Below the pieces are notes generated by a model. That model was not told the DNA's origin. It saw only the letters and a program-made list of their open reading frames with translations, and did not search any database. Positions 1 to 64,000 of a DNA stretch of 64,000 nt are shown piece by piece (positions within the stretch are counted from its first letter, which is position 1; every line of letters starts with the position of its first letter). The translations under genes were made by a program, and so were the position numbers. The DNA is from Coriobacteriales bacterium (GTDB lineage: Bacteria; Actinomycetota; Coriobacteriia; Coriobacteriales; Atopobiaceae). The stretch covers positions 1-64,000 of the forward strand of contig JAUMWN010000001.1 in the NCBI GenBank assembly GCA_030529625.1, in the 5' to 3' direction.

Positions 1-1
1 C

Positions 2-1183
2 TACAGCAAGAAGCGCTGCTTCATCGTCACCGACACCTTCCTCTACAAGAGCGGCTTCACCAAGAAGATCGAGGTCGAGCTCGACGCGATGGGCATCGCC
101 CACGCCAGCTTCTGGGACGTCACGCCCGACCCGACGCTCCAGTGCGCCCAGCAGGGCCTGCGCCAGATGCAGTCCTTCGAGCCCGACTGCATCATCGCCA
201 TCGGCGGCGGCTCCGCCATGGACTGCGCCAAGATCATGTGGCTGATGTACGAGCATCCCGAGGCGCGCTTCGAGGACATGGCCATGGACTTTATGGACAT
301 CCGCAAGCGCGTGTACACCTATCCCACCATGGGCAGCAAGTGCTATTTCGTGGCCATCCCCACCAGTTCCGGTACCGGATCGGAGGTCACGCCGTTTGCC
401 ATCATCACCGACGCCGAGACGGGCGTGAAGTGGCCGCTGGCCGATTACCAGCTGCTGCCCAACATGGCCATCGTGGACACCGACAACATGATGAGCCAGC
501 CTAAGAACCTCACCTCCGCCTCGGGCGTGGACGTGCTCACGCATGCGCTGGAGGCCTACGTCTCCATTATGGCGTCCGATTACACCGACGGCCTCGCGCT
601 TCGCGCGGGCAAGCTCGTGTTTGCCTATCTCGCGCGCTGCTACGACGACCCAAACGACTTCGAGGCGCGTGACCACATGGCCAACGCAAGCTGCCTTGCT
701 GGCATGGCCTTTGCCAACGCGTTCCTGGGCGTGAACCACTCTATGGCGCACAAGCTTGGAGCCTTCCACCACATCGCCCACGGCTGGGCCAACGCCGTGA
801 TCCTTACCCGCGTGATGCGCTACAACGCCGCGGAGCGTCCCACCAAGATGGGCACCTTCCCGCAGTACACCTACCCACATGCCAAGGCACGCTATGCCGA
901 GTTTGGGCGTGCCTGTGGGTTTGACGGCGCCAACGACGACGAGGTGTTCGAGAACTTCGTCGCCGGCATCGAGGAACTCAAAGCCCATGTGGGTGTGCAG
1001 CCCACCATCAAGGACTTTGGCGTGGACGAGCAGTACTTCCTCGACACGCTCGACGAGATGAGCGAGCAGGCCTTTAACGACCAGTGCACGGGCGCCAACC
1101 CGCGCTACCCGCTCATCTCCGAGATCCGCGAGCTGTATCTGGACGCATACTATGGACGCGAGCCCAGCTCGTACGAGGACTAG
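2..1183 (+). CDS. adhE: Bifunctional aldehyde-alcohol dehydrogenase AdhE, C-terminal part (5' end outside window)
   Basis: The frame is open from the first bases, so the 5' end lies outside the window; 393 residues are visible. They correspond to the iron-dependent alcohol dehydrogenase half of AdhE, which reduces acetaldehyde to ethanol with NADH in mixed-acid fermentation. Visible marks are the nucleotide-binding GGGSAMD stretch (about residue 70), SSGTGSEVTPFA, the histidine-rich metal-site segment NHSMAHKLGAFHHIAHG (about residues 245-260) and the family-typical ending DQCTGANPRYPLISE. These phrases are closer to AdhE than to stand-alone iron alcohol dehydrogenases. The N-terminal aldehyde dehydrogenase half would lie upstream. 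A 62-bp gap follows before the next plus-strand gene. Confidence 0.93.
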   Translation, partial: YSKKRCFIVTDTFLYKSGFTKKIEVELDAMGIAHASFWDVTPDPTLQCAQQGLRQMQSFEPDCIIAIGGGSAMDCAKIMWLMYEHPEARFEDMAMDFMDIRKRVYTYPTMGSKCYFVAIPTSSGTGSEVTPFAIITDAETGVKWPLADYQLLPNMAIVDTDNMMSQPKNLTSASGVDVLTHALEAYVSIMASDYTDGLALRAGKLVFAYLARCYDDPNDFEARDHMANASCLAGMAFANAFLGVNHSMAHKLGAFHHIAHGWANAVILTRVMRYNAAERPTKMGTFPQYTYPHAKARYAEFGRACGFDGANDDEVFENFVAGIEELKAHVGVQPTIKDFGVDEQYFLDTLDEMSEQAFNDQCTGANPRYPLISEIRELYLDAYYGREPSSYED

Positions 1184-1245
1184 TGGTAAAGGGGGTGGCC
1201 GGGTACGGGCCCGTCCGCCTAGAGGGTTGGAGTCGAGGAGAGACC

Positions 1246-2025
1246 ATGATTCTTTCGGATAGCAAGGTAGAGATCGTTCGCCGTCACAACAAGGTTGTGT
1301 TCCAGGACGGCAATCGCCTGGTAAAGGTCTACAACGACCGCAAGCCAGGTTCCGACGTGTTTAACGAGGCGCTCAACGACGCACGCGTGTCCGAGGCCGG
1401 CGGTCGCGTTCCGCGCGTGCTGGAGGTAAGCCAGGTAAAGGACGGCGAATGGGAGGGGAGCTGGGCCATCGCGCTCACCTTTATCCCTGGTCGTTCGCTC
1501 GACACCATCCTAGCCGAGAAGACCGCAGAGGCGGATGCCTACTTCGATGAGTTCGTCGAGCTGCAGGTAGAGGTGCAAACGGCCGACGCACCACTGCTCA
1601 ACAGGCAAAAGGACAAACTGCGCCGCATGATCAACAGCGTGAAGTCCGTGGATCCGTCCGTACGCTACGACTTGCAGATGCGCCTGGACGGCATAAAGGG
1701 CGGCGCCAAGGTGTGCCACGGCGACTTTGTCCCGTCCAACGTTATCATCCCCAGTGATGGCAGCGAGCCGTACGTATGCGACTGGGCACACGTCACCTGC
1801 GGCATTCCCGAGGTGGATGCGGCACAGACGTACCTGCTGCTCAAGATGGACGACCCTAAGCTCGCGCATCGCTATCTCACCACGTACTCCAAGAAGGCGG
1901 ACATGCCTATCCAGGTAATCAAGCATTGGGTGCCCGTGGTTGCGGCAGCCGAACTCGCGCGCGGTCGCAAGCAGCAGGAGAAGTTCCTCATGAGCCAAGT
2001 CGAGGCCGTGTTCGAGAACCTGTAA
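1246..2025 (+). CDS. Aminoglycoside-phosphotransferase-like small-molecule kinase
   Basis: A 259-aa cytosolic protein with the APH/choline-kinase fold signature. HGDFVPSN (about residues 157-164) fits the catalytic loop HGDxxxxN, and CDW (about residue 177) is the equivalent of the Mg-binding DxD/DW motif. The family transfers phosphate from ATP to small hydroxylated substrates. The substrate cannot be read from sequence, and antibiotic resistance should not be assumed. The ATG at 1246 was chosen because a GGAG-type ribosome site (1236-1240) lies at good spacing; the frame stays open further upstream. The stop codon overlaps the start of the next lipoprotein gene (TAATG), which suggests translational coupling. 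Confidence 0.75.
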   Translation: MILSDSKVEIVRRHNKVVFQDGNRLVKVYNDRKPGSDVFNEALNDARVSEAGGRVPRVLEVSQVKDGEWEGSWAIALTFIPGRSLDTILAEKTAEADAYFDEFVELQVEVQTADAPLLNRQKDKLRRMINSVKSVDPSVRYDLQMRLDGIKGGAKVCHGDFVPSNVIIPSDGSEPYVCDWAHVTCGIPEVDAAQTYLLLKMDDPKLAHRYLTTYSKKADMPIQVIKHWVPVVAAAELARGRKQQEKFLMSQVEAVFENL

Positions 2026-2651
2026 TGCTCACGGGAACGACCATACGCACTCGTTGGTTGCTGGCGGCATGCATTCTTTGCCTGATGGCGGGAATGCTTG
2101 CCGCCTGCGGCATCACACGCACTGCCACGAGCGACGAGGAGACCAAGTCCCTTATTGAGCAGGCGGCCAAGGCGGAGCTCGATCGCTTTGGCTCGCTGTC
2201 GCAGGAAGACCTTGCTCGCCTGTCACAGGGAATGAGTCAGGCAGACGATGCCAACGTCCAATCGCTTGCGGAGTGGGGAATAGACCCAACTGAGCTGCTC
2301 GCGCACGTGATGAAGTCCTACACCTACCAAATCACCGATGTGGTGCTCACGAACAACGGGGGTGTTGTCAAGGCACAAGTAAGCATCGTCGACCTTGCAC
2401 ATGCCTTGGAGGTGGCGCAGGACGTGACCACAGACGACGAGGACATCGCCGCATTTGGCGAGGCATATCGCAGTGACGATAATCGTGCCATGGCCCAGCT
2501 TCTGCACAAGCGAATCCTGACGGCCCTGGACAGCGAGCAGGAACGCGTGACAATTCCCGTGGACGTTGCGGTGCAAAACGTCGATGGTATGCTAGTTGCC
2601 GACGACACCTGCCTCGCCAACCTTGCCGGGCAGCTCCTCCAAAGTTGGTGA
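2025..2651 (+). CDS. Putative lipoprotein of unknown function
   Basis: A 208-aa protein with a lipoprotein signal: positive residues, a hydrophobic stretch (residues 11-27), then a lipobox MLAAC with the lipidated cysteine at residue 28. The remainder is acidic and mostly helical-looking with no motif I recognise. The general character (short secreted domain with repeated Leu/Asp/Glu helices) is like the DUF5105-type lipoproteins of Gram-positive bacteria, but that is only an impression. It begins inside the stop of the APH-like kinase, so the two genes are probably cotranscribed. An inverted-repeat element lies directly downstream. Confidence 0.7.
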   Translation: MLTGTTIRTRWLLAACILCLMAGMLAACGITRTATSDEETKSLIEQAAKAELDRFGSLSQEDLARLSQGMSQADDANVQSLAEWGIDPTELLAHVMKSYTYQITDVVLTNNGGVVKAQVSIVDLAHALEVAQDVTTDDEDIAAFGEAYRSDDNRAMAQLLHKRILTALDSEQERVTIPVDVAVQNVDGMLVADDTCLANLAGQLLQSW

Positions 2652-2665
2652 GGAACCGACGGACA

Positions 2666-2740
2666 GGCAGACAATGGGGACTGTCCCTCAGTTTGGCCTC
2701 GCCAGAGGCTGAACGAGGGGGACTGTCCCCTTTGTCTGCC
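2666..2740. repeat. GGGGACTGTCCCC-family inverted repeat, copy 1
   Basis: Two imperfect arms of about 28 bp, each with a GGGGACTGTCCC core and an outer GGCAGACAA word, face each other around a short centre that itself can fold (GGCCTC/GAGGC). It sits between two convergent genes, where it could act as a bidirectional terminator. Similar units recur at about 32.0, 44.7, 47.6 and 51.8 kb. Confidence 0.75.
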
Positions 2741-2766
2741 GCAAAAGGCGTATGGGGGAGAGCCCA

Positions 2767-3255
2767 TCACACGTGTACGTACTCGGCAAAGGCAAACGGA
2801 ACACCTGATGGGGTGGTGTCCCAGGCAGACGTGGACACCAACTCCCACTGGTCGCTTTCGTCAAGGTTAGGGAAGTAGGCATCCGCCTCGACCACGATCT
2901 TGTGGCGGGTGACAAGAGCGCGCGTGCAGCTAGGCAGGAATTGCTCGTAGATCGACGCACCCCCAATGAGCCATACGCGCTCGGGATCCTCGCCGGCAAC
3001 AAGCTCCAGTGCCTCTTGTGGGGAGTGTGCCACCTCGGCACCGCTGGGACCATACTTCGCGTCGCGCGAGATTACGATGTTCCTGCGACCCTTGAGGGCG
3101 CCTCCAGGAAAGCTCTCGAACGTCTTTCTGCCACACAGCACGGTGCCACCCATGGTAGTTTGCCTAAAGAACCGCATATCGGCGGGGTTTCTTACCAAGA
3201 GGCTACCCTCATGCCCAATGCCCCAGTCCTGGGTCACCGATACGATTGCGTTCAT
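2767..3255 (-). CDS. folA: Dihydrofolate reductase
   Basis: A 162-aa enzyme that reduces dihydrofolate to tetrahydrofolate with NADPH. The N-terminal NAIVSVTQDWGIG matches the substrate-loop start of the family. MGGTVLCGRKTFESFP matches the conserved G-x-T-x-x-G-R-x-T cofactor segment, and VWLIGGASIYEQFL is the C-terminal GGxxIY cofactor-binding strand. The length is typical. The ATG at 3255 has a clear AAGGAGG site 6 bases upstream; the frame is open a little further up. It follows thyA by 10 bases, the usual pairing, because thymidylate synthase produces the dihydrofolate that this enzyme recycles. Confidence 0.95.
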   Translation of the reverse strand: MNAIVSVTQDWGIGHEGSLLVRNPADMRFFRQTTMGGTVLCGRKTFESFPGGALKGRRNIVISRDAKYGPSGAEVAHSPQEALELVAGEDPERVWLIGGASIYEQFLPSCTRALVTRHKIVVEADAYFPNLDESDQWELVSTSAWDTTPSGVPFAFAEYVHV

Positions 3256-3265
3256 GCGTGCCTCC

Positions 3266-4117
3266 TTATACCGCAACGGGAATGTTGCGGACCTGCGGAC
3301 CGCACTGGTAGTCCTCTACCTGCAGGTCGTCTGTGGTGAAGGCATAGAAGTCGTGGACGTTTGGGTTGAGCGTAACGCGTGGCGCGTCGAGGCGCGGACG
3401 CGAAATGAGCTCCTCCACTATGGGTACGTGCCGGTCGTATATGTGCGCGTCGGCAATCATATGCACGAGCTCGCCAGCCACCATGTTGCTGCACTGGGCA
3501 ACCATCATAAGCAGGATGGCATATTGGCTCACGTTCCAGTTGTTAGCCGTGAGCACGTCCTGACTGCGCTGGTTGAGTACCATGTTGAGCGTGAGACGAC
3601 CGTCTGGCCGGTTGTCGTCGGTAACGTTGTACGTGCAGCTGTACGCACAGGGATAGAGCCGCATGAGATGCAGGTCCTCCATGCAGTACAGATTGGTTAT
3701 GATGCGCCTGGAAAAGGGCTCCTCGGCGAGGTCCTTGAGCACTCTGTCCATCTGGTCGTACTCTCCGTCGGCGAACGTGCTCTTCTTGCCCACCTGATAG
3801 CCGTACGCCCGTCCTATGGAGCCATTCTCGTCGGCCCACTCGTCCCATATGTGCGAGTTGAGGTCGGCAATGTTGTTTGACTTGCGCTGGTATATCCAAA
3901 GAATCTCGTCCATGGCACTCTTGAGCGCCGTACGCCGCAGCGTGAGGGCAGGAAACTCCTCGCGCAGATCGTAGCGGTTGCACACGCCAAAGCGCTTGAT
4001 GGTATATGCCGCCGCACCGTCCGACCAATGCGGGCGAACCCGCTGCCCCTTTGTGGTGGTGCCGTTGCGGAGTATGTCCTCACACATCGACACAAACAAG
4101 TCGTCGGCCTTGCTCAT
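3266..4117 (-). CDS. thyA: Thymidylate synthase ThyA
   Basis: A 283-aa enzyme converting dUMP to dTMP with methylene-tetrahydrofolate. Visible family segments are RRTALKSAMDEILWIYQ (N-terminal), IWDEWADENGSIGRAYGYQ, the nucleophile segment LYPCAYS with the catalytic cysteine, the dUMP-phosphate binding QRSQDVL, NVSQYAILLMMVAQ, and DAHIYDRH near the C-terminus. The residue after the catalytic cysteine is Ala, whereas E. coli-type enzymes have His in PCH. Some Gram-positive ThyA proteins also lack that His. A strong AAGGAGG precedes the ATG. It forms an operon with dihydrofolate reductase. Confidence 0.95.
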   Translation of the reverse strand: MSKADDLFVSMCEDILRNGTTTKGQRVRPHWSDGAAAYTIKRFGVCNRYDLREEFPALTLRRTALKSAMDEILWIYQRKSNNIADLNSHIWDEWADENGSIGRAYGYQVGKKSTFADGEYDQMDRVLKDLAEEPFSRRIITNLYCMEDLHLMRLYPCAYSCTYNVTDDNRPDGRLTLNMVLNQRSQDVLTANNWNVSQYAILLMMVAQCSNMVAGELVHMIADAHIYDRHVPIVEELISRPRLDAPRVTLNPNVHDFYAFTTDDLQVEDYQCGPQVRNIPVAV

Positions 4118-4177
4118 GCAAACCGCCTCCTTATCGCTTCTCGCTCTGCCTTGCGTAGCCGCGTCCGCATGACGACG

Positions 4178-5023
4178 TCACTTGCCTGACTTTGCGGTGC
4201 TCGACGACGCCATGGCATCCTCCAGCATCTGCACGGCGTCATCCACGGTGTCCAGGGTCTGCTCGTCTGAGTCCCACAGCTCGCGCTTGCTCACCTCGTC
4301 GGTAGTCTTAAGGATGGCGAGTTCCTCCCTGGTGGCCTCCCACCGCTTGGTAACCTGCGACTTGGCGCTTCCCAGATCGTCTTTGAGTGTTCCGTTCTTG
4401 TCGGCGTCCACCGACGGTATGGCAATGTCGTTTATAGCCTTCTTTGCTTCATCGCACAGGGCGAGGGCCTCTTCGATCTTCTCCTGCTGCTTGTCCTCGT
4501 CGCGGGCGGCGTCATGGAGGCATCGTGCCACCTTGGTGGCATACTCGTCGTCCGCGTTTACCATCTTGCGCACGAAGTCGCGTACCCCGGAAGGCGTGTT
4601 GGCATATGCCGAGGCGCTTACCTCCGATGCCAGCGAGATGTCGTAGGGGGCCAGGTCGAAGTCCAACGCCTCGTCCACGGTGCAGGTCCCCATCTTGCTG
4701 TTGGAGCCACCCGACGTGTCCAAGCCGCCGTCACCATACTCGTCGCTGTAGAGTCTGAGCCACTCCTCAAGATCGTCCAAGTCCTCGATGTCATCATATG
4801 GGAACTGTTGCGATGTTGGTCCTGAGAACGTGCTCGTGCCGTCCTCGCTTACCGCCGCCGCGACGATGGCAGACGTGCAGCCGCCGCATATGATGGCAAG
4901 CACGAGGGATATGCCCAAGACGGAGCCAAACAGGATATAGGCGAATGGGCCGGACTTGTTCTCCTCGGAAGACGACGTAGCGCTGGCAGTCTCTATTACT
5001 GGTGGCTTGTCCTTGTTGTCCAT
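4178..5023 (-). CDS. Hypothetical acidic single-pass membrane protein
   Basis: A 281-aa protein that I do not recognise. The N-terminus is short, polar and Ser/Glu-rich, followed by one strong membrane segment (about residues 27-58). The long remaining part is probably extracellular. It contains an acidic Asp/Glu-rich stretch and then a helical region with many Glu, Lys and Asp residues and recurring hydrophobic spacing that could form a coiled coil. The ATG at 5023 lies 7 bases from AGGAGG; a GTG directly before it is an alternative start. It ends 60 bases before thyA on the same strand and may be cotranscribed with it. Confidence 0.6.
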   Translation of the reverse strand: MDNKDKPPVIETASATSSSEENKSGPFAYILFGSVLGISLVLAIICGGCTSAIVAAAVSEDGTSTFSGPTSQQFPYDDIEDLDDLEEWLRLYSDEYGDGGLDTSGGSNSKMGTCTVDEALDFDLAPYDISLASEVSASAYANTPSGVRDFVRKMVNADDEYATKVARCLHDAARDEDKQQEKIEEALALCDEAKKAINDIAIPSVDADKNGTLKDDLGSAKSQVTKRWEATREELAILKTTDEVSKRELWDSDEQTLDTVDDAVQMLEDAMASSSTAKSGK

Positions 5024-5096
5024 CACACTTCCTCCTTCACATCTTGCTCTATTCTACCCCATCGCTTGGAGTACAGAACAAAAAGGCACGGCATCC

Positions 5097-5142
5097 CGAG
5101 CCGACATCGGCTCGTGACCAGTTCGCTCGAATCGTCTATAAT
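5097..5142 (+). promoter_or_regulatory. Probable promoter with adjacent perfect inverted repeat
   Basis: A perfect TATAAT -10 lies at 5137-5142, with a 4-of-6 match to the -35 (GTGACC, 5114-5119) at 17-base spacing. An 18-base inverted repeat (CGAGCCG-ACAT-CGGCTCG, 5097-5114) abuts the -35 and could be an operator. It faces the small membrane protein gene at 5196 and is divergent from the gene at 5023. Confidence 0.5.
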
Positions 5143-5195
5143 AATTTGCGCTAAGGATCAATGCGCCTGATGGTGCTTTGCAACGAGGGGAAACG

Positions 5196-5678
5196 ATGGC
5201 CAACTCTACCTTTGATTCACCGGAGAGCTACCAGGACACCGATACGTATCACGAAGCGAGCCCAGAACGGCGTCGTCAGTTCAATCGGTACAAGAAGGAG
5301 TGCGACATCTCCGACGAGCACATGTTCCTACTGCTTTATAAGCAGGACCTCGAGAGTGTGCCCGAGAACATACGTGACAACAACGACACCCTTAGCAAGG
5401 GCATGTTGGTAATTGGCGTGTTGCTGCTGTGGAACTCCCTGTCCATCGCACAGGGTGGCCTTAAGGGAGCCGCGGACGTACCGCTCATCTTCCTCTCATT
5501 GGGGTCTTTCCTCCTTGTTGGAATCGTGTACTTTACGGGCCTGCTCAATCCGTACAAGCGCGAGATGCGCCAGGTGAACAGACGCCTTAAGAAAATGCCG
5601 GATGCGCCCGACTTTACCGAGTGGGACATGGAGCATCCCAACCGGGAGGATCGGCGGGCTTCCAAGAAGCGCAAGTAG
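5196..5678 (+). CDS. Small two-pass membrane protein, unknown function
   Basis: A 160-aa protein with a charged N-terminal cytosolic stretch (residues 1-70). Two hydrophobic membrane segments follow, GMLVIGVLLLWNSLSIA and VPLIFLSLGSFLLVGIVYF, and then a basic C-terminal tail ending in several Lys/Arg. I do not recognise a family. The ATG at 5196 follows a GAGGGG ribosome site; an earlier in-frame start exists at 5178 with no ribosome site. A good -10 box lies about 55 bases upstream. It is probably monocistronic or cotranscribed with the downstream HTH gene. Confidence 0.6.
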   Translation: MANSTFDSPESYQDTDTYHEASPERRRQFNRYKKECDISDEHMFLLLYKQDLESVPENIRDNNDTLSKGMLVIGVLLLWNSLSIAQGGLKGAADVPLIFLSLGSFLLVGIVYFTGLLNPYKREMRQVNRRLKKMPDAPDFTEWDMEHPNREDRRASKKRK

Positions 5679-5782
5679 AACCGTTCCGCCCATAACAAAA
5701 ATTTGGTTCCTTTCTCGTTCCCAAGCGGTTGCATACTGCTAATATCTGGTGTATTACACGTGAGCGCGAGGAGGGAAGCACG

Positions 5783-6055
5783 GTGGCACAGAGTATGGAT
5801 ATCAGGGAGAGCGACCGGCGCATTGGGGAGAGCTTGGCACGTTTGAGGCGTGAGCGTGGCATTCGTCAGTCCGAACTTGCTCAACTCCTGCACTCATCAC
5901 AGTCCATGGTGAGCAAAATCGAGGCAGGCGGCAGGACGCTTCGCGTGAGGGAGTTACCCGCATATGCCACAGCGCTGGGCATGGATGCTCAGGAGCTGGC
6001 CACCGCTGTCCTGGATTCACTCGCCGATGATACGGAGCTCTCGGAAGGGGAGTAG
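5783..6055 (+). CDS. XRE-family helix-turn-helix transcriptional regulator
   Basis: A 90-aa protein that is almost entirely a Cro/C1-type HTH domain. The region RIGESLARLRRERGIRQSEL gives helices 1-2, and SSQSMVSKIEAGGRTLRV is the recognition helix and following turn. It lacks a ligand domain, so it may dimerise or work with a partner. I chose the GTG at 5783, preceded by GAGGAGGGA; no ATG start is well placed. The target is unknown. It is followed at once by a long inverted repeat that could serve as its terminator. Confidence 0.8.
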   Translation: MAQSMDIRESDRRIGESLARLRRERGIRQSELAQLLHSSQSMVSKIEAGGRTLRVRELPAYATALGMDAQELATAVLDSLADDTELSEGE

Positions 6056-6064
6056 CTTCTGCAC

Positions 6065-6165
6065 GTGTCCTATTGGAAGAGGTACCTTTGGGACACGTCG
6101 GGCAACCATTACGCTACGGCATGCTCTACCTAGTGTCCCAAAGGTACCTCTTCCCTATAGGACAC
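6065..6165. repeat. 101-bp double-palindrome hairpin element, copy A
   Basis: Arms at 6065-6096 and 6133-6165 are nearly perfect inverted repeats around a 36-base loop. Each arm begins with GTGTCC and ends with GGACAC, so the element is a palindrome built of smaller palindromes. A second copy lies at 26926-27027 with the same arm and loop length. It sits between convergent genes. No coding capacity. Confidence 0.85.
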
Positions 6166-6183
6166 TCGCCTAGGACACTCGCC
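6158..6183. repeat. Tandem 13-bp direct repeat
   Basis: TAGGACACTCGCC occurs twice in immediate succession (6158-6170 and 6171-6183). It duplicates the right edge of the hairpin element plus its flank. This looks like a local slippage product or an insertion-related duplication. Confidence 0.7.
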
Positions 6184-6271
6184 CCCCAGTCGTGTAACGC
6201 ACAAAGAGACCCTCGCGCCAGGACATGCCCAGCGCGGGGGCCTTCAACTCGTAGGTTACTATGAGCTCCGC

Positions 6272-7822
6272 CTACGCGATGTTCTCAAACGTCCAGCCGT
6301 GCTGGTTCCAAGCGTGATGCTCGCCCTTGATCGTAGAGGTAACCGCAAGCTTCTTGATGTCGAGCGGGAACCAACGGGTGGTCATGGTGGCCTCGCCGCC
6401 ATTCACGAAGATCTCTACGACGGAGGTGTCCACCATGATGCGCAGGGACTCCACCTTGCCAGCCGACAGTGCCGAGAAGGGGAGACGACGCACGGAGCGG
6501 AAGCGACCGGCATGGCTGTGGAACACGAGCTCGGCGTCGTCGTCGTTAATCACGAACTCCAGGTCGCCGTTGAGCATTATATGACCCTTGCCCTGGATGT
6601 CGTCGATGGTGATGTCGGCAATGCCGTCGAGACGGGCACCAATGGCACCCACCATGCTGAACTTGTCATAGCTCGAGGAGCCCATGTAGCCAGTTGCGCC
6701 GTCTGCGGCCTCTGCCGACCACTCGACCTCGCCCTCGCGCAGGGTGTCCATCTCGGCCACGGGCCACTGGCAGATGCGCCCGGCCTCGTTGAGCGTGAGC
6801 TCACGCGGCATGGTGAGGGTGTGGGCCCATTCGGGAGTGGTGGGAACGTCGTACTCGAACTCCATGTCGGCGACGCCGGCCCATGCCATGAGGATCTTGC
6901 GACCCTTCTCGTCCTCGAACACCTGGCAGGCATAGAAGTCGAAGCCAAAGTCCAGCTCGATAAAGTCGTCCATGTTCATGCAGGGATAGGGCTTCTCGGC
7001 GTCCTGCTTGCCGGGATCCTGCGAAAGAATGTCGATGACCTTGCCCTCGACGGGGAAGTATCCCGAGTTGTGGATGGTCTGGAAGCGATACTGCTGCTTG
7101 GGCACGCCCTGCGGGCACACGAACAGGAATTCCTTGTCCTCGAACTGGGCGACGCTTGGGCACTCCCACATGTAGCCAAACGGACCGTCACCAATGTTGG
7201 TGGCAGAACCGGCCATCTCCCACTTGATGCCGTCATCGGAGCTGTACAGCAGTGCGCAGCCGTGGGACTCCATGGTGCGGCAACCCAGCAGCATCCACCA
7301 CTTGCCGTCTTCCTTCCACACCTTGGGATCACGCACGTGGTTGGACGCGTAGGCAGGGTACTGGTCGTTGCACAGCACGGGGCGCTTCTCGCCCAGCGTT
7401 ATGTGGCACTTGTCACCGTCATCGGTGCACACCACGAGCGTCTCGTTGGCCTTGCGACCCTTGAAGTCGTAGTCATAGCCAGCCTTCTTGCCACCGGGCA
7501 TAAGCTCGTTGCCGGTGTAATAGAGCCAGAGCTCGTCACCGTTGACGATGCCGGAGCCGGAGTACGAGCCGTTCTTGTCGGTCTGTACACTGGGCATGAT
7601 GGCTCCGCCGTGCCAGTACCAAGTAAGCAGGTCGGGGCTCGACCAGTGTCCCCATCCATGGCCGTTCTCACGGGGCCAACGCGGCTCGTACTGATGGAAA
7701 ATGTGGTACACGCCCTTAAAGTGGCTCAGTCCATTGGGGTCGGTAATGTTGCCGCTGGGCATCTGCAGGTGATAGCGCAGACGCCAGTTGTGGCTTTGGT
7801 CGAGCTTAACCAGCATTGTCAT
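6272..7822 (-). CDS. Glycoside hydrolase family 32: sucrose-6-phosphate hydrolase / beta-fructofuranosidase
   Basis: A 516-aa cytosolic enzyme (no signal peptide) that hydrolyses beta-fructofuranosides such as sucrose or sucrose-6-phosphate. The three GH32 catalytic motifs are visible: TDPNGL with the nucleophile Asp (about residue 23), VRDPKVW (RDP transition-state motif, about residue 165) and WECPSV with the acid/base Glu (about residue 220). A C-terminal beta-sandwich follows, with the DTSVVEIFVNGGEATMTTRWFP segment. The ATG at 7822 has an AGAAAGG site at good spacing; the frame is open upstream without a better start. No PTS component or sugar regulator is adjacent, so the substrate's entry route is not visible. 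Confidence 0.9.
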   Translation of the reverse strand: MTMLVKLDQSHNWRLRYHLQMPSGNITDPNGLSHFKGVYHIFHQYEPRWPRENGHGWGHWSSPDLLTWYWHGGAIMPSVQTDKNGSYSGSGIVNGDELWLYYTGNELMPGGKKAGYDYDFKGRKANETLVVCTDDGDKCHITLGEKRPVLCNDQYPAYASNHVRDPKVWKEDGKWWMLLGCRTMESHGCALLYSSDDGIKWEMAGSATNIGDGPFGYMWECPSVAQFEDKEFLFVCPQGVPKQQYRFQTIHNSGYFPVEGKVIDILSQDPGKQDAEKPYPCMNMDDFIELDFGFDFYACQVFEDEKGRKILMAWAGVADMEFEYDVPTTPEWAHTLTMPRELTLNEAGRICQWPVAEMDTLREGEVEWSAEAADGATGYMGSSSYDKFSMVGAIGARLDGIADITIDDIQGKGHIMLNGDLEFVINDDDAELVFHSHAGRFRSVRRLPFSALSAGKVESLRIMVDTSVVEIFVNGGEATMTTRWFPLDIKKLAVTSTIKGEHHAWNQHGWTFENIA

Positions 7823-8307
7823 GAGCGTGCCTTTCTCTTGTGGACGAGGTGTCTTTACACCTGAGAACGATTCCAGCTTATGACAAAAACACGTCGCGGT
7901 GGCACACACAATTGCCAACGGATGTAATTGTTTGGTGGTTGGAACCACGTGTCCAATTTGTGTGGAGGTTGGCTTTGCGCACGTGGTCAAACAAAGATGA
8001 ATCGGCGCTCGCGGCTGGGGCACAAAGACGCAACATTGCTCAAAAATAGACGGCCCCCAGACGTTGGGGGCCACGAGTCGCCAGAACATAATCGCACGTG
8101 TGGGCCGTTCGCACTATTCTATTTCCGTAAACGGCATATCTTTGGGGGTGAGAGTACCGTGTTGCTTTTTTTCGGCCAACTGACCGTCGCCCACGACATC
8201 GTTTCCCAATGTGGCACAATATCCTCACGGCCCCAAGCGCCCTCAGACTTGCTAGGATGGGGGAGCTTGCCCAAACCGCACCGCATTCGTACCAGGGGGA
8301 GAGAGCC
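7823..8307. other. 485-bp intergenic region between divergent genes
   Basis: This divergent gap must hold the promoters for the GH32 gene (leftward) and the helicase-like gene (rightward). Imperfect palindromes that could be regulator sites are visible: CAATT...AATTG at about 7908-7930 and GTGGTT-GG-AACCAC at about 7934-7948. A leftward terminator-like hairpin lies at 8042-8072. No convincing protein-coding frame was found. Confidence 0.5.
8042..8072 (-). terminator. Leftward rho-independent terminator with no obvious gene before it
   Basis: An 8-bp stem (GGCCCCCA / TGGGGGCC, 8052-8072) with a 5-base loop is followed on the minus strand by a U-rich tract (TATTTTT). It lies in the divergent gap, so it does not end either flanking gene. 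It would fit the end of a small minus-strand RNA made from about 8.1-8.3 kb. Confidence 0.55.
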
Positions 8308-11300
8308 ATGACCAACAGTGAGAGGGTCCTCGCATATCTTGCCGACGTCGCCAGCCTGGGCGGCACGGAACCCTCGTTACGCGCGTTGAGTGAGCGACAT
8401 TGGACGATTGGGTTTTCCGAGCTCATACTCGGAGCCCTCACGCTAGACGTTACGCAGGGCATCCTCGAGCACTACAGCTCCCTGCATCCCGGCGTGGGCT
8501 TTGGCGAGTGCGAGGTTCCCGTAATCGCTTGCCTTGCCCGGCTGGTGGACATAGACAAACCTGCCGACCTCGGGCAGCCGCTCCTGCTTCTTCCCGGTCT
8601 TATGCATGCCGACGGAACGATCGTACCCCGCGAGGGAGAGCCTGCCTGGATACCCCTTGAGCGCGTGGCACGAGGCGGCATTGCCGACCATACCCTCACC
8701 GTTTGCGACATAGACGCCTACCGCGCCCACCAAATCGCCATGGAGAAGCTGCCCGACGACGGAACGTGGAGCAACGCAATCGTACGTGCCATGGACCTGT
8801 TCAAGGCCATATGCTCGGTAGACGACGAGCTACTTGCCAGATTCCATAGCAGGATAGAGACGGGCGAGTGCCTGCTTGGCATCTGGGAGTCGCACGACCC
8901 CATCGCCACGTCCGGCATCGTGCTGCACACGCTGCTCGACCAGACAGGACAAGACGCCAATCCTCCCCAGAGCGTTGCGACGAGCGTGCTGCAGCTTGAG
9001 GACGCAGCAGACGTTGAAGCCACTCATGATGGGGACGATGAGCGCGCCACCGACCGGGAGGGCGAGCAGACACCCCCGGGAAGCCTCTTCGTCTCGGGCA
9101 TGCCCGGGGACATGGGCTCCCTGAGTCCTGCCGAGCGCGACGCGGCTATCACCCTCGAGCGAGACGAATCAACCAGCCTGATGGCCCTGCACACGCCAAA
9201 GGGAACCAGCAGCCTGAGGATGGCGCTATCCCTCATGGGGCAGGCGCTCACCAACAGCATGTTGCGCGGGGACGAGACCCCTCTGGTGCTGTGCGTCGCC
9301 CCGCATAACGTGCTCAGCGCCCTCTCAAGGCTTCTTGACGAGCGGCCCACCGCAGGGCAGACGTCACTGTCCTCCCGCTGGCTCCCTCGCATCTCGTATG
9401 GCAAACACGATGCAAGTGCTGCGCATGCGCAGGATCGGCGCACGCTCGGACCCATCGTCTCGGTGCTCATGCAGCATACCGCCGGCGACTCGGGTGCATA
9501 CGACGGAGGCAGGGAGTTCGTACAGCCGATTGGGCATGCCACGGAGGGCGTGGGCGCCACGTTCTCGGACCCATGGTACGTGACCAGGGCAACCATGTAC
9601 TATCTGGACTGCGTGTCCGGCTTTCTTGGAACACGCATGCGCGATGTCGCGGACGCCTCTTCCAAACTCCTGGAGCGCCTGAGGCTGATAGACCAGGACC
9701 GCAGCGAGCTGTTGCTTGCATACGGAGAGGTTTGCGAAGCCTCCCTGCACATGCACCAGCGAGAGGACGTGGTGGCCCAGATGGGCAGGCTCCGCAGAGA
9801 GCATGCCGTCATGCGCAAGCGCCTATCCACGTGGGAGCGCCTCGCCAAGCGCTATCCGGTTCGCAAGAACTTCGTAACGCGCACCAGCCCCACCCAAGAG
9901 GAGGTAATCGCAAGGCACGCACACGACGGAGAGATACTGGCCCAGGGCAAGGACACCGTCGATGCCGTGCGGCAGGCCTACCAAGACGAGGTCGACCGCA
10001 TTGAGAGCGAGATAGACCGCCTCAAGGGATCCTCAGCACATCTGGCAAGACTGGTGCACGCGGCCTCCTCCGACGGCCAACGGTGCTCCCAGGCAATTGC
10101 GCGCCTCGTCGAGCGGTGCGGACTCACCACCGAGCAGGCAGCCCTGCTTGAGTCGGTAATCGACGGTCGGGACGGCACAGTTCGTGGGCTGGACGAGATT
10201 CTGGACGTGACGGTGCGACCGGCAGAGTTTTGGCTCTCGGTGCACGTGTGTGAGGCACGCTGGCTCGAGTCGTGCTCTACGCAAGGCGATGTAACTGCCG
10301 CCACAGGCAGCGCGACGCCTTACCTGCGAACGCTTGCCAACTTGTGCCCCATACACCTGGTGGACGACGATTTGGCTCCTTCGCTCATATGGGAGACGGT
10401 TCTCGAGCATGGCGTCGATCCCCTGGTCGACCTCATGGTCGTCTTGGACGCGCAGAATGTGGACGTGCCCACCGGCCTTGCGCTCCTCTCGCAGGCAAGA
10501 CGGGCCATCGTAATGGGCGTTCAAACCACCATTCGTCCGCACAGGCTGTTTGGCAGCATCTCCGATGAGCTGTTTGCGACCAGGACCATAGCGGGGGACC
10601 TGTGGGGAGACGTCGCCAAGCGCGGACTGGTCACCTCGGGGGACGCCTCACTGTTTAGCGCGGTCTTGCGGATGTCAGACGCCTGCGTGCGCAACCTCAA
10701 CACGGTGGAGGACGCGTATGGGGAGCTGCTCGACCTCAGGGATGACTTGGCCACAGACGAGCGCGTTCACACCATGCGGATTCCCGCAAGCTTTGCCGAC
10801 GACCCCTACTATCGACTAGCAAGAATCGTTCCCTCGCTCTCGTATGTGCTCGTACCCGACTCCGCCTGGGAGCAGGTGGGCGGAAGCAAGCAGAACGTTG
10901 CCGAGGCCCTGGCAATCGTGCGTTGGCTCACGGCGCGCATGGAGCGCATTGCCAAGCGATACGATCATCCGCAAACACCGTTCGTCTTGGTGACGTCGGC
11001 TTTCTCTGCGCAAGTCAAACTCATGCAATCGCTCATTGCCCAGCAGGGTGGCAACCTGACCTCGTATGTGGAGGTACGCGCCTTACATGAGATAGGTGAT
11101 GTTACGTGGCCGCTTACGCTGTGCAGCACCACCTGCGGTCCACAGAGCTATGGGAGACTCACAGGCGACAACGCCGACTCCGCACTCTGCGATGCTGCGG
11201 CTGCCTCAACCGATGCGCTGGTCGTCTTTTGCGGAAGGCCTTGGGTGGAGAGCTCACTTCCCGGCGCCATGGCACTCAAGCGACGCGCACGACTCATGGG

Positions 11301-11703
11301 AAAGCTCTTCTCGGTCGAGCGCAAGGGCAGAACGAAATCCGACGATGCTGCTCAGGCTCAGGCTGAGCATGAGACTTCCCAAAGCGAGCTTCAACCTCGG
11401 GTTGAGGATGACTTGCGCTCGAAGCCCATGTCGCTCACGCGTCTGCTGCAGCATCTCTCGCTTTCGGGGGAGTTTGCGCACATGCCATCCACGCACGACG
11501 TCAACCTGGCACTCTCGCGCGTAGGCCTCATCCAGCGTTATGCGGACGCTTCCGGACACTCGGGATGGAGGCCAACCGCTTCGGGCAGGGAGATTGGCAT
11601 CGTTCCTGCCACCGACCGCATGGGAAACCCGTTCTGCACCTACGCCGCCTCTGCTGAGCCAGTGCTTCACACCATAGTGGAGGGACTCGTCAAGCAGCAG
11701 TGA
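8308..11703 (+). CDS. Large protein resembling an inactivated UPF1/DNA2-type superfamily 1 helicase
   Basis: A 1131-aa protein. Its layout follows UPF1/DNA2-like SF1 helicases, but the catalytic motifs are eroded. The Walker A position reads HTPKGTSSL (about residues 293-301) rather than GPPGTGKT, lacking the Lys. It is followed by LVLCVAPHNVLSALSRLL, which fits motif Ia. A charged coiled-coil insert spans about 490-585. The Walker B position reads VVLDAQNVD (about 709) rather than IDEASQ. The motif III region has GVQTTIRP where GDxxQLxP is expected. Later, FVLVTSAFSAQVKLM (about 892) resembles the second RecA domain, but motif VI has CDAAAAST instead of NVALTRA. The last ~80 residues form a separate small domain (VNLALSRVGL...GWRPTASG). 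The ATG at 8308 follows GGGGGAGAGA. The fold assignment is inferred from pattern, not searched. Confidence 0.6.
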   Translation: MTNSERVLAYLADVASLGGTEPSLRALSERHWTIGFSELILGALTLDVTQGILEHYSSLHPGVGFGECEVPVIACLARLVDIDKPADLGQPLLLLPGLMHADGTIVPREGEPAWIPLERVARGGIADHTLTVCDIDAYRAHQIAMEKLPDDGTWSNAIVRAMDLFKAICSVDDELLARFHSRIETGECLLGIWESHDPIATSGIVLHTLLDQTGQDANPPQSVATSVLQLEDAADVEATHDGDDERATDREGEQTPPGSLFVSGMPGDMGSLSPAERDAAITLERDESTSLMALHTPKGTSSLRMALSLMGQALTNSMLRGDETPLVLCVAPHNVLSALSRLLDERPTAGQTSLSSRWLPRISYGKHDASAAHAQDRRTLGPIVSVLMQHTAGDSGAYDGGREFVQPIGHATEGVGATFSDPWYVTRATMYYLDCVSGFLGTRMRDVADASSKLLERLRLIDQDRSELLLAYGEVCEASLHMHQREDVVAQMGRLRREHAVMRKRLSTWERLAKRYPVRKNFVTRTSPTQEEVIARHAHDGEILAQGKDTVDAVRQAYQDEVDRIESEIDRLKGSSAHLARLVHAASSDGQRCSQAIARLVERCGLTTEQAALLESVIDGRDGTVRGLDEILDVTVRPAEFWLSVHVCEARWLESCSTQGDVTAATGSATPYLRTLANLCPIHLVDDDLAPSLIWETVLEHGVDPLVDLMVVLDAQNVDVPTGLALLSQARRAIVMGVQTTIRPHRLFGSISDELFATRTIAGDLWGDVAKRGLVTSGDASLFSAVLRMSDACVRNLNTVEDAYGELLDLRDDLATDERVHTMRIPASFADDPYYRLARIVPSLSYVLVPDSAWEQVGGSKQNVAEALAIVRWLTARMERIAKRYDHPQTPFVLVTSAFSAQVKLMQSLIAQQGGNLTSYVEVRALHEIGDVTWPLTLCSTTCGPQSYGRLTGDNADSALCDAAAASTDALVVFCGRPWVESSLPGAMALKRRARLMGKLFSVERKGRTKSDDAAQAQAEHETSQSELQPRVEDDLRSKPMSLTRLLQHLSLSGEFAHMPSTHDVNLALSRVGLIQRYADASGHSGWRPTASGREIGIVPATDRMGNPFCTYAASAEPVLHTIVEGLVKQQ

Positions 11704-11766
11704 CAACCCTTACAGCGTGTTAAGGACACTGGTACGACGGCCTCGTGAAGCAAGCCGCCTCATGAT

Positions 11767-11795
11767 TTCCCTCGTCCTGTGGAATGCGGTACAAT
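11767..11795 (+). promoter_or_regulatory. Possible promoter for the pgsA-like operon
   Basis: TACAAT (11790-11795, 5 of 6 to the -10 consensus) has a weak -35 (TTCCCT, 11767-11772) at 17 bases. It is about 50 bases upstream of the CDP-alcohol phosphatidyltransferase gene. Confidence 0.35.
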
Positions 11796-11848
11796 GTGAC
11801 ACTTGTAAGCAGGACGGCAAAGGGTCATGACCTACGAACGGATGCCAC

Positions 11849-12592
11849 GTGAACGAGAGCAGCAAGGACATAGACTACGCCATCAGGGGCTTGGTCGCTC
11901 CCGAAATCGCCAAGTCACAGGCGGCGGGTGTGGTTACGGCACCCTTGGGATCCTCGGAGAACCCGTCAAACAGGGTACTCACGGTGGCAAACGTCATCAC
12001 GGCATGTCGCTTTGTGCTCACGATGGTCTTTTTGGTGCTGTTCGTGCGAAACGAGGAGCAAACGCGCATGATCGCCCTCGTATGCTACGCCGTGGCCGCA
12101 TGTACCGACTTCCTGGACGGTCAGGTCGCGCGCCGTACGCAAACGGTGAGCTGGGTGGGCAAGATCATGGACCCCATCATGGACCGCATCCTGTTGTTTA
12201 CCGGCGTGATCGGCTTGATGGCTGTGGGCGAGCTTCCCATCTGGGTGGCCGTGTTCGTGGTGGCACGTGACGCATACCTGGCAGTTTGCGCCATGCTCCT
12301 GCAGCGCTACCAGCACAGGCCCATGGACGTGATATATGTGGGAAAGGCGGCAACTGCACTGCTCATGACCGGATTCGTGGATCTGCTCATAGGATTGCCC
12401 ATAATCGCGGGCTTAGGGCTGGTACAGGTCGCATGGCTTCCTGGCCTCAATGGTACCCCTGCGGCCCTGGGCATATTCTGTGTCTATGCGGGGCTCGTTT
12501 GCTCGTTCACGGCCGCGGTAATATACACCGCCAAGGGCCTACGCATACGAAGCAGGGTGATTGCTGAGCGCAGGGAGGGGGAGTCTCGTTGA
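11849..12592 (+). CDS. CDP-alcohol phosphatidyltransferase family membrane protein
   Basis: A 247-aa membrane enzyme with the full family motif D-x2-DG-x2-AR-x8-G-x3-D-x3-D, seen as DFLDGQVARR followed by GKIMDPIMD (about residues 90-115). The Asp residues bind metal and the CDP-lipid. About six membrane segments follow. The family joins CDP-diacylglycerol to an alcohol such as glycerol-3-phosphate. This is a paralogue of the housekeeping pgsA at 35905, so it may use a different acceptor. The long polar N-terminus (about 40 residues before the first membrane helix) is unusual. The start is GTG at 11849. Its stop overlaps the TTG start of the carboxypeptidase gene. Confidence 0.85.
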   Translation: MNESSKDIDYAIRGLVAPEIAKSQAAGVVTAPLGSSENPSNRVLTVANVITACRFVLTMVFLVLFVRNEEQTRMIALVCYAVAACTDFLDGQVARRTQTVSWVGKIMDPIMDRILLFTGVIGLMAVGELPIWVAVFVVARDAYLAVCAMLLQRYQHRPMDVIYVGKAATALLMTGFVDLLIGLPIIAGLGLVQVAWLPGLNGTPAALGIFCVYAGLVCSFTAAVIYTAKGLRIRSRVIAERREGESR

Positions 12593-13785
12593 GTTGCAAG
12601 ACGTGCATGCGCCCGCTCGCAATAGTCCTTTGCTCGATTTGCGCGCTCGCCTTTGTGCGTCTGTGCGTGTTGGTACCGCAAGCGACCCTTGCGGCCCAAA
12701 TAGACTCCGAGCCCGAGCTTGAAGAAGCCGAGGGCGCCGCATTGCTGGACACGGGTGGCAACGTCCTGTACGCATATAACGAAGAGGAGCGCTTTCCGCC
12801 CGCCTCAACCACAAAGGTTATGACAGCCATGGTGGCCCTGGACTCCGGTCGCTCCCTCGACGAGATGGTCACGATCCGCGAGGATGACTTGGGCGAGGGC
12901 GGCCAGCTTGCCGACTATGGCGACGGCGACCAGGTGCCCCTGGGAGAGCTCATGCAGGTTATGCTGGTCTACTCGGGCAACGACGCGGCATACAACACCG
13001 CGTGCCACATAGCGGGGAGCGAAGAGGCCTTCGCCAAGCTCATGAATGCCAAGGCCAAAGAGATTGGCATGACCAACACCCACTTCGTCAACTCCCACGG
13101 CATGGACGTAGACGACCACTATTCGTGCGCCAAGGACCTTGCCATCATGGGAAGGTATGCGATGCAGCACTACCCCTTCATCTGCCAGACGGTCGTTATG
13201 GAGGAGGCACAGACCACCGTCCGCGGCTATCCCACGGTGCTTAAGGCAACCGACCAGCTCCTGGGCAAGTTCGACGGCATTCGCGGGGTGAAGTCGGGTG
13301 CTGTAGCCGACGGCTACTCCTTCGTTGGTGCCTCGGGTCGAGGTGATGTCCAACTCTACTCCGGCGTGATCGGGTGCAAGACACCCATGGGCCGATTCAA
13401 CGACACGGCCACCCTCATGGAGTGGGGCTACGAGAACTTTGGCGAGTACACCATTTCCAATTCCTCTTGGGTCACCAGGATGCAGCCCTATGCCTACGAC
13501 TTTGGCTACAAGGTGCCGCTCAGCGCCGTCCAGGACGTTACCTGCTCCCTGTGGCCCAACATCAAGGACGTGTCGTACAAGAGCGTGCTCGTTCGCCCCA
13601 ACGCCCTGATGGGCACCAACAGCATATGCGGATGGGCTGACTGGAACCAGAAGGGCCGCAAGATGGGCGGAGCCCTGTATGGCACGCACGAGCGACCGGT
13701 AAGGCAATCGTCCTGGCCGCTGTTCGTCTCTGCACTCTTTGACGAGCCCGACCCGATGGGAGAGGGGGGACTCGATGAACAGTGA
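12589..13785 (+). CDS. dacA: D-alanyl-D-alanine carboxypeptidase (PBP5/DacA family, S11)
   Basis: A 398-aa secreted penicillin-binding protein that trims the terminal D-Ala from peptidoglycan stem peptides. It has a hydrophobic signal segment (residues 7-31, ending ATLAAQ). The three active-site motifs follow: SxxK as PASTTKVM (about residue 69), SxN as YSGNDAA (about residue 128) and KSG as VKSGAV (about residue 232), in place of the classical KTG. The TTG start overlaps the upstream stop and has GGGAGGGGG before it; an ATG 18 bases further in is an alternative. The 3' end overlaps the following gene by 11 bases. Confidence 0.92.
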   Translation: MSCKTCMRPLAIVLCSICALAFVRLCVLVPQATLAAQIDSEPELEEAEGAALLDTGGNVLYAYNEEERFPPASTTKVMTAMVALDSGRSLDEMVTIREDDLGEGGQLADYGDGDQVPLGELMQVMLVYSGNDAAYNTACHIAGSEEAFAKLMNAKAKEIGMTNTHFVNSHGMDVDDHYSCAKDLAIMGRYAMQHYPFICQTVVMEEAQTTVRGYPTVLKATDQLLGKFDGIRGVKSGAVADGYSFVGASGRGDVQLYSGVIGCKTPMGRFNDTATLMEWGYENFGEYTISNSSWVTRMQPYAYDFGYKVPLSAVQDVTCSLWPNIKDVSYKSVLVRPNALMGTNSICGWADWNQKGRKMGGALYGTHERPVRQSSWPLFVSALFDEPDPMGEGGLDEQ

Positions 13786-14641
13786 TATGGACCATCCAAA
13801 GCTTGGCGCGCTCTACGAGGAGCACATGATTCTGGGGGCGACGTTTGGGCCGTCGCTGGAGCCTGTGGCCTATGTGGGCGACGCGGACGTTCTGGCAGGC
13901 GAGTGTCTGGCCGATGGCGCGCTGGTGTGTGATGCATCCATGGCAAAGATGCTCTTGCTAGGTGGTTCTGACGCCGCAGGATACATGGCCACGACCTGTG
14001 CCGGTCCCTTGCTAGACGTGGGGGGATGCGGCTTTGGGGCCGTGCTCACCGGAGACGGGGGCGTCGCCTCCATCCCGCTGATCGCGCGTACGGGCGACAG
14101 CGAGTATGTGCTGTTTGACGCCTCAAGTCGCGCCGACGTGCTGGAGGGGTGGCTCTCGTTTGTGGCAGCCATAGAGCAGGATGGCGTCGCGCCCTTTGCA
14201 AACCTTGACTGCGAGGACGTCTCGCGGTCACATGTGGTACTCGTTCTGACAGGCAGCAAGGCGGGCCATGTGCTGGCAGACTACACGCGCGCCCGCGACC
14301 TGCCCGCACCCGGGAGCGTGTGCTCTTGCATGCTGGACCGCATTCCTTGTATCGTGGCGCGATTGGACGTGGAGACGCCCACCTACCTGCTCCTGGTGCC
14401 CCCAAGGCAGGCCAGGGCCTTGTGGCGCAGCCTGCTCTCCTTCGTTGAGGTAACGCCCGTGGGGCTTGACGTCATGCGCGACCAAATGCTTCGCATGCTT
14501 CCCTGGGGCAGACACCTGCGCGAGGATGGTCGTCTGCGCATTACTGTCGACGAGCTTGGGTATCATGGTTTGGTGCGCGACGCGACGGACTTCGTGGGCG
14601 CGCGGGGCCTGATGCAAGATGATGGGGGGAATGCGCAGTGA
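13775..14641 (+). CDS. GcvT/YgfZ-like folate-binding domain protein
   Basis: A 288-aa cytosolic protein. The N-terminal part follows the aminomethyltransferase (GcvT) and YgfZ pattern. The opening is LGATFGP...EPVAYVGD. A segment with ALVCDASMAKMLLLGGSDAAGYMATT follows, in the position where the family has D-x-S-x-x-G-K-x-x-x-x-G-x-D-A. Then come DVGGCGFGAVLTGDGGV and a strand ending YVLFDAS. It is shorter than GcvT and lacks the neighbouring gcvH/gcvP genes, so glycine cleavage is unlikely. A YgfZ-like role is possible but unproved. The ATG at 13775 overlaps dacA and follows GAGAGGGGGG. The stop overlaps the ridA start (GTGA). Confidence 0.6.
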   Translation: MNSDMDHPKLGALYEEHMILGATFGPSLEPVAYVGDADVLAGECLADGALVCDASMAKMLLLGGSDAAGYMATTCAGPLLDVGGCGFGAVLTGDGGVASIPLIARTGDSEYVLFDASSRADVLEGWLSFVAAIEQDGVAPFANLDCEDVSRSHVVLVLTGSKAGHVLADYTRARDLPAPGSVCSCMLDRIPCIVARLDVETPTYLLLVPPRQARALWRSLLSFVEVTPVGLDVMRDQMLRMLPWGRHLREDGRLRITVDELGYHGLVRDATDFVGARGLMQDDGGNAQ

Positions 14642-15018
14642 AGTACGCAATCAACGGACTTGGCATACCCGAGGCACATGGCCCGTATTCCCAGGGCACG
14701 ACCGCCGGACGGCTGGTGTTTGCCTCCGGCCAGATCGCATACGACCCGCAGGACGACTCAAAGATCATACAGGGCGACGTCGCCCAGCAGACGGAGCGCA
14801 TCATCGACATTATAGAGGCCATGCTGGAAACCGTGCATTGCACGCTCTCCGATGTGGCGCAAACCACTGTGTACCTCACCAGCATCGACGACATGGAGCA
14901 GATGAACGAGGTGTATGCCCGGCGCTTCGTGCCTCCCGCTCCCGCGAGGGCCGTCGTCGCGGTCTCTGCGTTGCCGCTTGGTGCCCTCGTGGAGATGGAC
15001 TGTGTTGCGTGCCGATAA
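14638..15018 (+). CDS. ridA: RidA family reactive intermediate deaminase
   Basis: A 126-aa protein of the YjgF/YER057c/UK114 family, which hydrolyses reactive enamine/imine intermediates released by PLP enzymes. Family signatures are HGPYSQG near the N-terminus, FASGQIAYDP, and the C-terminal APARAVVAVSALPLGALVEM, which includes the conserved substrate-binding Arg. Length is typical; the native enzyme is a trimer. The start is a GTG overlapping the previous stop (GTGA), so it should be translationally coupled to the GcvT-like gene. Confidence 0.92.
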   Translation: MKYAINGLGIPEAHGPYSQGTTAGRLVFASGQIAYDPQDDSKIIQGDVAQQTERIIDIIEAMLETVHCTLSDVAQTTVYLTSIDDMEQMNEVYARRFVPPAPARAVVAVSALPLGALVEMDCVACR

Positions 15019-15093
15019 GACCACAGGGTCGTGTACCGTTTTTTGCCGCCAAGGAGTATTATGGGGTGGAACAGCGTTATGAGGGGAGACAAG

Positions 15094-15516
15094 ATGCAAC
15101 CCACGCATTCCAACATGGGTGCAACCGAGATATTCAGGATGCCGTCGGCAGACTCCACCATTCCGGATCTGCTCGGCGGCGCGGGCGCGGCCAGATGCAC
15201 CATCACCATAGTCAAGGGTCCCATGTCGGGCGAGACCTTCGAGCTCGATGACCAAGACATCACGCTGGGCAGGGACCCCAAGAACTCCGTCTTCCTCAAC
15301 GACATGACGGTTTCTCGCAGGCATGCCCACATCGACCTCTCCGGAATTGCCTCCGGCTACGCCACCATCGAGGACATGGGATCGCTCAACGGTACCTGGG
15401 TGGACGGCGCCATCGTGAGCAAGGCCGTGCTCAAGGACGGGTCCACCATTCAGATTGGTACATTCCGCATGGTGTTCCACACCAATCGTCGCACCACGCG
15501 GGTAAAGACGGGATAG
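15094..15516 (+). CDS. FHA-domain protein resembling GarA/OdhI
   Basis: A 140-aa protein with one forkhead-associated domain. The phosphothreonine-binding residues are seen in LGRDPKNSVFLND...VSRRHAHI (Arg, Ser, His) and in GSLNGTWVDG. The N-terminal tail carries GATEIFRMP, similar to the phosphorylatable threonine segment of actinobacterial GarA/OdhI. GarA/OdhI turn off glutamate metabolism and 2-oxoglutarate dehydrogenase depending on Ser/Thr kinase activity. Role by analogy only. I chose the ATG at 15094 (GGAG five bases upstream); an ATG at 15061 with AAGGAG closer by is a real alternative and would add 11 residues. A merR gene follows after 4 bases. Confidence 0.82.
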   Translation: MQPTHSNMGATEIFRMPSADSTIPDLLGGAGAARCTITIVKGPMSGETFELDDQDITLGRDPKNSVFLNDMTVSRRHAHIDLSGIASGYATIEDMGSLNGTWVDGAIVSKAVLKDGSTIQIGTFRMVFHTNRRTTRVKTG

Positions 15517-15520
15517 ACGC

Positions 15521-16279
15521 ATGCCAGACGCTGGGTATCTCACCATAGGCAAAGTGGTAAAGAAGCTGCAACCGCAGTACCCCGACCTATCGGTGTCCAA
15601 GGTTCGCTACCTCGAGGACGAGGGGCTTCTTAACCCCTCGCGCACTCCAGGCGGTTACCGGCTGTATTCCCAGCACGACATCCGGCGTCTGGAGACCATA
15701 CTGTATCTGCAAAAGAACCGATTCATGCCACTGCAGGTAATCAAGGAGGAGCTGGCAAAGGGTGAGTTCTCGCTCGCACAGCTCATGAGCCAGACGGGGG
15801 AGACCACCACGATTGACGCCCCGCCTCTAGGAACGGATGCCGGCATTGGACCGGACAGCCAGGAGGACCTGGAGAAGTACCATCCGCTCAGTCGCATGCC
15901 CGAGATACTTGGCGTGTCGGTAGGATTCGTACGCGAGCTCTCGGTGGCAGGCGTCATAAAGATGCGCACCTCACCGCACGGCAGGGACTTGGTGGATGGT
16001 CACGACTTCCCGCTCATTCGCACATGCGAGGAGCTCCGACAGTTCGGCATTGGGCCCCGAAACCTGCGCCAGTACGTGCAGGCCGCAAACCGTGAGAGTG
16101 GCATGCTCGAGCAGGCCCTTACGGTATACGGGCGACATGGGTCTGGGTCGGAGCCCACGCCAGAGCAAAAGGCCCGCTACCAGCAGGCGCTCACACGCAT
16201 GGTCACACTCACCAACAGCGTGCGCGAAACGTTCATCAGGCGAAATCTTCGCGACACGTTTAAGGACATGGAAGACTAG
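15521..16279 (+). CDS. MerR-family regulator resembling actinobacterial FtsR
   Basis: A 252-aa protein. Its N-terminal MerR winged helix is seen in LTIGKVVKKL...VSKVRYLEDEGLL followed by SRTPGGYRLYSQHDIRRLETI. A linker, a second helix-turn-helix-like region (about residues 125-170) and a helical C-terminus follow. Two MerR-like segments and location right after a GarA-type FHA gene are typical of FtsR, the activator of ftsZ in Corynebacterium and Mycobacterium relatives. No cysteines arranged for metal sensing are seen in a MerR-type position. The assignment to FtsR rests on context and architecture. It begins 4 bases after the FHA gene. Confidence 0.8.
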   Translation: MPDAGYLTIGKVVKKLQPQYPDLSVSKVRYLEDEGLLNPSRTPGGYRLYSQHDIRRLETILYLQKNRFMPLQVIKEELAKGEFSLAQLMSQTGETTTIDAPPLGTDAGIGPDSQEDLEKYHPLSRMPEILGVSVGFVRELSVAGVIKMRTSPHGRDLVDGHDFPLIRTCEELRQFGIGPRNLRQYVQAANRESGMLEQALTVYGRHGSGSEPTPEQKARYQQALTRMVTLTNSVRETFIRRNLRDTFKDMED

Positions 16280-16307
16280 CACGGCATTTGCCAGAGAGGG
16301 GTCCAGC

Positions 16308-16841
16308 ATGGCATATATGGATTACGAGAACCTGATCGTGGACATTCCCGACTATCCAGAGCCTGGCGTCATCTTTAAGGACATCATGCCCTTGTTGGCA
16401 GACAACCAGGGCTTTTCCGCGGTGATAGACGACATGGCCAACCACTTTATGAAGGTCGGCATCACCAAGGTCGTGGGCGCCGAGGCACGTGGCTTCCTCG
16501 TGGGCGCTCCTGTCGCCTACAAGCTGGGCGCCGGTTTCGTGCCCGCCCGAAAGCCTGGCAAGCTTCCGCGTGAGGTGTACAGCGAGCAGTATGCCTTGGA
16601 GTATGGCACCGACGAGCTCCAAATACACTGCGACTCCCTTGGTCCCGATGACCGTGTGCTGATCGCAGACGACTTGGTGGCGACGGCCGGAACCGCCGTG
16701 GCAATGGCAAGGCTCATCGAGAAGAGCGGTGCCACGTTGGTGGGCTTCGCGTTTCTCCTTGAGCTCGCCTTCCTCAATCCCCGAGAAATCATTGGTAAGG
16801 ACTTCGATCAGGAGGTCTACACACTGGTAACGGTGGAGTAG
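16308..16841 (+). CDS. apt: Adenine phosphoribosyltransferase
   Basis: A 177-aa purine salvage enzyme making AMP from adenine and PRPP. The PRPP-binding loop is visible as VLIADDLVATAGTA (about residues 120-133). The family N-terminus is also present: IVDIPDYPEPGVIFKDIMPLL, where the PxPGxxFxD pattern is typical, together with GAEARGFLVGAPVAYKLGAGF. The ATG at 16308 follows GAGAGGGG. The stop overlaps the GTG start of the ClC gene. Confidence 0.96.
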   Translation: MAYMDYENLIVDIPDYPEPGVIFKDIMPLLADNQGFSAVIDDMANHFMKVGITKVVGAEARGFLVGAPVAYKLGAGFVPARKPGKLPREVYSEQYALEYGTDELQIHCDSLGPDDRVLIADDLVATAGTAVAMARLIEKSGATLVGFAFLLELAFLNPREIIGKDFDQEVYTLVTVE

Positions 16842-18460
16842 TGTCCAAGGGCGCACGGCGCCCCATCTCCCGCCATCACCGGCGCGTAGGAGCGCCCATC
16901 GAGCTGCGCATGAGCAGGACCAAGCGGCTCACGCTGGTGGGCGAGGGGGCAATTGTGGGCTTGGCTGCCGGGCTCACCATAACGCTATACCGATTCTTGC
17001 TCTCGCATGCGGAGGGGCTGCTCAGGTCCATAACGAGCTATCTTGCGCATATGGGTCCCATATTGCTCCTGTGGTTTGTCGTGCTGGCAGCACTGTGCAT
17101 TGCGGTGGGTAGGCTTGTCCTTTTGGAGCCCTTTACGCAAGGATCGGGCATTCCCCAGCTCGACGCCGAGGTCGCGGGGCGCATAGACATGCCCTGGGCG
17201 AGGGTGCTGCCCACAAAGATGGTCGAGGGTATACTCTGTGCCTTTGCCGGCCTGTCGCTGGGTCGCGAGGGGCCCTCCGTGCTGCTAGGCGGCATGGTGG
17301 GCAAGGGAGTGTCCCGCGGCTTTGGCGAGCGGCGCAATCGCGAGCGCTACCTGGTCACCTGTGGTGCGGCCGCTGGTATGTCGGCGGCGTTCCATTCGCC
17401 TCTCACTGGCGTGCTGTTTGCGGTGGAGGAGATACACAAGGAGTTCTCGGCGCCACTGGTAATCTCGGCCATGACCTCATCGGTCGTGGCAGACTACGTC
17501 TCGTCCCACCTGCTGGGCGTCGAGCCACTCATCCACTTTGTATCCTTCTCCTCAATCCCGCATCGCCTGTATCCCGCAGTCCTGCTCATGGGCCTGCTAT
17601 GCGGCCTCTTGGGTGCCGCGCACAACAAGGGTATGTTTTGGGTTCAGGACAGCCTCTTTGGGCGCCTGGAGGGTAAATCCATCTACGTTCGCCTCGCCAT
17701 ACCGTTCCTTCTGGCCGGCGTGTCGGCTTTCCTGTTTCCCGACCTCATGTGCGGCGGTGACGCAATCATCGAGCGCGTGCTCAACGCCCCCTCACAAACT
17801 ATGGGCGTCCTGTTGGCCCTTTTGGTGGGGAAGTACGTGTTCACCAGCATCTGCTTTGGATCGGGCGCTCCTGGCGGCACGCTGCTGCCTCTGGTGGTGA
17901 TGGGAGCACTGGTTGGCGCCATCTACGGGATGGGCGCCATGCACGTGGCGCACGTGCCGGGAGTATACGAGAATAGCTTTATTGTACTAGGCATTGCCGG
18001 CATGTTCTCTGGGGTGATTCAGGCACCGGTAACCGGGGTGGTACTGGTCTTCGAGCTCACTGGGAGCCTCGAGGCGCTGTTGGCAACCTCGCTGGTATCC
18101 ATCATGGCCTATGTCGTTTCAAGCTTGGTGGGCGCAGAGCCGTTCTACGAGCACCTGTATGGTAGGCTCATTGGTCGACAGGACGCAGACGAGTCCCGCC
18201 AGGCCGCTGACGGCGATAAGCTCGTGCGCACCTATGTGGTGAGTCCAGGATCTGCTATAGAGGGGCGCACAATCCGCGACGTAGCGTGGCCGGAGGGTGT
18301 TTTGGTCGTTACGGTACGCCGCGGTGACATCGAGGAAGTGGCCAAGGGCGACAGCCGCATAAAAGCCCTCGACGAGCTCACGGTGGTGTTTGGCGCGACA
18401 GGCGAGGACCGCACGCACACGGCGTTACGGTCGCTCTGTGCGCCAGCCGCATCGGGCTAG
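16841..18460 (+). CDS. ClC-family H+/Cl- exchange transporter with C-terminal TrkA-C domain
   Basis: A 539-aa integral membrane protein. The ClC selectivity motifs are present: GSGIPQL (about residue 101), GREGPSVLLGG with the gating Glu (about residue 140), and GAPGGTLLPL (about residue 345, with Leu where GxFxP has Phe). The FAVEEIHKEF segment holds the intracellular proton Glu, which suggests an exchanger rather than a channel. After the last membrane helix, residues about 460-525 form a TrkA-C-like regulatory domain (TYVVSPGSAIEGRTIRDV). The likely role is anion/proton exchange, for example in acid tolerance. The GTG start overlaps the apt stop. Confidence 0.9.
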   Translation: MSKGARRPISRHHRRVGAPIELRMSRTKRLTLVGEGAIVGLAAGLTITLYRFLLSHAEGLLRSITSYLAHMGPILLLWFVVLAALCIAVGRLVLLEPFTQGSGIPQLDAEVAGRIDMPWARVLPTKMVEGILCAFAGLSLGREGPSVLLGGMVGKGVSRGFGERRNRERYLVTCGAAAGMSAAFHSPLTGVLFAVEEIHKEFSAPLVISAMTSSVVADYVSSHLLGVEPLIHFVSFSSIPHRLYPAVLLMGLLCGLLGAAHNKGMFWVQDSLFGRLEGKSIYVRLAIPFLLAGVSAFLFPDLMCGGDAIIERVLNAPSQTMGVLLALLVGKYVFTSICFGSGAPGGTLLPLVVMGALVGAIYGMGAMHVAHVPGVYENSFIVLGIAGMFSGVIQAPVTGVVLVFELTGSLEALLATSLVSIMAYVVSSLVGAEPFYEHLYGRLIGRQDADESRQAADGDKLVRTYVVSPGSAIEGRTIRDVAWPEGVLVVTVRRGDIEEVAKGDSRIKALDELTVVFGATGEDRTHTALRSLCAPAASG

Positions 18461-18469
18461 AGGTGGAAA

Positions 18470-18586
18470 TTACCAGTACCAGACGGTGCTCAGCTCCTCG
18501 ACAGAGCTCACCAGCGCCCAAACAATCACCAGCAACGCCGCTACCATAACGGCAATCAGCAACGCCACGTTCTTGGTACCACGCAT
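18470..18586 (-). CDS. 38-residue single-pass membrane protein (small ORF)
   Basis: A short frame that encodes MRGTKN, then a strongly hydrophobic helix of about 20 residues, then a short tail ending TVWYW. The ATG at 18586 has CAGGGG seven bases upstream. A TATTAT -10 at about 40 bases before the start adds support. This is the pattern of a genuine small membrane protein: positive N-terminus, one membrane span, good ribosome site. It is convergent with the ClC gene. The function is unknown. Confidence 0.65.
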   Translation of the reverse strand: MRGTKNVALLIAVMVAALLVIVWALVSSVEELSTVWYW

Positions 18587-18627
18587 GCTAAACCCCTGGC
18601 AAAAACGTCATCTGAGGGAACAAGCCG

Positions 18628-18655
18628 ATAATAGCACGAGGCGGGGCACTTTCCA
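18628..18655 (-). promoter_or_regulatory. Possible promoter for the 38-residue membrane protein
   Basis: On the minus strand TATTAT (18628-18633) has TGGAAA (18650-18655) 16 bases upstream. It is about 41 bases before the ATG at 18586. Confidence 0.35.
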
Positions 18656-18736
18656 TGGGAAAAGGCCCCGCACGCAGGGGAAGTGAGCGTATTTCTCTAC
18701 TTTACATAACAGCGATTATCATAAATACTAGGGGAG

Positions 18737-19681
18737 TCAGCCCTCAACTGGCTGTCCCAAGTACGCGGCAACGCTGGTTGCGGCCACAGCACCGTCACTC
18801 GCCGCCGTCACGATCTGCCTGAGCGACTTCTTGCGCACGTCGCCTGCCACGAACAGCCCTGGAGTTCTTGTCTCCATGCGCTCGTTGGCCACGACATAGC
18901 CCACCTCGTCCACGTCCACGTACGCACGCACCAACTGAGACGCCGGGTCTCGGCCAACGAACACGAACACCCCCACGCCCGTCGCGAACTCCTCGGTGGT
19001 CAATTCACCGGTATTGTTGTCCCTAAAGGTGACGGACGTGATTGCCGAATCGCCGCCAACCGCAGTGATGCTCGTGAGGTATCGCACATACACCTTGGGG
19101 TTTTCCTCTACCTGACGGGCTACGATGGCCTGCGCCCTGAGGTGGTCCTTGCGCACCACCATGGTCACCTTTGAGGCGAACTTCGCAAGGAACAGCGCCT
19201 CCTCGGCCGCCGAGTTGCCGCCGCCTATTACGAACACCTCGCGATTCCTAAAGAACATGCCGTCACACGTGGCGCAGTACGACACGCCCTTGCCCACAAA
19301 GAGCTCCTCACCATCGAATCCCGCGTGCCTTGGCGTGGCACCACCGGCCAGAATAACGGTCTTGGCGGCGTAGTGCTCCTCGTCTGTCTGTACCAAGAAG
19401 GTTCCGTCTTCCGTGCGCTCTATGGCGCGCACGTTGGACATCACAATGCGTGCGCCAAGGTCCGTTGCCTGCTGCTGCATAGCCTCCACCAACGAATAGC
19501 CATCGGTGTGTGGGACACCCGGATAGTTGTCTACGTCGCTGGTGAGCACCATCTGACCACCAACGGCCGTATGCTCTATGGTAATGGCATCGAGCATGGC
19601 ACGCTGTGCATAGATTGCGGCCGAAAGGCCCGCCGGGCCGGCGCCCACAATTGCCACGTCAACCTTGTGTGCTTCGCTCAT
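18737..19681 (-). CDS. trxB: Thioredoxin reductase
   Basis: A 314-aa FAD/NADPH enzyme that keeps thioredoxin reduced. Visible are the FAD-binding VDVAIVGAGPAGLSAA (residues 7-22), the redox-active CATC (about residue 137), the NADPH-binding VIGGGNSAAEEA (about 153), and the C-terminal FVAGDVRKK. Length is typical. The ATG at 19681 lies five bases after AGGAGGGG. A well-formed promoter lies about 45 bases upstream, so it is probably transcribed alone. Confidence 0.96.
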   Translation of the reverse strand: MSEAHKVDVAIVGAGPAGLSAAIYAQRAMLDAITIEHTAVGGQMVLTSDVDNYPGVPHTDGYSLVEAMQQQATDLGARIVMSNVRAIERTEDGTFLVQTDEEHYAAKTVILAGGATPRHAGFDGEELFVGKGVSYCATCDGMFFRNREVFVIGGGNSAAEEALFLAKFASKVTMVVRKDHLRAQAIVARQVEENPKVYVRYLTSITAVGGDSAITSVTFRDNNTGELTTEEFATGVGVFVFVGRDPASQLVRAYVDVDEVGYVVANERMETRTPGLFVAGDVRKKSLRQIVTAASDGAVAATSVAAYLGQPVEG

Positions 19682-19721
19682 CGTGCTCCCCTCCTGTTCG
19701 CATATACATCGTGCGCGATTT

Positions 19722-19750
19722 ATTGTAGCACAATGCGGATTCGAACACAA
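19722..19750 (-). promoter_or_regulatory. Promoter of trxB
   Basis: On the minus strand TTGTGT (-35, 19745-19750) and TACAAT (-10, 19722-19727) are separated by exactly 17 bases. The start codon is about 40 bases downstream. Confidence 0.65.
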
Positions 19751-19807
19751 CGCGTACGGCACGGTCGCCGTATGCGCGAGCTGTCACGGAATTGTTGTTC
19801 TGTGCCC

Positions 19808-20257
19808 TCAGTCTACGCCGCTAGAGCCAAAGCCTCCGGCTCCACGATCGGTCTCATCCAGGCTGTCCACTTCCATCAGGTGCACGACCGGCACGCGCTG
19901 GATAACGAGCTGCGCGATGCGCTCCCCCTTGGCGATGTGAATGCTGTGCTCGCTGTCGAGGTTTACCGCGGCCACCTTGAGCTCTCCCCTATAGTGCGCG
20001 TCGATGAGCCCTGGCGTGTTGGCAAGCGACAGCCCCCGCTTGAGCGCCATGCCGCTACGCGGTTGCACGAAACCGGCATAGCCCTCTGGGATGGCTATGG
20101 CCAGACCGGTGGAAATGAGCCTGCGCTGGAACGGCTCGAGCGTGACGTCCTCGTTTGCGCGCAGGTCCAGCCCAGCGTCGCCCTCATACGCATAGGTGGG
20201 CATCTCCACGGACTCGTCAAGCCTGCGGATGGGTACTACCAGGTTGTTGTCACTCAT
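19808..20257 (-). CDS. dut: dUTP diphosphatase
   Basis: A 149-aa trimeric dUTPase that hydrolyses dUTP to dUMP, the substrate of thymidylate synthase. The conserved motifs appear in order: DAGLDLRA, PRSGMALKRG, NTPGLIDAHYRGE, and the C-terminal glycine-rich RGAGGFGSSG that closes over the active site. The ATG start overlaps the nrdR stop (ATGA), linking nucleotide-pool control with dUTP removal in one operon. Confidence 0.97.
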   Translation of the reverse strand: MSDNNLVVPIRRLDESVEMPTYAYEGDAGLDLRANEDVTLEPFQRRLISTGLAIAIPEGYAGFVQPRSGMALKRGLSLANTPGLIDAHYRGELKVAAVNLDSEHSIHIAKGERIAQLVIQRVPVVHLMEVDSLDETDRGAGGFGSSGVD

Positions 20258-20703
20258 TGGGTGAGGCTCCTCAGCTCGTTGGAAAACTCGTCCACATCCT
20301 TGAAGTCGCGATAGACGGACGCGAACCGAATGTAGGCAACCTTGTCCAGTGTCATGAGCCGCATGAGCACCATGTTGCCAATTTCCTGAGAGGTTATCTC
20401 GTTGATACCGTTGTCCCTCAGCTCACCCGCAACGTCGTCCAAAAGCTCCTCCAGACGCGTGAGCGGTATGTTTCGCTTGACCGTGGCACGCAACAGGCCG
20501 CGCATGACCTTTTGGCGATCGAACGTCTCGCGGGCGCCATCTTTTTTGATAACGATGAGCGGCGTTTCCTCGCGACGCTCGTATGTGGTAAAGCGCGTAC
20601 CACATCGCATGCACTCGCGGCGTCGTCTGATTGCCTCGTGATTCTCGGATGGTCTGGAATCCACGACCTTTGACTCTTCGTAGCCACATGTTGGACAGCG
20701 CAT
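20254..20703 (-). CDS. nrdR: Transcriptional repressor NrdR
   Basis: A 149-aa regulator of ribonucleotide reductase genes. The N-terminal zinc ribbon (CPTCG at residues 3-7, CMRCGTRF at about 31-38) binds NrdR boxes. The ATP-cone domain (LIVIKKDGARETFDRQKVMRGLL, about residues 49-71) senses ATP/dATP. Length and order are typical. The start ATG has GGGAGG close upstream. It is cotranscribed with dut by an ATGA overlap. Confidence 0.96.
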   Translation of the reverse strand: MRCPTCGYEESKVVDSRPSENHEAIRRRRECMRCGTRFTTYERREETPLIVIKKDGARETFDRQKVMRGLLRATVKRNIPLTRLEELLDDVAGELRDNGINEITSQEIGNMVLMRLMTLDKVAYIRFASVYRDFKDVDEFSNELRSLTQ

Positions 20704-20792
20704 AATCCTCCCTTAGTCCCATGTAAAAGATAGCACACCGAAGGATTGCGCTGTGGCTGGTTAATCTAATGGATGCAATTGTGCATGTGATC

Positions 20793-21230
20793 CTACGAGG
20801 TCTGAGGGACCAGCAGCACCTGACCGGGATACAGACATGCGGTGTCCATGTTGTTGACGTCTTTCATCCATCCCACGAGCTCTGCGGTGCTCACGCCATC
20901 CACGCTATGCCGCTCGGCGATGTGCCACATGGTGTCTCCCGTACATACAAACACCTCCTGCGTGGGCATGTCGCTGAGCAGCTGGGCCACCCGGGAGGCA
21001 TGGGTCGCATCCATGACCGATTGCGCCAGGAAGAACGCGACGATAACCGATGCCACAAAGAGGGCAAGGATTCGGTTCGCATGCGCGTGAGCAGGCCGCT
21101 TGCGAGGGTTCTTGGCATCCGCACCTGACGTACGGTGCGACTTGCTGGCACCGCCCTCGATTACGACGAGCCTTCTGGTACCGTTGTCGCAAAGGGCGAG
21201 CGAACCGAACGTTTGGTATTTGGGATCCAT
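20793..21230 (-). CDS. LysM-domain membrane protein, candidate SOS-induced division inhibitor (YneA-like)
   Basis: A 145-aa protein with a cytosolic N-terminus, one membrane span (about residues 53-72) and a C-terminal LysM domain (about 92-143: CTGDTMWHIAERH ... CLYPGQVLLVPQ). It is divergent from lexA, and its promoter carries a LexA-like site. This arrangement matches lexA-yneA of Firmicutes, where YneA is a LysM-bearing inhibitor of division during DNA damage. Sequence identity to YneA is not claimed; the inference is from architecture, place and operator. The ATG at 21230 has GGAAG upstream; longer in-frame starts would run through the promoter. Confidence 0.75.
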   Translation of the reverse strand: MDPKYQTFGSLALCDNGTRRLVVIEGGASKSHRTSGADAKNPRKRPAHAHANRILALFVASVIVAFFLAQSVMDATHASRVAQLLSDMPTQEVFVCTGDTMWHIAERHSVDGVSTAELVGWMKDVNNMDTACLYPGQVLLVPQTS

Positions 21231-21263
21231 GCTATGCGCTTCCTTCCATACGATGGCGTATGG

Positions 21264-21293
21264 TTGTTTATACCGTACGGAGTGGACTACAAT
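21264..21293 (+). promoter_or_regulatory. Possible lexA promoter
   Basis: TTGTTT (21264-21269) and TACAAT (21288-21293) with an 18-base spacer point towards lexA. A LexA-like box at 21313-21326 lies just downstream and could block early elongation. Confidence 0.45.
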
Positions 21294-21312
21294 AGAAGAG
21301 TACACTTGTTTC

Positions 21313-21326
21313 CGAACATGTGTTAC
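21313..21326. promoter_or_regulatory. LexA-binding site (SOS box), proximal to the LysM gene promoter
   Basis: CGAACATGTGTTAC matches the Gram-positive SOS consensus CGAACN4GTTCG at most positions. It directly abuts the -10 element of the leftward promoter at 21327. Confidence 0.65.
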
Positions 21327-21355
21327 TATTATGCCAGTACATTGGTTCGTGTCAA
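21327..21355 (-). promoter_or_regulatory. Strong leftward promoter of the LysM gene
   Basis: On the minus strand a consensus TTGACA (21350-21355) is followed after 17 bases by ATAATA (21327-21332). A weaker SOS-like site (21335-21349) lies in the spacer. Confidence 0.65.
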
Positions 21356-21362
21356 GCAAATA

Positions 21363-21377
21363 CGAACAATTGTTTTG
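21363..21377. promoter_or_regulatory. Second LexA-binding site, upstream of lexA
   Basis: CGAACAATTGTTTTG is a near match to the SOS consensus, 17 bases before the lexA start codon. It supports autoregulation of lexA. Confidence 0.6.
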
Positions 21378-21394
21378 CAGGAAAGGATGCATCG

Positions 21395-22051
21395 ATGGAG
21401 CGGCCCAAAATCAGCAAGCGCCAGCAGGCAATCTTCGACTTTATTTGCACGTACAGCAAGAGCCATGGGTACCCGCCATCGGTTAGGGAAATAGGCGGCG
21501 CCGTTGGGCTCGCATCTCCCTCCACCGTGCACATGCACCTCAAGTCGCTTGAGGACAAGGGATACATTCATCGCGACTCGAAGAAGCCCCGCACCATAGA
21601 GGTGGTTCCCGGGCCCACTCCCCCCAAGAAAAAGCAGCCCATGGGCGGTAAGCCCATTGTGCAGGACCTCACCAACGGAACCATATCGCTGCCGCTCGTT
21701 GGCAGGGTCGCGGCCGGAACACCAATTCTGGCCGAGCAGAACATAGAGGAGATGGTTACGCTGCCCACGAGCATTGTTGGGGACGCCAGTTCGTTCCTGC
21801 TTCGTGTTCGAGGCGTGTCCATGATCAATGCGGGCATCTTTGACGGCGACCTCATCGTGGTTAAGGAGCAGCACGACGCGCACGATGGTGAGATTATCGT
21901 GGCGCTCATTGACGAGTCTGCAACCGTAAAGACGTTCTACCGCGAGCGTGACATCGTTCGTCTGCAACCCGAGAACGACTCGATGGAGCCCATATACGTA
22001 AGGAACCCCATCATCCTGGGTCGCGTAACCACACTCATCCGCTCCCTCTAG
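21395..22051 (+). CDS. lexA: SOS repressor LexA
   Basis: A 218-aa repressor of the SOS regulon. The N-terminal winged helix is seen in PKISKRQQAIFDFI...YPPSVREIGGAVGLASPSTVHMHL. The self-cleavage site is Ala-Gly in GRVAAGTPI. The catalytic Ser is in RVRGVSMINAGI and the catalytic Lys in ATVKTF. The C-terminus is typical. The ATG at 21395 follows AGGAAAGGA. SOS boxes upstream and at recA make the regulatory circuit visible within this window. Confidence 0.97.
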   Translation: MERPKISKRQQAIFDFICTYSKSHGYPPSVREIGGAVGLASPSTVHMHLKSLEDKGYIHRDSKKPRTIEVVPGPTPPKKKQPMGGKPIVQDLTNGTISLPLVGRVAAGTPILAEQNIEEMVTLPTSIVGDASSFLLRVRGVSMINAGIFDGDLIVVKEQHDAHDGEIIVALIDESATVKTFYRERDIVRLQPENDSMEPIYVRNPIILGRVTTLIRSL

Positions 22052-22053
22052 CA

Positions 22054-22851
22054 ATGCCTGAGAACACGGCGTGTATCCAGTCGGAGCCCGTTGTCCCGCA
22101 AAGCCCACAATCGCGTGAGGCCCAGGGTCGACTGAGGCTCCTCGATGCCTTGCGAGGGTTCTCTCTGGTCTCCATGGTGTGTTTTCACCTCTGCTACGAC
22201 CTCGTGTACCTATATGGGGTGAGCATTGCGTGGTTCAGGCCTCCGCTACAGGACATATGGCGATCGAGCATCTCGTGGACATTCCTGCTGCTTGCCGGAA
22301 TCATGTGCAGCCTGTCTCGCAGCAACCTCAAGCGGGCGGCAAAGTACGGCGCCTTCGCGCTAGCGATTTGGTTGATAACGAGCATCGCAGCGGTTGACGC
22401 CCCCATCAACTTTGGCATCATCTACTGCATGGCCTTCTCAACCTTCGTGGTTTGGGTGTTGGAGCGCTGTCATGCCGTTCCGTGCGGGCCCCTCTGTGCG
22501 CTCGTGTTTTTCGTCCTGTTCCTATTCGCTTATCGCATCCCGCAGGGGTATGTGGGTATTGGGCCTGCCACCTTTGCGGTTCCCCGCGCGCTCTACGAAG
22601 GCAACGCCTTGTCGTTCTTGGGATTTCCTGGTCCGACCTTCTTTTCGAGCGACTACTACCCTCCCCTTCCCTTCACTCTGCTGTACCTGAGCGGATGCTC
22701 CTTGGGACGATGGTGGCGCAAGACGGGCTTTCCCAGCGCACTCACCGTATACGGATGCGTCCCGCTCGAGTTCATTGGTCGGCACTCGCTTTTGGTGTAT
22801 GCCATTCACCAACCCGTGCTGCTGGGCATCCTATACCTAGCGTTCGGGTAA
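22054..22851 (+). CDS. DUF1624 / heparan-alpha-glucosaminide N-acetyltransferase-like membrane protein
   Basis: A 265-aa membrane protein with about seven hydrophobic segments. The opening RLRLLDALRGFSLVSMVCFHLCYDLVY is characteristic of the DUF1624/HGSNAT-like acyltransferase group (D-x-x-R-G, and His in the first helix). The ending LEFIGRHSLLVYAIHQPVLL is also shared. Members probably move acyl groups across the membrane, but substrates in bacteria are mostly unknown. It starts 2 bases after lexA and is likely cotranscribed, which would place it under SOS control. Confidence 0.75.
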   Translation: MPENTACIQSEPVVPQSPQSREAQGRLRLLDALRGFSLVSMVCFHLCYDLVYLYGVSIAWFRPPLQDIWRSSISWTFLLLAGIMCSLSRSNLKRAAKYGAFALAIWLITSIAAVDAPINFGIIYCMAFSTFVVWVLERCHAVPCGPLCALVFFVLFLFAYRIPQGYVGIGPATFAVPRALYEGNALSFLGFPGPTFFSSDYYPPLPFTLLYLSGCSLGRWWRKTGFPSALTVYGCVPLEFIGRHSLLVYAIHQPVLLGILYLAFG

Positions 22852-22879
22852 TGCGTCATGGCAGAACATGCGGATGTGC

Positions 22880-24178
22880 TCACATTACATATGGCGCGAG
22901 CACGGCACTCATCTGCTGGTTCGCGCACACGGTGGCACCATAGCCTTCGGCGGCATACTCCTCATGGATTATGCGACACCGCTCGTGAATCATCTGGATG
23001 ATCTTCCCTTGGTCATAGGGCACTTGTACGGTGAGTGTCGAGTCGAGTCTCGTCGCCTCCTTGGCAATGCGGTAGGTAAGCGCGTCTATGCCCATGCCGC
23101 CTGATGCCGAGATGCACACGGCGTCGGGATGTGCTTGCCTGAGCTGCGCGAGTTCCTCGCGCGTGAGCAGGTCGCATTTGTTGTACACCAACACGCGCGG
23201 CAAATCCTGCGCACCAAGTTCCTGCAATATGTCCAAGACAGCCTGAATGTGCCGGTTGGCGTTCTTGTCGGACGCATCAACCACCAGCAGGAGCAGGTTT
23301 GCCTCCCTTGCCTCCGCAAGCGTCGACTTAAACGCCTCCACGAGCATAGTGGGCAGTTTCTGCACGAAGCCAACCGTGTCGGTGAGGGTTATCTTCTTTC
23401 CCTCCGGCAGCTCTAACGAGCGTGTGGTTGGGTCGAGCGTGGCAAACAGCTCGTCCCGCACATATACGGAAGAATCGGTGAGTGCATTGAGCAGTGTGGA
23501 TTTGCCCGCGTTGGTGTAGCCAACCAAGGACACGCGATAGACACCTGCCTCATGGCGAGACTTGGCCTGCGTGGCCCTGCGGCGCTCCAACTGTCGCAGC
23601 TCCTCCTGCAGCATCGCAATCCGCTTGCGCACCAGCCGCCTGTCAACCTCCAGCTGACTTTCACCCTGTCCAAAACGGCTTCCAATGCCGCCTCGAGTCT
23701 GTTCGGTAACCAAGTGGCTCCACATGCCGCGAAGGCGTGGCAACAGATACTGGTTCTGGGCCAGGCGCACCTGCAGGCGCCCCTCCTTTGTCTTAGCGTG
23801 ACTCGCAAAGATATCCAGAATGAGGGCGGTCCTGTCAATCACCTTGATGTTCTTGCCAACGACCCGCTCCAGGTTTGCCTGTTGCGAGGGGGTAAGTTCC
23901 TCGTCGAAGATAACCACGCCGGCCTCGAGTTCATGTGCCAGTTCGGCTATCTCGGCTGCCTTGCCCGTGCCCACGTACGTCTTGGCTACGGGCCGCTTGA
24001 GGCGCTGGGTACAGGTTGCCACCACCTGGGCGCCGTCGGTCTGGGCAAGCCGTTCCAGCTCGGCCAGAGACTCCTCCAGGGGCCAATCCAGCCCTGGTCG
24101 ATCCACGCCCACCAGGATGGCCTTCTCACGTTTTTGTGACTCTTCCAACACGTTGACAAAAGCTATGGGGTTCTCCAA
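22880..24178 (-). CDS. hflX: GTPase HflX
   Basis: A 432-aa ribosome-associated GTPase that splits stalled or hibernating 70S ribosomes. The HflX N-domain is seen in TYVGTGKAAEIAEL...VVIFDEELTPSQQANLE; a coiled-coil linker (about 160-200) and the GLRGMW/TRGGIGSRFGQGE-type segment follow. The G domain has VGYTNAGKSTLLN (G1), TDTVGF (G3) and YNKCDL (G4). The best start is a TTG at 24178, overlapping the end of miaA by 16 bases, with only a weak ribosome site, so expression probably relies on coupling to miaA. Confidence 0.93.
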   Translation of the reverse strand: MENPIAFVNVLEESQKREKAILVGVDRPGLDWPLEESLAELERLAQTDGAQVVATCTQRLKRPVAKTYVGTGKAAEIAELAHELEAGVVIFDEELTPSQQANLERVVGKNIKVIDRTALILDIFASHAKTKEGRLQVRLAQNQYLLPRLRGMWSHLVTEQTRGGIGSRFGQGESQLEVDRRLVRKRIAMLQEELRQLERRRATQAKSRHEAGVYRVSLVGYTNAGKSTLLNALTDSSVYVRDELFATLDPTTRSLELPEGKKITLTDTVGFVQKLPTMLVEAFKSTLAEAREANLLLLVVDASDKNANRHIQAVLDILQELGAQDLPRVLVYNKCDLLTREELAQLRQAHPDAVCISASGGMGIDALTYRIAKEATRLDSTLTVQVPYDQGKIIQMIHERCRIIHEEYAAEGYGATVCANQQMSAVLAPYVM

Positions 24179-25089
24179 TCGTCACAGATACGCGCAACCA
24201 TCTGTTGCGTCGTATGCTCATCTGCCCTAAGCCACGACACGCGTCCGTCACGCTTGAGCCACGAGAGCTGACGCTTTGCATAGCGCCTGGTGTTGCGTTT
24301 TACAAGGTTACGGGCCTCGTCCATGGATATGGTGCCGTCTAGGGCAAGAAGCACTTCCTTGTACCCAATGGCCTGCGACGCCGTGGTGCTCTCTCTGAGC
24401 CCATGGGCGGCAAGCTGTTCGACCTCGCTCACGAGCCCGTTAGCAAACATGTCGTCCACACGGGCGTCAATGCGTTCGTAGAGCCTCTCACGTGAATGCT
24501 CTATGCCCCAGAGGCGTGCCGCATAGTGAGGCGCGCGGCGTTTGAGTCCCTCATGATGCTTTGCGTATGAGGTTCCCTCGTCGAGCATCTCCAGCGCTCG
24601 AATCACCCGCCGCTGGTTGTTGGGATGGATGAGGTTGGCGCTTTGGGAATCGCGCTGCGCAAGCAAGTCGTGCAATGCCTGTGTGCCGTGCTTTTGCGCA
24701 TACTCCTCGTAACGCCTGCGAGCGTCTCCCATCTGGTCACCTTTGGGAAAGGACATCTCGTCGATGACGGCATCCAAGTAGAGGCCCGTACCGCCGCACA
24801 GCACCGGCACCTTACCCCTGGACACGAGGCCGTCTATGCAGGCGCGTGCATCCCTTTGGAAAAGCGATACCGAGTAGGGCGTACCCATGTCGACGACATC
24901 CACCATGTGCAGCGGACAGCGCCTAAGGGCGCGAGGGGTCTTTGCCGTTCCTATGTCCATGCCACGATACACCTGCATGGCGTCTATCGACACAACCTCG
25001 CCGCCAAGCTCCATGGTAACAAGCTCAGAGAGCTGGCTCTTCCCCGATCCCGTGGGACCCACAATGCACAGAACGCGAGACAGGCTCAT
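24163..25089 (-). CDS. miaA: tRNA dimethylallyltransferase MiaA
   Basis: A 308-aa enzyme adding a dimethylallyl group to A37 of tRNAs that read codons starting with U. Visible are the P-loop IVGPTGSGKSQLSE (residues 9-22), SIDAMQVYRGMDIGTAK (substrate-binding DSxQ/YxxxDIGTAK-type segment), CGGTGLYL (about 98) and the C-terminal NTRRYAKRQLSWLKRD that contacts tRNA. Its product i6A37 is the substrate of MiaB, whose gene directly precedes with an ATGA overlap. Confidence 0.96.
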   Translation of the reverse strand: MSLSRVLCIVGPTGSGKSQLSELVTMELGGEVVSIDAMQVYRGMDIGTAKTPRALRRCPLHMVDVVDMGTPYSVSLFQRDARACIDGLVSRGKVPVLCGGTGLYLDAVIDEMSFPKGDQMGDARRRYEEYAQKHGTQALHDLLAQRDSQSANLIHPNNQRRVIRALEMLDEGTSYAKHHEGLKRRAPHYAARLWGIEHSRERLYERIDARVDDMFANGLVSEVEQLAAHGLRESTTASQAIGYKEVLLALDGTISMDEARNLVKRNTRRYAKRQLSWLKRDGRVSWLRADEHTTQQMVARICDDWRTP

Positions 25090-26453
25090 CGAGGATTTCC
25101 CATGGGCGTTCCAGAGAGGTACCAGGTTCTCGCCTGGTCAACGCGCACGTCCACCAGCTTGCCTATGTATGACTGCGCTGAGTCACCCTCAGGAAGCGCA
25201 AAGTGCACGGTCTGGTTCTTCCTGCTGTGCCCAACCAGTATGTCGTCATTGCGCTTCGAGGTGCCTTCCACCAGGACCTCGACCGTATTATGCAAATCGA
25301 TCTGATTCGCGTCGAACGAGAGTCGCATGACCAAAGCAGCCAGGCAGTCAAAGCGCCGCTGAATAACCTTGCGCGGCGTATTGTCGACCATCTTGGCCGC
25401 TGGTGTCCCAGGTCGCCGTGAGTAGATGAATGTGTATGCCGAGGAGAACCCAACCTCGCACATGAGCGTGAGGGTATCCAAGAAGTCGGCCTCCTCCTCG
25501 CCAGGAAAACCTACGATGACGTCGGTAGAAAGGGCAAGCTCCGGCATGGCCTCACGCAAAGCCCGCGCAAGCTCCAGGTACTGCTCGCGCGTATACGTGC
25601 GGTTCATAGCCTTGAGCACACGCGTAGATCCGCTTTGCACGGCAAGGTGCAGATGCGGCATGACGGCCTGGTTTCGCGCCATGGCGTCTATAACCTCACC
25701 ATTGAGGTCCTTGGGGTTGGATGAGGTAAAGCGCACCCGCTCGATTCCCGTTGCGCACACGCAATCAAGTAGCTGTGCAAAACGAGGGCTGCCGTAGAGG
25801 TCCCGTCCGTAAGAGTTGACGTTTTGCCCCAGGAGCGTAATCTCTCTGGTTCCCTCGTCAACAAGGTGCTCGCACTCCCGCACGATGGCCTCCAGAGGAC
25901 GACTCGTCTCGCGACCTCTCACGTGCGGCACGATGCAATAGGTGCAAAAGTTGTTGCATCCCGTCATTATGGGCACCCACGCGCGAAACGGTTGGTCTCG
26001 CTTCGTGGGAAGGTCCGTTGAGAATCCCTCGTAGTCCTCTCGTGTGTCTGCGACCACAGCCTTGCCGTCGCCGGAAAACGCATCCTGCAACAGGGCGGGC
26101 AAGGTCGCAATGGCACTGGTGCCAAACACGACGTTAGCGTTGGGGATGTGCTTTCGAATGGTTGCGCCATCACGTTGGGCAATGCAGCCCCCTATGGCAA
26201 CGATCCGCTTCCCACAAGGAGGTTCTGGTGCGCTTATGAGCGAGGTGGCCTGCCCATACAACTTCGTGTCGGCATGCTCGCGTACGCAGCAGGTCATAAA
26301 CACCACGATGTCGGCGTCTGCAGTGTTGCGCGCCTCTACACAACCACAAGACTCGAGGAGCCCGCGAACGCGCTCCGAGTCGTGCAGGTTCATCTGGCAC
26401 CCAAAGGTGCGCACTAGGTAGGTTTTGCCAACGAGCACGGGGAACTCGGCCAT
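25086..26453 (-). CDS. miaB: tRNA-2-methylthio-N6-dimethylallyladenosine synthase MiaB
   Basis: A 455-aa radical-SAM methylthiotransferase converting i6A37 to ms2i6A37. The N-terminal UPF0004 domain provides three Cys for the auxiliary cluster (FGCQMN, CCVREHA, GGCIAQR). The radical SAM cluster motif is CNNFCTYC (about residue 169). A C-terminal TRAM domain (about 385-447) binds tRNA. The start codon lies next to the spoVS stop, and the stop overlaps miaA; all three share one transcript by layout. Confidence 0.96.
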   Translation of the reverse strand: MAEFPVLVGKTYLVRTFGCQMNLHDSERVRGLLESCGCVEARNTADADIVVFMTCCVREHADTKLYGQATSLISAPEPPCGKRIVAIGGCIAQRDGATIRKHIPNANVVFGTSAIATLPALLQDAFSGDGKAVVADTREDYEGFSTDLPTKRDQPFRAWVPIMTGCNNFCTYCIVPHVRGRETSRPLEAIVRECEHLVDEGTREITLLGQNVNSYGRDLYGSPRFAQLLDCVCATGIERVRFTSSNPKDLNGEVIDAMARNQAVMPHLHLAVQSGSTRVLKAMNRTYTREQYLELARALREAMPELALSTDVIVGFPGEEEADFLDTLTLMCEVGFSSAYTFIYSRRPGTPAAKMVDNTPRKVIQRRFDCLAALVMRLSFDANQIDLHNTVEVLVEGTSKRNDDILVGHSRKNQTVHFALPEGDSAQSYIGKLVDVRVDQARTWYLSGTPMGNPR

Positions 26454-26780
26454 TTAGCGAACAGGCTCCACATGACCGCTCGAGGACCCCACAGAAGCAT
26501 TGCCGGACTGACGAGATATGTCGTGCACGTAGATGGCAATGCGGATGGCCGTCCTGCTCTCTCCACCAATCTCTATGTCGCTAAAGGTGGGAGCGCATGA
26601 AATGTCCACGCCAGTGGGGATAAGGAAGCCACGCGCGATGGCAATTGCCTTGATGGCCTGATTAACGGCACCGGCACCCACACACTGGATGTTTACGGGT
26701 ACGCCATCCTTAACCATGCCCGCAATTGCCCCGGCGACCGAGGCTGGTGAGGACTTGCTGGATACTTTGAGAAAATCCAT
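26454..26780 (-). CDS. spoVS: Stage V sporulation protein S (SpoVS) family protein
   Basis: A 108-aa protein. The core of about 86 residues matches the small, highly conserved SpoVS family: LKVSSKSSPASVAGAIAGMV, then QCVGAGAVNQAIKAIAIARGFL and SDIEIGGESRTAIRIAIYV. In Bacillus SpoVS acts in coat assembly and septation; the family also occurs in non-sporulating bacteria, where its role is unclear. A Ser/Gly-rich tail of about 20 residues extends beyond the usual length. The ATG at 26780 has AGGAG seven bases upstream. The position between rny and miaB is the same as in Bacillus. Confidence 0.92.
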   Translation of the reverse strand: MDFLKVSSKSSPASVAGAIAGMVKDGVPVNIQCVGAGAVNQAIKAIAIARGFLIPTGVDISCAPTFSDIEIGGESRTAIRIAIYVHDISRQSGNASVGSSSGHVEPVR

Positions 26781-26873
26781 GTTACTACTCCTAGGCACGC
26801 ATGCGCCTATCGCACGTTTTTGCTTCGGTGGTCAAACAATGTTTCAATTCTACATACAATTACAAAAAAAGAA

Positions 26874-26888
26874 AAGGATATATTCCTT
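26874..26888. promoter_or_regulatory. Short palindrome in an AT-rich region upstream of spoVS
   Basis: AAGGA-TATAT-TCCTT forms a 15-base palindrome inside the most AT-rich stretch of the neighbourhood (about 26820-26920). It is about 95 bases before spoVS. A regulator site or a start-proximal structure is possible; nothing identifies the factor. Confidence 0.3.
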
Positions 26889-26925
26889 AATCCGGCAATC
26901 ATTTTGGAAAAAGGCATTGATTTAC

Positions 26926-27027
26926 GTGTCCTTTAGGGAAGAGCTACCTTTGGGACACGCTCGGTAACGCTTACGCCGCGGCATACCCTGCCCAGTGTCC
27001 CAAAGGTAGCTCTTCCCTAAAGGACAC
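26926..27027. repeat. 102-bp double-palindrome hairpin element, copy B
   Basis: Arms at 26926-26958 and 26995-27027 (33 bases each) enclose a 36-base loop. The arms show GAGCTACC paired with GGTAGCTC where copy A at 6065 has GAGGTACC paired with GGTACCTC. This is a change on both sides that keeps pairing. The loops share about two thirds of positions. It lies between the GHKL ATPase stop and spoVS, and probably separates their transcription. Confidence 0.85.
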
Positions 27028-27036
27028 CCCTCACCG

Positions 27037-28122
27037 TCACTCGTCCTCGGCATAGGGAATGCTCACAACGAGGCGTCCGTCCACGCAACGCACGCTGGGC
27101 TCTGCCACAGGCACCACGTAGTATCGGCTCGCCACACGATTAAAGGCCGCGGTACAGGCCCGCACCAAAAGCTCCCGGTCCTCCTCGCTCAAGGGGAGAG
27201 TTCTCTGTGAGGGCACTTGATGCCGGTGACCCTTGGCCGCATCCCGAGGTCTCACCTGTGCCAGCACGTTCCTCAAGGGAGCGATTTCGTAGCGTATGAT
27301 GCGGTGGGCCGTGCGATCCGACATTTCCATTCCCATTTGGGACGCCACAGCGGCAAGCTCGCGAGCGTCCTTGGCACATGCGGGCATCGCAACGATGGGA
27401 ACCGCATCGTCATCCTCACGCCCCTCCAAAACGTTTGTGCCATAGGACTCCACAGCGTGCTTTCGCATGGTTGCGAGTATCTCAGAGGGAAGACCACAGT
27501 ATACGTTGCACGCATCCTTAGACTCGAGGGCGAATTCAACGCAGGCACGCACGATGTTCCTTGGGCCCCGCACAACAGTATCTCCCTGCCCGCCAGCGGC
27601 CAACGTAGGCCATGTGGACTGGTCGGCACGCTCCTTAATGGTGCCCACGTCGAATCTTACCTGTATAACGCTGCCCATTCCAACGCGCGAGAGCACCACA
27701 CGGGCTTCCTGTGCGTTCTCACGTATTGAGAACAGCGCCATACCCCTACCGTGCACGCCCCACTTGTCCATGAGCATGGTGTCGAGCTTTGAGGTTACAC
27801 GCGCGTCAAAGATGCGGCTGGTAAGATGTGGCGGTATGCCGGAGCCGTTGTCCACGATGGTGAGGGTACGGCAGTCTCCCTCACGAGAGGATGCAAGGTA
27901 TATGCTGGTGGCCCCGGCATCGCGTGCGTTGCGCAGAAGCTCTATGGCAGCATCCTCAACACAGCGTATGTCGTGCTTGGCCTGCCTGCGTTCGGCCTCT
28001 GCGACCCTGAGCCGCACGAAGCCGTCGCCAAGGCGCTCCTCCACACGCAAACCGTCACCGCCCGAAAGGGCGGTGACGAATCCCAGCAGATCCTGTGTTT
28101 GGGCTTGGCGTTCCTCAGACAA
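27037..28122 (-). CDS. GHKL-type ATPase domain protein, MutL-like N-terminus
   Basis: A 361-aa protein with the Bergerat ATP-binding fold. The N-box is VEDAAIELLRNARDAGA (about residues 55-71), the G1 box is IVDNGSGIPP (about 89-98), and the G2 area is WGVHGRGMALFSI (about 120-132). This order fits MutL and Hsp90-like ATPases. The protein lacks the long MutL dimerisation part, and no mutS is adjacent. The C-terminal ~150 residues match nothing I recognise. The TTG start lies 2 bases after the rny stop. In Firmicutes mutS/mutL lie close by in this region, so a divergent MutL relative is possible. Confidence 0.7.
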   Translation of the reverse strand: MSEERQAQTQDLLGFVTALSGGDGLRVEERLGDGFVRLRVAEAERRQAKHDIRCVEDAAIELLRNARDAGATSIYLASSREGDCRTLTIVDNGSGIPPHLTSRIFDARVTSKLDTMLMDKWGVHGRGMALFSIRENAQEARVVLSRVGMGSVIQVRFDVGTIKERADQSTWPTLAAGGQGDTVVRGPRNIVRACVEFALESKDACNVYCGLPSEILATMRKHAVESYGTNVLEGREDDDAVPIVAMPACAKDARELAAVASQMGMEMSDRTAHRIIRYEIAPLRNVLAQVRPRDAAKGHRHQVPSQRTLPLSEEDRELLVRACTAAFNRVASRYYVVPVAEPSVRCVDGRLVVSIPYAEDE

Positions 28123-28124
28123 TG

Positions 28125-29681
28125 CTACTTCGCAATGCCAATCGCGCGTGACTCGCGAATCACCACCACGCGTACCTGACCCGGATACTCCATCTCGTCC
28201 TCAATCTGGTTCGCGATGTCGTGCGCGAGCACCGTTGCCTGCGCGTCGGATATCTTGCTCGGCTCAACCATCACGTGCAGCTCGCGACCAGCCTGCATGG
28301 CATAGGTTCTCTCCACACCGTCATGCGCGTTGGAAATCTGCTCAAGCTTCTCAAGACGCTTTATGTAGGCCTCAGCCGACTCGCGGCGCGCGCCCGGCCG
28401 TGCGGCAGAGATGGCATCTGCTGCCTGCACCAAGACGTCCAGGACGGTGTCGGGCTCCACATCGGCATGGTGTGCCTCTATGGCATGTACGATGGCGGGA
28501 CGCTCCCCATAGCGCCGCGCAAGATCTGCGCCGATAATGGCGTGGGGACCCTCCACTTCGTGGTCAATGGCCTTGCCCAGGTCGTGCAGCAAACCGGCAC
28601 GCTTGGCAGGCGCGCAATCAAGCCCCAGCTCTGAGGCCATGGTGCCGCAGAGCGCCGACACCTGCACGGAGTGCTGCAGGACGTTTTGGCCAAACGACGT
28701 GCGATAGCGCAGAGATCCAAGCGTCTTGATGAGCTCCGGGTGCAGGTCGTGTATTCCCGCATCAAAGGAGGCTTGTTCGCCGGCCTCTTGGATGCGCTCG
28801 TTCACGAGCTTCTCGGCCTTCTTATACATCTCCTCGATGCGAGCCGGGTGTATGCGACCGTCAGCGATGAGGTTTTCCAGCGTCACGCGCGCCGTCTCTC
28901 GACGTACAGGGCTAAAGCTGGACAGGATGACGGTCTCGGGGGTGTCGTCTATTACCAGCGTAACACCGGTTACCTGCTCGAAGGTGCGAATGTTGCGTCC
29001 CTCACGGCCAATGATGCGACCCTTGAGGTCATCTGAGGGAATGTGCACGGAGGTTACGGTAATCTCCCCCGCCTGGTCTGCGGCACAGCGCTGGATGGCC
29101 GTCGACACGATTTCGCGTGCCGTCTTGTCGGCCTGCGCACGCACGCGCTGCTCCGACTCACGTAGAATCTGTGCCTCGTCACGCACGGTCTCCTCGCGCA
29201 CGCGGTCCAGAATCTCCTTGTGGGCGTCCTCCTTGGTGAGTGCCGAGATACGCTCCAGCTCAGCCTCCTGCGAAGCATAGAGCTTGTCCACCTCATTGCG
29301 CCTCTTGTCCAGGGAGCTTTGCATGCTCGACAACTGGCCCTCGCGCTTGTCGAGCACCTCGTTGCGCTTGTCCAAGGACTCCTCGCGCTGCATGATGCGG
29401 TTTTCCATACGCTCAAGCTCGCCCTTGCGACGCTTCTCCTCAGCCTCGTTCTCCTGCCTTTGCTTGAGAATCTCTTCCTTGGCTTCCAGCATGGCGCTCT
29501 TTCGCGCGGTCTCGGCAGCGCTTTGGGCCTCCGCGGTAATCCGTGCGGCCTCCTCGTTTGCCATTTGCACCTTGCGCTCGGCATCCAGCACGCGTGCGCT
29601 GTTCTTGTTCGTGGCGACGAAGAAGGCCACTATGCCTCCCACCACGATGCCTATTAACACTCCAATAACGATTTCTACCAT
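28125..29681 (-). CDS. rny: Ribonuclease Y
   Basis: A 518-aa membrane-anchored endoribonuclease that starts mRNA decay. An N-terminal membrane helix (residues 1-25) leads into a long Glu/Arg-rich coiled coil (about 30-200). A KH domain follows with the GRIIGREGRNIRTFE segment, and then an HD domain with HDLGKAIDHE (about 358) and EAHHADVEPDT. Length is standard. The ATG at 29681 has GAGGAG five bases upstream. It follows recX and precedes the GHKL ATPase. PNPase and RNase J are also encoded in this window. Confidence 0.97.
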   Translation of the reverse strand: MVEIVIGVLIGIVVGGIVAFFVATNKNSARVLDAERKVQMANEEAARITAEAQSAAETARKSAMLEAKEEILKQRQENEAEEKRRKGELERMENRIMQREESLDKRNEVLDKREGQLSSMQSSLDKRRNEVDKLYASQEAELERISALTKEDAHKEILDRVREETVRDEAQILRESEQRVRAQADKTAREIVSTAIQRCAADQAGEITVTSVHIPSDDLKGRIIGREGRNIRTFEQVTGVTLVIDDTPETVILSSFSPVRRETARVTLENLIADGRIHPARIEEMYKKAEKLVNERIQEAGEQASFDAGIHDLHPELIKTLGSLRYRTSFGQNVLQHSVQVSALCGTMASELGLDCAPAKRAGLLHDLGKAIDHEVEGPHAIIGADLARRYGERPAIVHAIEAHHADVEPDTVLDVLVQAADAISAARPGARRESAEAYIKRLEKLEQISNAHDGVERTYAMQAGRELHVMVEPSKISDAQATVLAHDIANQIEDEMEYPGQVRVVVIRESRAIGIAK

Positions 29682-29722
29682 GGCGGCTCCTCTAGTAAGC
29701 AAGTTAGATGCATATGTAAGCG

Positions 29723-29745
29723 GCCGCACGAAATCACCGTGCGGC
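29723..29745 (-). promoter_or_regulatory. Hairpin in the rny 5' leader
   Basis: GCCGCACG and CGTGCGGC pair perfectly (8 bp) around a 7-base loop, 42 bases before the rny start codon. It could stabilise or autoregulate the mRNA. No U-tract follows, so it is not a terminator. Confidence 0.4.
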
Positions 29746-29925
29746 ACCCGCCATCCGAGGTAGTACTGGCCACCGTGCCGAACAAGAATAATGTTTTGTA
29801 AAAACGCTCAAACAATAATCCGTTGCGGTTAGCAGCGGACAAGGTTATCTCAAATGACAAGCTCAATAGTATGATTGGTATGAATGCATGTCAAACTCCG
29901 CCAAGTGATTGTTGCGTGAATATAG

Positions 29926-29955
29926 AAAAAACGCATGCATTCGCAACGGCGAAGC
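29926..29955 (-). terminator. Probable terminator after recX
   Basis: On the minus strand, GCTTCGC-CGTT-GCGAATGC forms a 7-bp stem with one bulge (29937-29955). A run of six U (29926-29931) follows five bases later. It is about 30 bases past the recX stop. Confidence 0.5.
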
Positions 29956-29982
29956 CCACACGAGGAACTGGCCCCGTTGGGC

Positions 29983-30654
29983 CTACTCCTCTTCCAACAC
30001 CAGCCTGGCCGCATCCATGGCCACGTGCTGCGCGAATCCCCTTCCCATAAGAAAGCGAACCAACTTACCAAACTCGTTAGGCGGTCTCACTCGCTTGCGA
30101 CGGGCAACGTCTACTGCGCGGTCAAGCTCTTCCTCCACGTCCACAAAGCCGTGTGGCCAATCGGTGATCTCGGATGTTCGAATTCCTCGCTGCTCCAATG
30201 CGCGCTCTATGCGGCGAAGGCCCCACCCGGCGGAAAGCTTCGATCGCACGAACACCTCGGTAAACCGCGTGTCGCTTACCAGGTTGGCACGTCTGAGGTC
30301 CTGCACGACCGTGTCGCACACGTCCTTGGAGTACCCACAGTCCCTCAGCTTTGTGAGCAACTCACGACTCGCATACTCGCGCTTTTGCAGCAGCCGCAGG
30401 CAATAAGCCTTGGCCATGGACATGCTCGTGTGCTCGAGCCGCTCCATGAGTGCCTGTCGGGATTCAAATTGCGCATGCCGTAGCTGGGGATCCCGTTGTA
30501 TGGCATTCGCGACCTGTCGCGGTATGGCAAGGTATTCATGCTCTCCCGCACGCTCTATCACGAGCGTGTCCTTTGGACGGGACCCGCCCCACTGGGGACG
30601 GGTCCTGTCATCCTTGAGAACTTGCCAAGTGAGCATGCTAGTAACGCGCGTCAC
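29983..30654 (-). CDS. recX: Regulatory protein RecX
   Basis: A 223-aa modulator of RecA filament activity. The C-terminal ~150 residues show RecX three-helix repeats: [38 protein letters not shown], then [34 protein letters not shown], and a third, weaker one. The N-terminal 60 residues are an extension common in actinobacterial RecX. The GTG start overlaps the recA stop (GTGA), the standard recA-recX arrangement, so it is SOS-induced with recA. Confidence 0.92.
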
Positions 30655-31757
30655 TGTGCTTCGCTTGTCTCGGCAAACTCGCTATAGTCGAGGTCGGGCT
30701 CGCCCACGCGTTCGTCACCTAGCTCCAGGCCGCATGCCACACGCACCTCGTGATCCACCTTGTCACGCAGTTCGGGGTGCTCCATGAGGAATTGCTTGGC
30801 AGCCTCCCGGCCCTGTCCCAGTCGATCATCTCCGTATGAGAACCATGTGCCGGACTTTTCGATGATGTCGTACTCCACGGCCAAGTCCAGGATCGAACCC
30901 TCTTTGGAGATTCCCGTTCCGTACATGATGTCGAACTCTGCCTGCTTGAACGGTGGCGCAACCTTGTTCTTGACCACCTTTACCCTGGCACGCATGCCCA
31001 GTATCTCGCCGTCACGCTTAATACTGTCTATGCGTCGTATGTCCATGCGTACCGTGGAGAAGAACTTGAGCGCGCGGCCGCCTGGCGTGGTCTCGGGGTT
31101 GCCAAACATCACGCCAATCTTCTCGCGAAGCTGGTTGATGAATATGCACGTTGTGTTTGACTTCGAGAGAGAGCCAGCAAGCTTGCGCAGTGCCTGACTC
31201 ATGAGCCTCGCCTGAAGTCCTACGGACGTGTCGCCAATCTCCCCCTCGATTTCTGCACGCGGAACCAATGCCGCAACAGAGTCGATCACCACGACGTCTA
31301 TGGCACCTGAGCGTACGAGCATGTCGCAAATCTCGAGTGCCTGCTCGCCAGTGTCGGGCTGAGATATGAGCACCTCGTCGATGTCCACGCCAATGCGGGC
31401 CGCGTATCCAGGATCCAATGCATGCTCGGCGTCGATAAAGGCCACCACACCACCCATTGCCTGTGCCTCGGCAAGAATCTCCAGCGAGAGCGTGGTCTTT
31501 CCCGAGGACTCTGGACCATAGATCTCGATGATACGACCGCGAGGTACGCCACCGATGCCAAGGGCTGCGTCGAGTGCGATAGATCCGGTTGGGATCGCCT
31601 CTACCTCCAGCTCCGGACCACCGTCACCAAACTTCATAATCGCGCCCTTGCCAAAGCGCTTCTCGATTTCCTTGGTGGTGCTCTCTATTACTTTCTCGCG
31701 TTCCTCACCATAGGTGCGGGGGCGTATTTCCCTGCTAACGCCTTTGCTTCGTGCCAT
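30651..31757 (-). CDS. recA: Recombinase RecA
   Basis: A 368-aa DNA recombinase and SOS coprotease. The Walker A motif is GPESSGKTT (about residue 75), with [16 protein letters not shown] and [15 protein letters not shown] (Walker B) following. The L2/[31 protein letters not shown] region is intact. Length is normal. The ATG at 31757 has AAGGAAG upstream. The promoter contains a perfect SOS box, and recX follows with a GTGA overlap. The upstream neighbour on this strand would be cinA, but 3.6 kb separates them. Confidence 0.98.
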
Positions 31758-31785
31758 AGTGCTTCCTTTCTCTTGTGCGATAAGC

Positions 31786-31814
31786 ATAATACAACGAACA
31801 ACCGTTCGTTGCAA
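31786..31814 (-). promoter_or_regulatory. recA promoter with perfect SOS box
   Basis: On the minus strand TTGCAA (31809-31814) and TATTAT (31786-31791) are 17 bases apart. The LexA box CGAACAACCGTTCG (31795-31808), a perfect CGAACN4GTTCG, fills the spacer, so LexA binding would exclude RNA polymerase. Confidence 0.85.
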
Positions 31815-32008
31815 GCCGGCATGGCGTGATTCTAGCAGGTGCCAAAACGCCAATTGCACACTCAGAGAACAGCAATTGCGCAGCAGCTTTGTAAGCGTGC
31901 AGCGGTTCTATTGCGATACCAGCTTCGTTGCGTAATTGTTTTAACGAACATGCCGTGCATCATGCGAAACGAGAATATTTTGTTTGCCCAGGAACCAGTG
32001 GGCTGAGG

Positions 32009-32032
32009 GGCAGACAAAGGGGGCAGTCCCCC
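32009..32032. repeat. GGGGACTGTCCCC-family repeat, single arm
   Basis: GGCAGACAAAGGGGGCAGTCCCCC, one arm of the element seen at 2666-2740, with the same outer word GGCAGACAAAG. No facing arm is found nearby, so this is a solo or decayed copy. Confidence 0.65.
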
Positions 32033-32231
32033 GAGTCTACCTGTGCAATCCTTGCTCATCGTGGACCTTACGACGCCTCTGCAAGTAAGACATCTCCTAA
32101 GGCCACCCACAATCAGGCCGTGATGGTATACACTAGATTTATCACCATAATAAGACAGTAATCCGCAAGAAGGCGTCCGGGAACGAACGTGCGCCTTGCG
32201 GCTCCAACCGTGCGAAAGGAAACGCCCTGGC

Positions 32232-34412
32232 ATGTGGAAGATACTGTTAAAGACAGTTCCGGTAAACCTAAGACGCGACATGGGGACCTACATCCTCATG
32301 GGAGTTCTCGTTGCGGTCGGCATGTACATCGCCGCCGCGAGTGCGGGCCTTACCTACTCCTACTATATGGCCTACGAGGAGAATAACCGCATCTCGAACA
32401 GCGAGGATGGGCAGTTCGAGGTGATGGAGCCGCTAAACACGCAAGAGGAACAGGCGATTCGGCAACGGGGATACACGCTTGAGCGGGCATTCTGTTTTGA
32501 TGCCGTCCTAGACAACGATTCGGTGTTGCGTGTTACGAAACCGAGGCAGTCGATTGACTGCATCGTGTTGGACGACGGAACGCTTCCGCAAACGGATACG
32601 GAAGCGGTTCTGGAGAAATGCTATGCGTACTATCACGAGCTCGGCGTGTCTGACAGCGTGCGCGTGGCGGACAAGAGCCTGCGCATTTCTGGTATCGGCT
32701 CCGTATCGGATTACGACATGCCCTCCGTAAGAATGTCCGATTTCAGTTCCGACAGCGAGGCCTTTGGCCTCATCTTCGTTACCGAAGACTGCTACCAGAG
32801 GCTTCTCTCGGCTCTTGGGAGCAACACCAGGGAATCGTATGTGTACGCATACAAGCTAGCCGAGGGCACGTCCGACGCGGACCTCAGACGTCTGCTCGTT
32901 GATGACCTCGGGCTACTCCCACGCCTGAGAACCTTCGTGCCCGCATAGAACAACAACCGCATAGGCTCTGGCAAAGACGACAATTCTGTCTATGCCTTTG
33001 CGGGAATGATTGTTGGCGTTGGTCTCATGATTCTGATTTCCGTGGTCTTCTTTATTCGCGTCCAGTTTTCGCTCGACAAGCAGAGCCCGTCCATCGGCGC
33101 CCTGCTGGCCATGGGAGTAAAAAAGCGCGACATCTTCCCCATGCTGCTTCTCCCCTTTGCCATGGTAGCCTTTGCAGGCGGCCTTGCCGGCTTTGTCCTG
33201 AGCTGCGTCTTTCCGCTGGCTGAGCTGGTGGAAAGCGAAGGCTTCTATTCCATCCCCCAGATTCCCATGGTCACGCATCCGCTCATTTTTGTGTATAGCG
33301 CGCTTGTGCCGCCGCTCATTTGCACCCTGATCAACGTGCTTCTCATGCGCAAGAAGATGACGCAGTCAGCGGGGACGTTGCTTGCATCGTCCCACGAGAG
33401 CACGAACGGGCTTGGCGGCATCACCTTGTCCATAGTGGTCGGAAGCCTTCTGGCCGCATTGGTATTTATGATGGGGCGCGGTGTAGGGAGCTACAGCGCA
33501 ACCGTGGCCGAACGCATTCCAGTCGAGGTCAAATACGAGTACGCCTACGAACTGGCGGAATAGCAGCCGGAGGTTCCCGTAGGTGCGCAGGGGGCGTTTA
33601 CGTATACGTTTGCGGCCGAGAACTACGGCTATGTTCGCGACGTACCGTTTATTGGCATAGAGCCTACCAACACCTACTTCGATGCGCCGGTGGAGGACCT
33701 CGACGGAGCCGTTATTATTAGCTCTGCCGTGGCAAGCAGGAATGGACTGCAGGCTGGCGACGAGCTGTCGGTGTTCGACCCGCTTACCGGAGAGACACAT
33801 GTGTTTAGCATCAAAGGCGTGACGGACTACAACGCACAGCTTGCGGTGTTTATGGACATCGGCGACCTGCGTTCACATCTTGGCAGGGATGGCGTTGCGT
33901 TTAACACGGTGTACTCGAACGGGCCGCTCGACTTCTCCGGGGACCAGTTGCTTGGTGTAACCACAAAGGAGGGGCTGATTGCCCCGGTAAAAAAGCTGGA
34001 AATCGAGGTGGCGTCGAGCAGGAACGTCTTATGGACGCTGGCCATCCTGTTCTACGGCGTCATGATGATCTATCTTATTCAGTTTGCGGTGGTTCGAAAG
34101 CGACGAGACATTGCCTGCCTGTCGGCTCTTGGCTACACAAGCGGCAAGCTGACATGGATGGTAACGAGCAAGCTTGTGGCCTTGGCCTGCGTGAGTGCGG
34201 CCGTCAGTCTGTATGTGGGATACCGCATTTCCTTGCTGCTGATGCCCGTGCTCATTGCATCGACGCCCATCGGGCTCCTGCTCGACTACAGCCTGCCAGA
34301 GTTTTTCGTGCACCTTATGGGTGCTGTTGCAATCATTCTGCTCTCCGTGCTCTTTGGCTCGATTCGCATCGCACGCACGGACAACCTCTACTATTTGAGA
34401 AACAGGGAGTGA
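32232..34412 (+). pseudogene. FtsX-like ABC transporter permease interrupted by two in-frame TAG codons
   Basis: One uninterrupted frame of 726 sense positions runs from the ATG at 32232 to TGA at 34412 except for TAG at 32946-32948 and TAG at 33561-33563. Read through, it has a membrane helix near the N-terminus (MGTYILMGVLVAVGMYIAAASAG), an extracellular domain, four central helices, a second extracellular domain and three C-terminal helices, the two-module MacB/FtsX plan. No frameshift or deletion is seen, and the codons between the stops look normal. Two recent nonsense mutations are the simplest reading; amber readthrough is an alternative. The ATP-binding partner follows after 7 bases. 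Confidence 0.75.
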
Positions 34413-34419
34413 TACGGTC

Positions 34420-35121
34420 ATGTATTTGGAAGTGACAGGCCTAAGGAAGAGCTACGGAACGGGAGATGGGCGCCAGGAGGTTCTGCGAGGCGTGGACCTC
34501 ACCATGGAGCGGGGCACGATGGCCTCCATCGTCGGGTCATCCGGCTGTGGAAAGTCCACGCTCCTCAACTGCATAGGTGCGCTTGAGGTCATCGACGAAG
34601 GTGACGTGCGAATTGACGGCAAGTCCCTCAGGGGTCTGAGCAAGCGGGAGCGCGAGCGATATCGACGCGAAAACATCGGCTATGTGTTCCAGTTCTTTAA
34701 CCTGCTGGGCGACCTGAACGTGCGCGACAACATCCGTGTGGCCGAGCGACTGACCGACGAGCCCATAGACTATGCGGCGTTGCTCGATCAGCTTGGACTC
34801 GCCGGAATCGAGAAGAAGTTTCCCAGTCAGCTCTCCGGCGGACAGCAGCAACGTGTGGCGATTGCAAGAGCGCTTGCCAAGAACCCGCGGTTGCTGCTCT
34901 GCGATGAGCCGACGGGTGCCCTGGACTCGACAACGGCAAAGGATACGCTCATCCTGCTGGAAAAGATCAACGCAACCTTTGGAACCACCATACTAATGGT
35001 GACGCACAACCAGGTAATCCCGCAGATGATGCAGCAAAACATCGTGATGAGGGACGGCAGAATCATCGAGAACCGCGTTAACGAGCGTCGGATTCCCGCG
35101 GAGGCGCTGGAGGATCTATAG
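34420..35121 (+). CDS. ABC transporter ATP-binding protein (MacB/LolD type)
   Basis: A 233-aa ATPase, partner of the FtsX-like permease. Walker A is GSSGCGKST (about residue 39), the signature is LSGGQQQR (about 138), and Walker B is LLLCDEPTGALD (about 159), with the MacB/LolD-type ALDSTT following. The His switch is in MVTHN. The family exports peptides, drugs or lipoproteins, or transmits signals. It is intact although the permease frame is interrupted. It ends with TAG itself, so TAG serves as a normal stop here. Confidence 0.92.
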   Translation: MYLEVTGLRKSYGTGDGRQEVLRGVDLTMERGTMASIVGSSGCGKSTLLNCIGALEVIDEGDVRIDGKSLRGLSKRERERYRRENIGYVFQFFNLLGDLNVRDNIRVAERLTDEPIDYAALLDQLGLAGIEKKFPSQLSGGQQQRVAIARALAKNPRLLLCDEPTGALDSTTAKDTLILLEKINATFGTTILMVTHNQVIPQMMQQNIVMRDGRIIENRVNERRIPAEALEDL

Positions 35122-35185
35122 ATTCGCGCGCCACCTCTTCCCAAACGGACACCGCCACCCCGTCGAAAGTCGTCGCTGACTTTTG

Positions 35186-35242
35186 CTAGAGCATCTTGCC
35201 CTCGTACTCGTGCTCGGGCATGGTCTTGAAGTCGTCCCCCAT
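35186..35242 (-). pseudogene. 18-codon coding-like remnant
   Basis: In the gap between the ABC ATPase and cinA a minus-strand frame reads MGDDFKTMPEHEYEGKML and stop. The acidic, amphipathic end looks like the C-terminus of a real protein, but a stop lies five codons before its ATG and no ribosome site is clear. It may be the last trace of a gene removed when the transporter came in. The rest of this 269-bp gap shows nothing. Confidence 0.25.
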
Positions 35243-35390
35243 GGCGCAGCGCGCCGTCTACCGTGGAAAGAGACATTGTGCTGCTTGGAAGGCCCCGATT
35301 CAACCCGCTCGGCAGGACCTCCCAGGTCCGTCGGTTCTGGTCATATCGTCTTTGTCTGCCCCTCTTCGCCGAACTCTCGACGACGATTCA

Positions 35391-35912
35391 TTACGAAGAC
35401 CGCAACGCCTCCAGCAGAAGCGACAGAGCCGTGCGCACCGCCTTGGCACGCACCTGCTCCCTGTTGCCGTCAAAATGGGCCACCAGCTCGCCACAATGGG
35501 CCGGCGAGTCAACCGCAAAGCACACGGTCCCAACCGGCTTTCCAGGTTCGGCACCCCCAGGACCCGCAATTCCCGTGGTGGAGACCGCCACGTCACAGCC
35601 AAGTACGCGCCGGGCGCCGCGCGCCATCTGCGTCGCACATTGCACGCTCACGACTCCCACGTGCTCGTCCCGCGTTATTTGGGTCGACACACCCAGCACC
35701 TGCTCCTTTACCGCCACGGCATAGCTCACCACAGAGCCCCTCACGGCATCCGAGGAACCGGGGACCGACGTGAGTGCCGCACACACCAATCCACCCGTGC
35801 ATGACTCGGCGGTTCCCACCGTAAGTCCCCGAGCAGTCGCCTCGCGAATGACCTGGGCACTCAGCGCCTCCAGGTCCGCTTGCGATGGGTGGTTGCCACG
35901 CTCGCTACTCAT
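35391..35912 (-). CDS. cinA: CinA-family nicotinamide-nucleotide amidohydrolase (PncC domain)
   Basis: A 173-aa protein consisting of the CinA C-terminal domain only. The signature TVGTAESCTGGLVCAALTSVPGSS (residues 32-55) carries the catalytic Ser/Thr region, and VSTTGIAGPGGAEPGKPVGTV (about 113) is equally typical. It deamidates nicotinamide mononucleotide. The N-terminal molybdopterin-like domain of full CinA is absent; such short forms are common. The start overlaps pgsA by 8 bases. Its normal operon partner recA is displaced by the ABC transporter insertion. Confidence 0.92.
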   Translation of the reverse strand: MSSERGNHPSQADLEALSAQVIREATARGLTVGTAESCTGGLVCAALTSVPGSSDAVRGSVVSYAVAVKEQVLGVSTQITRDEHVGVVSVQCATQMARGARRVLGCDVAVSTTGIAGPGGAEPGKPVGTVCFAVDSPAHCGELVAHFDGNREQVRAKAVRTALSLLLEALRSS

Positions 35913-36507
35913 GGTTGGACTCGCTCACGTAAGGCCAGCAGTGCACGAAATAGTCCACCCCCGACCAGGCAGTGAGGATAACGGCAATCCACAGCAGCAC
36001 GTGGAACGCCGTATGGGCAATCGTCGCCCAAGCGACTCCCTGCGGTATGGCACGCAAGACGAGCAGCCCGCAGATGGCCAGCATGGTAACCGCGGTCTTC
36101 CACTTTCCCAGGTTTGAGGCGGCAACGACCACACCGGAGCTTGCCACCACCATGCGCAGGCCACTCACCAAGAACTCCCTGGACACGATGATGAGCAGCA
36201 CCCAGGAACTCACTTCACCCGTCTCCAACAAGAAGCACAGAGCCACCACGACGGCAAGCTTGTCCGCTATGGGATCGAGGAACTTCCCAAAGGCCGTCAC
36301 CTCGTTGCGGCTCCTGGCCAGATAGCCGTCAAGCTTGTCGGTGAGTGATATGAGTATGTACAGGCCGGCAACCGCCAAACAGGGCACCGAGACCTGCGTT
36401 GGTGAGGGAACGCACAGCTCCGCGCACAGAAGCCACACGGGCACGAGGGCCACGCGCACCATCGTCACCACATTGGCAGGAGTCCATATGCCATCGGACG
36501 TCTTCAT
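35905..36507 (-). CDS. pgsA: CDP-diacylglycerol-glycerol-3-phosphate 3-phosphatidyltransferase
   Basis: A 200-aa membrane enzyme making phosphatidylglycerol phosphate. The motif D-x2-DG-x2-AR-x8-G-x3-D-x3-D is complete: DKLDGYLARS, then GKFLDPIAD (about residues 60-85). TPANVVTMVRVALVPV is the usual N-terminus. About five membrane segments. It has overlaps with rimO (ATGA) and cinA. Position and length argue that this is the housekeeping PgsA; the second family member is at 11849. Confidence 0.94.
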   Translation of the reverse strand: MKTSDGIWTPANVVTMVRVALVPVWLLCAELCVPSPTQVSVPCLAVAGLYILISLTDKLDGYLARSRNEVTAFGKFLDPIADKLAVVVALCFLLETGEVSSWVLLIIVSREFLVSGLRMVVASSGVVVAASNLGKWKTAVTMLAICGLLVLRAIPQGVAWATIAHTAFHVLLWIAVILTAWSGVDYFVHCWPYVSESNHE

Positions 36508-37853
36508 GAATCGACTCCATCTCCAGACGCTTCACCCACGGGCACGCCCACGAGCTCGTAGCAAAACGAGTCTACCAGCTTACAGCGCACCACATCGCCC
36601 ACGCTGGCCTCGCCCTCCTCAATGTGCACGGCCCCGTCACAATCGGGAGCCTGGAACCACGCATGGCCAACAAGCTCCGTTCCGTCCTCAGTCTGCTCGA
36701 TGCCATCTATGATCACGTCGACGGTCTCTCCCACATGCGCGGCAGTCGCCGAGAATCCAAGCTGCTCGGTCACGTCTATCAGCCGCTGAGCCCGCTCAAG
36801 CTTTGCCTGCTCGTCCACCTGCCCGTCCATGAGCGCCGCTCGCGTCCCTTCCTCCGCCGAATAGGCGAACACGGACGTGTAGTCGAACTCCTGCCGCTCC
36901 ACAAACTCCAGAAGCTCCTGGAAGTCCCGCTCCGTCTCACCGGGAAAGCCCACGAGTCCCGTCGTGCGCAGCACCATGCCGGGAATCTCCTCCCTCAGGC
37001 GAGAGAATAGCGTAGCGAGCTCCTTGCTGTCACCCGTGCGTCCCATGCGTCGCAGTATGGGGGCGCAGCAATGCTGTATGGGAATATCTATGTAGGGCAG
37101 CACCTCGGGAATGTCCCTGAGCGCTGCGATGAGACGATCGGTCATGCCCTCTGGCTGCAGGTACAGCACGCGCACCCAACCTCCCCAGGGACGCACGATA
37201 CGCGCGACCTCGTCCAGCAGCCATGCCAGGTCGAGCGAGCCAGGCAGGTCGCGACCCCAAACGCCCGTGTCCTGCCCAATGAGCACGATCTCTCGCACAC
37301 CGCCCTCCATGAGCTCCCTCACCTCGCGGCAAATGTCTGCCTGTGTCCGGGACGCATACCGCCCTCGAATGAACGGTATGGCACAGAACGTGCAAAAGCG
37401 GTCGCAACCGTCCGAGATCTTTACGTATGCCGATGCGCCCTCGATGGTTCGCAAGGCCGCGTCTGCCGCTGGATTCGCGCCAAGCTCGATGCCCAACACC
37501 TCACAGACGATCCGCACGATGTCTTCCTCATCCTCGACCGAAACAAACGCGGACACCTCGGGAAGCTCGTCATCGAGCTCGTCGCCGTAGCGCGAGGGGA
37601 CGCAGCCGCACATAATAATGGGAGCATGCGCGTCGAGGTCCTCTTGGGCCGAGACGACGCTCAGGGTCGCCTCAATCGACTCGGACGTGGCAGATGCCAA
37701 GAAGGAGCAGGTGTTTATGAGCACCACTGAGGCATCCTCGATCGACGCAGCCTCAACAAGCCCCGCATCCAACAGGCGCGTGCGCATCTTGTCGGTGTCA
37801 ACCTCGTTCTTGGCACAGCCAAGGGTGATAAAGAAGAACGTGGCGTTTGCCAT
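36504..37853 (-). CDS. rimO: Ribosomal protein S12 methylthiotransferase RimO
   Basis: A 449-aa radical-SAM enzyme that methylthiolates an Asp of ribosomal protein S12. UPF0004 Cys positions are in TLGCAKNEVDTDKM (RimO-typical), NTCSFL and CGCVPSRY. The radical SAM motif is CDRFCTFCAIP (about residue 159), and QPEGMTDRL and the TRAM domain follow. Compared with MiaB, the LGCAKNxVD opening is diagnostic. The ATG at 37853 is 1 base after the rodZ-like stop; the upstream part of the open frame is antisense to nothing and lacks a start signal. Confidence 0.95.
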   Translation of the reverse strand: MANATFFFITLGCAKNEVDTDKMRTRLLDAGLVEAASIEDASVVLINTCSFLASATSESIEATLSVVSAQEDLDAHAPIIMCGCVPSRYGDELDDELPEVSAFVSVEDEEDIVRIVCEVLGIELGANPAADAALRTIEGASAYVKISDGCDRFCTFCAIPFIRGRYASRTQADICREVRELMEGGVREIVLIGQDTGVWGRDLPGSLDLAWLLDEVARIVRPWGGWVRVLYLQPEGMTDRLIAALRDIPEVLPYIDIPIQHCCAPILRRMGRTGDSKELATLFSRLREEIPGMVLRTTGLVGFPGETERDFQELLEFVERQEFDYTSVFAYSAEEGTRAALMDGQVDEQAKLERAQRLIDVTEQLGFSATAAHVGETVDVIIDGIEQTEDGTELVGHAWFQAPDCDGAVHIEEGEASVGDVVRCKLVDSFCYELVGVPVGEASGDGVDS

Positions 37854-37854
37854 A

Positions 37855-39411
37855 TCAGTACCCGCTCTCGGTATAGTCGCCGTAGTAGCCCGCATACGTC
37901 GAGTCATCCACGTACTGCGTTGCATCTTCCGTGGAAAGACCAGTCGTATCGGCTTGGCCGGATGCGGCACTACCGTTGCCCATCTTGGCCGATCCCGTCT
38001 CGTCCGTTTCGTCTTGTGCGGTCGCAGACCCTTCGTCTGTACCGTTCGCATTGGTGCTCTTGGTGCTGCCAACACGCTTCCCCGGCCCCTGGATGCGAAT
38101 CGTGCCGATTCCTGATGCCATGGACTCAAACTGTACCTGCTTGCCATCCTGCAGCACGGTTACCGCGCTCGTGTCACCAGACTGGATGGTTATGGCATCC
38201 TGTACGTGGAAGGACTTCTGCCAAGGCCCCGTAACAGTCTCTGCCACCTCGCTCTTCCCGTCGCAGCTTATCTCCAGCCATGCCACGGCGCCATCTGCCA
38301 CAGACACCGAGACGCTCACGTCGGAAGCTTGCGTGGTACCTTGGTCTGCCGACGTCGTGCCACTTCCAGAGGCGTTCGCATTACCCGTCTTACCCGTACT
38401 GGCGCTCTGGGAATCTTCCGACTTTGTCTTTGTGCCGTTCGCGTCGTCTGCTGCCTTGCCCGAGCCCTGCGACTTTGCGTCACCCGACTCGCTCTTCTGC
38501 GACGTGGTGATGGGCACGGACCGCGTGGGATTGGCCGTCTGGCTCACGCACGAGTGGATTGACAGCACCATAACCACCACGAACACGAGTACGACGACGC
38601 CAATGATTATGAGCGGTCGGTTGGGGTTGCCTCCCTGCTGCCGCCCGCGCTTTCCCTGTGCGCCCCCGCGGTCTGCACGCCTTCTCCGCCCCGCCGGCTG
38701 CTGGGAGGAGCGCCTGTTGACCTGTGGTCTGCCCGCACGTGCGTCTCGCGGCAGCCTCCTGCGACCTTGGCTGGAGGATGCCGCCTCATAGGGCATGGCA
38801 TCCCTTCCCATGAGCAGGTCGTCGTCGTATTGCGAGTAGTCCAGGGAGAGCGTGTTTATGTCACTAGCAGACCCCCTTCGATCTGCGCGATCACCCTTGG
38901 AACCGTAGGCCGGGGCCTTGCCGGTATAGCGTCTGCCTTGGGGATATGCGTCCCCATCCTCGCCCGCTTCTCCTGTGTCTCCCGTGTCGCTCATGCGCGT
39001 GTGCACGCGCGTGGTGGCAAAGGAGCCAAGGTCTCCGGCGTAACCCCCGGATGTGGGCAACAGACCCCTAGAAGGCACGCGCGGCACACGCGAGCCGCCA
39101 TCCATGGACCCCCCACCATCACTGTTCCGCCCGGTCGATCCCTTCCCACGACCACCCGATCGGTGCTTGTGGGCATCGAGGTCGTCCAAGTAGGTCTCAA
39201 TGACTACCCCGGCATCAAGGCCAAGGTAGCGCGCATACGACGAGAGCATCCCCTGGGCATATCCGCTCTTGGGCATCTCGTCGAAGTTGCCCTCCTCAAA
39301 AGCCACGAGAACGTCCTCACGTAGTCGAAGCACACGTGAGGCCTGCCCTATCGAGTAACCAAGCTCCCTGCGTCTCTCGGAAAGCATCTCGCTAAACCTT
39401 GGGCGATCCAT
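37855..39411 (-). CDS. RodZ-like protein: HTH domain, membrane helix, extracellular DUF4115
   Basis: A 518-aa bitopic protein. The N-terminal HTH (residues 1-75) has LSERRRELGYSIGQASRVLRL and MPKSGYAQGMLSSYARYLGLD, the RodZ/HTH_25 pattern. A long low-complexity basic Gly/Arg/Ser linker (80-270) follows, then a single membrane helix (about 280-303), a Ser/Thr/Lys-rich stretch, a DUF4115-like beta domain (about 375-445: WLEISCDGK...GPWQKSFHVQDAITIQSGD) and an acidic tail ending in Tyr. In Firmicutes the same gene lies beside pgsA. It probably links cell-shape machinery to the envelope. Confidence 0.85.
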   Translation of the reverse strand: MDRPRFSEMLSERRRELGYSIGQASRVLRLREDVLVAFEEGNFDEMPKSGYAQGMLSSYARYLGLDAGVVIETYLDDLDAHKHRSGGRGKGSTGRNSDGGGSMDGGSRVPRVPSRGLLPTSGGYAGDLGSFATTRVHTRMSDTGDTGEAGEDGDAYPQGRRYTGKAPAYGSKGDRADRRGSASDINTLSLDYSQYDDDLLMGRDAMPYEAASSSQGRRRLPRDARAGRPQVNRRSSQQPAGRRRRADRGGAQGKRGRQQGGNPNRPLIIIGVVVLVFVVVMVLSIHSCVSQTANPTRSVPITTSQKSESGDAKSQGSGKAADDANGTKTKSEDSQSASTGKTGNANASGSGTTSADQGTTQASDVSVSVSVADGAVAWLEISCDGKSEVAETVTGPWQKSFHVQDAITIQSGDTSAVTVLQDGKQVQFESMASGIGTIRIQGPGKRVGSTKSTNANGTDEGSATAQDETDETGSAKMGNGSAASGQADTTGLSTEDATQYVDDSTYAGYYGDYTESGY

Positions 39412-39414
39412 AAG

Positions 39415-41973
39415 CTATACGACCTCCCTGTACTTTGCGTCTTGCACGCGTAGCTCCTCGAGGCCATCCTCGTCCAGCAGGACCTCGCGGGGCTTGGAGC
39501 CATCGGGCGGGCCAACCACGCCCTTGGACTCCAGCATGTCCATGATTCTGCCGGCGCGGGCATAGCCCACCTTGAGCCTGCGTTGCAACCCGGACGTGGA
39601 GCCAAGCCGAGACTCCACCACAATCTGCGCCGCTTCCCACACCAGTGGGTCGTCATCCTCTGGCACACCACCCCCAGGGGCTCCCCCTGGCGCCTGGCCG
39701 GGAACGACGGCGGTGAGGATCTCCTCATGATAGTCAGGCTCTGCCTGCTCGCGAATGAAGTCCACAACACCGTTAATCTCATTGTCGGAAGTGTAGCAAC
39801 CCAGTACACGCTGCATATTAAGACCACGGTACTTAAAGAGCATGTCACCGTTGCCCAGCAGCCGTTCGGCACCAACCTCGTCCAGGATAACACGCGAGTC
39901 GATGCCAGACGACACCTTGAGGGCCACACGGTTGTCGATGTTGGACTTTATGAGGCCAGTGACCACGTTGGCCGAGGGTCGCTGAGTGGCTATGAGCAGG
40001 TGAATGCCCGCGGCACGAGCAAGCTGGGCTATGCGCACGATGGACGCCTCGACGTCCTTTCCTGCCACCATCATGAGGTCCGACAACTCGTCGATAACCA
40101 CCACGAGATAAGGCATGGGCTCGGGAGGATTCTCCATCTCGGCAAGCTTGCCCGACACGCACATGCGGTTGTACACCTTTATCTCGCGAGCACCTGCCCG
40201 CTCGAACACCTTGAGCCTGCGTTCCATCTCGGAGACGGCCCACTGCAATGCGCTTGCCGCCTGTCTGGGCTCTGTGACCACGGGCACGTAGAGGTGGGGC
40301 AGGCCGTTGTAACAGCTAAACTCCACGCGCTTGGGGTCTATCATGATAAGACGAACCTGCTTTGGCGTGGTGCGCATGAGTAGCGACATGATCATGGAGT
40401 TGATCATGACGGACTTGCCCGAGCCGGTGGTACCCGCGACCAGCATGTGCGGCATCTTTGCGATGTCGGCTACGACCGGCTTTCCGCTCGAGTCGCGACC
40501 GATGGCCACCTCGAGCGGTCCCCCACTGGCAAAGGGCAACACGTCGCCCAGACACACGCTCTGCCTCGTGGAGTTGGGAATCTCTATGCCCACATACGAC
40601 GTGCCGGGAATGGGCGCGAAGATGCGCACCTTCTCCGCCGCGAGGGTGAGGGCGATATCGTCCTCCAGGTTTTTGATGCGATTGACGCGTTCCCCCTCGC
40701 CCATCTCCACGCGGAAGGTGGTAACGATGGGACCCGAGATGTAGTCGACCACACGGCTGGTCAGGCCAAACTCCTGGAGCGTTCCCTGCAGGCGCGACAT
40801 GGTCTCGTCCAGCTCCTCTTGGCTGCTGGCGCTTCCCGCAGAGTCGGGATTCGACGAGAGTATGGACAGCGGGGGCAGCTCGTAGCCCTCCGCTCCATCA
40901 CCGGGACGAGTCGCCGACTTGGGGCCTGTGCCAGCCTTGGCCTTGGGCTTGGACGACGCCTTGGGGTTCTTGAGGAAGTCGGGAATCGATGGCTCCGAGA
41001 CGCTCGGCTCCTTGGGTTGCCTCGACTTCCCGCCTTCCTTCTTTGCGGGTCGACGCCGCGTCTTGCGCGCGCTCCCCTTCTCGTCAGGCTGCGGTTCTGC
41101 CCCCCGGTCGAGCGCGACGGTTCGTGCGGTCTCATCCTCACCCAGGATCGCAACGGATTCCTCGACATCTGCGTCCAGCGCCAGCTCGTCGTTGCGCACC
41201 TTCGTGCGATTGGCCTGCCTGCGCGGCCTTCGCGTGAGCACAGACGTCTGCCTCGCGCCGATGTAGGTGGTCTTTGCGCCAGAGTCCATCATGGTTGTGC
41301 GTGGCTGTTCCGGCGCGGACTCCTCTGCCAACGTGCGTTGGGTACGTGCATAGGCCATGCGCTCCTCGCGAGCCTCCGCACGCAGTTGTCCAATGTGGAT
41401 GGCACCCTCACGAAGCCGTATGATGCATCCCGATATGGAGAACCCGCACACGATGATGCCCAAGATCGCAAGACCAACCAACAGCACGATGCCCACCGGC
41501 TTCCCAAGCAGGCTGAGCAGGACCCAGGACACGCCACCGCCCACATATCCGCCCGCATCGCGAAGCACCGCGGGGTCGAGCACGATTGCGGGGTCTGCAT
41601 CGGCACCTGGCACGAACAGCGAAATGAGTGAGAGTATGGCTAGCGAGATGAGGCCCAGGCCCATGGCCGCACGCGTGCCCAAGGGCTCCTCGCCCTCAAT
41701 GAAGAAGGTGACCGCAAAGAGCAAAAGCGATATGGGGCACAGGATGGCACCCACGCCAAAGCACACGAAGAGCACCTCTGACACGGCATGCGTGACGAGC
41801 GCGCTGGAGGGTGCAACCAGCGACACGAGCATGGCTATGGCAAGGCAGGCAAGGATGACGCCGATAATGTCGTTTTGCGCCGACGCACGTCCCACGGTCC
41901 CCGTTGCAGAGGACCCGCGCGACGTTCCTTGTTTTTTGCCCCTTGCTGCGTTTTGTCTGCGTTTTTGAGGCAT
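39415..41973 (-). CDS. ftsK: DNA translocase FtsK/SpoIIIE
   Basis: An 852-aa septal DNA pump that clears chromosomes during division. There are four or five N-terminal membrane helices (about residues 35-190), a charged Pro/Lys/Arg linker (200-360), and the RecA-like motor with Walker A VAGTTGSGKSVMIN (about 512) and Walker B VVVIDELSDLMM (about 605). FLLIATQRPSANVVTG-type motifs follow. The C-terminal gamma winged helix (about 785-845: DPLVWEAAQIVV...STSGLQRRLKVGYARAGRIMDMLE) reads KOPS-like sequences. It is adjacent to rnj upstream and the rodZ-like gene downstream. Confidence 0.97.
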   Translation of the reverse strand: MPQKRRQNAARGKKQGTSRGSSATGTVGRASAQNDIIGVILACLAIAMLVSLVAPSSALVTHAVSEVLFVCFGVGAILCPISLLLFAVTFFIEGEEPLGTRAAMGLGLISLAILSLISLFVPGADADPAIVLDPAVLRDAGGYVGGGVSWVLLSLLGKPVGIVLLVGLAILGIIVCGFSISGCIIRLREGAIHIGQLRAEAREERMAYARTQRTLAEESAPEQPRTTMMDSGAKTTYIGARQTSVLTRRPRRQANRTKVRNDELALDADVEESVAILGEDETARTVALDRGAEPQPDEKGSARKTRRRPAKKEGGKSRQPKEPSVSEPSIPDFLKNPKASSKPKAKAGTGPKSATRPGDGAEGYELPPLSILSSNPDSAGSASSQEELDETMSRLQGTLQEFGLTSRVVDYISGPIVTTFRVEMGEGERVNRIKNLEDDIALTLAAEKVRIFAPIPGTSYVGIEIPNSTRQSVCLGDVLPFASGGPLEVAIGRDSSGKPVVADIAKMPHMLVAGTTGSGKSVMINSMIMSLLMRTTPKQVRLIMIDPKRVEFSCYNGLPHLYVPVVTEPRQAASALQWAVSEMERRLKVFERAGAREIKVYNRMCVSGKLAEMENPPEPMPYLVVVIDELSDLMMVAGKDVEASIVRIAQLARAAGIHLLIATQRPSANVVTGLIKSNIDNRVALKVSSGIDSRVILDEVGAERLLGNGDMLFKYRGLNMQRVLGCYTSDNEINGVVDFIREQAEPDYHEEILTAVVPGQAPGGAPGGGVPEDDDPLVWEAAQIVVESRLGSTSGLQRRLKVGYARAGRIMDMLESKGVVGPPDGSKPREVLLDEDGLEELRVQDAKYREVV

Positions 41974-43635
41974 CTACACCTCCATTACGACAGGAATCAC
42001 CATGGGCCGGGTGTGCGTACGGTTCCACAGGAAGTTGGAAAGGCTGTTGCGCACGCCCTTGCGCAGCTGATCGACGCCCATGTCGGTACCCGAGCTCTTG
42101 TCCACCCGGTTGCGCACGACGTCCTGGGCGTCTGCCGACAGCTCTTCGTCGTTGGCAAAGGAAACGCCCCTGCTATAGATCTCTATGCCGCGCGCCTTGT
42201 GCGATCGGTGCGACACGGTAACCACACACGTGACTATGCCATCCTGCGAGAGCTTCTGGCGGTCACGCAACACCACCGGGTCCGCGTCGGTCACGGACAG
42301 ACCGTCAACGTACACGACACCCGAGTCCACCGGCTGGCCAATGCGCACCTTGCCATTGCGCATCTCGAGCGTGTCCCCGTTATCCACCACGAAGATGTTC
42401 TCCTGCGGAATGCCCATCTCGCGAGCAAGTTGGGCGTGCGCACGCAGGTGCACAGCCTCGCCGTGAACGGGCATAAAGTAAGTGGGGTGTACCATGGCCA
42501 GCATGAGCTTGAGCTCCTCCTGGCTTCCGTGACCCGACACGTGAACCAGCGCCTGGCTCTTGTCGTAGATGTCGCATCCCACCTTGGAGAGGGCATTCAC
42601 GATTCCCGCGACGCTCTTTTCGTTTCCGGGCACCGGCGTCGCCGAGATGATAACCGTGTCCCTCTCCGAGACGGAGAGGGAGCGATGCTCGCCGTTGGCC
42701 ATGCGCGAGAGCGCCGACAACGGCTCGCCCTGGCTGCCCGTGCACAACACCACGATCTTGTTGTCAGGCAACTCGTCCACATTGTAGGCGTCAACGATGT
42801 TCTCATCGTCGATGTGCAGGTAGCCCAGCTCGCGGGCGACGCGCGTGTTGGTAATCATGGACCTGCCCGTTACCACCACCTTGCGTCCCACGGCAACGCT
42901 CGCATCGCACACCTGCTGCAGTCGGTGGATGTGGCTTGCAAACGACGCGACCACCACGCGTCCGGGCGCGTTCTTGATTATGTGCCTCAGCGAAGGACCC
43001 ACGGCGGCCTCGCTTGCGGTGAACCCAGGTATCGTGGCATTGGTGGAGTCCGAGAGCAGCAGGTCTATGCCGTCGGCCGCGTAGCTGTTGATGGCCTGGT
43101 AGTTGGGCGTCCTGCCGTCTATGGGCGTCTGGTCGAGCTTGAAGTCGCCCGTATGCATTACGGTACCTGCCGGCGAGCGCAGGATAACGCCCAACGCCGC
43201 AGGTATGGAATGCGTCATCCCAAAGAAGCAGATATCGAACGCTCCCAGCTTCACGCACTGACCGTCCCCCACCTCGCGCAACATGGGCTTGCGTATCTTG
43301 TGCTCGGCAAGCTTGCCCTCTATAAAGCCAAGCGTGAGCTTGCTCGAGTAAATGGGCACCTTGGGTTGTAGGTCCATGAGCAGGTACGGAAGCGCCCCGG
43401 TGTGGTCCTCATGGCCATGGGTAATGATGATGCCACGCAGCTTGTCCTCGTTCTCCAGCACATACGTGTAGTCCGGAAGGACAAGGTCAATGCCAAGTTG
43501 CTCGTCGTCGGGGAACATGAGCCCGGCATCCACGAGCACCATGTCGTTCTCGTACTCGAACACCGTCATGTTCTTGCCTATGCCGTCCAGACCACCAAGC
43601 GGAATGATTCTGAGTGGTGTCTGCCGTTTTGCCAT
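41974..43635 (-). CDS. rnj: Ribonuclease J
   Basis: A 553-aa metallo-beta-lactamase/beta-CASP ribonuclease with 5'-3' exo- and endonuclease activity. The zinc motif is ITHGHEDHTGALPY (about residue 75). HTGDFKLDQTP (about 167), SDSTNA and the beta-CASP segment SGHGSQEELKLML...FMPVHGEAVHL are present. Length is standard. The ATG at 43635 has AAAGGAAG upstream. ftsK follows without a gap. Its partners RNase Y and PNPase are in the same block. Confidence 0.97.
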   Translation of the reverse strand: MAKRQTPLRIIPLGGLDGIGKNMTVFEYENDMVLVDAGLMFPDDEQLGIDLVLPDYTYVLENEDKLRGIIITHGHEDHTGALPYLLMDLQPKVPIYSSKLTLGFIEGKLAEHKIRKPMLREVGDGQCVKLGAFDICFFGMTHSIPAALGVILRSPAGTVMHTGDFKLDQTPIDGRTPNYQAINSYAADGIDLLLSDSTNATIPGFTASEAAVGPSLRHIIKNAPGRVVVASFASHIHRLQQVCDASVAVGRKVVVTGRSMITNTRVARELGYLHIDDENIVDAYNVDELPDNKIVVLCTGSQGEPLSALSRMANGEHRSLSVSERDTVIISATPVPGNEKSVAGIVNALSKVGCDIYDKSQALVHVSGHGSQEELKLMLAMVHPTYFMPVHGEAVHLRAHAQLAREMGIPQENIFVVDNGDTLEMRNGKVRIGQPVDSGVVYVDGLSVTDADPVVLRDRQKLSQDGIVTCVVTVSHRSHKARGIEIYSRGVSFANDEELSADAQDVVRNRVDKSSGTDMGVDQLRKGVRNSLSNFLWNRTHTRPMVIPVVMEV

Positions 43636-43790
43636 GCTTGTTGCTTCCTTTCGTCATACGTGCAGAGTACCCCGCCTTGCGAGGTGATTGTTTGAATGAA
43701 ACATTGTAGGCCTACCCATCCCGTTGGGCAGCGCACATCCACAACAAACAGAGAAGACGCTTATCTCTGCGATTGCCGTAACATGCGCAC

Positions 43791-43817
43791 GTCAGTCAGT
43801 CAGTCAGGCAGGCAGGC
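43791..43817. repeat. Tetranucleotide microsatellite
   Basis: GTCA is repeated four times in tandem, followed by GGCA twice and a partial third unit. It lies in the gap between the zinc-ribbon gene stop and rnj. Copy number could vary by slippage and alter the spacing to rnj. Confidence 0.65.
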
Positions 43818-43835
43818 CGACGTCGTGATGCGTGC

Positions 43836-44642
43836 CTACTTGAGCTTTTGCCCGCAGATCATGCAGAACTGATGCGACGGATCGACAGGGCTGCCGCAGG
43901 TAGGACACGTTTTTTTGGGTGCGGTGGGAAGGGGCGATCCGCACTCCATGCAGAACTTGTCGCCAGGATTTACCGCGCAGCCACACTTGGGGCATACGGG
44001 ATTGCCCATAGCTGGCGTTTGCATGGGCTCTGGCGCAGGGATGACCATGGGTTCGGGCATCACGGGCGTATGCTCGATGGCATCCATGGGATCGGGTGCG
44101 GACTCAGGCTCTCGTTCGAGCTCTGGCTCCGGTTCGGGTTCGGGATCAGGCTCGGGCTCTGGCTCGATTGCCGGCTCTGCGTCCAAATCGGCCTCGGATG
44201 CTGCAAGCTCATCTTCGCTCTGCTCGGGCTCATTCTCCATGGTTTGCTCGATGGGAGCGATCACCGGCATCACGGTCGTGGGATCCAGTACGGGAAGCTC
44301 CTCGGTCGCCTGGACAGCCACAGGCTCCTCCACGATTATGGTCTTGTCAAGCGAGGACGGGCGTGCGTACGCGGATTCCGCTTGCGCATCCGTGCCAGCC
44401 GAATCGCCAGCAGCCGACGTGAGCTCCTCAATGCGCCGCAGCATTCTCTCGCGCTCAGAGTCGCAGGTGGCGATGCCGTCGTACAACGACTCCCTTCCCC
44501 AACGCAGGTCGGGATTGTCTTTGGTCGCCTGGTACAGACTCGCGCCAAGATGTGCGGCGAATCCCGTGCGAATGCGCGAGAGCTCCTCTATGCGCTCGCG
44601 CAGGACGTCTATGTTGTTGGTGCTGCCATAATAGCTCGACAT
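43836..44642 (-). CDS. Double zinc-ribbon protein with acidic Glu-Pro repeat linker
   Basis: A 268-aa protein. The N-terminal ~90 residues are helical (possible coiled coil, with VLRERIEELSRIRTG). The middle is a low-complexity acidic linker with many Glu-Pro dipeptides (about 155-190). The C-terminus has two zinc ribbons: CPKCG with CMECG (about 218-237) and CPTCG with CMICG (about 246-264). It is an adaptor-like design, binding a partner through the ribbons. The function is unknown. The ATG at 44642 has AGGAG six bases upstream. It lies between pnp and rnj. Confidence 0.7.
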   Translation of the reverse strand: MSSYYGSTNNIDVLRERIEELSRIRTGFAAHLGASLYQATKDNPDLRWGRESLYDGIATCDSERERMLRRIEELTSAAGDSAGTDAQAESAYARPSSLDKTIIVEEPVAVQATEELPVLDPTTVMPVIAPIEQTMENEPEQSEDELAASEADLDAEPAIEPEPEPDPEPEPEPELEREPESAPDPMDAIEHTPVMPEPMVIPAPEPMQTPAMGNPVCPKCGCAVNPGDKFCMECGSPLPTAPKKTCPTCGSPVDPSHQFCMICGQKLK

Positions 44643-44716
44643 GAGAGGCTCCTTTTTCGTTTTTGTGGTCGTTCCCATGTTACGGCAAAACGAGGGGCGT
44701 GGCAACGACCGAACGA

Positions 44717-44821
44717 GGTTGCACAAAGGGGACTGTCCCCCGAGTACGGCGCCCCATACTCGGGGGACTACGCCCCCTTGTGTATGAGCTGTACTCGGGG
44801 GACTGTCCCCTTTGTGCAACC
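44717..44821. repeat. GGGGACTGTCCCC-family inverted repeat, longest copy
   Basis: Arms of 30 bases (44717-44746 and 44792-44821) are inverted copies with one mismatch. They begin GGTTGCACAAAGGGGAC and end CCCCCGAGTA. A third related unit with CGGGGGACTACGCCCCC lies between them. The element starts 14 bases past the pnp stop and can form a very stable hairpin in the pnp 3' end. Confidence 0.85.
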
Positions 44822-44834
44822 GTGTCACCCGGCG

Positions 44835-47045
44835 CTATCGGCCCTCATGACGACGGCGCGGGCGACGCTCGCCGCTGCCACCATTGTCACCAGGCCTACG
44901 CGTGCGCTGGCGCGGCTTTTGCGAGGATGCGTTGCCGCCAGCCGAGGCAGGCGCCTCAGGCTTGTCGAGGCGATCCAGGCTTACCTTGCCCTTCTCGTCC
45001 ACTTCCAGCACGCGCACCTTAACCTCGTCGCCCACCGAAAGCACGTCCTCGACCTTGTCGATGCGACCCTTGGCCATGCGGGATATGTGCAGCAGGCCGT
45101 CCTTGCCAGGGAGCAGCTCCACGAAGGCGCCAAACGGCTGGATACCCACGATACGGCCCGTGTACTCCTCGCCCGGCTCCGGCACCTTTACGATGGCCTT
45201 GATGCGCTCCAGTGCGTCGTTTGCAGCGTCGGCAACTCCGGCGATAAACACCATGCCATCCTCTTGGATGTCCACGGTAGCACCCGTGTCGTCCTGGATG
45301 CCGCGAATCACCTTGCCGCCGGAGCCAATCACGTCGCGGATCTTGTCGGTGGGAATGGAGAGCGAGAGAATCTTGGGCGCACAGTCCTTGGTATCCTCGC
45401 GCGGTGCCGGTATGGCCTCGAGCATGGCGTCTAGGATGAACATGCGTCCCTCGTGCGCCTGCATGAGTGCGCTGCGCAGAATCTCGGGCGTGAGGCCGGT
45501 GGCCTTGTTGTCCATCTGCATGGCGGTAATGCCGCGGGTCGTGCCGCACACCTTAAAGTCCATGTCGCCCAGGAAGTCCTCGACGCCTTGGATGTCGGTG
45601 AGCACCACGGTCTTGCCCTCCTCCTGGATGAGGCCCATGGCCACGCCAGACACAGGGCGCTTGAGTGGCACGCCAGCATCCATCAATGCCAAGGTGGAGC
45701 CGCAGGTGGAGGCCATTGAGCTTGACCCGTTGGACTCCATCACCTCCGACACCACACGGATGGCATAGGGGAATTCGTCCTCGGAGGGAATTACCGGCAG
45801 GAGCGCACGCTCGGCAAGGGCACCATGCCCCAGCTCGCGACGCTTGGGAGCACCCATGCGACCCGTCTCGCCCGTGCAATACGGCGGGAAGTTGTAGTGA
45901 TGGATATAGCGCTTGCCGTCAACCGGCTCGATGGTGTCCAGCCGCTGCCACTCGTTGAGCATGCCCAGCGTGCAGATGGAAAGCACTTGGGTCTGGCCCC
46001 TCTGGAATAGGCCCGAGCCATGCACGCGAGGCAGGTAGTTGGGCTTAACCATAAGCGGGCGCACCTCGTCGGCGACGCGACCGTCCACGCGCTCCCCCGT
46101 CTCCACGACCATCAGGCGCATGGCGTGCTTCTCGAGCGACTTGAGCTCAACGTTGAGGGAACGGGACCACTCGGCCTGTTCCTCCTCGGTAAACTCGGCG
46201 CGAATTGCATCCTTGAGCTCCTCCACCTTGGCGGTGCGCAGCTGCTTATCGGCATCCTTGAGTGCAGCACTCATCTGATCAAAGTGCGCGAACACGCGCT
46301 CATGCACCTGCGGCACGGGCTCGTCCAGAATGTACTCGCGCGGCTGGATGGGACCATTGGCCTCCTCATACTTCTGGAAGAAGCGCTTTTGCTCCTCACA
46401 AAATGCGGCAATCGCCTCCTGGCCAAAGGCCATGGCAGCGAGCATATCCTCCTCGCTGATCTCCTGCGCACCGGCCTCCAGCATGGAAATAAAGCTGGCA
46501 GAGCCGGCAAGCTCCAGATCGAGGTCTGAGTTGTCGCGCTCCTCGTAGGTGGGGTTCACCATGAACTCGCCGGTCGTGACGTCGCGTCCAATGCGCACGC
46601 AGGCAAGCGGCCCCTCAAACGGCACGCCCCCAACGGTGAGGGCCGCGCTTGCCGCCATCACGCATATGGTGTCCACGGAGTTTATCTGGTCGGCCACCAG
46701 CGGCGTTGCCACGACCTGCACCTCGTTGCGGAAGCCGTCGGGAAAGGACGGACGCAGGGGACGGTCGATGAGACGCGCGGTGAGCGTGGCCTTCTCGCTG
46801 GGACGGGACTCACGCTTGAGATAGCCTCCAGGGATGCGGCCAACCGCATACATCTTCTCTACGAAGTCAACCGTAAGCGGGAAGAAGTCGTAATCCTTGC
46901 GCTCCTTCGAGACCACCGTGGTGAGGAGCACCGTGGCGTCTCCACAACGCACGAGACACGCACCCGTGGCCTGCTTGGCAAGCTCGCCGGACTCCAATGC
47001 ATAGTGCTTTCCGTAGAGGTCGAACTCATGTGTAACTTTTGTCAT
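44835..47045 (-). CDS. pnp: Polyribonucleotide nucleotidyltransferase (PNPase)
   Basis: A 736-aa phosphorolytic 3'-5' exoribonuclease. Two RNase PH-like cores are visible (ATVLLTTVVSKERKD with YLKRESRPSEKATLTARLIDRPLRP, and RGQTQVL...SNGSSSMAS). They are followed by a KH domain (DKIRDVIGSGGKVIRGIQDDTGA, about 575) and an S1 domain (YTGRIVGIQPFGAFVELLPGKDGLLHISRM, about 640), then a basic Arg/Gly tail. I chose the ATG at 47045, with AGGGA upstream, over an ATG 27 bases earlier. It follows rpsO, as in most bacteria. Confidence 0.97.
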   Translation of the reverse strand: MTKVTHEFDLYGKHYALESGELAKQATGACLVRCGDATVLLTTVVSKERKDYDFFPLTVDFVEKMYAVGRIPGGYLKRESRPSEKATLTARLIDRPLRPSFPDGFRNEVQVVATPLVADQINSVDTICVMAASAALTVGGVPFEGPLACVRIGRDVTTGEFMVNPTYEERDNSDLDLELAGSASFISMLEAGAQEISEEDMLAAMAFGQEAIAAFCEEQKRFFQKYEEANGPIQPREYILDEPVPQVHERVFAHFDQMSAALKDADKQLRTAKVEELKDAIRAEFTEEEQAEWSRSLNVELKSLEKHAMRLMVVETGERVDGRVADEVRPLMVKPNYLPRVHGSGLFQRGQTQVLSICTLGMLNEWQRLDTIEPVDGKRYIHHYNFPPYCTGETGRMGAPKRRELGHGALAERALLPVIPSEDEFPYAIRVVSEVMESNGSSSMASTCGSTLALMDAGVPLKRPVSGVAMGLIQEEGKTVVLTDIQGVEDFLGDMDFKVCGTTRGITAMQMDNKATGLTPEILRSALMQAHEGRMFILDAMLEAIPAPREDTKDCAPKILSLSIPTDKIRDVIGSGGKVIRGIQDDTGATVDIQEDGMVFIAGVADAANDALERIKAIVKVPEPGEEYTGRIVGIQPFGAFVELLPGKDGLLHISRMAKGRIDKVEDVLSVGDEVKVRVLEVDEKGKVSLDRLDKPEAPASAGGNASSQKPRQRTRRPGDNGGSGERRPRRRHEGR

Positions 47046-47130
47046 CTGTTTCCCTATCTCCATCTGCCCCATTGCAGATGGGCCGTCTTGGCGGATTATC
47101 CGCCGCGTATAACGCTTTGCGCATACGCAC

Positions 47131-47154
47131 TAAAAGGGCGCCCGCAGGCGCCCC
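47131..47154 (-). terminator. Rho-independent terminator after rpsO
   Basis: A perfect GGGCGCC-TGCG-GGCGCCC hairpin (47136-47153) is followed on the minus strand by TTTT. It is 12 bases past the rpsO stop; partial readthrough into pnp is usual for this operon. Confidence 0.8.
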
Positions 47155-47165
47155 GAACCACGAAC

Positions 47166-47444
47166 TTACTGGATGTTATCGCGAATGCCAAGGCTCTTGA
47201 TGAGTGAACGATACGCCTCGATGTCATGCTTTTTGATGTAGGACAGCAGGCGACGACGCTTGCCGACCAGCATAAGCAGACCACGACGCGTGTGGAAGTC
47301 CTTCTTGTGGGACTTCATGTGCTCGGTCAGGCCACGAATGCGCTCGGTGAGCAACGCAACCTGAACTGCCGCCGAACCGGAGTCGTTCTCATCTTTGCCA
47401 TAGGTACGGATGAGCTCCGCCTTGCGCTCCTTGCTTACTGCCAT
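47166..47444 (-). CDS. rpsO: 30S ribosomal protein S15
   Basis: A 92-aa primary rRNA-binding protein of the 30S subunit. Sequence follows S15 throughout: [45 protein letters not shown] and a C-terminal [11 protein letters not shown]. The ATG at 47444 has AAGGTGG upstream; the longer open frame runs back through the promoter and is not used. The terminator and pnp follow. Confidence 0.98.
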
Positions 47445-47535
47445 TGTAACTACCACCTTTCGTGTTGTATTCGCCTCGAACCGGGTAGGCCGTAGAGGTG
47501 TAACGTGCCACCAAGTACGAGGTACTGACCGAGGA
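47445..47535 (-). promoter_or_regulatory. rpsO 5' leader
   Basis: About 85 bases separate the predicted transcription start from the rpsO start codon, longer than needed for a ribosome site. S15 often controls its own translation through a leader fold. No known S15 leader motif could be identified by eye, so this is a candidate region only. Confidence 0.3.
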
Positions 47536-47564
47536 AGTATAACATCATGTGGGATGGCACACAA
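47536..47564 (-). promoter_or_regulatory. rpsO promoter
   Basis: TTGTGT (47559-47564) and TATACT (47536-47541) on the minus strand are separated by exactly 17 bases. This -35 hexamer is the same one found at trxB. Confidence 0.65.
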
Positions 47565-47588
47565 AACATACACCTGGAGGCTGAACGC

Positions 47589-47698
47589 GGGGGACTGTGG
47601 GGGACTGTCCTCCGGATGGAGGCTGCACAAAGGGAGCAGTCCCCCGAGTTCAGCCACTGGCGGGCCCGAACTCGGAGGACAATCCCCTTTGTGCAGCC
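47589..47698. repeat. GGGGACTGTCCCC-family repeat cluster
   Basis: A tandem GGGGGACTGT pair (47589-47608) is followed by an inverted repeat (47621-47698). The arms run GGCTGCACAAAGGG...CCGAGTTC, facing with a few mismatches, around a GGCGGGCCC-containing centre. It ends at the last base before the stop of the ChW/NlpC-P60 gene and may terminate it. Confidence 0.8.
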
Positions 47699-47699
47699 A

Positions 47700-49892
47700 C
47701 TACGCGATGTTGATGTTGCCGAGCCAGCCCCACTTGGGGGTGACGGTGGTGTCGTAGTAGTCAATCCAGTTGGCGACCGATATCTTGCGGATGGTGCCCA
47801 CGTTGTCCATGATCCAGCCATCACCCACATAGATGCCCACATGGCCATAGATTCCGCCAAGATAGGTGTTGGTGTGGGTGCTCACCGCTATGATCATGCC
47901 CACCTTGAGGTTGCCTAGGTCACTGGAGTGACAGTAGTCGTAGTACAGGTCGTCGGCATTGCCATAAAACGTTCCATAGCCCGCGTTGCTGTATACGTCC
48001 TCCACCCAGGCGGCGCACAGACCGCCACCGGGTGAGGGAGTGGAGAGCGCGGCGTTCACGATGCGCTGCTGCTGCGCGTTGGCCTTGGCAAGGGGCTGTC
48101 CCTTGAGCTGCGCGAAGGCCTTGTCGTATATGACGGTGCTCTTGTCCGCGTCGCTGTTAGAGGGGGCGGCGCTTCCCTTGAGCATGATCTTGGCCTGTAC
48201 GGCGTCTATTGACTTGCCCAGACCGTCGGTTCCCGTTGCCTCGCTGTTTGAAGCCCATTGTAACCAGCCCACTCCCGCAATGTGAACGCGATAGTACACG
48301 GAGTAAATGGAGGGAAGGTCTCCGGTGAGGTACAGTGCCATCTGATCTATTGCCTTGCCCGATACCCCCGCGGCGCCGGAATCGCCCGACTCAGTCCAAG
48401 TCCCATTGAGCGAGCGCACGCGATAAGACACACCGCCGGACGGGGTCTGCGCGTCGCTCACCACGTGAGCGGCAAACATCTCCACGGACCGCGCGTCGTT
48501 GGTGGTGCCCGAGGTCGCTCCAGAGGTACGCTCGCCCTGCCACGACGCACCCACGTCCTTGGTATTGTAGGAGAGGTTGGCAGCCGCAACGAACGGTGTT
48601 GAGACCGAGCCGGCCTCTGCCTGCGGTGCCGCGCTGCCCTTGGGCAGGATCTTTGTCTCTATGCGCTCGCAACGAAGCGACATGCCTGCAGTACCGGCCT
48701 GGTCGCCGTTCTTGGCCCAGCCGAGCCAGCCAAACTTTTGCACGTGCACGCGATACCACAGGTCGTAGTAGTCGGCCGCCTCGCCCGTGAGTGCCATGGT
48801 AAAGGCCTCGATGCGCAGCGACCTTCCTGTTGTTCCGGCATACGTTCCGTCGGCGCGCTCTCCCTGCCAGCCAATGCGCTGCACGTGCGCGTTATACACC
48901 ACGCCACCCGGGTGCTCACCGCAGGCGAGCTTAGCCGAGAAGGCCTCTATGCGCAGACCACGTCCCACGGTCCCCACGGCCTCGTTGGAGTTCTGCCAGC
49001 CCACGCGCTGCACATGACCACGCATGGAGAGGTGCGTACCGTCCACGAAGGGCTGTGTGGTAGCGCCAGGTGCAGCCTGACCCTTAGGAAGTACGCGAAT
49101 CTCGATGGCCTCAACGCGCCTGCTCAGGCTTGAGGTACCGGCGGTCGACCCGTTACAGGCCCAGTCCAGCCAGCCATAGCTCTGCACGTGAAGGCGATAC
49201 CATATGTTGTAGTTGGCTGCCAGCTCATCCGACAGCTTGAGACGCAGCGCCTCCACGCGCAGCGACCTGCCTGAGGTGCCGCACAGCTCCGAATCGCTCA
49301 CCCAGTCCTGCCAGCCAATGCGCTGCACGTGCGCCTGATAGCTGACGCCCGGGACCACCGCGCCCGAACCATCCTCAAGGCGAATGCGCATTGCCTCCAC
49401 GCGAAGCGACTCCCCAAAGGTGCCGGCGGTCGTTCCGTCACGCATCCAGTCCTGCCATCCCCGCTTCTGCACGTGACCGGTGTAGGCAACGTGGAGCTCG
49501 CCGGCAGACTTGGTGGCGTTGGCTTGCGTTACGAGTGTGGCCGAGTTTTGGCCACCAGGCTCACCGGTGGCGGCATCCTCAACCACGGCAATCTCGCCGC
49601 CTTGACCGTTTGCGTCCGTCTGGCCTTGCAACGGCGCCTCAATCTGTTCCTGCGACAGATCTTCACCCGCAGACGGCGGATTCTCGGCCCCCTGATCAGG
49701 GTCAGTCGGGTTGTCGATAGGCTGCTCATTGGTCACATCGTTTGGCGCGGTCTCCACCACGGATGCAGACTGCTCCACGACAACCGAAGCATCCTCACCA
49801 AACGCATGGGCTGGCAGCGCCGCCATGCTTGCCGCAACCAGTACGGCAAGCACGCCGCGCAATCCGTACACTGTTGCCTTCTTCTTATTCAT
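47700..49892 (-). CDS. Secreted ChW-repeat protein with NlpC/P60-like hydrolase domain
   Basis: A 730-aa exported protein with a signal segment (about residues 7-31, LRGVLAVLVAASMAALPAHA). An acidic Pro/Gln/Asn stretch (to about 130) is followed by nine ChW repeats (GWxDW, AGTxGxSxRVEA type) in three sets of three. Each set closes with a LPKGxAAP-like phrase (the last has LKGSAAP). The C-terminal ~130 residues form a cysteine-peptidase domain: Cys in GGGLCAAWVEDVYSNAG and His in YGHVGIYVGDGW fit NlpC/P60. It probably cuts peptidoglycan peptides. The ATG at 49892 follows GGGGGGATT. No LPXTG anchor is seen. Confidence 0.82.
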   Translation of the reverse strand: MNKKKATVYGLRGVLAVLVAASMAALPAHAFGEDASVVVEQSASVVETAPNDVTNEQPIDNPTDPDQGAENPPSAGEDLSQEQIEAPLQGQTDANGQGGEIAVVEDAATGEPGGQNSATLVTQANATKSAGELHVAYTGHVQKRGWQDWMRDGTTAGTFGESLRVEAMRIRLEDGSGAVVPGVSYQAHVQRIGWQDWVSDSELCGTSGRSLRVEALRLKLSDELAANYNIWYRLHVQSYGWLDWACNGSTAGTSSLSRRVEAIEIRVLPKGQAAPGATTQPFVDGTHLSMRGHVQRVGWQNSNEAVGTVGRGLRIEAFSAKLACGEHPGGVVYNAHVQRIGWQGERADGTYAGTTGRSLRIEAFTMALTGEAADYYDLWYRVHVQKFGWLGWAKNGDQAGTAGMSLRCERIETKILPKGSAAPQAEAGSVSTPFVAAANLSYNTKDVGASWQGERTSGATSGTTNDARSVEMFAAHVVSDAQTPSGGVSYRVRSLNGTWTESGDSGAAGVSGKAIDQMALYLTGDLPSIYSVYYRVHIAGVGWLQWASNSEATGTDGLGKSIDAVQAKIMLKGSAAPSNSDADKSTVIYDKAFAQLKGQPLAKANAQQQRIVNAALSTPSPGGGLCAAWVEDVYSNAGYGTFYGNADDLYYDYCHSSDLGNLKVGMIIAVSTHTNTYLGGIYGHVGIYVGDGWIMDNVGTIRKISVANWIDYYDTTVTPKWGWLGNINIA

Positions 49893-49943
49893 TAATCCCC
49901 CCAATGGAGTGTGCGTTTCCAATCGCGTTTAATAATGACGCTT

Positions 49944-51728
49944 CTAGTACGAGACCACCGTGGTTCCGTAGGGAATGCAATCATAAATCCATTTGGCGTT
50001 CTCTATGGGCAACCGCACGCAGCCTGCGGAGACATGGGCGCCCAGCGTGCCGTCCTGGATGTTAAAGGTGTCCTTGTCGTAGAGCACGGTGTGGAACAGG
50101 TAGGGACCACTGAATCGAGTCCAGTAGTAGCAGGAGTACCCATCACCAAACTCATAGCCCTTGTCGCTCGTACTGTAGACGCCCTTGATGGTTGGCGATT
50201 CATAGGCACCCACGGCTGCCACCCAGTCCTTGATCCTGTTCCATGAGCCCTGCGAGCCTTGGTAGATACCCACGCGGCAACCATCCACGTCCACCATTAT
50301 GAGGTAGTTGGTGTCGCTGGAGTACCCTTGCGCCTTGCGCGTCATGGCGTCCTCGAAGTATGACTTGCCCACGCAGCTGTTTGTCGTAGAACCCGGAGCC
50401 TTGTATCCCTTGGGCAGGATACGCACCTGATAGGCCTCTAACTTCTTTGATGCACCCGTAGAGCCTGCCGGAGCGCCGTTCTTGGCCCAGCCGAGCCACC
50501 CCGCCTTGGATACGTGTGCCCTATACCACACGTCATAGAACTTGGAAAGGTCGCCCGAAAGCCTAAAGCCCACGGCTTCCACCGTGTTGTTGCCATCCCG
50601 CGCCTCCTCCTCAGGCGAGAGCCATGACGTCCACCCATATCGCGAGATATGTGCGCGATACTCCAGGGAGCCCATCAGCCCATCCGAGAAGTCCCAGGAG
50701 GCGCGAATGCCGCGAACCGGGGTGGACTTTCCCGTAGTACCCGAGACCTTTGCAGGATGCACGTAGTCCTGCCAGGATCCCTTTACCAACGACGCGTACG
50801 ACAACGCATCCGAGCGGTAGCTCACGAAGGGAAGTTCGCATTGCCCATCGTTTGCAGGACCTGCGGAGCCCTTGGGCATCAGGGTCACCTGAATCGCCTC
50901 GACGCGCTTGGAGAAGCCCGCCGTGCCCGCATCGGCCCAATTGCTCGTCCATGCCAGCCAACCCACACCACTCACATGCACGCGGTACCAGATATCGTAC
51001 ACGTTGGCCGCATCCCCGGTGAGCTTGAGGCGCAATGCCTCCAGACGCAGCGACTTGCCCTTGGTTCCCGCATAGGCGCCGTTCTCCACCACGTCCATCC
51101 AGCCCTTGCGCTGCACATGACCTTGGTATGCCACACCACCGGTAAGTCCATCGCAGTTAAGCGATATACACAGGCCCTCCATGCGCAGTGACTGCCCCGT
51201 TGTTCCCAGGGTGAGTATGCTACCCGGGGCGACGTTGTTCTCCCAGGGCATCCACGCCTTTCTTTGCACGTAGGCACGGCCAGAGATGGTTGCCTTGCCG
51301 CTGGACTTCTCATCCTGCGCTGCCGTAAGCGAGGCGCCTGCGGACTTGGCGTCATCGGCCTTCTGGTCCTGTGCAACGACTTCCACCGTATCTGGCGCGG
51401 ACTGGGTCTGTGCCTCCACGACAACGCTCTGTTCGTCGGACTCAACCACCTGCTGCACGTCTCCCTCGCCTGTGCCATCGGCTACCACTGGGTCGGCAGC
51501 AGGAGCAGCCGCCTCGGGAGCGCCCTCCTGCGTATTGGTGTTGGCGTTGGCGTTTGCGTCGTTGTCGAGCTGCTCGGTTTGAGCTGGCATCTCCTCTCCC
51601 GCCATGTAGGCCTGGTCGCCTACGACGTTCGCGTCTGTGGCAAGGGCTACGGCCGGCGTAAGTCCACAGACCGCCAGACAGATCGCGATGCTTCCCAAGA
51701 GCTTGCTCAGCGTGTGTTTGCGTCTCAT
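49944..51728 (-). CDS. Secreted ChW-repeat protein with L,D-transpeptidase (YkuD) domain, SAGC variant
   Basis: A 594-aa exported protein: signal segment (residues 9-30), an acidic Ala/Asn/Gln-rich linker to about 145, then six ChW repeats in two sets of three, each closing with LMPKGSAGP or ILPKGYKAP. The C-terminal YkuD domain has the catalytic Cys in HVSAGCVRLPIENAKWIYD. The usual SHGC/THGC reads SAGC, so the motif His is replaced by Ala. L,D-transpeptidases form 3-3 crosslinks or attach proteins to peptidoglycan. The ATG at 51728 has only a weak upstream purine site. Confidence 0.82.
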   Translation of the reverse strand: MRRKHTLSKLLGSIAICLAVCGLTPAVALATDANVVGDQAYMAGEEMPAQTEQLDNDANANANTNTQEGAPEAAAPAADPVVADGTGEGDVQQVVESDEQSVVVEAQTQSAPDTVEVVAQDQKADDAKSAGASLTAAQDEKSSGKATISGRAYVQRKAWMPWENNVAPGSILTLGTTGQSLRMEGLCISLNCDGLTGGVAYQGHVQRKGWMDVVENGAYAGTKGKSLRLEALRLKLTGDAANVYDIWYRVHVSGVGWLAWTSNWADAGTAGFSKRVEAIQVTLMPKGSAGPANDGQCELPFVSYRSDALSYASLVKGSWQDYVHPAKVSGTTGKSTPVRGIRASWDFSDGLMGSLEYRAHISRYGWTSWLSPEEEARDGNNTVEAVGFRLSGDLSKFYDVWYRAHVSKAGWLGWAKNGAPAGSTGASKKLEAYQVRILPKGYKAPGSTTNSCVGKSYFEDAMTRKAQGYSSDTNYLIMVDVDGCRVGIYQGSQGSWNRIKDWVAAVGAYESPTIKGVYSTSDKGYEFGDGYSCYYWTRFSGPYLFHTVLYDKDTFNIQDGTLGAHVSAGCVRLPIENAKWIYDCIPYGTTVVSY

Positions 51729-51824
51729 AGGTTCTCTTTCTCGAAGTCCAGTACACCTTACAAAACCTTAATGCACCGAGTTTAGCGCAAAAGACGCGAC
51801 ACGACCACGGGCCCAGCGTATGAG

Positions 51825-51843
51825 TTGCGCAAAGACAGTCCCC
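51825..51843. repeat. GGGGACTGTCCCC-family fragment
   Basis: TTGCGCAAAGACAGTCCCC, a short degraded relative of the repeats at 2.7, 32.0, 44.7 and 47.6 kb, with the CACAAAG/CGCAAAG edge preserved. It lies between two ChW genes. Confidence 0.45.
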
Positions 51844-51855
51844 TATGCGCAGCAA

Positions 51856-51887
51856 CACCGCCATCCACCCGAAGGCGAATGGCGGTG
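51856..51887 (-). terminator. Hairpin after the third ChW gene
   Basis: CACCGCCAT and ATGGCGGTG pair perfectly (9 bp) around a 14-base loop, about 45 bases past the stop of the gene ending at 51932. A weak U-containing stretch follows, so it is either a terminator or a 3'-end stabiliser. Confidence 0.45.
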
Positions 51888-51931
51888 CAGTCGTTGCAGG
51901 CTTACGCGTCAACTAAGTGTTACGGACTGCC

Positions 51932-54202
51932 TTAGGCGTTGTACACGACCATGGTCGAGCCGATAGGTACCTTGTCGTACACGTACTTGGCCAAGTCGAT
52001 AGGCAGACGGTAGCAGCCATGGGTCTCGTTGTTGCCTAGCTGCCCGCCCCACCACAGGTTGGTCTTGGAACCCTCGGTGTACAGCTCGGAGTGGATGGAG
52101 CCGCTGCCAAGGCCCTCGGTGACATACCAGGAGGAGTAGCCGGTGCCACTCACGTAGGTCTTGCCAGTAACGGTAAAGGTGCCGTCGAACTGGTTGCCGC
52201 TCGGCGTTGCGCAGACGCTAACCCACTGACGCTTCCAAGCACCCTTCTTGCCATAGTACACGCCAATCTGGCGGCCACCGTCGTTGATCATGACCAGCCA
52301 CTTGGTACGACTGCTCTGCTTCTGCGCACGGCTGTCCATCTTGATCTCTTTGCTGCTAAGCAGGTGGTTCTTGGTGCTGCCGGGGGCGCCCAGGTTCTTG
52401 GGCACCAGCACGACCTGATAGGCCTGCATGGGCAGGGAGACGCCAACCGAGCCGGCCTGCTCACCGTTCTTGGCCCAGCCGAGCCAGCCGTAATTAGAAA
52501 TGTGCGCACGGTAGTAGACGTTGTACAGCTTGGCCGCCTGGCCATGCAGGCGAATCTTGATGCACTCCACGTTGTTGGTAAAGTTTCCGGCTGTGTCACC
52601 GTTCCAGAACCACTTGCTCCAGCCAATCTTGGATTGGTGCACGGAGTAGGAGAGATCGGCACCAAATCCCTCGACGGTCTGCACGGTGCCGCTCATGCCC
52701 GTAATGGGGATTTTTTGGCCCGTGGTACCTGCGGTGGCACCGTCAGACACGAATGCGCCCGAGCGACCCTGGAGCAGTACGTGGTAGTTGACGGATGCGG
52801 AGGACTTAGAGAGGAACTTCGGAGAGGCGTCGCTTGCGGGACCAACGTTGGGAACACCGGCATCCTTCTTCACGAGGGCAATCTGGATGGACTCCACGCG
52901 GCGACCGAAGTCGGCAGAGCCGGCCTCCTCGCCGTTCTTGGCCCAGCCCAACCAGCCAATGGTCTGGATGTGCAGACGGTAGTAGATGTCGAAGTTCTTC
53001 TCGAGCTCGCCGTCGAGCCACAGCTTGAGAGCCTCAACGCGCAGGCTCTTGCCGGTGGTTCCGCCAAGCTCCCAGTTGCGCACGGGATTCATCCAGCCCT
53101 TGCGCTGCACGTGGCACTGGTAGTTCACGTTGCCGGTCCAGTCGCCAGCGTTGATGGCAATGCGCACCGACTCCATGCGCAGCGAGGAGCCCGTGGTGCC
53201 CACGGTAACGATTTGACCGGTCTGCACGGGCATGTCGCCCTTGCGCTGGACGTGGGCCTGCGCCTTGAGGCCCATGCTCTCGTACGGCGTGCTGTTGGCT
53301 GCCGTCGTGAGCCCGTCGGTCTTCTCCACGAGCTGGATCTCGATGGACTCGGCGCGCTTGTCAAGGCCAGAGGTGCCCGCCAGCTCTCCGCCGCAGGTCC
53401 AGTCCATCCAACCGCGGTCCTGGACGTACACGCGGTAGCGCACGTCGTACTTGTTGGCAACATCGCCGGTGAGCTTGATGCGCACGGCCTCGATGGCGCT
53501 ACCGGGCTCGCCCAGCTGCGCGCCGTCGCTTGCCCAGTCGAGCCATCCCTTGTCGGCAACATAGCCACGATAGGTGATGCCGCCTGCGATTTCCTTAAGG
53601 CCAAGGCTCAGCTTGAGGGCCTCGATGCTCTGTCCGGCACCACCAAGGGTGACGACCTTGTCGAGCGCGACCTCCTTGTTGGAGGCCCAGTTGCCGGAGA
53701 CGAAGGCATCCGCGTTGAGCGCGACCGAGACGGTCTTGGCCTCTTCCTTTTTCTCGTCCTTCTTCTGCTCGGCGGTCTGGGTGCTCACGGCCTCAGGCTC
53801 GGCCTTCTTGTCCTGCTGCTGAGCGTCGACCTCCTTCTTGCCCTCGACTTCCTCGTCGGTCTTCTGGGGGTCGGTGGTGGTCGCTTCGCCATCCTGGCCG
53901 GGCGTAGTGGCGTCGGGGTTGGTCTCGTTGCCAGCCTCACCGTCGGCCGCGGGCTTTTCCACATCGTTGGTCACATCGTCGACCACAGGCGCGGTGGGAT
54001 CGACTACGGGGTCCGTCGTTTCGTTGGTTCCACCTGCCGGAGTCTGATCGCCCTCCGGACTATCCACCGAGCCTATCGTGGAAGGGGTACCGCTGCCATT
54101 GCCGTCATCAGCGTAGGCACTCAAAGGTGCCAGAGCTGGTGACACAGCCATGGCAGCCGTCAGAACGAATGCTACCACTCGCTCGGATAGTCTTCTTTCC
54201 AT
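51932..54202 (-). CDS. Secreted ChW-repeat protein with L,D-transpeptidase (YkuD) domain, THGC form
   Basis: A 756-aa exported protein: signal segment (about residues 9-33, ending APLSAYA), a long Asp/Thr/Glu/Pro linker (to about 160), then nine ChW repeats in three sets of three, the third closing with LVPKNLGAP. The C-terminal YkuD domain has the canonical THGCYRLPIDLAKYVYD with catalytic Cys. Compared with its neighbour at 49944 the active-site motif is intact. The ATG at 54202 has GAGGAG five bases upstream. It probably acts on the same wall substrate as its two neighbours. Confidence 0.85.
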   Translation of the reverse strand: MERRLSERVVAFVLTAAMAVSPALAPLSAYADDGNGSGTPSTIGSVDSPEGDQTPAGGTNETTDPVVDPTAPVVDDVTNDVEKPAADGEAGNETNPDATTPGQDGEATTTDPQKTDEEVEGKKEVDAQQQDKKAEPEAVSTQTAEQKKDEKKEEAKTVSVALNADAFVSGNWASNKEVALDKVVTLGGAGQSIEALKLSLGLKEIAGGITYRGYVADKGWLDWASDGAQLGEPGSAIEAVRIKLTGDVANKYDVRYRVYVQDRGWMDWTCGGELAGTSGLDKRAESIEIQLVEKTDGLTTAANSTPYESMGLKAQAHVQRKGDMPVQTGQIVTVGTTGSSLRMESVRIAINAGDWTGNVNYQCHVQRKGWMNPVRNWELGGTTGKSLRVEALKLWLDGELEKNFDIYYRLHIQTIGWLGWAKNGEEAGSADFGRRVESIQIALVKKDAGVPNVGPASDASPKFLSKSSASVNYHVLLQGRSGAFVSDGATAGTTGQKIPITGMSGTVQTVEGFGADLSYSVHQSKIGWSKWFWNGDTAGNFTNNVECIKIRLHGQAAKLYNVYYRAHISNYGWLGWAKNGEQAGSVGVSLPMQAYQVVLVPKNLGAPGSTKNHLLSSKEIKMDSRAQKQSSRTKWLVMINDGGRQIGVYYGKKGAWKRQWVSVCATPSGNQFDGTFTVTGKTYVSGTGYSSWYVTEGLGSGSIHSELYTEGSKTNLWWGGQLGNNETHGCYRLPIDLAKYVYDKVPIGSTMVVYNA

Positions 54203-54307
54203 ACACACTCCTCACTACATATGACACACGACTCGTATCCTGCATACAATATCGGCACACTTTACGCCATTTTTGGGGTTTCGTCCATAGGCAAAGAACC
54301 GAATTCC

Positions 54308-55054
54308 CTAAAGACCCGCGTAGAATTCAAAGGCCCGCAAACGTGCGTCCAGGTGTGTCGCACACCATGAGTGCGCCAGCCGGACCAGGAAGGTGCTGGT
54401 CTCCTGCGAGACCTCGCATGTGGCGAGGACATCGAACCGTGACAGGATGAGCGAGGCAATCCATTCCACATGCGCCTGTGTGATGGGCAGGGCCTCGGCG
54501 ATGTCCTTGGCGCAGCTCTCGCACAACACGCCACCGGCCGCAACCGAGAACCGTGCCATCGACACCTCGCCACAGGCTACACACGCGTCCACCTCCGGTC
54601 GCCACCCGCAGTGTGACGCGACCTTTATGGCATAGGCACTCACCAGCAATGCCACGTTCTGTGGGGTGCTCGCCTCGCCGAGCGCATCGAGCGCACGCGA
54701 GAGAATCCGGTACAGGTAGGGATCCTCGATGCCTTCGTAACAGGTGAGTCTGGCGACCTCGCACATGGCCGACCCAGCCGCCACAAGCTCCAAGTCGCGC
54801 GAGAGGTGAGCGTGTCGGTTGCGCACCTCGGCCTCCTGCACGATCGGCAGCCCCCTGCCCCACGAGAGCAGCATATCGCACTCGCAAAAGAGCTCGGTGC
54901 GTGCCGCAAGCCTGCTACCCGGCTTTCTCGCACCCTTGGCAACCGCCCTCACCTGCGTACCACTCGTGTCCATCATGGTAAGGATGAGGTCCTGCTCCTT
55001 GAGTTTTGTCCTGCCCAGGACTATCGTGCCAACGCGCGTGGTCCTTCGTCCCAC
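54308..55054 (-). CDS. recO: DNA repair protein RecO
   Basis: A 248-aa mediator that loads RecA with RecF/RecR. The N-terminal OB-fold opens with GTIVLGRTKLKEQDLILTMM and AVAKGARKPGSRL, typical of RecO. The C-terminal zinc finger has CVACG (about residue 154) and LCESC (about 170). The GTG at 55054 was chosen because GGGGGAG lies at 8 bases upstream and it clears the era stop by 5 bases; a longer start would overlap era. Placement after era is conserved. Confidence 0.93.
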   Translation of the reverse strand: MGRRTTRVGTIVLGRTKLKEQDLILTMMDTSGTQVRAVAKGARKPGSRLAARTELFCECDMLLSWGRGLPIVQEAEVRNRHAHLSRDLELVAAGSAMCEVARLTCYEGIEDPYLYRILSRALDALGEASTPQNVALLVSAYAIKVASHCGWRPEVDACVACGEVSMARFSVAAGGVLCESCAKDIAEALPITQAHVEWIASLILSRFDVLATCEVSQETSTFLVRLAHSWCATHLDARLRAFEFYAGL

Positions 55055-55059
55055 GACGT

Positions 55060-55986
55060 CTACTCCCCCGCATCGTAGCCAAGGCGCCTGATCTCGCTTG
55101 CGTCCTTGCGCCACTTTGGCTGCACACGAACCGAAAGGTCCAAATACACGCTACATCCCAGGAGTCGTTCCAAGTCCTTGCGTGCCTCCATGCCAATGCG
55201 CTTGATAACGCTGCCCCCTCGTCCGATCACGATACCCTTTTGCCCCTCCCGTTCCACGAGTATGGTCGCCTCCACCGAGGCATGGTCGGCACGTGGATAC
55301 GTGATGCTGTCGCATCGCACACCAATCGAGTGGGGAATCTCCTGCTTGAGCAGCAGGTAGGCCTTCTCGCGAATGAACTCGGCCACGAGGTCCTCCGGCG
55401 TGGCGTCATGTTGCATGTCTTGCGGGAACCATTGCGGTCCCTCGGGCAGGTGCTCGGCCACCAGCTTGACGAACGCGTCAACGTTAAAGCCTTCCTTGGC
55501 CGAGACCACGATCGCGTCGTCGAAGTCGGCCAAGTCACGCGTCGCCTCGAGTTGCTCGGCTATCTGTTCCGGACTCGAGATGTCGGCCTTGGTGAGCACG
55601 AGCAGCTTGAACGCCGCGTCGCTCGCACGCACGTGCGTACCTACCCACTTGTCGCCACGGCCCGCGGGCTTCGTGGCGTCAACCAGCATGGCGACCACGT
55701 CCACGTCACCGAGCTCACCGAGTGCCGAGCGGTTGAGCTCCTTGCCGAGCGCATCCTTTGGCTTGTGCAATCCCGGTGTGTCCACGATAATGAGCTGTGC
55801 GCAATCGGTGTTTACCACAGCACGCAGTCGCTTGCGCGTGGTTTGCGCCACGGGACTCTCGATAGCTATCTTCTGCCCCATACAGGCATTGAGCAGCGAG
55901 GACTTTCCCGCGTTCGGCCGCCCGACGAGTGCGACGAACCCGCTATGCAACACCGCACACTCGTCCTGCTTTGCGTTTGTTTCCAT
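55060..55986 (-). CDS. era: GTPase Era
   Basis: A 308-aa GTPase for 16S rRNA processing and 30S assembly. G1 is VALVGRPNAGKSSLLN (about residue 18), the Era-specific SPVAQTTRKR is next, then G3 VDTPGLHKP and G4 LTKADI. The KH domain follows with GIVIGRGGSVIKRIGMEARKDLERLLGC (about 240), which binds the end of 16S rRNA. recO follows after 5 bases. dgkA and ybeY precede, the usual order. Confidence 0.97.
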   Translation of the reverse strand: METNAKQDECAVLHSGFVALVGRPNAGKSSLLNACMGQKIAIESPVAQTTRKRLRAVVNTDCAQLIIVDTPGLHKPKDALGKELNRSALGELGDVDVVAMLVDATKPAGRGDKWVGTHVRASDAAFKLLVLTKADISSPEQIAEQLEATRDLADFDDAIVVSAKEGFNVDAFVKLVAEHLPEGPQWFPQDMQHDATPEDLVAEFIREKAYLLLKQEIPHSIGVRCDSITYPRADHASVEATILVEREGQKGIVIGRGGSVIKRIGMEARKDLERLLGCSVYLDLSVRVQPKWRKDASEIRRLGYDAGE

Positions 55987-56031
55987 GGTTCAAGCCTTTC
56001 TGTACGCCTCGGCCTCAAGGGGCGTTGGCCG

Positions 56032-56421
56032 CTACAAGATGCCCAGATGCATGAGGATTGCCCGGACAAACACCAGGATGCCCACCACTGCCACGATCAC
56101 GCACAATGACCACACCGCACCCGCCGAGACGTCCTTGGCGCGGCCGGCTAGCGGATGGTACTCGGGCGACACCAGGTCCACGACCGTCTCGATGGCAGTG
56201 TTGAGCAGTTCCGCCGCAATCACCACACCGCAGCACAACAGCACGATTGCCCAGCTCAGCAGGTCTATCTGCAGGACGAGTCCCACCAAGATCGCGGCAA
56301 CCGCACCCGAGACCATAACCTTGATGTTTCGCTCGGTGCGCCATGCGATTCTAAAGCCCTGTATGGCAAACAGGAAGCTCCGCTTGAACGTGGGGTGGTT
56401 CTGCTCCTGGCCGGGAATCAT
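56032..56421 (-). CDS. dgkA: Diacylglycerol/undecaprenol kinase
   Basis: A 129-aa membrane kinase. The family segment AAELLNTAIETVVDLVSPEYHPLAGRAKDVSAGAV (residues 70-104) includes the conserved Glu, Asn, and Asp residues of the active site. Three membrane helices are predicted. In Gram-positive bacteria this family phosphorylates undecaprenol for cell-wall carrier recycling rather than diacylglycerol. The start overlaps the ybeY stop (ATGA). Confidence 0.94.
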   Translation of the reverse strand: MIPGQEQNHPTFKRSFLFAIQGFRIAWRTERNIKVMVSGAVAAILVGLVLQIDLLSWAIVLLCCGVVIAAELLNTAIETVVDLVSPEYHPLAGRAKDVSAGAVWSLCVIVAVVGILVFVRAILMHLGIL

Positions 56422-56927
56422 ACGCCCACCTCGTCACGATGCCGCGTGAGCGTGGTGTTGCCCAACGCCTCACTGCCAATCGCGAGGGCCACCAGCTCGT
56501 CCTCGCGCGCCTCCATCTTGCGTGCCTCGTCCTCCTCAAGATGGTCGTAGCCCAGCAGATGCAGTACGCCGTGTACGACCAGCAGCGTGGTCTCGTTACG
56601 CGGCGTCGTGCCAAACGCGTTGGCCTGTCGGGCAATGTAGTCAGGCGCGAGTACGATGTCGCCAAGCTCGCAGGGCTCTCCGTCTGCCAGCGACGGGTCG
56701 TCCGGTCGCTCGCACTCCAGCGAGAGCACGTCCGTAGGCCGGTCGTTTCCCCGCCATTTGCGGTTGAGTTCGCGCATCTCCTCGTCGGAGACGATCGTCA
56801 CCGACAGGAAGCAGTCCCGTTGCACTCCCTCGCTGCGCAGCACCAGGGAGCACAGCTCGCCAATCTGATTCTCGCCGAGCGCGCACTCCACGGCATTGCC
56901 ACACGCATAGTCAATGGTGCATCTCAC
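56418..56927 (-). CDS. ybeY: rRNA maturation endoribonuclease YbeY
   Basis: A 169-aa metal-dependent RNase used in 16S 3' end maturation and quality control. The zinc motif HGxLHLxGYDH is present as HGVLHLLGYDH (about residues 117-127). LNRKWRGNDRPTDVLSLE and LGDIVLAPD also fit the family. The start overlaps the phoH stop (ATGA). Confidence 0.96.
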   Translation of the reverse strand: MRCTIDYACGNAVECALGENQIGELCSLVLRSEGVQRDCFLSVTIVSDEEMRELNRKWRGNDRPTDVLSLECERPDDPSLADGEPCELGDIVLAPDYIARQANAFGTTPRNETTLLVVHGVLHLLGYDHLEEDEARKMEAREDELVALAIGSEALGNTTLTRHRDEVGV

Positions 56928-57880
56928 TGCGCCTCCCCACCCTTCTGCGTGCGATATGCCTCCACTATCTGCGCCACGAGCGAGTGGCGCACGATGTCAG
57001 TGCTCGAAAGGTCCACAAAAGCGATATCGTCCAAGTGCGCGAGCTTATTCCGCGCATCCAGGATTCCAGACGACCCCTTGAGGTCGCGCTGCGTCACATC
57101 TCCCGTAACCACGAACTTGGACCCAAATCCCAGGCGGGTGAGAAACATCTGCATCTGTTCTGGGGTGGTGTTTTGCGCCTCGTCTAGAATCACGAACGCG
57201 TTGTTGAGCGTCCTGCCGCGCATGAAGGCGAGCGGGGCGATTTCCAGGATGCCCTGCTCGATGTAGGCGTTGCCCCGCTCGCGGTCGCACATGTCGAAGA
57301 GGGCGTCATACAGCGGACGAATGTAGGGGTCGAGCTTCTCCTCCAGCGTCCCGGGCAAGAACCCCAGCGACTCCCCCGCCTCCACGACCGGGCGCGTGAG
57401 CACGATGCGGGCCACGTCGTGCTGCGCAAGAGCCGAGACGGCCATGGCCATGGCAAGATAGGTCTTTCCAGTGCCCGCGGGACCTATGCCAAAGGTAACG
57501 GTATGCCGGCGGATGGCATCCACATACCGCTGCTGTCCCTGCGTGTTGGCACGTATGGTCCTGCCTCGATAGCTGAGTATGGGGTCTCCGGCACTGTCCA
57601 GCGTCTCGTTCTCGCCCTTGCGCAACCGGTCCACGAGCGCGTGCAGGTCGTGTGAGGTTGGCGCAACGCCCGACTCCACCACCATCATGAGATGCGAGAA
57701 GGCCGAGGACACCAAATCGACGTCCTTGGTTGAGCCCGAGATGCTAATCTGGTTGCCGCGCACCGTTATGAGCGCGTCGGTTGCCTTCTCTATGTCGCGC
57801 AACAACGCGTCGTGTGGCCCCATCAGCAGCCGGGGGTCCACGTTGTTGGGGATGGTCAGTCGAACATGCATGGGTTCCAA
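56924..57880 (-). CDS. phoH: PhoH-family ATPase
   Basis: A 318-aa RNA-linked ATPase. N-terminal KH-like region (about 1-95) with IEKATDALITVRGNQISISG, then the P-loop FGIGPAGTGKTYLAMA (about 132) and Walker B AFVILDEAQNTTPEQMQMFL, and GDVTQRDL. Start choice is uncertain: AGGAGG lies 4 bases before a TTG at 57880 and 13 before an ATG at 57871. Either gives almost the same protein. It is followed by ybeY with ATGA overlap. Confidence 0.93.
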   Translation of the reverse strand: MEPMHVRLTIPNNVDPRLLMGPHDALLRDIEKATDALITVRGNQISISGSTKDVDLVSSAFSHLMMVVESGVAPTSHDLHALVDRLRKGENETLDSAGDPILSYRGRTIRANTQGQQRYVDAIRRHTVTFGIGPAGTGKTYLAMAMAVSALAQHDVARIVLTRPVVEAGESLGFLPGTLEEKLDPYIRPLYDALFDMCDRERGNAYIEQGILEIAPLAFMRGRTLNNAFVILDEAQNTTPEQMQMFLTRLGFGSKFVVTGDVTQRDLKGSSGILDARNKLAHLDDIAFVDLSSTDIVRHSLVAQIVEAYRTQKGGEAQ

Positions 57881-57939
57881 GCGTCCTCCTTGCCTCCCAT
57901 ACATAATAGCGCTCTTTTGCACGCCAGGCCCACGAGGAC

Positions 57940-59217
57940 TCACACAACCGTTCCCACGAGCCCGCCATAGCTCCATGCGAGGTGGGCGCGCACGTAGGAG
58001 CCTACGGGCAGCGAGTCGTCCACCTGTACCGGGAACAGCCTCGAGTCCACCGCTTCGCCCTTGCCCTGCACCACGAGGTGATCACACGTCCCGTCGCAGA
58101 GTCGCATGTTACGCATGCGAGATTGCTCGGCCATAGCTCGCATGCGGTCACCTCTCCGCGCGCTCACATGAGCCGGCACCTGGCCGGATGCCGTAGCCGC
58201 AGGCGTGCCCGGACGCTTTGAGTAGCGAAACACGTGCATGCGCGAGAAGTCCATCTCCTCGCAGAACGCAAGGGACTCGGCAAATTCCTCGTCCGTCTCG
58301 CCGGGAAAGCCCACGATCACATCGGTGCCCAGCGCCACGTGTGGGAGCATGTCGCGCGCCCGTTTTACAACGCTGGCGTACTGTTCGGTGGTGTATGCCC
58401 TGCGCATGCGACCAAGCGTGGCATCGCATCCCGATTGCAGGCATACGTGCAGGAATGGGGCCACGCGATCGCCCGCCTCTGCCATGGCGTGCAGCAGGCC
58501 GTCCGTCACATCCTGTGGCTCTATGGAGGACAGGCGTATGCGATCCACGTGAGTGCGTGCCAGCACGAGTCGCAGCAACTCGTTCAGGCCAGCTCCTGGC
58601 GCAATGGAATCCTGCACGGGAGCGCGATAGCGCCCCAGGTTTATACCGGTGAGCACGACCTCGTGTGCGCCACGGCCCACGGCATCACGCACTGCGTCCA
58701 CGACCTGTTCCGCAGGCATGGACCTAGAGGGGCCGCGAGCTTTCCACACGATGCAGTACGAGCACCTCAGGTCGCAGCCATCCTGGATCTTTATGCCAGG
58801 ACGGGTCCTACCGGTGGGCGTTGGGGCCATCGGCACGCTCGACGGCACCGGCAAGTCGTTGCCGGACAAGCCGAGCTTCTTTGCCACGCACTGCACGACG
58901 CGATCCTTGCGAGGCTCCACCACCAGCCGAGGTGCGACCGAGCGCAGCTCGTCGGCAAACAGCGTTGCCGCACAGCCCGTGGCAACCACGATGGGCTCCT
59001 GGCACATTCTGGAAGCGCGACGAACGGCCTTGCGCGTCTTTGTTTGGGCCTCGGCGGTAACGGCACAGGTGTTTACCACGATGGCGTCGGCCTGTGCCGT
59101 GTCCACGATCACACAGCCCAGGTCCTCGAGGCCGCGCGCAATCGCGTCGGTCTCCACCCTGTTCACACGACAGCCCAAGTTGATGAGCGCCACCCTGTTG
59201 CCAGCACGCTGCCCCAT
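57940..59217 (-). CDS. mtaB: tRNA t6A37 methylthiotransferase MtaB
   Basis: A 425-aa radical-SAM enzyme converting t6A37 to ms2t6A37. NLGCRVNRVETDA is the MtaB-type opening (MiaB has GCQMN, RimO GCAKN). The further cluster Cys are in NTCAVT and TGCAAT. The radical SAM motif is CDLRCSYCIVWKARG (about residue 148). TRAM domain is shorter and less clear (about 365-425). Third methylthiotransferase in the window, after MiaB and RimO. It is encoded directly after dnaJ, as in Bacillus (yqeV). Confidence 0.93.
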   Translation of the reverse strand: MGQRAGNRVALINLGCRVNRVETDAIARGLEDLGCVIVDTAQADAIVVNTCAVTAEAQTKTRKAVRRASRMCQEPIVVATGCAATLFADELRSVAPRLVVEPRKDRVVQCVAKKLGLSGNDLPVPSSVPMAPTPTGRTRPGIKIQDGCDLRCSYCIVWKARGPSRSMPAEQVVDAVRDAVGRGAHEVVLTGINLGRYRAPVQDSIAPGAGLNELLRLVLARTHVDRIRLSSIEPQDVTDGLLHAMAEAGDRVAPFLHVCLQSGCDATLGRMRRAYTTEQYASVVKRARDMLPHVALGTDVIVGFPGETDEEFAESLAFCEEMDFSRMHVFRYSKRPGTPAATASGQVPAHVSARRGDRMRAMAEQSRMRNMRLCDGTCDHLVVQGKGEAVDSRLFPVQVDDSLPVGSYVRAHLAWSYGGLVGTVV

Positions 59218-59219
59218 GG

Positions 59220-60404
59220 TTAGCGCTTCTTGCCAAACGGCCCCCGGCGCTTCGCGCCCTTGCCACGGCTCTGTCCGCCCGCGTCCCGGCTGGCCTTAGA
59301 CCCGCCCGCGGATCCACCACCAGCCTGACGCTGCGGACGCTCGCGCTGCACCGAGCGGATGAGCTCGAGCTGCTGTTTGGTCAGGTCGGTTGGCGTGGAG
59401 ACCTGTACTACGACGATAAGGTCTCCACGGATGCCCGTGCGTACGCTGGGCATTCCCATGCCAGCCACGCTGATTCTCTGTCCGTACTGGCAGCCCTGGG
59501 GTATCGTCGCCGAAATCTGATCGTCCGGCAATATACCATCCATGCGATACGTGGTACCCAGTATGGCGTCGAGGGCATCCACGTGCGCGACGGTATACAG
59601 GTCGTCACCCTGCCGCTCGAATCGTTCGTCCTCGAGCACCTGCACGGTGACCACGAGGTCACCGGACTCGTCGCCACGCACGCCAGCCTCGCCCATGCCC
59701 GCCACACGTATGGACTGTCCCGTGTGGATGCCTGCGGGGATATCCACCTTTACGGTCTCGTGCGACGGGGTTCTTCCCTCGCCCTGGCACGACTCGCACG
59801 GCTGGTCCACCACGCGTCCCGATCCGTTGCATACCGGGCAGGTGGACTGGCTCTGCATCTGGCCAAAGATCGTGCGCTGCACCTCCACCACGCGACCGGT
59901 GCCATGGCAGTGCTCACACGTGGTCTCCTTGCCACCCTCGGCGGTGCCTGAACCGTCGCAGTCCTCGCAGGGCGACAGGCGATCGTAGGCGATGGTCTTT
60001 GTGCAGCCTGCCGCGGCCTCGGCCAACGTTATCCTGAGCGAGATGCCCATGTCACGGCCACGCGTGCGCGTGGCACGCGCTCCCCTGCCGGCACCCCCGC
60101 CAAAGAAGGAGTCAAATATGTCGCCAAAACCCCCGCCAAAGATGTCCGACATGTCCACGTATTCCGACCCAAAACCGCCCGGGCCGTCCGGGTTGCCAAA
60201 CTGGTCGTAGTTTGCGCGTTTGCGCTCGTCCGAGAGGACCGAATAGGCCTCGTTGACCTCCTTGAAGCGCTGCTCAGCATCCGGCTCCTTGTTCACGTCG
60301 GGATGCAGCGACCTGGCAAGCTTGAGGAACGCGCGCTTGATGGTGCGTTGGTCGGCGCCGCGATCCACCCCCAGCACCTCGTAGTAGTCTCTCTTCGATT
60401 CCAC
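59220..60404 (-). CDS. dnaJ: Chaperone DnaJ
   Basis: A 394-aa co-chaperone that stimulates DnaK. J domain (residues about 5-70) with the HPD triad in ARSLHPDVN, a Gly/Phe-rich stretch, and four CxxCxGxG zinc motifs (CEDCDGSG, CEHCHGTG, CPVCNGSG, CESCQGEG). Two beta C-terminal domains follow and then an unusual Arg/Gly/Lys-rich tail. I take the GTG at 60404, nine bases after GGAGG; a TTG 9 bases upstream would abut the ribosome site. hrcA, grpE and dnaK are not nearby. Confidence 0.94.
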   Translation of the reverse strand: MESKRDYYEVLGVDRGADQRTIKRAFLKLARSLHPDVNKEPDAEQRFKEVNEAYSVLSDERKRANYDQFGNPDGPGGFGSEYVDMSDIFGGGFGDIFDSFFGGGAGRGARATRTRGRDMGISLRITLAEAAAGCTKTIAYDRLSPCEDCDGSGTAEGGKETTCEHCHGTGRVVEVQRTIFGQMQSQSTCPVCNGSGRVVDQPCESCQGEGRTPSHETVKVDIPAGIHTGQSIRVAGMGEAGVRGDESGDLVVTVQVLEDERFERQGDDLYTVAHVDALDAILGTTYRMDGILPDDQISATIPQGCQYGQRISVAGMGMPSVRTGIRGDLIVVVQVSTPTDLTKQQLELIRSVQRERPQRQAGGGSAGGSKASRDAGGQSRGKGAKRRGPFGKKR

Positions 60405-60444
60405 GTCTTCCAACCTCCAAAGACCTCTTGTGTGCCCAGGCGTC

Positions 60445-61557
60445 CTAGCGCGCGCGGCGCGACAACAGCGCGAACAGGATTATCACGGGTAGCATGATGG
60501 CGATCAGCGAGAGGAACGGTCCGCTAAACATGAGCAGCAAACCAATGATGATGCCTGTGGCAGCACCTCCCACGATGGCAGCGCCTCCCTGACGCATCCA
60601 GCGTCCGTTGAGTCGTACACCATCACTCACGACCATGGCAAGGCCAGCTGCCACCATGATGACACCGAGTATGGTCATCAGCATAAGCGCCGGGTTGAAC
60701 AATCCGATGACGACAAAGGGTATGGCAAAGCCCATGAGCCTGAACCCGCCCTCCTGCCGCTGTGATATGCGCTCCTCGGCCACCCCGACCCTGCACACGA
60801 AGTCGCCGGACTCACGCCCGTTGGTCCCGGCGTTGCCCATGCCCTCAACGCGGACCTCGTCGCCGTCGTGGGAGTTCTCCGGAACGTCCACCACCAGCTC
60901 GGAGGCCGACAGCACGCGACCCGAGCCATTGCATGCCGAACAGGGGTCGGCAACGACCTTGCCCGACCCCTCGCACTCGGGACAGGTGACCTCGAAGAAC
61001 CCCACGCCAAAGATGCCCATGCCACCCAGGTCTATGCGCATGCGACCGGCACCGCCACATGTGGGGCAGGTGGTCGCCTCGGTGTGCTCAACCGATCCGC
61101 TGCCATGGCACACGTCGCAGGCCACGTAGCGCTGATAGGTAACCCCACGCTTGACGCCCTTGTGGGCCGTCTCGGCATCCAGATCGATCTGCACGGTGAC
61201 GTCGGAGCCGGCACGTGGCCTATACGAGCGGGACTGGGTGCCGCCCGTGGTGCTCCATGCCCCGCCAAAGGGAAAGCCATCGAAGGGCGAGCCATAGCCC
61301 GCGCCCGCCTGGCCCGGATATGCCGCAAAGGGAGAGCCAGACCGCATGGCGTCGTAGCGTTTGCGCTTCTCGTCGTCGGAGAGCACGGCATATGCCTCGC
61401 TCACCTCTTTAAAGCGCTCCTCCGCATCCGGCTCCTTGTTCACGTCGGGATGCAGCTTGCGCGCCTTCTTTTGAAACGCTTTACGAATCTCGTCCGATGA
61501 GGCGTCCTCGCTCACCTCAAGAATCGCGTAATAATCTTTCTCGTTCATGGAAGCCAT
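60445..61557 (-). CDS. Membrane-anchored DnaJ-like protein
   Basis: A 370-aa protein with an N-terminal J domain (about residues 5-72, HPD in ARKLHPDVN). Four zinc motifs follow ([32 protein letters not shown], about 145-215) and a short piece of C-terminal domain I. The second client-binding and dimerisation parts are missing. In their place are four hydrophobic helices (about 276-312 and 326-366), ending with basic residues. It would present a zinc-bearing J domain at the membrane. The ATG at 61557 has GAGGAG upstream. The gene lies between hemW and dnaJ. Confidence 0.88.
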
Positions 61558-61681
61558 GGGGGCGACTCCTCACTCGAGTGATAAAACACACATACGGCGG
61601 CTATTGTACCCGACTCCAACAAAAGCTATCGAACGCACATCAAATTGGAAAAGCTGGGCGACCACGCTCGTACGCACCGCC

Positions 61682-62938
61682 TTACGAGAGCTGCGCCACC
61701 TCAGCGGGGGCAAGCGACCAGAGGGCGCCAAAGACCTCGTTGCCCAAGAGCCAGCCCTTGTTGGTGGGGACCATGCCGCCGGCGTCAAGGCGCACGAGTC
61801 CCTCCTCCTCCAGGCGCCCAACCGTGCGCTCCAGGTCCTTCCCAAATATGCTCGCGGCCTCCGCTATGAGGCACTCGTCGATACCCCACACAAGCCGCAT
61901 GCCAAGCATGAGGTCTTCCGCCATGGCCTGCTCCGCCGTGAGCAGCTCGCCCGAGAATTCCATGTCGCAAACGCTTGGGGCACGCGCTATGCGCTCCCAG
62001 GGGCTCTCCACCCGAAGTCGCACACGCTCCACCCAGCTCTCAAGCCGAGGAAGCTGCGGAGCGCGGGTGCGCAGCTTGTGGTATGCGCCACGGTCCAACA
62101 TGCTGGCCGCACCATGTCCCACACCAATATAGGGCACGCCAGTCCAGTACGCCATGTTGTGCAGGCACCGCCTGCCCTCACGCGCGTAGCTTGCGACCTC
62201 ATAGCGCACAAATCCAGCCTTGCGCAAAGCCTCCTGGGCCGCCTCCATGCGCCTGGCCTGAACCTCCTCGTCGTTCCAGGCGGGATCATCGTTGGCGTGA
62301 CGATCGCCCAGTGGCGTGTTTGGCTCGAGCGTGAGCGGATAGACGCTGAGGTGACCCACGCCTAGGTCGCAGGCCTCAGACAGCGTGGCCGCCCACGTCG
62401 CATCCGTTTGATGTGGGATGGCGCACATCAGGTCCGTCGACACGTCAAGCCCCGTGGCAACCGCGGCACGCACGCTCTCCTTGGCCTGGCGCGCGTTGTG
62501 TAGACGCCCGAGTGTCGCGAGCTCTACATCTGCCAACGACTGCACGCCAACGGAGAGCCGCGTGGCGCCTCCAGCCTCGACTGCCGCAAGGACCTCGGCC
62601 GTAAGGCTGTCTGGGTTCGCCTCGCAGGTGAGCTCCTGCATGCCCAGCGCACATGCGCGCATGTGCCGCACAAGCCCAGAAAGGGTATCTGCGCCCAGCA
62701 TGCTTGGGGTACCTCCGCCCACATATCCTGTGCGACACGCTTCGAGCAGCCCGCATTCGGCAAGCTCGTCCAACTGGCGTCGCAGTGAATGGACGTATCT
62801 TGTGATGCGCCCATCTGCCGCATCGGTCGCCCAGCTCGCAAAGTCGCAGTAGACGCACTTCCTCACACAAAACGGCACGTGCACATAGAGCGCGCCGGCA
62901 GACCCTGATACCTCGCGCCAGCGCCAGTCAGCGCTCAT
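61682..62938 (-). CDS. hemW: Heme chaperone HemW (radical SAM)
   Basis: A 418-aa protein of the HemN/HemW family. The radical SAM motif is PFCVRKCVYCDF (about residue 23-34), with GGGTPSML (about 73) and ETTCEANPDSLT-like text following. HemW binds heme rather than decarboxylating coproporphyrinogen; the missing fourth HemN cysteine and length around 400 fit HemW. The start overlaps the dus stop (ATGA). Confidence 0.93.
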   Translation of the reverse strand: MSADWRWREVSGSAGALYVHVPFCVRKCVYCDFASWATDAADGRITRYVHSLRRQLDELAECGLLEACRTGYVGGGTPSMLGADTLSGLVRHMRACALGMQELTCEANPDSLTAEVLAAVEAGGATRLSVGVQSLADVELATLGRLHNARQAKESVRAAVATGLDVSTDLMCAIPHQTDATWAATLSEACDLGVGHLSVYPLTLEPNTPLGDRHANDDPAWNDEEVQARRMEAAQEALRKAGFVRYEVASYAREGRRCLHNMAYWTGVPYIGVGHGAASMLDRGAYHKLRTRAPQLPRLESWVERVRLRVESPWERIARAPSVCDMEFSGELLTAEQAMAEDLMLGMRLVWGIDECLIAEAASIFGKDLERTVGRLEEEGLVRLDAGGMVPTNKGWLLGNEVFGALWSLAPAEVAQLS

Positions 62939-63984
62939 GCGTCGCCCACCTCAGCCCGCAGTCTCTGAGCAAGCTCCAGGTAATCATCAAGTGTCACACA
63001 GGCCGTGGCGAGTCCTCGCCAGTACGCCGCGCGAGGGAGCCCGCGCAGGTACCATCCGGCCAGGCTCCTACCTCGCGCCATGTGCGCGCCCGTCGCGTCG
63101 AGCAAGCGCACGTGCTCGCAAAACGCCTCTATGCGCCGTGATGCGGAGGGTGCCTGGATTTCGCTCCCCGCTAGCGCTGAGCGCGCCTGTCCAAACACCC
63201 AGGGATTACCATAGGTGCCGCGTGCCACCATCACCGCCGTACAGCCGCACTCTCGCAGCATGCGCACAGCCTCGCCAGCGCCGCGCACGTCGCCCGATCC
63301 TATCACCGGCACGTCCACAGCGCTTGCCACCCTCGTCACCACGTCCCAGTCGGCCTCGCCCCTATACATTTGGTTCGCGTAGCGTCCGTGCACGGCAATC
63401 GCGCAGGCACCCGCGTCGGCCATCGCGCGGGCGAAATCTGGAGCAACCTCCTCGCCCATACGACGACCGCGGCGAATCTTAACCGTTACCGGCACCGAGG
63501 ATGTGCCCACGCAGGTCCTCACGATGCGCGCGGCAAGCTCTGGCTCATCCAAGAGCGCAGATCCTGCGCCTCCCTTGGTCACCTTGGGAACCGGACAGGC
63601 CATGTTTATATCTATCAGCGCAAGGCGGTCGCCCACCCCCGCGCACACCTTCTCCACGGCCTCGGCAAAGTGGTCACAGTCAGAGCCAAACAGCTGCACC
63701 GCGATGTCGGGTTCCAGGTCCTCGGGCTCCACGAGCTCCCAGGTCTTCTCGCTGCGGTAGTGGATGCCCGTAACGCTCACCATCTCGGAATACGCGAGCG
63801 CAGCACCACCTGCGCGTGCCATGATGCGATACGCGGCATCGCTCACCCCCGCCATGGGTGCCATAAGAAACGGGTTATGCGCGAGACGCTGCGCCAGGGA
63901 GCCCTTTGCGCAGAACGGCTCGATCGCGGGTGCCAGGCCGCTCGACGCGGCACAGGCCTCAAGGATGGCTCGGGTATCGCTCAC
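62935..63984 (-). CDS. dus: tRNA-dihydrouridine synthase
   Basis: A 349-aa FMN enzyme reducing uridine to dihydrouridine in tRNA. The family opening FLMAPMAGVSDAAYR (about 39-53), the catalytic Cys in INMACPVPKVTKGGAGSALL (about 128), VTVKIRRG, AVHGRYANQMYRGEADW and IGSGDVRGAGEA are all present. Best fit is DusB-type. The GTG start at 63984 overlaps the end of the gene entering from the right (GTGA). Confidence 0.95.
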   Translation of the reverse strand: MSDTRAILEACAASSGLAPAIEPFCAKGSLAQRLAHNPFLMAPMAGVSDAAYRIMARAGGAALAYSEMVSVTGIHYRSEKTWELVEPEDLEPDIAVQLFGSDCDHFAEAVEKVCAGVGDRLALIDINMACPVPKVTKGGAGSALLDEPELAARIVRTCVGTSSVPVTVKIRRGRRMGEEVAPDFARAMADAGACAIAVHGRYANQMYRGEADWDVVTRVASAVDVPVIGSGDVRGAGEAVRMLRECGCTAVMVARGTYGNPWVFGQARSALAGSEIQAPSASRRIEAFCEHVRLLDATGAHMARGRSLAGWYLRGLPRAAYWRGLATACVTLDDYLELAQRLRAEVGDA

Positions 63985-64000
63985 TCGTCGTCAACCTTGA
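63981..64000 (-). CDS. 3' end of an upstream gene, product not identifiable
   Basis: The minus-strand frame reads KVDDE and TGA at the window edge, overlapping the dus GTG start by the usual GTGA. Only five codons are visible, so no function can be named. Confidence 0.5.

What the first reader, a model, noticed from the sequence alone, without database searches (positions are those of the whole stretch)
8308..11703. Giant pseudo-helicase: UPF1/DNA2-like layout with all catalytic motifs lost
The order of elements matches SF1 helicases. However, the Walker A Lys, the Walker B Asp-Glu, the motif III Gly-Asp/Gln and the motif VI Arg are all replaced, while the frame of 1131 codons is intact. A coiled-coil insert and a separate C-terminal domain are retained. 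An intact large gene without catalysis suggests a conserved structural or decoy role, possibly nucleic-acid related or defensive.
Basis: partly seen in the sequence, partly recalled or inferred. Interest (0 to 1): 0.7.

Follow-up and report, generated by a model that had tools for sequence, protein, structure and literature searches.

The report
Dead defence helicase kept genus-wide
A large gut-bacterial gene is a helicase that has lost every part needed to burn ATP, yet all 16 sampled species of its genus still carry it, at the same chromosomal spot wherever this could be checked; it descends from the motor protein of a known anti-phage defence system (Mokosh), so a defence motor appears to have become a non-motor protein with a new, still unknown job.

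Summary
Window 8308-11703 (+) is an intact 1131-codon gene laid out like an SF1 helicase, with every ATPase motif destroyed. Single-sequence Pfam, NCBIfam and PDB searches find nothing. With relatives it is clear: all 16 genomes of the genus carry it, 15 of 15 testable ones directly upstream of pgsA. Two genomes of another genus carry a diverged copy at the same spot. It aligns end to end with active helicases that have perfect motifs (profile-profile E 7e-68) and matches PADLOC's MkoC profile (Mokosh type II, E 6e-34; all 13 full-length orthologs match). In the tree the dead proteins form one clade (100/100), beside active coriobacterial MkoC-like helicases and apart from PLD-bearing MkoC. 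The Walker A Lys is lost in 14 of 15 full-length copies; the Walker B Asp-Glu pair and motif VI Arg in all 15. dN/dS is 0.08-0.16, lowest in the coiled coil. It is neither a decaying pseudogene nor a functional Mokosh system, but a defence-derived helicase, probably inactivated once, retained under purifying selection as a core gene. Its present role (best guess: an ATP-independent nucleic-acid-binding scaffold) is inferred, not shown. AlphaFold was uninformative because only two sequences could be used.

The parts
8308..11703 (+). Pseudo-helicase gene, 1131 aa plus stop
   Evidence: Intact ORF; orthologs in 16/16 genomes of the genus; end-to-end homology to active MkoC-like helicases
8308..8907 (+). 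N-terminal domain (aa 1-200), colinear with the N-terminal part of MkoC
   Evidence: hhalign from residue 3; MkoC stretch begins at aa 93
9073..9567 (+). First RecA-like domain, first half (aa 256-420)
   Evidence: Alignment with active homologs
9190..9219 (+). Dead motif I / Walker A (aa 295-304; Lys302 is Ser)
9637..10119 (+). Coiled-coil insert (aa 444-604); an insert also lies here in PLD-bearing MkoC but not in the coriobacterial active homologs
   Evidence: Two long helices 444-515 and 530-604, the only parts of the AF2 model with pLDDT above 70; lowest dN/dS of the large regions in three of four pairs; region occupancy
10189..10272 (+). Conserved segment LDxxLDxTVRPAEFWLxxHxxExxWL (aa 628-655), shared by active and dead members
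10429..10461 (+). Dead motif II / Walker B (aa 708-718; DEAGQ -> LDAQN)
10510..10539 (+). Dead motif III (aa 735-744; GDxxQ -> GVQTT)
10648..11322 (+). Second RecA-like domain (aa 781-1005)
   Evidence: Profile of A1 (which includes two active rows) matches SEN1, UPF1, DNA2 and SMUBP2 chains here
11080..11109 (+). Dead motif V (aa 925-934; HALQG -> HEIGD)
11182..11217 (+). Dead motif VI (aa 959-970; SRAK -> AAST)
11413..11700 (+). C-terminal domain (aa 1036-1131) in place of the PLD nuclease of MkoC; weak winged-helix similarity
   Evidence: sub-threshold only
11849..12592 (+). pgsA-like gene, constant downstream neighbour (not part of the protein)
   Evidence: Adjacent in 15/15 testable genus genomes and in two genomes of genus g32; the name is my reading of the sequence

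Best explanation
The gene encodes a catalytically dead, vertically inherited descendant of a Mokosh type II-like (MkoC, COG1112/UPF1-type SF1) helicase. Shown by sequence: homology to active helicases; loss of the ATPase motifs across the whole dead clade; one fixed locus upstream of pgsA; purifying selection. Inferred: the protein no longer translocates or hydrolyses ATP by the helicase mechanism. It works as an ATP-independent scaffold that holds nucleic acid, or a protein partner, with the static two-RecA platform, the coiled-coil arm and the C-terminal (possibly winged-helix) domain, as the dead helicase domains of AddB and RecC do. It is now a housekeeping rather than a mobile defence gene.
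For: MkoC profile hit E 6.4e-34 for the window and in 13/13 full-length orthologs. Active relatives hit MkoC at 1e-168 to 6e-203 and have perfect motifs. Dead-versus-active profile comparison 100%, E 7.4e-68 over 954 columns. Motif invariants of active proteins are lost preferentially: 7 of 45 kept inside motifs against 34 of 78 outside, Fisher p 0.0015. Present in 16/16 genus genomes, 15/15 testable upstream of pgsA, with no recognisable helicase upstream of pgsA in the 16 family genomes without the dead gene that were read. dN/dS 0.075-0.155 on the closer pairs against 0.06-0.21 for neighbouring genes. Single clade 100/100 on the tree with outgroup. No full-length active MkoC found in the genus, so it is not obviously a subunit of an active paralog. 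AddB/RecC precedent: PMC4824097.
Against: Nucleic-acid binding is not tested. Motifs Ia and V, which contact nucleic acid in SF1 helicases (general knowledge), are degraded along with the ATP motifs, so binding may be lost too. G011 still has GTGK, so residual nucleotide binding in some species is possible. The C-terminal winged-helix call is sub-threshold (best Pfam E 0.0019; PDB 0.02) and its model is poor (mean pLDDT 54.7). The protein evolves faster than most neighbours (41-46% identity in comparisons where pgsA is 65%).
Confidence: 0.6

Rival explanations
1. It is still an anti-phage protein: a non-catalytic sensor or decoy that recognises phage nucleic acid or a phage protein and signals without ATP hydrolysis.
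For: The nearest described relatives are MkoC defence helicases. At least one active relative sits among UvrD-PD-(D/E)XK, AAA-M41 peptidase, HD/dGTPase-like and DUF2726 genes, a defence-like neighbourhood.
Against: Core, single-copy and fixed next to pgsA in every testable genome, unlike the patchy, relocating distribution typical of defence genes; no effector domain (PLD absent) and no evident defence genes next to it in the window.
Confidence: 0.18
2. It is a protein-protein scaffold with no nucleic-acid role: the coiled coil and the LDxxLDxTVRPAEFWL segment are what selection preserves, possibly linked to phospholipid synthesis (pgsA) or the neighbouring genes.
For: The coiled coil has the lowest dN/dS of the large regions in three of four pairs (0.04-0.12 over the four). 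Linkage to pgsA is constant. A stand-alone small protein carrying the same segment exists upstream of uvrA in G012 and G013.
Against: The second RecA-like domain and the C-terminal domain are about as conserved as the coil (46% and 49% mean pairwise identity against 43%), so the whole fold is retained.
Confidence: 0.17
3. It is a decaying pseudogene that happens to be open.
For: Catalytic residues drift to many different letters (position 302 is S, R, A, G, W or K in different species), as expected for a released site.
Against: No stop in any of the 13 full-length genus copies or the 2 in g32; dN/dS well below 1 in every large region.
Confidence: 0.01
4. It is an unusual but working ATPase that uses replacement residues.
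For: G011 keeps the Walker A Lys; most genus copies have an Asp at the motif II Glu position (LDA for DEA).
Against: Q-motif Gln, Walker A Thr (14 of 15), the motif II Asp-Glu pair, motif III Gln and motif VI Arg are all gone, with no common replacement at most of these sites.
Confidence: 0.04

Closest known systems
MkoC, the single protein of Mokosh type II anti-phage defence (PADLOC PDLC03924)
   Same: Same N-terminal region, helicase core, position of a coiled-coil-like insert and a conserved segment around LDxxLDxTxRxxxFxLAxHxxExxWL; significant profile hit in all full-length orthologs.
   Different: All ATPase motifs destroyed; the PLD nuclease end of MkoC is absent and another domain takes its place; core syntenic gene instead of an accessory one.
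Active coriobacterial MkoC-like helicases without PLD (L017/L026, L018/L025, L071/L084; genera g12, g5, g4)
   Same: Nearest relatives in the tree; share the same C-terminal domain.
   Different: Perfect motifs I-VI; no coiled-coil insert; scattered loci unrelated to pgsA.
AddB and RecC inactivated SF1 helicase domains (PMC4824097)
   Same: An SF1 helicase fold that lost its motor motifs and is kept as a non-motor module.
   Different: Those are UvrD-like, sit in helicase-nuclease complexes and read Chi; here the ancestor is UPF1-like and no nuclease partner is evident next to it.
UPF1 / SEN1 / DNA2 / SMUBP2 SF1B helicases
   Same: Best PDB sequence matches of the family profile, in the second RecA domain.
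   Different: Only distantly related; these are working motors (general knowledge).

Membership tests
Mokosh type II (MkoC) | Significant match to the MkoC profile over helicase and N-terminal regions | tested here: met
   E 6.4e-34, aa 93-745; 13/13 full-length orthologs
Mokosh type II (MkoC) | Intact SF1 helicase motifs | tested here: not met
   Motifs I, II, III, V, VI and Q-motif lost
Mokosh type II (MkoC) | C-terminal PLD nuclease domain (PMC10013915) | tested here: not met
   Pfam finds PLDc_2 in Vibrio and Rhizobium MkoC but lists none for the window, and no PLD family is among those shown for its orthologs
Mokosh type II (MkoC) | Protects cells against phage | not testable with these tools
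   Needs an experiment
UPF1-like (COG1112) SF1 helicase, as an evolutionary family | Homology over both RecA domains | tested here: met
   hhalign 100%, E 7.4e-68, 954 columns; 13 of the 15 A1 members match AAA_12 at E <= 1, though the window itself does not
UPF1-like (COG1112) SF1 helicase, as an evolutionary family | Two-RecA fold in a confident model | tested here: inconclusive
   AF2 with 2 sequences, mean pLDDT 30
Inactivated SF1 helicase module (AddB/RecC type) | Helicase homology with motor motifs lost and the gene conserved | tested here: met
Inactivated SF1 helicase module (AddB/RecC type) | UvrD-like ancestry and a nuclease/helicase partner gene next door | tested here: not met
   UPF1/MkoC-like ancestry; the repeating neighbours are pgsA and dacA-like, ridA-like, FHA, MerR-like and apt-like genes (these names are my reading of the sequences)
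Pseudogene | Disrupted frame or dN/dS near 1 | tested here: not met

The most novel reading that the evidence does not exclude
An anti-phage defence helicase (MkoC lineage) was captured at the pgsA locus before the split of two coriobacterial genera, lost its motor once, and became a core housekeeping scaffold in which the coiled-coil arm and C-terminal domain do the work: a bacterial pseudo-helicase domesticated from immunity.
Probability: 0.5. Interest if true: 0.72.

Novelty: new variant of a known kind. Interest (0 to 1): 0.62.

Why it matters
Conserved pseudoenzymes are well studied among kinases, but bacterial pseudo-helicases are few (AddB and RecC are the standard examples). This one has active relatives, a probable single inactivation, and 15 full-length dead copies, all with open frames and widely diverged from one another. 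That makes it a good case for asking what a helicase platform does without its motor, and how a defence gene becomes a core gene. It also warns that a MkoC profile hit need not mean a working Mokosh system.

Tried and rejected
Single-sequence searches of Pfam, NCBIfam and PDB found no helicase and would have misled; relatives were needed. Viral-contig scans found no relatives. The genome-contig scan gave only the nearest ortholog. An active MkoC partner in the genus was looked for and not found: other SF1 helicases there match mainly the second half of the MkoC profile, and those read have other architectures. The idea that the coiled coil was gained with inactivation was dropped: PLD-bearing MkoC also has an insert there, so the active coriobacterial proteins more likely lost it. 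Promoter/terminator scan uninformative. Literature searches for a described bacterial pseudo-helicase of this lineage found none in the held library; that is weak evidence of novelty.

Full report
What is there. Window 8308-11703 (+) is an intact 1131-codon ORF. The mechanical ORF begins at 8209, but the nearest ortholog supports 8308 as the start. Alone, the protein has no meaningful match in Pfam, NCBIfam or PDB.

Relatives. A search of 80 related genomes finds it in all 15 other genomes of the genus (with the window, 16 of 16; 35-74% identity), and weakly in two other genera, whose homologs carry textbook motifs. Family and order searches (140 and 397 genomes) add two genomes of another genus, coded g32, with degenerate homologs, and active homologs in genera g4 and g29; no match at E 1e-10 lies outside the family.

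Homology is secure. Dead-only against active-only profiles give 100% probability and E 7.4e-68 over 954 columns. An HMM of five active proteins finds all 13 full-length genus copies at about E 1e-41 or better, with no shuffled or reversed control listed. The combined family profile (13 dead plus two active rows) matches SEN1, DNA2, UPF1 and SMUBP2 chains in PDB.

What kind of helicase. The PADLOC MkoC profile (Mokosh type II) matches the window at 6.4e-34 and all 13 full-length orthologs; the active coriobacterial relatives match at 1e-168 to 6e-203. Mokosh type II is described as an N-terminal RNA helicase plus a PLD nuclease (PMC10013915). The Vibrio and Rhizobium MkoC proteins examined have that PLD domain. 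The coriobacterial proteins, active and dead, carry instead a domain of about 95 residues with weak winged-helix similarity.

What is broken. Of 123 positions invariant in five active proteins, 41 are kept in the genus, 26 partly kept and 56 lost. Losses concentrate in the motifs: 7 of 45 kept there against 34 of 78 elsewhere (Fisher p 0.0015; the motif windows were drawn by me). The Walker A Lys is lost in 14 of 15 full-length dead proteins (G011 keeps it). The Q-motif Gln, the motif II Asp-Glu pair, the motif III Gln and the motif VI Arg are lost in all 15; the Walker A Thr in 14. The g32 copies still have the Gly-Asp of motif III, a partly intermediate state.

What is kept. dN/dS on the closer pairs is 0.075 to 0.155, against 0.06 to 0.21 for neighbouring genes on the window-G015 pair; the coiled coil is the most constrained large region in three of four pairs (0.04-0.12). 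dS is above 1 for several pairs, so the ratios are rough. The protein evolves faster than most of its neighbours.

Where it sits. It lies directly upstream of pgsA in 15 of 15 genus genomes where the contig allows the test, and in the two g32 genomes. In 16 other genomes of the family, including one g32 genome, no recognisable helicase precedes pgsA. The genes upstream of the dead helicase vary. Active relatives sit at other loci; at least one is in a defence-like neighbourhood.

History. With Vibrio and Rhizobium MkoC as outgroup, the dead proteins form one clade (100/100); the three coriobacterial active proteins branch next to it with their order unresolved, and a tree that groups the g32 copies with the active ones is rejected (p-AU 2.4e-6). 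One inactivation before the g1/g32 split is the simplest history; separate completion of the decay in the two genera (g32 keeps motif III Gly-Asp) is possible. PLD-bearing MkoC has an insert of about 110 residues where the dead proteins have their coiled coil, so the coil is probably ancestral and was lost in the active coriobacterial line.

How it probably works (inferred). Without the Q-motif Gln, Walker A and B and the motif VI Arg it cannot plausibly use the helicase ATP cycle. The conserved platform, coil and C-terminal domain suggest a static scaffold binding nucleic acid or a partner, comparable to the dead helicase domains of AddB and RecC (PMC4824097). Motifs Ia and V are also degraded, so a purely protein-binding role is a serious rival, as is a retained non-catalytic defence role. 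Structure prediction could not decide.

Verdict. The new points are the ancestry (MkoC/Mokosh), genus-wide fixation at pgsA, and evidence of selection.

Noticed in passing
L088:6580-7347 (G013:C7) and L023:1117-1806 (G012:C67): A small 236-265-codon ORF directly upstream of uvrA ends in the same LDxALDTKVRPLEYWLAIHxxExxWL segment as the pseudo-helicase; 54% identity between the two species; seen only in these two of 16 genus genomes.
   Followed up: partly
L081:1222-4233 and L073 (G152:C1:267345-270496): The active MkoC-like homolog of G152 appears frameshifted near motif V: the part with motif VI continues in another frame; a broken copy or an assembly error.
   Followed up: no
L071/L084 (G128) and L073 (G152): In G152 the C-terminal domain of the MkoC-like protein occurs twice in tandem. 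In G128 the helicase is followed by a 600-aa protein without any Pfam or PADLOC match, a possible partner.
   Followed up: no
L086:7927-10956, L091:5496-8558 (G013:C4, G001:C110): Several genus members carry another full-length SF1 helicase with intact motifs and what looks like a nuclease-type C-terminus; unrelated to the pgsA locus.
   Followed up: partly
window 13739-14641: The 300-aa ORF two genes after pgsA is a conserved neighbour in most of the loci read and evolves about as fast as the pseudo-helicase (43-67% identity, dN/dS 0.21-0.33); its function was not examined.
   Followed up: no
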